A stretch of DNA of 15,027 bases from Acidobacteriaceae bacterium (GTDB lineage: Bacteria; Acidobacteriota; Terriglobia; Terriglobales; Acidobacteriaceae): the NCBI GenBank assembly GCA_003139975.1, contig PLHN01000107.1, forward strand, positions 1 to 15,027, written 5' to 3'. The position numbers and the translations under genes were made by a program. Shown piece after piece: positions 1 through 15,027 of this stretch (position 1 is the stretch's first letter; each line of letters begins with the position of its first letter). The notes under the pieces were generated by a model. That model had not been told where the DNA came from, ran no database searches, and saw only the letters and a program-made list of their open reading frames with translations.

Positions 1-399
1 GACCTGGGCTCGCCCGACGAAACTTACTTGTCCTCGCAATACGACAAGCCCGTCATGGTCCATCGCTATCCGGCCAGCGTGAAGGCGTTCTACATGGAGC
101 CCGACCCCCAGCGCCCCGACCTAGCCCTCTGCGTAGACGTCCTGGCCCCCGAAGGCTACGGAGAAATCATAGGAGGCTCCCAGCGTACCGCGTCGCACGA
201 ACTGCTCGTCAAGCGCATCAAAGAACACAATCTCCCCGAAGAAGCCTTCAAGTGGTATCTAGACCTGCGCAAATACGGCAGCGTCCCCCACGCCGGCTTC
301 GGCATGGGAGTAGAAAGAGCAGTAGCCTGGATCTGCGGCTTGGAGCACGTCCGGGAGACGATCCCGTTCCCGCGCATGCTGTACCGCTTGTATCCGTAA
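1..399 (+). CDS. asnS: Asparaginyl-tRNA synthetase, C-terminal part (5' cut by window edge)
   Basis: Frame 1 is open from base 1 to a TAA at 397-399, giving the last 132 residues of a class II aminoacyl-tRNA synthetase. The enzyme activates asparagine with ATP and charges tRNA-Asn in the cytoplasm. Visible signatures are the [10 protein letters not shown] block near the C-terminus and class II motif 3, [16 protein letters not shown], followed by the ending [15 protein letters not shown]. The RETIPFPR ending points to AsnRS rather than AspRS or LysRS. The N-terminal OB-fold anticodon-binding domain and motifs 1 and 2 lie outside the window. A pair of hairpin repeats starts 8 nt after the stop and may help end the transcript. 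Confidence 0.95.
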
Positions 400-407
400 G
401 TATGAGT

Positions 408-477
408 GTGTGGCGCGGGCGCCCTCGCCCGTGAAAGCAGAACGCTGAACGTGTGGCGCGGAAACTCCTGTCCGCGC
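408..477 (+). repeat. Two tandem hairpin repeats sharing GTGTGGCGCGG
   Basis: GTGTGGCGCGG occurs at 408-418 and again at 451-461, a 43-nt spacing. Each copy opens into a hairpin but with different arms: CGGGCG/CGCCCG with loop CCCT (416-431), and GCGCGGA/TCCGCGC with an 8-nt loop (456-477). The lead sequence is shared while the stem differs and still pairs, so the fold seems to matter more than the stem sequence. No T-run follows either hairpin, so they are not canonical intrinsic terminators. Confidence 0.7.
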
Positions 478-556
478 ATGCTGTCTGGCCTCTACCTGTG
501 CTAACAACAGTAATCTTGCCGAAACACCGCAAGGACCCTAGTATCAGAACAGACGC

Positions 557-787
557 ATGGCGACGCGGCGGAAATTCGGAAGCATAAGTATTATCTTCAG
601 CGCGGCCGTGCTCTCATCGGCTGCTTCGTTTTTGCTGGCACTCATTACAATCGCCGTTGCTGGGCGCATGGGCTGGGGCCTCGGCGAGTACGGGCCCTGG
701 CTACCGCTGATCGGCTTAGAGTACGGGCTCCTGCTGGGGATCATCATCGGCGCAATTGTCTCGTGGAGAAAGTTCCATTCAAATTAG
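557..787 (+). CDS. Small hypothetical membrane protein (76 aa)
   Basis: I do not recognise a family. The product starts with a basic segment (MATRRK), followed by a hydrophobic stretch around residues 9-35. After a Gly/Trp/Tyr-rich turn (GWGLGEYGPW) comes a second hydrophobic segment around residues 49-69 (LIGLEYGLLLGIIIGAIVSW), and the tail is basic (RKFHSN). This predicts a two-helix inner-membrane hairpin. The ATG has no clear Shine-Dalgarno sequence, so the start is tentative. It lies 157 nt after asnS on the same strand but is separated by hairpin repeats, so it is probably not in the same operon. The hydrophobic pattern with charged ends is the main reason to believe it is coding. Confidence 0.5.
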   Translation: MATRRKFGSISIIFSAAVLSSAASFLLALITIAVAGRMGWGLGEYGPWLPLIGLEYGLLLGIIIGAIVSWRKFHSN

Positions 788-790
788 GAA

Positions 791-893
791 GTCGGGTGCC
801 CCACTCAAGCGCGTTTTTCGCTTGAGTGGGATTCCACAACTCTATCCCCAACGAATTTGAATTTCTCGGCGCCCTCAGCGTCTCGGCGGTGAA
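791..893 (+). repeat. Hairpin-plus-cassette repeat, copy A
   Basis: A 103-nt unit begins GTCGGGTGCCCC and contains a perfect 12-bp hairpin: CCCACTCAAGCG (800-811), loop CGTTTTT, CGCTTGAGTGGG (819-830). GGATTCC follows, then a spacer, then the cassette TTTCTCGGCGCCC...GGCGGTGAA (862-893), which holds CTCGGCG-like words three times (one reads CTCAGCG). The whole unit matches copy B at 1245-1346 apart from the hairpin arms. It lies just downstream of the small membrane-protein gene. Confidence 0.85.
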
Positions 894-910
894 CCGGGCG
901 AAGCACTCAC

Positions 911-943
911 AAAAATCAAAAGCCCCGCTAGTCAGGCGGGGCT
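911..943 (-). terminator. Intrinsic terminator, minus strand
   Basis: Read on the minus strand, AGCCCCGC (943-936), a 7-nt loop and GCGGGGCT (928-921) form a perfect 8-bp GC-rich stem. It is followed directly by TTTGATTTTTG (through about 910). This is a textbook Rho-independent terminator. The nearest annotated minus-strand gene upstream is the toxin, whose stop is about 420 nt away, so it may serve a separate small transcript. Confidence 0.8.
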
Positions 944-979
944 CGGCTAAATTGCCAGTCGGTACGCTATTTGCCAAAC
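911..979 (-). ncRNA. Candidate small RNA (about 70 nt)
   Basis: This is inferred from an extended -10 promoter (TGCTATAAT, 994-986) and an intrinsic terminator (943-911) on the same strand. The expected start is near 979. The transcript would be about 70 nt, with a roughly 35-nt single-stranded 5' part ahead of the terminator stem. No open reading frame of useful size fits. I know of no RNA family that it matches. The -35 region is poor, and the terminator could instead end a longer transcript from the right. Confidence 0.3.
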
Positions 980-985
980 ACCTTG

Positions 986-994
986 ATTATAGCA
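986..994 (-). promoter_or_regulatory. Extended -10 promoter element
   Basis: The minus strand reads TGCTATAAT: a perfect -10 hexamer with the TGn extension. The hexamer 17 nt upstream is GGAAGG and does not resemble TTGACA, as can be the case for extended -10 promoters. The only downstream feature is the terminator at 943-911. Confidence 0.4.
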
Positions 995-1096
995 CTGCGA
1001 CGCAAGTTCCTTCCCGTTACTAATGTCGAGGGCCGTGCGGAGGACGACGGAGTCGAACTTGAGGCGCTTGCGCGGCGTCTGAGCCGCGCGCCGAAA

Positions 1097-1116
1097 TCCT
1101 GAGCGAAGCCGAAGGA
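1097..1116 (+). repeat. CCTGAGCGAAG..GAAGG short repeat
   Basis: TCCTGAGCGAAGCCGAAGGA. Its outer four bases are complementary (TCCT/AGGA). The copy at 2055-2074 has CCCT/AGGG instead, so the end pair changes in both arms together. I recognise this word (read in one frame as PERSRR) as a very common intergenic repeat in environmental bacterial genomes. Confidence 0.8.
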
Positions 1117-1244
1117 CCCCTGACTTAGCCACTCGACTATTTGACAGATAGCGTCCAGTACCCACTGGCAACGCCCTCCAGACGCAATCTGCTTTTACCA
1201 GTTTTGCTCTTGACTCAGTACTGCGCAATCCCACGAAAGTAGCC

Positions 1245-1346
1245 GCCGGGTGCCCCAGGTCTCGCGCTTTTCGAGACCTGGGATTCCGCGACTCCATCTC
1301 TAAGCGAACTAGAATTTCTCGGCGCCCTCGGCGTCTCGGCGGTGAA
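1245..1346 (+). repeat. Hairpin-plus-cassette repeat, copy B
   Basis: This 102-nt unit is collinear with copy A: GCCGGGTGCCCC, hairpin, GGATTCC, spacer, then the CTCGGCG-triplet cassette (1315-1346). The hairpin arms are CCCAGGTCTCG (1254-1264) and CGAGACCTGGG (1272-1282), a perfect 11-bp stem with a T-rich loop. The arm sequence differs from copy A inside the conserved outer CCC/GGG. It ends 16 nt beyond the toxin stop, in the convergent position. Confidence 0.85.
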
Positions 1347-1361
1347 ACAAGCTCCGCCCTT

Positions 1362-1661
1362 TTACTTCCTATCCTTCCAATAACCCGGCCTGCGGCTCCC
1401 GTGCGCAACCGCAAAGACCACTACCTCGGCAATCATCTCCCGATAAATCAAGCTGAACGGAAATTGGTGGAGGGCATATCTTCTGAAATCGCCGAAGTAG
1501 AACGGCCACCGCTGCGGTGCTCGTTGAATCGTCCGTCCGGCCTGCTTTACGGCATTTTGAAATTGCTTGGCTGCAGTCGGGCTCCGCTCCCGATACCACG
1601 CCAGCGCCGCCAAATATTCCTGCTCGGCCTCGGGATGGAGTCGCAGCGGCTTATGAGCCAT
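1362..1661 (-). CDS. RelE/ParE-family toxin
   Basis: This 99-aa protein has the length and layout of ParE-type toxins. The N-terminal helix starts at a Glu-Tyr pair and continues LAALAWYRERSPTAAKQF. A basic strand region contains RRYALHQFPFSLIYRE, and the end AVAHGSRRPGYWKDR is the C-terminal AVAH..RRPGYW signature of the family. Such toxins act in the cytoplasm on DNA gyrase (ParE) or ribosome-bound mRNA (RelE); the sequence alone does not say which. It starts 6 nt after the antitoxin stop, so the pair forms an operon with the antitoxin first. No strong ribosome-binding site precedes the ATG, which fits translational coupling to the antitoxin. Confidence 0.88.
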   Translation of the reverse strand: MAHKPLRLHPEAEQEYLAALAWYRERSPTAAKQFQNAVKQAGRTIQRAPQRWPFYFGDFRRYALHQFPFSLIYREMIAEVVVFAVAHGSRRPGYWKDRK

Positions 1662-1667
1662 CGAGGA

Positions 1668-1901
1668 TTATTGATCCAACAGCGTCTGGCCCTTCTTAAT
1701 CGCCGATTCCCACGAGACAGTCTTTACTTCACCCGACTGCACTTCCTTAAAACGGCGAGCGACTTCCTGTTGCCAGGCGGTGTCAATATCGAGATCGTGC
1801 GCTACTTCAAGGCTGGCGATCAGGTTGCCCGCCAACTCCGCGCGTTCGTTGTCGGGCAGCGATAGCGCCCTCTGCAATAATTCTTGGGCAGGACCAGTCA
1901 T
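1668..1901 (-). CDS. Antitoxin, addiction-module component (TIGR02574-like)
   Basis: This 77-aa acidic protein has the pattern LLQRALSLPDNERAELAGNL near the N-terminus and a later WQQEVARRFKEVQSGEVKTV. This matches the small addiction-module antidote family that pairs with ParE/RelE toxins, neutralising the toxin by binding it and often repressing the shared promoter. The gene lies directly upstream of the toxin with a 6-nt gap. The ATG is preceded by CTGTCT and a perfect TATAAT rather than a Shine-Dalgarno sequence, suggesting a leaderless message. The DNA just upstream contains a broken repeat and an insertion-sequence-like end, a typical mobile setting for such modules. Confidence 0.87.
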   Translation of the reverse strand: MTGPAQELLQRALSLPDNERAELAGNLIASLEVAHDLDIDTAWQQEVARRFKEVQSGEVKTVSWESAIKKGQTLLDQ

Positions 1902-1907
1902 AGACAG

Positions 1908-1936
1908 ATTATATGCCGGGAAGAACCCGCTCTGAA
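1908..1936 (-). promoter_or_regulatory. Promoter of the toxin-antitoxin operon, possibly leaderless
   Basis: On the minus strand TTCAGA (1936-1931) and TATAAT (1913-1908) are spaced by exactly 17 nt. The ATG follows 6 nt after the -10. Initiation 6-8 nt downstream of the -10 would fall on or next to the ATG, so the mRNA would start at its initiation codon. No Shine-Dalgarno sequence is seen. Confidence 0.6.
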
Positions 1937-1995
1937 ATTAGAACTCAACGCCGGGTGCCGGGTGCCCCAGGTCTCGCCCTTTTGTTCGGTCCCAT

Positions 1996-2032
1996 GACAT
2001 CCTTTACAAAGTGTCCCTAGACATCCTTTACA
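1996..2032 (-). mobile_element. Probable insertion-sequence end remnant
   Basis: GACATCCTTTACA occurs twice as direct repeats (1996-2008 and 2020-2032), 24 nt apart. Read on the minus strand this is TGTAAAGGATGTC, spacer, TGTAAAGGATGTC, resembling the repeated transposase-binding sites at the ends of some DDE insertion sequences. It sits where copy C of the hairpin repeat lost its right arm. No transposase lies next to it, so only one end seems to remain. The family is not determined. Confidence 0.45.
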
Positions 2033-2050
2033 CTCTCGGCGCCCTCGGCG

Positions 2051-2074
2051 CCTGCCCTGAGCGAAGTCGAAGGG
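2051..2074 (+). repeat. CCTGAGCGAAG..GAAGG repeat nested inside the cassette
   Basis: This 24-nt segment ends CCCTGAGCGAAGTCGAAGGG and interrupts the CTCGGCG cassette between its second and third CTCGGCG words. Removing it restores the intact cassette seen at 1315-1346 and 3072-3104. The outer CCCT/AGGG is complementary. Confidence 0.8.
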
Positions 2075-2180
2075 TCTCGGCGGTGAAAAAGGGTCCGATC
2101 TCAAAAACCTCACAAACTCCCTGTAACCACCCTCACAGACACTGCACCACAACCTGTGCAATCCTCGATTCTGAACTGCG

Positions 2181-2398
2181 CCCTCCCCCTCGGCGCCCAT
2201 AACTAGAAAAACAACATGAATATTCCGGAAATTCCGGATTTTGTCGCCGATTTATCCGGCGTCGCAACCTCAAAAAACCGGCCAAAATCCACATTCATGG
2301 CCACTAAGTCGAATGCTTCGAAGACTTTACATTTATCTATCTTGTAATGAATAAGTTAGGCAATTCCGAGGGGAGGGGGGAGGGTTATTTTTCTAGTT
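2181..2398. other. AT-rich structured element with interleaved inverted repeats
   Basis: AACTAGAAAAACAAC (2201-2215) faces GTTATTTTTCTAGTT (2384-2398), which is 14/15 complementary. Between them are nested arms CATGAAT/ATTCATG (2215-2221, 2293-2299), GGATTTTG/CAAAATCC (2236-2243, 2283-2290) and CGCCG/CGGCG (2245-2249, 2257-2261), plus a tandem 9-mer ATTCCGGAA/ATTCCGGAT (2222-2239). A second long-range pair, CCCTCCCCCTCGG (2181-2193) with CCGAGGGGAGGG (2366-2377), is interleaved with the first rather than nested, a pseudoknot-like order. No flanking target duplication was seen. It could be a structured RNA, a MITE-like element, or a long leader of the gene at 2491. Confidence 0.5.
2216..2347 (+). 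CDS. Possible 43-aa small ORF inside the structured element
   Basis: An ATG at 2216 opens a frame to TAA at 2345, beginning MNIPEIPDFVADLSGVATSK. The tandem 9-mer in the DNA codes for the IPE-IPD repeat. There is no Shine-Dalgarno sequence before the ATG and the start lies within an inverted-repeat arm, so this may be chance. It is listed because it spans most of the AT-rich element and ends before the purine tract. Confidence 0.15.
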   Translation: MNIPEIPDFVADLSGVATSKNRPKSTFMATKSNASKTLHLSIL

Positions 2399-2490
2399 AG
2401 CTCGCCGCGCCTCGCAATGCACCATCATTCGCCCATACCAGCACCAAACGTGACTCCCACAAGCATGGTTCACAAAAAGGAGCAATCATA

Positions 2491-2964
2491 ATGTCATCAT
2501 CTTCTTCCACTCCATCCAGGAAATACCCTTACGGATGTTGTCAAATGCGAAACGCCAGTGGCGATCCCTGCAGAATGCCGGCCCTCCATGGCGAACGGTT
2601 TTGCCACTATCACAAACTCATGGGCAAAACTCCCATTCCGGCCGGCGATGACTTCCTCCCCTACAATCACATCTACCTTCCACGGCTCGAAGACGCCGCT
2701 TCCATCCAGGTCGCAATTTCCGAAGTCTGCGAACTGATGTTGCACCGCCGCATCGAGCCCAAAGAGGCTTCCGCGCTCTTCTATGCCATGCAGGTCGCTT
2801 CCCAGAATCTGGGGCCCGTCAACCCCGATCCCAACGCGAACGCATCCCAGCCCTTGCCGCCCGGAACCATCCAGGCATGCGCCGCCCAGCCTGGGCGCCG
2901 CCGTCGCGGTCGTCCCCGCAAGTCAGCTGCTCAACCTGTCCCTATCGGCAATTTAAGGGGATGA
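2491..2964 (+). CDS. Small Cys/His-motif protein with C-terminal AT-hook, unknown function
   Basis: This 157-aa protein has a good ribosome-binding site (AAGGAG, 2477-2482, 8 nt before ATG). Near residues 16-40 it has CCQMRNASGDPCRMPALHGE followed by RFCHYH, i.e. Cys-x-x-x-x-x-x-G-x-x-C...C-x-x-H. This resembles short zinc-binding modules of the 'C...SG..C..PA..G..FC..H' kind. A middle helical segment (LPRLEDAASIQVAISEVCEL, then RRIEPKEASALFYAMQVASQ) follows a Pro/Tyr-rich linker. The C-terminal RRRRGRPRK is a classic AT-hook (GRP core) that binds the minor groove of AT-rich DNA. I associate similar proteins with Acidobacteria genomes, often in many copies, but know of no assigned function. 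The AT-rich structured element directly upstream could be its own target. Confidence 0.85.
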   Translation: MSSSSSTPSRKYPYGCCQMRNASGDPCRMPALHGERFCHYHKLMGKTPIPAGDDFLPYNHIYLPRLEDAASIQVAISEVCELMLHRRIEPKEASALFYAMQVASQNLGPVNPDPNANASQPLPPGTIQACAAQPGRRRRGRPRKSAAQPVPIGNLRG

Positions 2965-3071
2965 CGAACCCACCGCCCTCGGCATCCGGTGAGATTGGCG
3001 GATCGCAGTATCATCGAAATTGCGGGATCGGTTTACAATCACCCATGACCCCACTCGCCAGATCGCCCGAT

Positions 3072-3104
3072 TTTCTCGGCGCCCTCGGCGTCTCGGCGGT
3101 GAAA
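3072..3104 (+). repeat. CTCGGCG-triplet cassette, copy D
   Basis: TTTCTCGGCGCCC...GGCGGTGAAA matches the cassette part of copy B, without the upstream hairpin. It ends 4 nt before the arginase ATG, so its GGTGA (3098-3102) sits at Shine-Dalgarno distance, 6 nt from the start codon. Confidence 0.85.
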
Positions 3105-3108
3105 TGAT

Positions 3109-4050
3109 ATGGCACGAACTACAACCTACAGCAGCATCACCCCCCGCCAGATCCGCGTGATTGGTGTTCCTCTCGACCTTGGCCAGTCCCGCCGCGGCGT
3201 CGACATGGGTCCCTCTGCCGTCCGCGTTGCCGGACTCGAAGCCCGACTCGAAGCGATCGGTCACGTTGTCGAAGACGCGGGCAACATCGCCGTCGCCATC
3301 CCCGAGCAAAAAAAAGAAGGCGCAGCGCACGCCAAGTATCTGAAGGAAATCACGGCCACATGCACCAAAAGCGCCGATCTCGTCCTCAAAACGCTCGAGG
3401 CCGGCAAAGTTCCGCTGGTACTCGGCGGAGATCATTCGGTTGCCGCCGGAACGGTCTCCGGAGTAGCCGAATTCTATCGCCGCCAAAACCAGAAAATCGG
3501 CCTGCTCTGGATCGACGCCCACACCGACATGAACACGCCGGATTCTTCGCCGAGCGGCAATGTGCACGGCATGCCGCTGGCCTCGCTGATGGGATTTCCG
3601 CCGCACGAACTGGGCAACATTTACGACTTCTCACCGAAGGTCGCACCCGAGAATTGCGTGCTCGTCGGCATTCGCGACGTGGACAACTTCGAAAAAGAAA
3701 ACATCCGCAAAGCGGGTGTCGAAGTTTTCACCATGCGCGACATTGACGAGCGCGGCATGCGCACCGCGATGGAAGAAGCTCTGCGCATGGCCGGACGCGG
3801 CACCGCCGGCTATCACGTCTCACTCGACATGGATTGGATCGATCCGGAAGACGCGCCGGGCGTTGGAACTCCGGTGTGGGGCGGCGCAACTTACCGCGAG
3901 GCGCATCTCGCCATGGAAATCATCTCCGACCACGGCCGCATGCTGAGCATGGAAATTGTGGAAGTAAATCCGGTAATCGACGAGAAAAACCAGACGGCGG
4001 ACTTGGCTGTCGAGCTGGCGCTCTCAGCGTTTGGGAAGAAAATCCTGTAG
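3109..4050 (+). CDS. rocF: Arginase
   Basis: This 313-aa protein of the ureohydrolase family hydrolyses L-arginine to ornithine and urea in the cytoplasm using a two-manganese centre. All ligand motifs are present: GGDHS (His109), IDAHTDMN (Asp136, His138, Asp140) and SLDMDWIDP (Asp240, Asp242). SGNVHGMP carries the catalytic-type His153, and EVNP holds the conserved Glu285. SGNVHG together with DAPGVGTPVWGGATYRE favours arginase over agmatinase or formimidoylglutamase. Length is normal. The ATG at 3109 follows a dispersed repeat whose GGTGA may act as Shine-Dalgarno. A short upstream frame (3045-3107) stops one base before it. A possible -10, TACAAT, lies at 3034-3039. No other arginine-catabolism gene is adjacent. 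Confidence 0.93.
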   Translation: MARTTTYSSITPRQIRVIGVPLDLGQSRRGVDMGPSAVRVAGLEARLEAIGHVVEDAGNIAVAIPEQKKEGAAHAKYLKEITATCTKSADLVLKTLEAGKVPLVLGGDHSVAAGTVSGVAEFYRRQNQKIGLLWIDAHTDMNTPDSSPSGNVHGMPLASLMGFPPHELGNIYDFSPKVAPENCVLVGIRDVDNFEKENIRKAGVEVFTMRDIDERGMRTAMEEALRMAGRGTAGYHVSLDMDWIDPEDAPGVGTPVWGGATYREAHLAMEIISDHGRMLSMEIVEVNPVIDEKNQTADLAVELALSAFGKKIL

Positions 4051-4070
4051 AAAAAATCGGAAAGCAACAA

Positions 4071-4139
4071 ACCACGAGGTACACAGAGAAACGCGAGGCA
4101 AACCGTGCCCTTCCCTGTGGTCCTCTGGATACCCGTGGT
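4071..4139. repeat. Inverted repeat between convergent genes (possible bidirectional terminator)
   Basis: ACCACGAGGTACACAGAG (4071-4088) and CCTCTGGATACCCGTGGT (4122-4139) are imperfect inverted copies, pairing with one gap and two mismatches. The sequence resembles the common intergenic word 'accacagaggacacagagg'. It lies between the stop codons of arginase (+) and the secreted protein (-). No clear T-run follows either arm, so terminator activity is only suggested by position. Confidence 0.55.
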
Positions 4140-4158
4140 CAAAGGTCTGGATTCGGCT

Positions 4159-5028
4159 CTACTGCACGTCCACAACCCGTCCATTCAAGAACGTCACTTT
4201 GAGGTCCTTGTAGACCCAAATCTGCTTGGGGCCGAGGTTGACGGTCTTGTCTGGTTGCCCGAGAGCCCCTTTCACCTGATCGGGAGTCTGCCCCATTTCA
4301 ATCTGCTGAGGCTGCGCCGCCTGTTGCTGCTGCCCGCCACCGCCTCCCTGGGAATTGCCCTGTCCATTGCCGCCTCCGTTATTGTTGCCCTGACCACCCT
4401 GATCGCTTCCGCCCTGCTGCTGCGAGTCATCGTTGTTGCTGATGGCGAGCAATTGCCCGATGGTATCTTCCACCTGGCTTGCGTTCCCCTTGGCCAACGT
4501 GCCAGATGCGAACTTAAAAACCACTTGGGCTTTGTTGTAAGTTGGAGGATCAGTGTTGTTACAGGTATCGCAAGCGACGATACTCATTGTGACCGTATCT
4601 TTGCTGAGATCCACAGCGATCTTCGTGGGATACACTTTGTCTCCAACCTTAAACAACTTCGTTGCTGTCTCGTCATTGAGCGCGTCTGGCGAGGTGGGAC
4701 ATTTATGGAGGAGCCCGCAACCTGCCTTCAGGAAGGTGTTGTTCTTGATACCGGTCGCATCTGAGGCATGAACGGTTCCGTCCTGAAAGGTCGCAGTCCG
4801 CGTTGCCATATTCTTGTAAGGAACGCCGACAATCCCGCCCTTTTGAACGGCCAATAACGTGCCTTCCTGGGTGACGGAATATCCGCTCGAGTCCTGCCCC
4901 ATCTTCGCCAAGTTGTATTGCGCTTTGAGTTGGTCTTCGAGCGATACCTGCCCGCTCAGCAGAGTGGGCGCGATGCCGACAAGGATCAAAGCGCCGACCA
5001 GAACCGCCGTCTCGATTTTCCACTGCAT
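4159..5028 (-). CDS. Secreted or membrane-anchored protein with Gln/Gly/Asn-rich linker and BamE/SmpA-like C-terminus
   Basis: The ATG at 5028 is chosen because GGAGGAG lies just upstream and the product then starts MQWKIETAVLVGALILVG, a signal peptide or anchor; an upstream GTG/ATG-type extension to 5082 lacks this. The 289-aa protein has an N-terminal mixed domain with four cysteines (CGLLHKC and CDTC) that could form disulfides outside the cytoplasm. A low-complexity Q/G/N tract covers about residues 204-243. The final 45 residues start MGQTPDQVKGALGQP and end KVTFLNGRVVDVQ. That pattern (small helix, then strands, with a 'GxPxxxxxxG' turn) resembles SmpA/BamE-like folds. I do not assign a specific function. 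It lies 118 nt after another secreted low-complexity protein. Confidence 0.82.
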   Translation of the reverse strand: MQWKIETAVLVGALILVGIAPTLLSGQVSLEDQLKAQYNLAKMGQDSSGYSVTQEGTLLAVQKGGIVGVPYKNMATRTATFQDGTVHASDATGIKNNTFLKAGCGLLHKCPTSPDALNDETATKLFKVGDKVYPTKIAVDLSKDTVTMSIVACDTCNNTDPPTYNKAQVVFKFASGTLAKGNASQVEDTIGQLLAISNNDDSQQQGGSDQGGQGNNNGGGNGQGNSQGGGGGQQQQAAQPQQIEMGQTPDQVKGALGQPDKTVNLGPKQIWVYKDLKVTFLNGRVVDVQ

Positions 5029-5099
5029 TGCGACTTCTCCTCCAGTGAAGCTGTTTCTCCCCCTCCCGAACGGGACGGGCAATTGAGTGTCTCGATTGC

Positions 5100-5137
5100 A
5101 AAAAGGTCGGCGCGCCCCACCGATAGTGAGGCGCGCC
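5100..5137 (-). terminator. Intrinsic terminator after the Gly/Asn/Tyr-rich gene
   Basis: On the minus strand two GGCGCGCC octamers (5137-5130 and 5116-5109) pair in an 8-bp stem with a 13-nt loop, followed after GACC by TTTTT (5104-5100). It starts 10 nt past the stop of the 5147-6850 gene. It probably limits readthrough into the gene at 5028. The 4-nt gap before the T-run makes it less than ideal. Confidence 0.6.
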
Positions 5138-5146
5138 CGGGTTTCG

Positions 5147-6850
5147 TTAGTTTTGCTGCTTGGCTTCCGCTTCCGCCTGATCCGCGTCTTTCTGCGTCTG
5201 GTCCAGATCGTTTTGCACGTTCGTATCGGGCGATGGCGCCGGCACTTCGCCGGCGGTTGTCTTGGTATCGGGCGCGGTGGGGAGTCCGTTCTTCCCGGAG
5301 TTGTCCGCCATCTCCTTCATACCTTGGCTCATGTTCTGGCGCAGGTTGTTGTACATCTCCTGCAGGTCGTCGGTTGCCACACCGACCGTTGAGCCTACCG
5401 GGCATTCGCCCTTCTTGCTGCTCTTAACCGTTGCGTCGACCATATTGTCGTCATCCGGTTTATCGCCTGTCCGGTAAACGACGTCGCCGCCGGTCAGAGC
5501 GCATTCCGTCCCGTCGGAGGTAGTCAAATCTTCATCGGTTGAGACCACGAAGTAGCGGATGTTCGGATCAAGAGCGGCAGGAGGTCCCTGGGCGTTGCCC
5601 GACGAATCCTTGCTCGCCGCCGCATCCTTTTCGGCCGCGATCTGGTTCTTGATCTCGTCGGCGATGGCGTCCTTGATCTCCTTAGTCATCGCGGGCGCGC
5701 CCCCGGTTGCCGCAGGCGCAGCCGCCCCCAGTAGATAGGGATTGGCTCCATAAGTGGAAGCAAGATTCGCAGCCACCAGCGGATCGGACGACCACAGCGA
5801 CGCAATTACATTCGACGACTCCTCGTTAAACTGCGGTGGATGCAGTTCGCCGTTTTCGTTGGCGGCGGCGGACTGCTGGCCCGCCTCATACGCCGCGCGT
5901 AAACTGGCCGCGACGAAGAAATCCGTCAGCCAGAACGCAGCGCTCGGATAGACCGGATAGGGCGCATAATAGGCGCCGTAGTAGCCATACCACGGCTGTC
6001 CCGCCCAGCCCCAACCGCCGTAATAGACCGGCGCCGGCCATGGATTGTAAGCCCATCCATAGTAGCCAGGGCCATAGTAATAAGCCGGAGCGTATCCGTA
6101 ATACGGGCGGCCTCCCCAGGCGTAGCTGCGATACGCGTAAGCGTATCTGCGTCCACCATAGAAGTATGTGCGCTGCACATACGCTCGGCCATTGTGGTTG
6201 TAGTAGGCGCGCTGGCTGTATCCGCCGTGGTGGCCATAGGCGACCACCGTACGCCCGTTGTGATTGGCCACGATGTGGCGCTGCCCGTTCATGCCATGGT
6301 TGATGGTCATTCCGTGAGCCTGGATCGACCGGACCTGGCCATTGCTGCGGGTCGTCACCGTCGCGCCGCTGCGGGTGGTTCGTGTCGTGGCGCCTGTCGG
6401 CTGGTGACGATTGTTGGCGCCGGCATTGCCGCGATTGCCCGCCTGATTTCCGCCGGCGCGATTGCCACCCTGATTACCCTGGCCGCGATTCGCGTTATTC
6501 CCGCCCATGTTGCCGCGGTTGTTGTTGTTATTCATGTTCCCGCGATTCCCAGTCTGATTACCCTGTTGGCCGCGGTTCATGTTGTTGTTTCCACCCGGAC
6601 CGCGGTTGTTGTTATTCATGTTCCCGCCCGGACGGTTGCCCGTCTGGCCATTGCCTCCAGGGTGATTCGCGCCACCGGCCTGGTTACCACCCGGATGCGC
6701 CGCGGGGGCATTGTGGGGCGCCGCTGCCGGCTTGCTCGGCGGCGCGCTCGGTTTTTTATTGTCTGCAGCCGCCATGGCCGTAACCGCGAAAACAAACAGT
6801 GCTGCCAGCAGCACCACCGAAATGTGATTTCCTTTGCTACTTGAATTCAT
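5147..6850 (-). CDS. Secreted Asn/Gly-rich and Tyr-rich low-complexity protein (567 aa)
   Basis: GAGGAG lies just before the ATG. Residues 1-29 form a signal peptide (VVLLAALFVFAVTAMAAA). A Pro/Ala/Lys linker follows, then about 100 residues built from NRGN, GGN and MNNNN words. Next is a Thr/Arg section, then His/Tyr-rich repeats (HNGR, YYGPGYYGWAY) around residues 190-300. After FFVAASLRAAYEAGQQSA comes a more ordinary C-terminal half with a Cys pair (ECALTGGDVVYR ... GECPVGSTVGVATDDLQ) reminiscent of a small beta-barrel domain, then an acidic Gln-rich coiled tail (DLDQTQKDADQAEAEAKQQN). It is likely exported and surface- or matrix-associated. I do not recognise a characterised family. Asn/Gly tracts are prone to length change. 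Confidence 0.85.
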   Translation of the reverse strand: MNSSSKGNHISVVLLAALFVFAVTAMAAADNKKPSAPPSKPAAAPHNAPAAHPGGNQAGGANHPGGNGQTGNRPGGNMNNNNRGPGGNNNMNRGQQGNQTGNRGNMNNNNNRGNMGGNNANRGQGNQGGNRAGGNQAGNRGNAGANNRHQPTGATTRTTRSGATVTTRSNGQVRSIQAHGMTINHGMNGQRHIVANHNGRTVVAYGHHGGYSQRAYYNHNGRAYVQRTYFYGGRRYAYAYRSYAWGGRPYYGYAPAYYYGPGYYGWAYNPWPAPVYYGGWGWAGQPWYGYYGAYYAPYPVYPSAAFWLTDFFVAASLRAAYEAGQQSAAANENGELHPPQFNEESSNVIASLWSSDPLVAANLASTYGANPYLLGAAAPAATGGAPAMTKEIKDAIADEIKNQIAAEKDAAASKDSSGNAQGPPAALDPNIRYFVVSTDEDLTTSDGTECALTGGDVVYRTGDKPDDDNMVDATVKSSKKGECPVGSTVGVATDDLQEMYNNLRQNMSQGMKEMADNSGKNGLPTAPDTKTTAGEVPAPSPDTNVQNDLDQTQKDADQAEAEAKQQN

Positions 6851-7012
6851 GAGTCACTCCTCACAGGTAGACGTCATTTCCCCACAATTGGCCCGGGTGG
6901 AACGCAGTTGTACGGCAATCGCCTGCTCTCCCGAGATGAATAGTTAACGAGGGCTTCTGGGTCCAGTTGCCGTTTGGGGGGAAGGCCGGCAAGACCTTGG
7001 AAGCATCGCCAA

Positions 7013-7041
7013 ATTTCACACCTGTTTCCCCCCGGTGTCAA
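7013..7041 (-). promoter_or_regulatory. Candidate promoter for the 5147-6850 gene
   Basis: The minus strand has a perfect TTGACA (7041-7036) and TGAAAT (7018-7013, 4/6 to consensus) with a 17-nt spacer. Transcription would start near 7006 and give a leader of about 155 nt before the ATG at 6850. The rest of the 6851-7271 gap holds no gene that I can support. Confidence 0.4.
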
Positions 7042-7265
7042 GTAAGGAAGATTTCTGGTAGTGGGCTGTTTCAAAGAAAGCGAGGCAAACCGCGATTACT
7101 TGCCGCGAAAACCGCGCCGCGCCGCCCACCCCATCAGAGCGCAGCGAGCGCGCGGAAAATCCCGTCTATTTGAAATTAATCAGGAACAACTCGGAAGCGC
7201 CGAAAGGATCGAACGTAGACACACCGAGGCCAGCTACCTTATGCGGATGAAACTGACTCACGGGG

Positions 7266-7283
7266 GCCGCGCTATTGCGCGGC
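7266..7283. other. Perfect hairpin spanning the dksA-like stop codon
   Basis: GCCGCGC (7266-7272), loop TATT, GCGCGGC (7277-7283). The minus-strand TAG stop (7274-7272) falls at the loop. No T-run follows, so it is not a canonical terminator; it could protect the 3' end of the message. Confidence 0.4.
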
Positions 7284-7637
7284 TTCGAGCAGGCCTTTTT
7301 CGGCTTTTTCCTGGCACTCGATGCAGTGGCGCGTCCAGGGGACGGCTTCCAGGCGCTTGGCGTTGATTTCTTTGCCGCAGGAAACGCATTCACCGAAGCT
7401 GCCTTCGCGAATGCGCGCCAGCGCGCCTTCGACCATGTTGAGCAACTGGCGGTCGTTGTTGCTCTGGCTGAACAAGAACTCCTTGGTGTAGGAACTGGCG
7501 GCGCGATCGGCGACATCCTGCGTGGCTTCCTCGTCGGCCGCGCGCCCATCCTGCTGGTTGCGGGTCACCATGTGACGCAGCTCCTGCTGCCGCGTTTCCA
7601 GTCTCTTCTTAAACGTTTCGAGCTTCCTCTTATCCAT
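7272..7637 (-). CDS. DksA/TraR-family zinc-finger protein
   Basis: The ATG at 7637 (MDKRKLETFKKRL) is preferred over a GTG at 7670, because family members usually start here and neither site has a strong Shine-Dalgarno sequence. The 121-aa product has two long helices (residues 1-75) with the tip motif DVADRA (Asp41, Asp44, Ala46), equivalent to DxxDxA in E. coli DksA. A C4 zinc finger follows: C84-x2-C87-x17-C105-x2-C108, matching DksA spacing. Such proteins bind the RNA polymerase secondary channel and, with ppGpp where DksA-like, adjust rRNA and amino-acid promoters. The retained tip aspartates suggest a functional DksA-like role. It is slightly shorter than E. coli DksA (151 aa), as in many TraR/DksA homologues. 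Confidence 0.9.
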   Translation of the reverse strand: MDKRKLETFKKRLETRQQELRHMVTRNQQDGRAADEEATQDVADRAASSYTKEFLFSQSNNDRQLLNMVEGALARIREGSFGECVSCGKEINAKRLEAVPWTRHCIECQEKAEKGLLEAAQ

Positions 7638-7753
7638 GATTGCGCCTGGCTGAAGGGCGAAGTCCCGCACAGCAGCCTAATACCCCTCGAAGTCAAACGT
7701 ATATGGTAAGCGCCGATTGGAAGACGCGTCAACTGGAAGGCGACCCTATCAGG

Positions 7754-8003
7754 ATGGTGACGATGACTCAGACAGAGTTCCAACGCGTGAAAGTGATTGA
7801 GAACGCGGCGCCTGGTGCAACTGAGTGAACGCCAAGTGCAGCGTCTCAAACGCCGCTATCGGCCGATTCCCTCGCCTGGGTGCAACACGGCAATCGCGGA
7901 CACTCCACGCCTTGGGCCTTGCCCCTTCTCAGAAGCAGTTGATCTTGCATTTAGCCGGTAGAAAACATCAGCGCTTCAACGACTCGCCATCTCGCCAGCC
8001 CTA
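7754..8003 (+). pseudogene. Decayed ISNCY-like transposase fragment
   Basis: From ATG 7754 one frame reads MVTMTQTEFQRVKVIENA, typical of the N-terminal helix-turn-helix of ISNCY-type transposases, then hits TGA at 7826. In another frame RRLVQLSERQVQRLKRRYRP (about 7808-7865) supplies the next part of the same domain. A further shift gives DSLAWVQHGNRGHSTPWAL (about 7867-7923), and near 7959-8001 KHQRFNDS resembles the family's later K-Y-x-G-F-N-D-S-H-L block. Matching the family order therefore needs internal deletions and at least two frameshifts. The catalytic DDE region is absent. The element is clearly non-functional. No inverted-repeat ends were identified. Confidence 0.75.
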
Positions 8004-8013
8004 GAGGTTTTTT

Positions 8014-8036
8014 CGGTTGCCTTGTTTTGGCAACCG
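8014..8036. other. Perfect 8-bp hairpin downstream of plsC
   Basis: CGGTTGCC (8014-8021), loop TTGTTTT, GGCAACCG (8029-8036), just past the minus-strand plsC stop. On the minus strand it is followed by A-rich, not T-rich, sequence, so it does not fit a canonical terminator for plsC. On the plus strand it follows the transposase remnant and a T-run precedes it. Role unknown. Confidence 0.4.
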
Positions 8037-8045
8037 GGGTCGTTG

Positions 8046-8915
8046 CTACGCTCTCGGCGGAGCCGAGTGCAGCGCCTCAATCGACGCCTTCACTCGCGCC
8101 GTAAGCGCATCCATATCGGCCATGCCTAGCCCAGCCGTCGGAATCTCTTCGCCTACCCGCATTTCGAGCGGCTGGCAGCGGATGTGATAGGTGTTCATCG
8201 GCAACAGGTCAAACGTGTCCACCAGGGCAATTGGCACAATCTCGGCTTGCGCCTTGATGGCCAGGAAGAACGCGCCCGGCAGGAAAGGCTGGATGTTGCC
8301 ATCGCGGGTGCGACCGCCTTCGGGAAAGATGACCAGCGGCATCCCGGTGCGCAGGCTTCGCAGCGCCGACTTGATTGCTCCGATCGAGGCCGACGGGCTC
8401 TGCTGATTGATGCACACCTGCCCCGACCGCTTCAGATGCCACCCAATGAACGGGTACGACAGCAGCTCGCTCTTGAAGATGATCCGGAATTGAAACGGCA
8501 GGTAAACGTAGAGGATGGGAATATCGAGCGCCGAAGCGTGCGTAACCGCAAACACACGAGGCCTGGTGCTCTCGCCAGGCGCAACCGCCGCGGCGTTTCC
8601 AGTCACCGTGACCGGCGAAAGAATCGTCTTCATGATCAGCCACGACCATGCTCGCGCCAGGTTGTGCTGAATCCGTCCGCTGCGGTCAAACAGAGAACAC
8701 AGCAGCGAAGTCGTGCCCAGCACAATCGTGTAAGCCCAGATCAAAGGATCGATGATGAAATACGACCGCAGCCGGCTGCCCCGACCGTAGCGCTTCGCTG
8801 GGCAAGATGCTGCGGGCTCTCCAACCCACGTAGGGACGGCCGCCATCGGCTGTCCAGGCGAGCGCAGCTCGGCCCGCTCGTTTCCCGGCTCCTCAGTTGT
8901 GGCGATCTTATTCAA
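8046..8915 (-). CDS. plsC: 1-acyl-sn-glycerol-3-phosphate acyltransferase (PlsC/LPLAT family)
   Basis: The product transfers an acyl chain to lysophosphatidic acid to make phosphatidic acid at the inner membrane. The H-x4-D catalytic motif is present as THASALD (His126, Asp131; the common leading Asn is Thr here). Block 3 is FPEGGRTRDGNIQPFLPGA (Glu199, Gly200), the usual EGTR variant, and block 4 is IVPIAL. A hydrophobic segment at about residues 53-75 is the likely membrane anchor. The listed start is a TTG with no visible Shine-Dalgarno sequence. An ATG at 8846 (MAAVPTW) is an alternative, so the first ~23 residues are uncertain. folC ends 45 nt upstream on the same strand and the two may share a transcript. 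Confidence 0.88.
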   Translation of the reverse strand: MNKIATTEEPGNERAELRSPGQPMAAVPTWVGEPAASCPAKRYGRGSRLRSYFIIDPLIWAYTIVLGTTSLLCSLFDRSGRIQHNLARAWSWLIMKTILSPVTVTGNAAAVAPGESTRPRVFAVTHASALDIPILYVYLPFQFRIIFKSELLSYPFIGWHLKRSGQVCINQQSPSASIGAIKSALRSLRTGMPLVIFPEGGRTRDGNIQPFLPGAFFLAIKAQAEIVPIALVDTFDLLPMNTYHIRCQPLEMRVGEEIPTAGLGMADMDALTARVKASIEALHSAPPRA

Positions 8916-8960
8916 GGTTTCGGTTGCAAAGATTATTCAGTTACATCCCGCGACATTCGC

Positions 8961-10334
8961 TTAGATGCTCGCACCCAGCATTCGCATCGCTTCTCCCACA
9001 ATGTAAATCGACCCTGTTACCACTACCAGCCCATTCGGCCCGGCGGTTTCCTCAGCCTGTTCCAGCGCCACCCGAACGCTTTCCGCTTCGCCGATCTCGT
9101 CCACGACGTGTGCCGCCGCCTGCCGTATCTCCCGTGGAGTCGCAGCGCGGGGATTGTTCGCGTGCGTCGCAATGACGCGCTCGGCGATCGGGAATAGAAT
9201 CTCGGCCATCTCCGCCACCGCCTTGTCACGCAGAACGCCAAACACGATCGTGATCGGCCGGTCACTATAAACAGAAGAAAGGGTCGACCGCAAAGCCCAG
9301 GTCCCGGCTGGATTGTGTGCGACATCAAAGACAAATTCCGGCCGTCCGCCGTCGGCGGCCACAACCTGGAACCGTCCCGGCCAATGTGTTTGACGAATGC
9401 CACGTTCGATCGACGCCGGCGTTATCCGTTCCAGCCCTTGCTCACGAAGTTCGACCGCCGCCGCGACCGCTAGCGCCACGTTTCGCAGCTGATGTCGCCC
9501 GATCAACGGCGAATCCGCACCTATCTCCCGCCCCAGGACTTGGAGCGGATAACACTGCCTCGGACGACCAGCTTCCCTTTGTTGACCGGCAACCACTGTG
9601 CCCCGCCCGCTGAGCGCGCTGCTCGGCGAAACCGGCGGCACATAAGGTACCGCGTCCACCGCCCGCGCGCCCGCGTCGAGAATCGCATGCCCAATCACAT
9701 CGTTCGCTTCCGCTAGCTGCGGCAGCGTGACAACCGCTCCGCCCGCCCGAATAATCCCCGCTTTTTCACGGGCGATCTCCGGGACCGTCTCGCCCAGAAA
9801 CCTCTGGTGATCGAGCGCAACATCCGTGATGATGCTCACGCGCGGCTCGACCACGTTGGTTGCATCGAGACGCCCACCCATCCCGACTTCCAGTATCACG
9901 ATCTCCGGCCGGCTGCGCGCGAAATACTCAAATGCCATCGCCGTCAGCATCTCAAAAAAACTCGGATGCCACGGCAGATCCCCTTCGCCCACTAGCCGCT
10001 CGGCCGTCCTGCCAACCACATCGTGAACGAGCGCGAAATCATCGTCGGCGATCGGCAAGCCATCCAGCCGAATCCGCTCATTGATGCGCACCAGATGCGG
10101 CGAAGTGTAGAGCCCCGTCTTGAATCCCGAAGTCTGCAGAATGGAAGCCAGCGTCGCTGCCGTCGAGCCCTTGCCGTTCGTTCCCGCGATCAAAACGCTG
10201 GGAAAACGCTTCTCCGGGTGTCCCAATGCGGCCAGCAGCACCCGCATGTGCGCGAGGTCAAACTTATACGTCGGCACATGGGCCAGTTCATGACCCAAGG
10301 CGTACATTTGCGCCACTGCAGTTTCGTAGGACAA
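8961..10334 (-). CDS. folC: Bifunctional dihydrofolate synthase/folylpolyglutamate synthase
   Basis: This Mur-ligase-family enzyme adds L-glutamate to dihydropteroate and to folates using ATP. The P-loop GTNGKGS is at about residues 51-57, followed by YTSPHLVRINERIR, VILEVGMGGRLDATN (substrate/Mg region), and REKAGI with the lysine that is carbamylated in E. coli FolC. Further on are WPGRFQV and VFDVAHNP, where the C-terminal glutamate ligase domain begins. About 457 aa is normal for the family. The TTG at 10334 is chosen because GAGG lies 8 nt before it and the product then starts LSYETAVAQMYALG, as is usual in the family; a TTG at 10355 lacks a Shine-Dalgarno sequence. A Pro/Ser/Arg-rich stretch near residues 230-260 looks like a species-specific insertion. 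Confidence 0.94.
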   Translation of the reverse strand: MSYETAVAQMYALGHELAHVPTYKFDLAHMRVLLAALGHPEKRFPSVLIAGTNGKGSTAATLASILQTSGFKTGLYTSPHLVRINERIRLDGLPIADDDFALVHDVVGRTAERLVGEGDLPWHPSFFEMLTAMAFEYFARSRPEIVILEVGMGGRLDATNVVEPRVSIITDVALDHQRFLGETVPEIAREKAGIIRAGGAVVTLPQLAEANDVIGHAILDAGARAVDAVPYVPPVSPSSALSGRGTVVAGQQREAGRPRQCYPLQVLGREIGADSPLIGRHQLRNVALAVAAAVELREQGLERITPASIERGIRQTHWPGRFQVVAADGGRPEFVFDVAHNPAGTWALRSTLSSVYSDRPITIVFGVLRDKAVAEMAEILFPIAERVIATHANNPRAATPREIRQAAAHVVDEIGEAESVRVALEQAEETAGPNGLVVVTGSIYIVGEAMRMLGASI

Positions 10335-10360
10335 GGCAGCACCCTCAACTATCAAGCTTA

Positions 10361-10691
10361 ACAGTTTGAGCCCCGATTCTCAGATTGCCTAGAACAGCCC
10401 AATAAACCGTCAAACCCGCCATCCGATGGCGACTACAGCACCCTAATGTGCATCTGTCGTTTGGACCAACCAAGCAACGGCGTGTCGCTTCTGATCGTGT
10501 ATGTCAGCCTTAACATCGGATATCGCTCATCGTTCGCGGGTTTCGCCTTGATTGCAGTAGGGACCCGGGAGAGAAGCCGCCTAGGTCGGCAAGTGCTGGG
10601 ACGGGCAGGGCAGCGGTTGGCGCTCGGCACAGATTCCGGCACAAATTCGCGAACCCTAATCGGACAATACCGCATCCCGTCAAAGTCTTCG
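10361..10691. other. Intergenic stretch without a supported gene
   Basis: Short frames exist on both strands but none has a ribosome-binding site, recognisable motif or convincing composition. I see no repeat of the families found at 408-3104 here. It separates folC (minus) from the tRNA (plus), so it should contain divergent promoters. Only the tRNA-side -10 is clear. Confidence 0.5.
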
Positions 10692-10700
10692 TGGGATAAT
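10692..10700 (+). promoter_or_regulatory. Extended -10 element of the tRNA gene
   Basis: TGGGATAAT: a GATAAT hexamer with TGn extension. It ends 9 nt before the first base of the tRNA, placing the start near 10707 and giving a very short 5' leader. No good -35 is seen. Confidence 0.4.
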
Positions 10701-10709
10701 TGAGCAGTC

Positions 10710-10785
10710 GGGCCCGTAGCTCAACGGTTAGAGCAGCAGACTCATAATCTGTTGGTTCCTGGTTCAAATCCAGGCGGGCCCACCA
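10710..10785 (+). tRNA. tRNA with anticodon CAU (tRNA-Ile2 or elongator tRNA-Met)
   Basis: A complete 76-nt cloverleaf. The acceptor stem GGGCCCG/CGGGCCC is perfect. The D-arm stem is GCTC/GAGC with loop AACGGTTA. The anticodon arm is GCAGA/TCTGT with loop CTCATAA (anticodon CAT at 10743-10745). The T-arm is CCTGG/CCAGG with loop TTCAAAT, the discriminator is A, and CCA is encoded (10783-10785). It is not an initiator tRNA, because position 1 pairs normally with 72. The 8-nt D-loop, AGCAG after the D-arm, and C4-G69/C5-G68 in the acceptor stem match E. coli tRNA-Ile2 better than its elongator Met tRNA, so the CAU may be modified to lysidine by TilS and decode AUA. Confidence 0.96.
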
Positions 10786-10989
10786 AACCGCATTGGAAAA
10801 CACCAGTTGCTTTCCCGCAATTTCGTCCGTATAGTCCAGATTATTAGGGGTCGCGCCGACGGAGCTTCTCTCTTCCCAGCTGCTCCGGTCACGCAGCAAT
10901 CAAACGCAAGCCCAACATTATTTGGGGTGATGCATGCGAACTCCGCATCTGGCGGTTTCAAAGCAGTTGCGTCTTCCGGCCCCTGAGAA

Positions 10990-11277
10990 ATGCGGCTACA
11001 GATGAAGGCACTATTCCGCTGTCTGTTGGCATATTCGGATGGTCATCCCGTCCCCGTCTTCGATATGGAAGAGAATCGTCTGCACGGCGATGAAACCTTG
11101 ACGGCAATTGCGAACAGCGAAGCGGCGCTGAGAGTCGCCGTCGTTAGGGGCCTTTCGGGATCGGATTTTGACGCGGCGGAGTGGCCGGAGTTGCTTGCTG
11201 CCGCCTATGAGCTGTTCATAACGAATCGTGAACTATCCGGCGACCAAATCGAATGGGTTAGGCTGAAAGTAACGTAG
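10990..11277 (+). CDS. Hypothetical protein (95 aa)
   Basis: I do not recognise a family. The frame begins MRLQMKALFRCLLAYSDGHP (an internal ATG at residue 5 is an alternative start) and has a balanced composition with a plausible amphipathic end (WPELLAAAYELFITNRELSG). No strong Shine-Dalgarno sequence is visible. It starts about 200 nt after the tRNA on the same strand. The next stretch (11278-11635) also has coding-like frames, so this could be the intact first part of a damaged gene. Confidence 0.35.
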   Translation: MRLQMKALFRCLLAYSDGHPVPVFDMEENRLHGDETLTAIANSEAALRVAVVRGLSGSDFDAAEWPELLAAAYELFITNRELSGDQIEWVRLKVT

Positions 11278-11635
11278 ATATCGAGCGGCTGTTTCGCCGG
11301 CCACGTGTCTCCGTCGCGATATCGCGAATTGTTGTCGCGCTGGAATGGGGGACGAGGCGAACCTACAAGCCGAGAATCCCCGGCGTTCCGATCCCCGTCG
11401 ATCTTGTGACGACTCAGGCTCGGGACCCGATCCGCCATAACCCGCCCCCCGCCGCCAAGTTTCATATTCACCGGGTAGCAGCCGAGCGCAAGGCATGGGA
11501 AGCGGAAATCGAGAAACTGGTACCGAGCACACCGAACCCCGGCAACGGGGATTTCTGGGGGAGCCGCGCGTCAATGCACTCGAACTCAACCGGGCGCTCG
11601 ACCAGCGCTTTCCAAAATCTGCAACGAACCAACGC
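11278..11635 (+). other. Ambiguous stretch, possibly a decayed coding region
   Basis: No single frame covers it with a proper start. In one frame a coding-like run reads through IERLFRRPRVSVAISRI to AAERKAWEAEIEKLVPS (about 11262-11524), with only a GTG at 11406 as start. Near 11560-11625 a different frame looks better (GEPRVNALELNRALDQRF). This is what a gene with one frameshift would look like, but in GC-rich DNA chance open frames are common. No repeats or RNA structures were seen. Confidence 0.3.
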
Positions 11636-12511
11636 TTAGGCGGTGCTGGCGCCGATCACACGCAGCGCGCCCGGAACTACCGAGATTTCCGCTGGAGTCT
11701 CGCACACAAACTCTCCGTCAGCGTAAATCTCGATCGGCGCTTCCGTCTCCACGCCAACACGTTCCGCCTTTGAGTATTCAACTTTCGACGAACGCAGGTG
11801 CTGCCCGAAATACACCGTCGGAAACATGCTAACGAGTTCAAGAGGATTCATCGGCCAGATCCGGCAGATATCGAGCTGCCCGTCGGAGGGGTCGGCTCGC
11901 GGCGCGATTCGCATGCCGTCGCCGTAGAACTGCGTGTTGGCAAAAGCTGCCAGCAAAGTGAGTCGTGATTTCTCTTCGTGAGTTTCATCAGTCCCATTCC
12001 AGCGGGTCAGCTTCATCCGGCAAGCAGGGAGTTTGACGAGCGCCGGCAGGAGCGCGAGCGCATAGCCGCCGTGCCCGCGCAGCCAGCGCGGCATCCGGTT
12101 GGCGCGGCGGGCGGTAATGGAATCCAGCCCGCACGCGGCCACGCAGCAGAAGTGACGCTCAACTTCAGGTGAAGAGTGATGACGAACAACGCCTAGATCA
12201 ATCGCGCGAGCTTGAAGCCTTCCCGATACAAAATCTTGCCAGGCTTTCAGCGAGTCGCGCGCCGACCGCAAGCGCAAGGCGCGGGCAAAGTCGTTGCCGC
12301 TTCCTGAGGGCACAACGAGCAGCGGAAGTCCTAACCGTACCAGCGCGCCGAGATGCCGATGAATGGTACCGTCGCCGCCGAAAATTACGACTGCGTCGGC
12401 GTCCCCCGTCGTTGTAGGCAGCCCCTCGATCCAAGCCGTCGACGAACCAACCTGAAATGGCTCGAGATCGGCAGGCGAGGTTCCCAATCCCAATATGGCA
12501 GCAGCGCGCAT
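11636..12511 (-). CDS. Diacylglycerol kinase-family lipid kinase (DagK/YegS/LCB5-like)
   Basis: The product (291 aa from ATG 12511) has the catalytic-domain signature VVIFGGDGTIHRHL (GGDGT at residues 45-49) and the downstream VVPSGSGNDFARAL nucleotide-binding loop, both diagnostic of the family. A later QFYGDGMRIAPRADPSDGQLD block and IYADGEFV near the end match the C-terminal beta-sandwich domain. Such enzymes phosphorylate diacylglycerol or related lipids at the membrane using ATP, recycling lipid for phospholipid synthesis; substrate cannot be told from sequence. A TTG at 12565 would add 18 residues. Neither start has a Shine-Dalgarno sequence, and 12511 fits family N-termini better. Confidence 0.9.
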   Translation of the reverse strand: MRAAAILGLGTSPADLEPFQVGSSTAWIEGLPTTTGDADAVVIFGGDGTIHRHLGALVRLGLPLLVVPSGSGNDFARALRLRSARDSLKAWQDFVSGRLQARAIDLGVVRHHSSPEVERHFCCVAACGLDSITARRANRMPRWLRGHGGYALALLPALVKLPACRMKLTRWNGTDETHEEKSRLTLLAAFANTQFYGDGMRIAPRADPSDGQLDICRIWPMNPLELVSMFPTVYFGQHLRSSKVEYSKAERVGVETEAPIEIYADGEFVCETPAEISVVPGALRVIGASTA

Positions 12512-12587
12512 GATAGTCGGTTTCAGGCTTTTGGCATTAGGCGCAAAAGGTGAGCCGAGAACCAAGAGCTAAAAGCCCAAAGCCGGC

Positions 12588-14225
12588 TCACTTCAAGCAC
12601 TTCTCCATAAACTCCACCAGATCCTTCTTCATCTTGTCGTGTTCCGTACGGTCCACATACACCATGTGACCGGAGCCATAAGTCGCATAGGAAATATTCT
12701 GCCGGTACTCTGGATCCAGATCCAGGTGATCCATGGTCCAGTTAGCGGCCGCGAAAGGCGTAGCTAAGTCGTAATACCCTTCCATGACGAGCACCTTCAT
12801 ATAGGGATCTTTGATCATCGCCGACCGCAAGCCTCCGGCCGTACTTGGAAATCCGTGCTCCGCGTTTCCCCAATCCCACTTCTCGAATTCCGGCTGGTCG
12901 TAGGCGAATACACGGTAAGGCATGTCCGTTTTGTAGTTCAGTTCGGTGCGCAGATAGTTATTGAAGGAGGAAGTATAAGGCGGCAGGATGGCCCCACTGG
13001 TCGGATCATAGAAACGGTCGCCAGGATTTGCGCTCGCGAAGCGCCCATCCAGGCGCCCGACGACGAGCTTTTGATCGAGCAACAATTCGCGCGTAAACGT
13101 CGGCACATCGATGCGCAAGTTGTGGGCTTCGATCACGTCGGGTCGAAGCCCGGTATAGCGGGCGAGTTGCTCGCGGATCTTCCCGTGTTCCTCAGGGCTC
13201 ATGGCGTCGCCCTTGGCGAGCGCGAGCGCATAGTCGTTCAGTGACCAGCGCACTGCTTCCTCGCGGGCCTTAGTTATGTCGGAAGTTAAGTCGGCGGGCA
13301 ACTTGTGGTGGTAACCGGCGATCATGGTGAAGGTCGGCACCAGTAAGTAGTAAGGTAAGTCGTTCGAGTTATTCCATTCCAGCGTCTGGAAATCCACGGC
13401 CATCGAAAGCAGTGTTACGCCGTTGAATGAAATACCGTGATCGGCAAGATAGCCCGAAATGCCCGCCGCCCGGGTTGTGCCATAGCTCTCGCCTAGCAGA
13501 AACAGAGGCGAGGTCCAGCGCTCGTAACGGGAGAGATAGAGGCGGATGAATTCTCCGAAGGCCTGCACGTCGCCCTTTACTCCGAGAAATTTCTTCGTGA
13601 GTTCCATGTTCGCGGCGCGCGAGTAGCCGGTGGACATGGCATCGACCATCACGATGTCGCTGCGGTCGAGGAGCGTGTCAGGATTGTCTTCCAGGCGATA
13701 CGGGGCCGCGGGCATGAAGCCGTTCTGCTGCAGCACCACGCGCTTTGGGCCTAGCGCGCCCATGTGCAGCCAGACAGAAGCCGAACCTGGCCCGCCGTTG
13801 AAGGCAAAGGTCAACGGGCGTTTCCCCGCATCCTGCCCGTCCAGCGTATAGGCGACGAAGAACATTTCGGCTTCGATTTTGCCGTCGCCGCGTTTCAGCG
13901 GAAGTCTTCCGGCGGTCGCCGTGTAGTTGAGCGTCTTTCCATTCAGTGAGATCTGGTGATGCGTGACGACGGGCGGTATCTCCGAAACGTCGTAGTGCTC
14001 TTCCTTGTCGGTCGCTTCCTCGGACTTCGCGCCCTCTGCAGGCTTGCCGCTTTCAGGCTTGGCGGTCTCGCTCGCCTTGTCGGAAGCCGTGACCGGTTTC
14101 TTGTTCTTGTCTTTTTGCGAAGCTGACTGCTTCGCGTTATCAGGAGTCTCGTTCGATTGATCCTGCTGGGCCGTGGCCAGCGGCATCATCCATAAAGCGA
14201 AAAGCAACACTGCCAGAACTTTCAT
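12588..14225 (-). CDS. Secreted S10 serine carboxypeptidase-like protein
   Basis: This 545-aa protein has a signal peptide at residues 1-19 (VLAVLLFALWMMPLATA), so it acts outside the cytoplasm. A Lys/Glu/Ser/Ala-rich, presumably disordered linker covers about 21-78. The alpha/beta-hydrolase domain carries the oxyanion-hole motif FNGGPGS (142-148), nucleophile Ser247 in GESYG, Asp486 in GYYDLATP and His520 in GSGHMVY, a complete S10 triad. The family removes C-terminal amino acids from peptides, usually at acidic pH. The segment before the nucleophile reads VDAMSTGYS where carboxypeptidases usually have a VD.P.GTG(F/Y)S form. It lies 76 nt upstream of the lipid kinase on the same strand. Confidence 0.92.
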   Translation of the reverse strand: MKVLAVLLFALWMMPLATAQQDQSNETPDNAKQSASQKDKNKKPVTASDKASETAKPESGKPAEGAKSEEATDKEEHYDVSEIPPVVTHHQISLNGKTLNYTATAGRLPLKRGDGKIEAEMFFVAYTLDGQDAGKRPLTFAFNGGPGSASVWLHMGALGPKRVVLQQNGFMPAAPYRLEDNPDTLLDRSDIVMVDAMSTGYSRAANMELTKKFLGVKGDVQAFGEFIRLYLSRYERWTSPLFLLGESYGTTRAAGISGYLADHGISFNGVTLLSMAVDFQTLEWNNSNDLPYYLLVPTFTMIAGYHHKLPADLTSDITKAREEAVRWSLNDYALALAKGDAMSPEEHGKIREQLARYTGLRPDVIEAHNLRIDVPTFTRELLLDQKLVVGRLDGRFASANPGDRFYDPTSGAILPPYTSSFNNYLRTELNYKTDMPYRVFAYDQPEFEKWDWGNAEHGFPSTAGGLRSAMIKDPYMKVLVMEGYYDLATPFAAANWTMDHLDLDPEYRQNISYATYGSGHMVYVDRTEHDKMKKDLVEFMEKCLK

Positions 14226-14257
14226 GGCGCCCCCGCGAAAAATGAATTCGGATGAGC

Positions 14258-14266
14258 ATGATAGCA
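14258..14266 (-). promoter_or_regulatory. Candidate extended -10 promoter of the S10 gene
   Basis: The minus strand reads TGCTATCAT: 5/6 match to TATAAT with the TGn extension. Transcription would start near 14251, leaving a leader of about 26 nt. The -35 region (CGAAAA) is poor. Confidence 0.35.
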
Positions 14267-14370
14267 GTTTCGGGGCGCTTTTTTCGCTAGTCCACCTTCA
14301 GCGGCACCGCGACCGGCCCGATGCAGCCTGCTCAGATTGTCGCGAACATCATCGCAGACCGGAAATCGCG

Positions 14371-15027
14371 CTACAGCTTCAGTACGGCCTGAACAGTCCC
14401 TTCGTCGATATCGGCTTCGAGATAGAAGCCGAGTTTCTTGCAGATCGCTTGCATCTCACGGTTCTCGGAAAGGATGGTCGAGACCACGGTCGCGAGCTTT
14501 TCATCGCGCGCGACTTCAATCAGGCGCTGATAGAGCAACGTGCCCAGTCCCAAGTGCTGGAAGCGGTCGTCGACGAGCACGGCCATTTCGCCCTCGTCCC
14601 TTCCACGCAGGCGGCTCAACCGGCCAATGGCAATGATCTCAGGCTCACCGTCCTCTTTCTTGTGTTCGGCGGCCAGAGCCATTTCGCGGTCGTAATCGAT
14701 AAAGCAGATGCGCTGCAAGCGTTCATGCGCAGTGCGTTGGCTAAGTTTCAGAGGCTGGAAGTAGCGCAGGTATACCGTTCGTTCCGATAAGGCCTGGTGC
14801 AGCTTGATCAGGAGCGGCTCGTCTTCCGGCCGAATGGGCCGCACCAGAACTTCTTCGCCAGTCTTGATCGTGGCCGGGCGCACATAGCGCTGCGGATAGG
14901 GGCGAATGGCGAGACGCGGAATATCTTCTTTCTTCGTGGCCTGCGGATAGACGACGATACGTGCGTCCAGTGCTATTAGGCGATCCGGCGAGGCCAGCAG
15001 CGGATTGATGTCGATTTCCTTGATCCA
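14371..15027 (-). CDS. Acyl-CoA synthetase (NDP-forming)/GNAT acetyltransferase, C-terminal part (Pat-type)
   Basis: The frame is open to the window edge at 15027, so the 5' end is missing. The first residues, IKEIDINPLLASPDRLIALD, are the conserved end of the ATP-grasp subdomain of NDP-forming acyl-CoA synthetases. After a short linker (RLAIRPYP) comes a full GNAT domain: VRPIRPEDEPLLIKLHQAL, SERTVYLRYF, and the acetyl-CoA loop LVDDRFQHLGLGTLLYQRLI, ending TILSENREMQAICKKLGFYLE. This order is that of Pat-type protein lysine acetyltransferases, which modify acyl-CoA synthetases and other metabolic enzymes. In such proteins the synthetase half is often catalytically inactive and ligand-sensing; that half is outside the window. 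Confidence 0.9.
   Translation of the reverse strand, partial: WIKEIDINPLLASPDRLIALDARIVVYPQATKKEDIPRLAIRPYPQRYVRPATIKTGEEVLVRPIRPEDEPLLIKLHQALSERTVYLRYFQPLKLSQRTAHERLQRICFIDYDREMALAAEHKKEDGEPEIIAIGRLSRLRGRDEGEMAVLVDDRFQHLGLGTLLYQRLIEVARDEKLATVVSTILSENREMQAICKKLGFYLEADIDEGTVQAVLKL

Follow-up and report, generated by a model that had tools for sequence, protein, structure and literature searches.

A putative diverged member of a dispersed Terriglobales element family upstream of a Cys/His zinc-finger gene

Neisserial Correia elements are modular repeats dispersed between genes. Pneumococcal BOX and RUP are likewise modular, dispersed intergenic repeats, as described in the available part of PMC3049150. 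Leaders with boxA are known from rRNA operons, where NusB/S10 antitermination takes place (available parts of PMC4807359 and PMC5725501). Modular dispersed repeats and boxA leaders are the known systems to which the element reported here may be related by analogy.

The window is the whole stretch of 15,027 nt that was analysed, from contig PLHN01000107.1 of an Acidobacteriaceae bacterium (assembly GCA_003139975.1, forward strand). A preliminary description, made from its letters, had singled out an AT-rich stretch with two interleaved pairs of inverted arms (A and B) upstream of a gene for a putative DNA-binding protein. Comparison with related genomes suggests that positions 2104-2399 are a diverged member of a dispersed Terriglobales element family, with the following features.

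2104-2399, plus strand: whole element, by sequence a probable diverged copy of the dispersed Terriglobales family; it shares 72% identity with C421:1038-1331 (E 5e-31 in the reciprocal comparisons), and pieces related to it lie upstream of protein homologues.
2110-2137, plus strand: promoter-like 5' block with two TCACA sites (2110-2114 and 2133-2137), read from the sequence, from leader pieces of other genomes (84-87% over 37-43 nt) and from the leader consensus.
2157-2162, plus strand: candidate -10 hexamer TGCAAT, 19 nt past the second TCACA, proposed for the window copy from its sequence and the family spacing.
2181-2193, plus strand: arm A, C-rich, pairing with the G tract in the window copy only and not conserved in C421.
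2200-2215, plus strand: arm B, roughly at the boxA position of full copies by comparison with these; a clear boxA is gone here, and the relation to boxA is presumptive.
2304-2330, plus strand: R1 unit CTAAGTC...GACTTTAC, part of 2303-2362, where model R1 has its best and sole window match, a weak one with 4.1 bits (E 0.76 for 15 kb).
2331-2362, plus strand: degenerate R2-like stretch, inside the same weak R1 match and aligned with C421.
2370-2384, plus strand: G tract GGGGAGGGGGGAGGG, a conserved family feature by sequence and alignments.
2384-2399, plus strand: arm B', where the family tail follows the G tract (alignment; tails of other copies).
2477-2482, plus strand: ribosome-binding-site-like AAGGAG before the gene; the 14-22 nt that surround it and extend to the start codon have matches before the genes of several homologues (22/22 in L004, 21/21 in L006).
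2491-2964, plus strand: Cys/His zinc-finger gene for a 157-aa protein with C-x9-C-x10-C-x2-H, a helical stretch and a basic GRRRRGRPRK tail.

Full copies of the family run in the order two TCACA sites, -10-like hexamer, hairpin leader, boxA-like GCTCTTTGACAA, units R1, R2 and R3, G tract and tail. Set beside them the window copy appears worn: R1 is recognisable, R2 is degenerate, R3 and boxA are not clear and the G tract is kept. Its TGCAAT, at 19 nt, is also a weaker candidate than GACAAT, which the family has at 21 nt. At the gathering score, Rfam matched a tRNA alone in the window and nothing in 10 loci with element copies. The window holds a tRNA-Met gene at 10710-10785 (plus strand) and a ParE-type toxin gene at 1362-1661 (minus strand; Pfam PF05016, E 2e-8); judged by eye, the stretch behind the latter (about 1665-1900, minus strand) may encode an antitoxin.

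The family was recognised by comparing the upstream regions, read to a length of at most 450 nt, of 30 homologues of the protein encoded at 2491-2964, two of which had almost no upstream sequence. These regions had two blocks in common: on the 5' side one that carries CATCACA sites, and on the 3' side a module in which TAAGTC-type units precede a G tract. The pattern of last unit plus G tract had 96 matches in 20 of the 24 genomes of the genus, and the reversed pattern had none. Model R1 of the 3' module (R1-R2-R3 and G tract) was built from alignment A1 with 27 of 30 references, the poor 3'-module copies L021, L029 and L065 being left out. It matched 22 of the 24 genus genomes, with at least 2 to at least 103 matches each, while G016 and G020 were empty. 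At most 150 candidates were scored per genome, and the counts are therefore lower bounds, in which tandem arrays are counted several times. More than 50 matches were found in six of the 24 genomes, and G002 was the richest (at least 103). Across the class, 37 of 250 genomes had matches, 34 of these within the same family; absence in this sample refers to a scan under stricter filters, in which 14 candidates per genome were scored.

Neither the leader model nor model R2 matched the window copy at E 1. Its closest homologue, C421:1038-1331 of the same genome (72% identity, E 4.6e-31), was the only close one found and was matched by neither the leader model nor model R1. What links the window copy to the family, as we propose, is C421 together with intermediates that the models recognise. 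Leader pieces in G015 (L035), in G007 (L008) and upstream of a G006 homologue (L004) match the 5' part of the window copy with 84-87% identity over 37-43 nt. Of these, L035 and L004 match model R1 (E 4e-7 and 0.002). L008 and L007 give weak R1 matches (E 0.003 and 0.02, respectively) together with R2 matches, and L006, L009 and L025, which lie upstream of close homologues, are matched by both models. By eye, the C421 element (locus L002) is flanked by the 3' end of a permease-like gene on one side and by a partial second copy of that end on the other (840-990 and 1340-1460).

Leaders of full copies were collected through their TCACA and boxA motifs, so that the conservation of these motifs is by construction; the -10 hexamer was not a selection criterion. 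Among 60 references six were a second reading of the same site, and L035, L063 and L097 were left out, which gave 51 rows (alignment A4). The aligned leaders consist of TTTTTTCATCACA, about 16 nt, CATCACAGAC, 18 nt, GACAAT and about 90 nt ending in GCTCTTTGACAA. Over offsets 8-44 from the second TCACA, the hexamer at 21 nt was the best fit to TATAAT in the 51 leaders (3.47 of 6; next 2.82 at 24). A TGTGA-N6-TCACA site with the second TCACA as its 3' half, and a -10 at such a distance, constitutes class II activator geometry, in which the centre of the activator dyad lies near -41.5 relative to the start. The 21-nt spacing would thus be that of a class II CRP/FNR-type promoter, if the second TCACA is the 3' half-site. 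The CRP-like palindrome is loose in its 5' half, with 0-1 mismatches in 10 of 35 copies, 2 mismatches in 10 and 3-4 mismatches in 15. A perfect CRP palindrome was discarded as a family feature, being present in part of the copies only.

Between hexamer and boxA, many single-sequence folds gave the hairpin GGGGCAG...CCGTCT/AGACGG...CTGCCCC. The tested hairpin was drawn by hand from the folds of the same copies, so the test leans towards them; with this bias, 75.2% of cells paired, compared with 33-46% with slid partners (alignment A5, 41 copies after 10 of the 51 were left out). Its covariation score was 0.134 as against 0.109±0.008 in shuffled alignments, above all 500 shuffles. Changes on both sides occurred in 30 cells (17.1±3.2 expected from shuffling), again above all 500 shuffles, and two slid versions reached 32. 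Two of the five measures did not exceed the shuffles. We regard the leader hairpin as moderately supported. As for the boxA-like sequence, three family genomes (G161, G165 and G235) have GATCTTTGACAA at a distance of 151-153 nt ahead of 16S. It differs by one mismatch from GCTCTTTGACAA, which we read as boxA for that reason. The comparison uses these family rrn leaders; within the genus, 16S was found only in part (G016).

In 18 of 20 fetched leader places an R1 match followed closely on the same strand; the other two stop at contig ends 4 and 30 nt behind the leader. The leader model matched 18 of the 24 genus genomes. R1 matches were present and leader matches absent in G011, G014 and G022, and in G161 and G235 the R arrays stood behind different upstream sequence. 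Because the sequence upstream of the array varies in these cases, the R array with its G tract is the constant part. In G265 the order was similar in other letters: 9 of 14 copies had a boxA with no more than 2 mismatches, and in 3 of 14 TATTCT was picked out at 21 nt from TCACN/TCATA. Many R1 units hold a short palindrome (e.g. TATTCCGGAATA), which would suit protein-binding DNA. RNAalifold gave no consensus structure for the R-module alignment and no pairs for the leader alignment.

Several copies depart from the common layout. At L215 (1143-1407) the entire R1-R2-R3-G-tract unit stands twice in tandem after one leader. By eye, L216 (923-1078) carries an insert of 40-nt size with GGTACTGTCC...GGACACTACC ends in the R2-R3 spacer, flanked by two GAATTTTC repeats. 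Longer tandem R arrays occur at L052 and L070 in G002, some with a perfect inverted repeat of the AAGTCTTT/AAAGACTT type.

Homologues of the protein encoded at 2491-2964 were found in 22 of 41 related genomes, with up to 6 matches per genome. There were 286 homologues in a protein collection; among the 120 listed, the named ones were hypothetical proteins, a few from Terriglobales. C-x9-C-x10-C-x2-H is invariant in 22 aligned members, a spacing that we take to equal that of plant WRC. Against Pfam and NCBIfam (including zf-primase, WRC and HGG_STG), the window protein stayed below every curated cut-off. Judged by E-values only, zf-primase matched 18 of the 22 members (best E 0.0014) and WRC 6 of 22 (best E 0.055), and there was an HGG_STG match at E 0.028. 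Among solved structures, MCM10 zinc fingers, which bind DNA, came closest to the finger, both in sequence (E 0.017) and in fold (Foldseek probability 0.84, E 1.2). The fold matches serve as a lead only, given the low quality of the protein model (mean pLDDT 64.4, pTM 0.28). Besides the finger, the window protein has two predicted helices and a basic tail. Since the finger is MCM10-like and is accompanied by these helices and this tail, binding of nucleic acid by the Cys/His protein is plausible.

A similar element upstream of the homologues, which the preliminary description would have led one to expect, was found as a same-strand R1 match (E 0.01) in 22 of 37 Cys/His loci, this being the number with usable upstream sequence after two of the first 30 were left out for lacking it. 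At L011, L013, L016, L018 and L027 we saw by eye another block upstream of the Cys/His gene, common to part of the protein family and composed of TTGTCAA..., GATATATTT..., and then, a short way ahead of the gene, a GCGCGG-type hairpin and a T run.

The protein and the element also occur together across genomes. Three genus genomes are without the protein, and these (G016, G020 and G023, the latter two about 75% complete) had 0, 0 and 2 elements, while the other genomes had at least 7 to at least 103 (Fisher p 5e-4, with the split at 3 elements chosen after the counts were seen). The class sample included 58 genomes of the family, of which 33 had both, 1 the element only, 6 the protein only and 18 neither. 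The protein was thus present in 33 of the 34 genomes with the element and in 6 of the 24 without it (Fisher p 4.9e-9). Stratification by genus gave p 2.4e-5, kinship being handled in this statistic at genus level only. The co-occurrence might arise simply because the gene and the element make up one unit.

Dispersal, the order and spacing of parts, the leader hairpin (with moderate support), the resemblance of boxA to family rrn leaders, and the linkage and co-occurrence with the protein can be read from the sequences; transcription, antitermination, binding, autoregulation and titration are what we infer from them. We propose, with a probability of about 0.4, that the element is an activator-driven, boxA-antiterminated untranslated unit at whose R units the Cys/His protein binds, and that the window copy is the 5' region of a Cys/His gene. 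An activator would start transcription, and NusB/S10 on boxA would render the polymerase Rho-resistant on the untranslated RNA. The polymerase would then read through the R units and the G tract into the downstream DNA, where the Cys/His gene lies in a minority of copies. The protein would bind the R units, as DNA or RNA, and so control its own gene, and the many free element copies would be further sites for it. This combination of activator start, antiterminated untranslated RNA and R units as protein sites is the most economical reading, in which every functional step is a presumption. The wider proposition that each genome has tens of self-contained, activator-driven, antiterminated untranslated units, whose R units a dedicated Cys/His family recognises either in DNA or in nascent RNA, is rather unlikely by our estimate. 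In that wider view the protein family could in addition be required for the spread or maintenance of the elements, as is suggested by their presence and absence running in parallel within several genera. The earlier suggestion of a structured RNA with a partner protein is retained for the family as a hairpin in the leader together with boxA, both largely lost from the window copy.

The placement of copies bears on two other explanations. We used 61 copies from six genomes, for which the previous called gene mostly lay 200-500 nt before R1 and the next gene was close; 8 copies were set aside because the simple gene caller put an ORF over them. The next gene was on the same strand in 23 of 53 cases and on the opposite strand in 30, and a plain cis-operator of the next gene was rejected on this basis for the family as a whole. 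Such indifference to orientation would suit a selfish, non-autonomous mobile repeat with an outward promoter, moved by an enzyme left unspecified, with the Cys/His gene as a passenger of some copies, the free copies as deletion products and the protein not acting on the element. We consider this doubtful but a serious possibility. The richest genome has its at least 103 matches, and many of the best 60 within-genome pairs (G008 and G021) start near TTTTCATCACA and stop in the G tract or tail. L203 and L209 are split by insertions behind which the element resumes (by eye, the L203 insert has a transposase-like ORF). In the window, element and Cys/His gene are upstream of an arginase gene, next to which (within 1.5 kb) the Cys/His gene was found in 0 of 20 relatives. 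Among these relatives, G009 has an R array upstream of its arginase gene on the same strand and G002 has two R arrays on the other side of it. The best 60 pairs, however, are 71-97% identical, so that a burst of fresh copies was not seen. Neither terminal inverted repeats nor a target duplication were recognised (in the other copies by eye on the best 60 pairs); pair B of the window could pass as inverted ends, yet it is not kept in C421. The earlier comparison with a MITE holds for dispersal. Moreover, a selfish repeat would need a reason to keep promoter, hairpin and boxA in order, and within genera the presence of the protein goes with that of the element. An ordinary regulated 5' region, that is, an activator promoter and boxA leader shared as a regulon by Cys/His genes and other neighbours, would account for the promoter geometry and for the same-strand elements before 22 of 37 Cys/His genes. 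We think it improbable, as more than half of the next genes (30/53) point the other way and boxA is unusual for a coding leader.

Two further explanations seem to us most improbable. A REP-like element of a Y1 (RAYT/TIRYT) transposase might be considered because acidobacterial TIRYTs with repeat families have been published (available part of PMC3733652) and Y1 transposases occurred in 19 of the 20 genomes searched. The distribution over these 20 genomes led us to reject it, as the Y1 genes do not follow the element: they are present in G016, G020 and G023 (0, 0 and 2 elements) and were not found in G009 (at least 56 elements, 83% complete). The other explanation is a conserved pseudoknot RNA formed by the interleaved arms, as the preliminary description had envisaged. 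An inverted-repeat search recovered both complementary pairs in the window. Pair B joins 2200-2215 with 2384-2399 (94% complementary) and scored 12, compared with a maximum of 11 in 400 dinucleotide shuffles of the region (0/400), a test that is favourable because the region was picked for having arms. Pair A joins 2181-2193 with 2366-2378 (85%), or 2181-2189 with 2376-2384 in an alternative register; here a C tract faces a G tract, the registers overlap, and arm A is of low complexity. The window stretch folded as RNA better than most shuffles (z -2.24, 2/200 as good), and the AT-rich dip described before was borne out (GC 0.46 against about 0.53-0.61 in the preceding 2 kb). At the thresholds of the inverted-pair and tandem searches, the stretch had no further inverted pair and no tandem 9-mer. 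In the C421 copy, by contrast, the G tract is kept and CGTGCTTCG replaces the C-rich arm in the alignment, no long-range arms scoring above 6 were found, and the fold was no better than shuffles (z +1.62, 192/200 as good). The arms are therefore not conserved in the close homologue compared, and we dropped the conserved pseudoknot; at most, a pseudoknot would be peculiar to the window copy.

Our preferred reading of the element as an antiterminated, protein-associated unit would have consequences beyond this locus. Acidobacteria are among the commonest soil bacteria, and the element is abundant in six of the 24 genus genomes. If it is transcribed and antiterminated, its copies would represent a large set of non-rRNA untranslated transcripts that use an rRNA antitermination signal, and transcription from them would enter neighbouring genes or run against them. 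The association with a single zinc-finger family offers a directly testable partner. In the open-access literature we found no description of the repeat, or of the combination of the element, its spread in the family and its association with a zinc finger.

Compared with rrn boxA leaders, the element has a similar, putatively untranslated leader in which a candidate hairpin precedes a boxA-like sequence. It differs in that it does not stand before rRNA, occurs in tens of scattered copies and continues after boxA with R units and a G tract. With BOX, RUP and Correia elements it shares many intergenic copies, a modular build, promoter-like or transcribed parts and either orientation. Unlike them it has a putative promoter, a candidate hairpin, a boxA-like site and a triple unit, no terminal inverted repeats were seen, and it co-occurs with a protein family that is often encoded behind it. 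REP/RAYT and TIRYT repeats resemble it as scattered repeats tied to a repeat-flanked gene family, according to the available part of PMC3733652. Their partner is another one, Y1 genes do not follow the present element, and its length is about 300 bp or more as against 20-40 bp. On the protein side, the MCM10/zf-primase, WRC and HGG_STG CCCH fingers are alike in the finger, and the window protein has a different C-terminal part.
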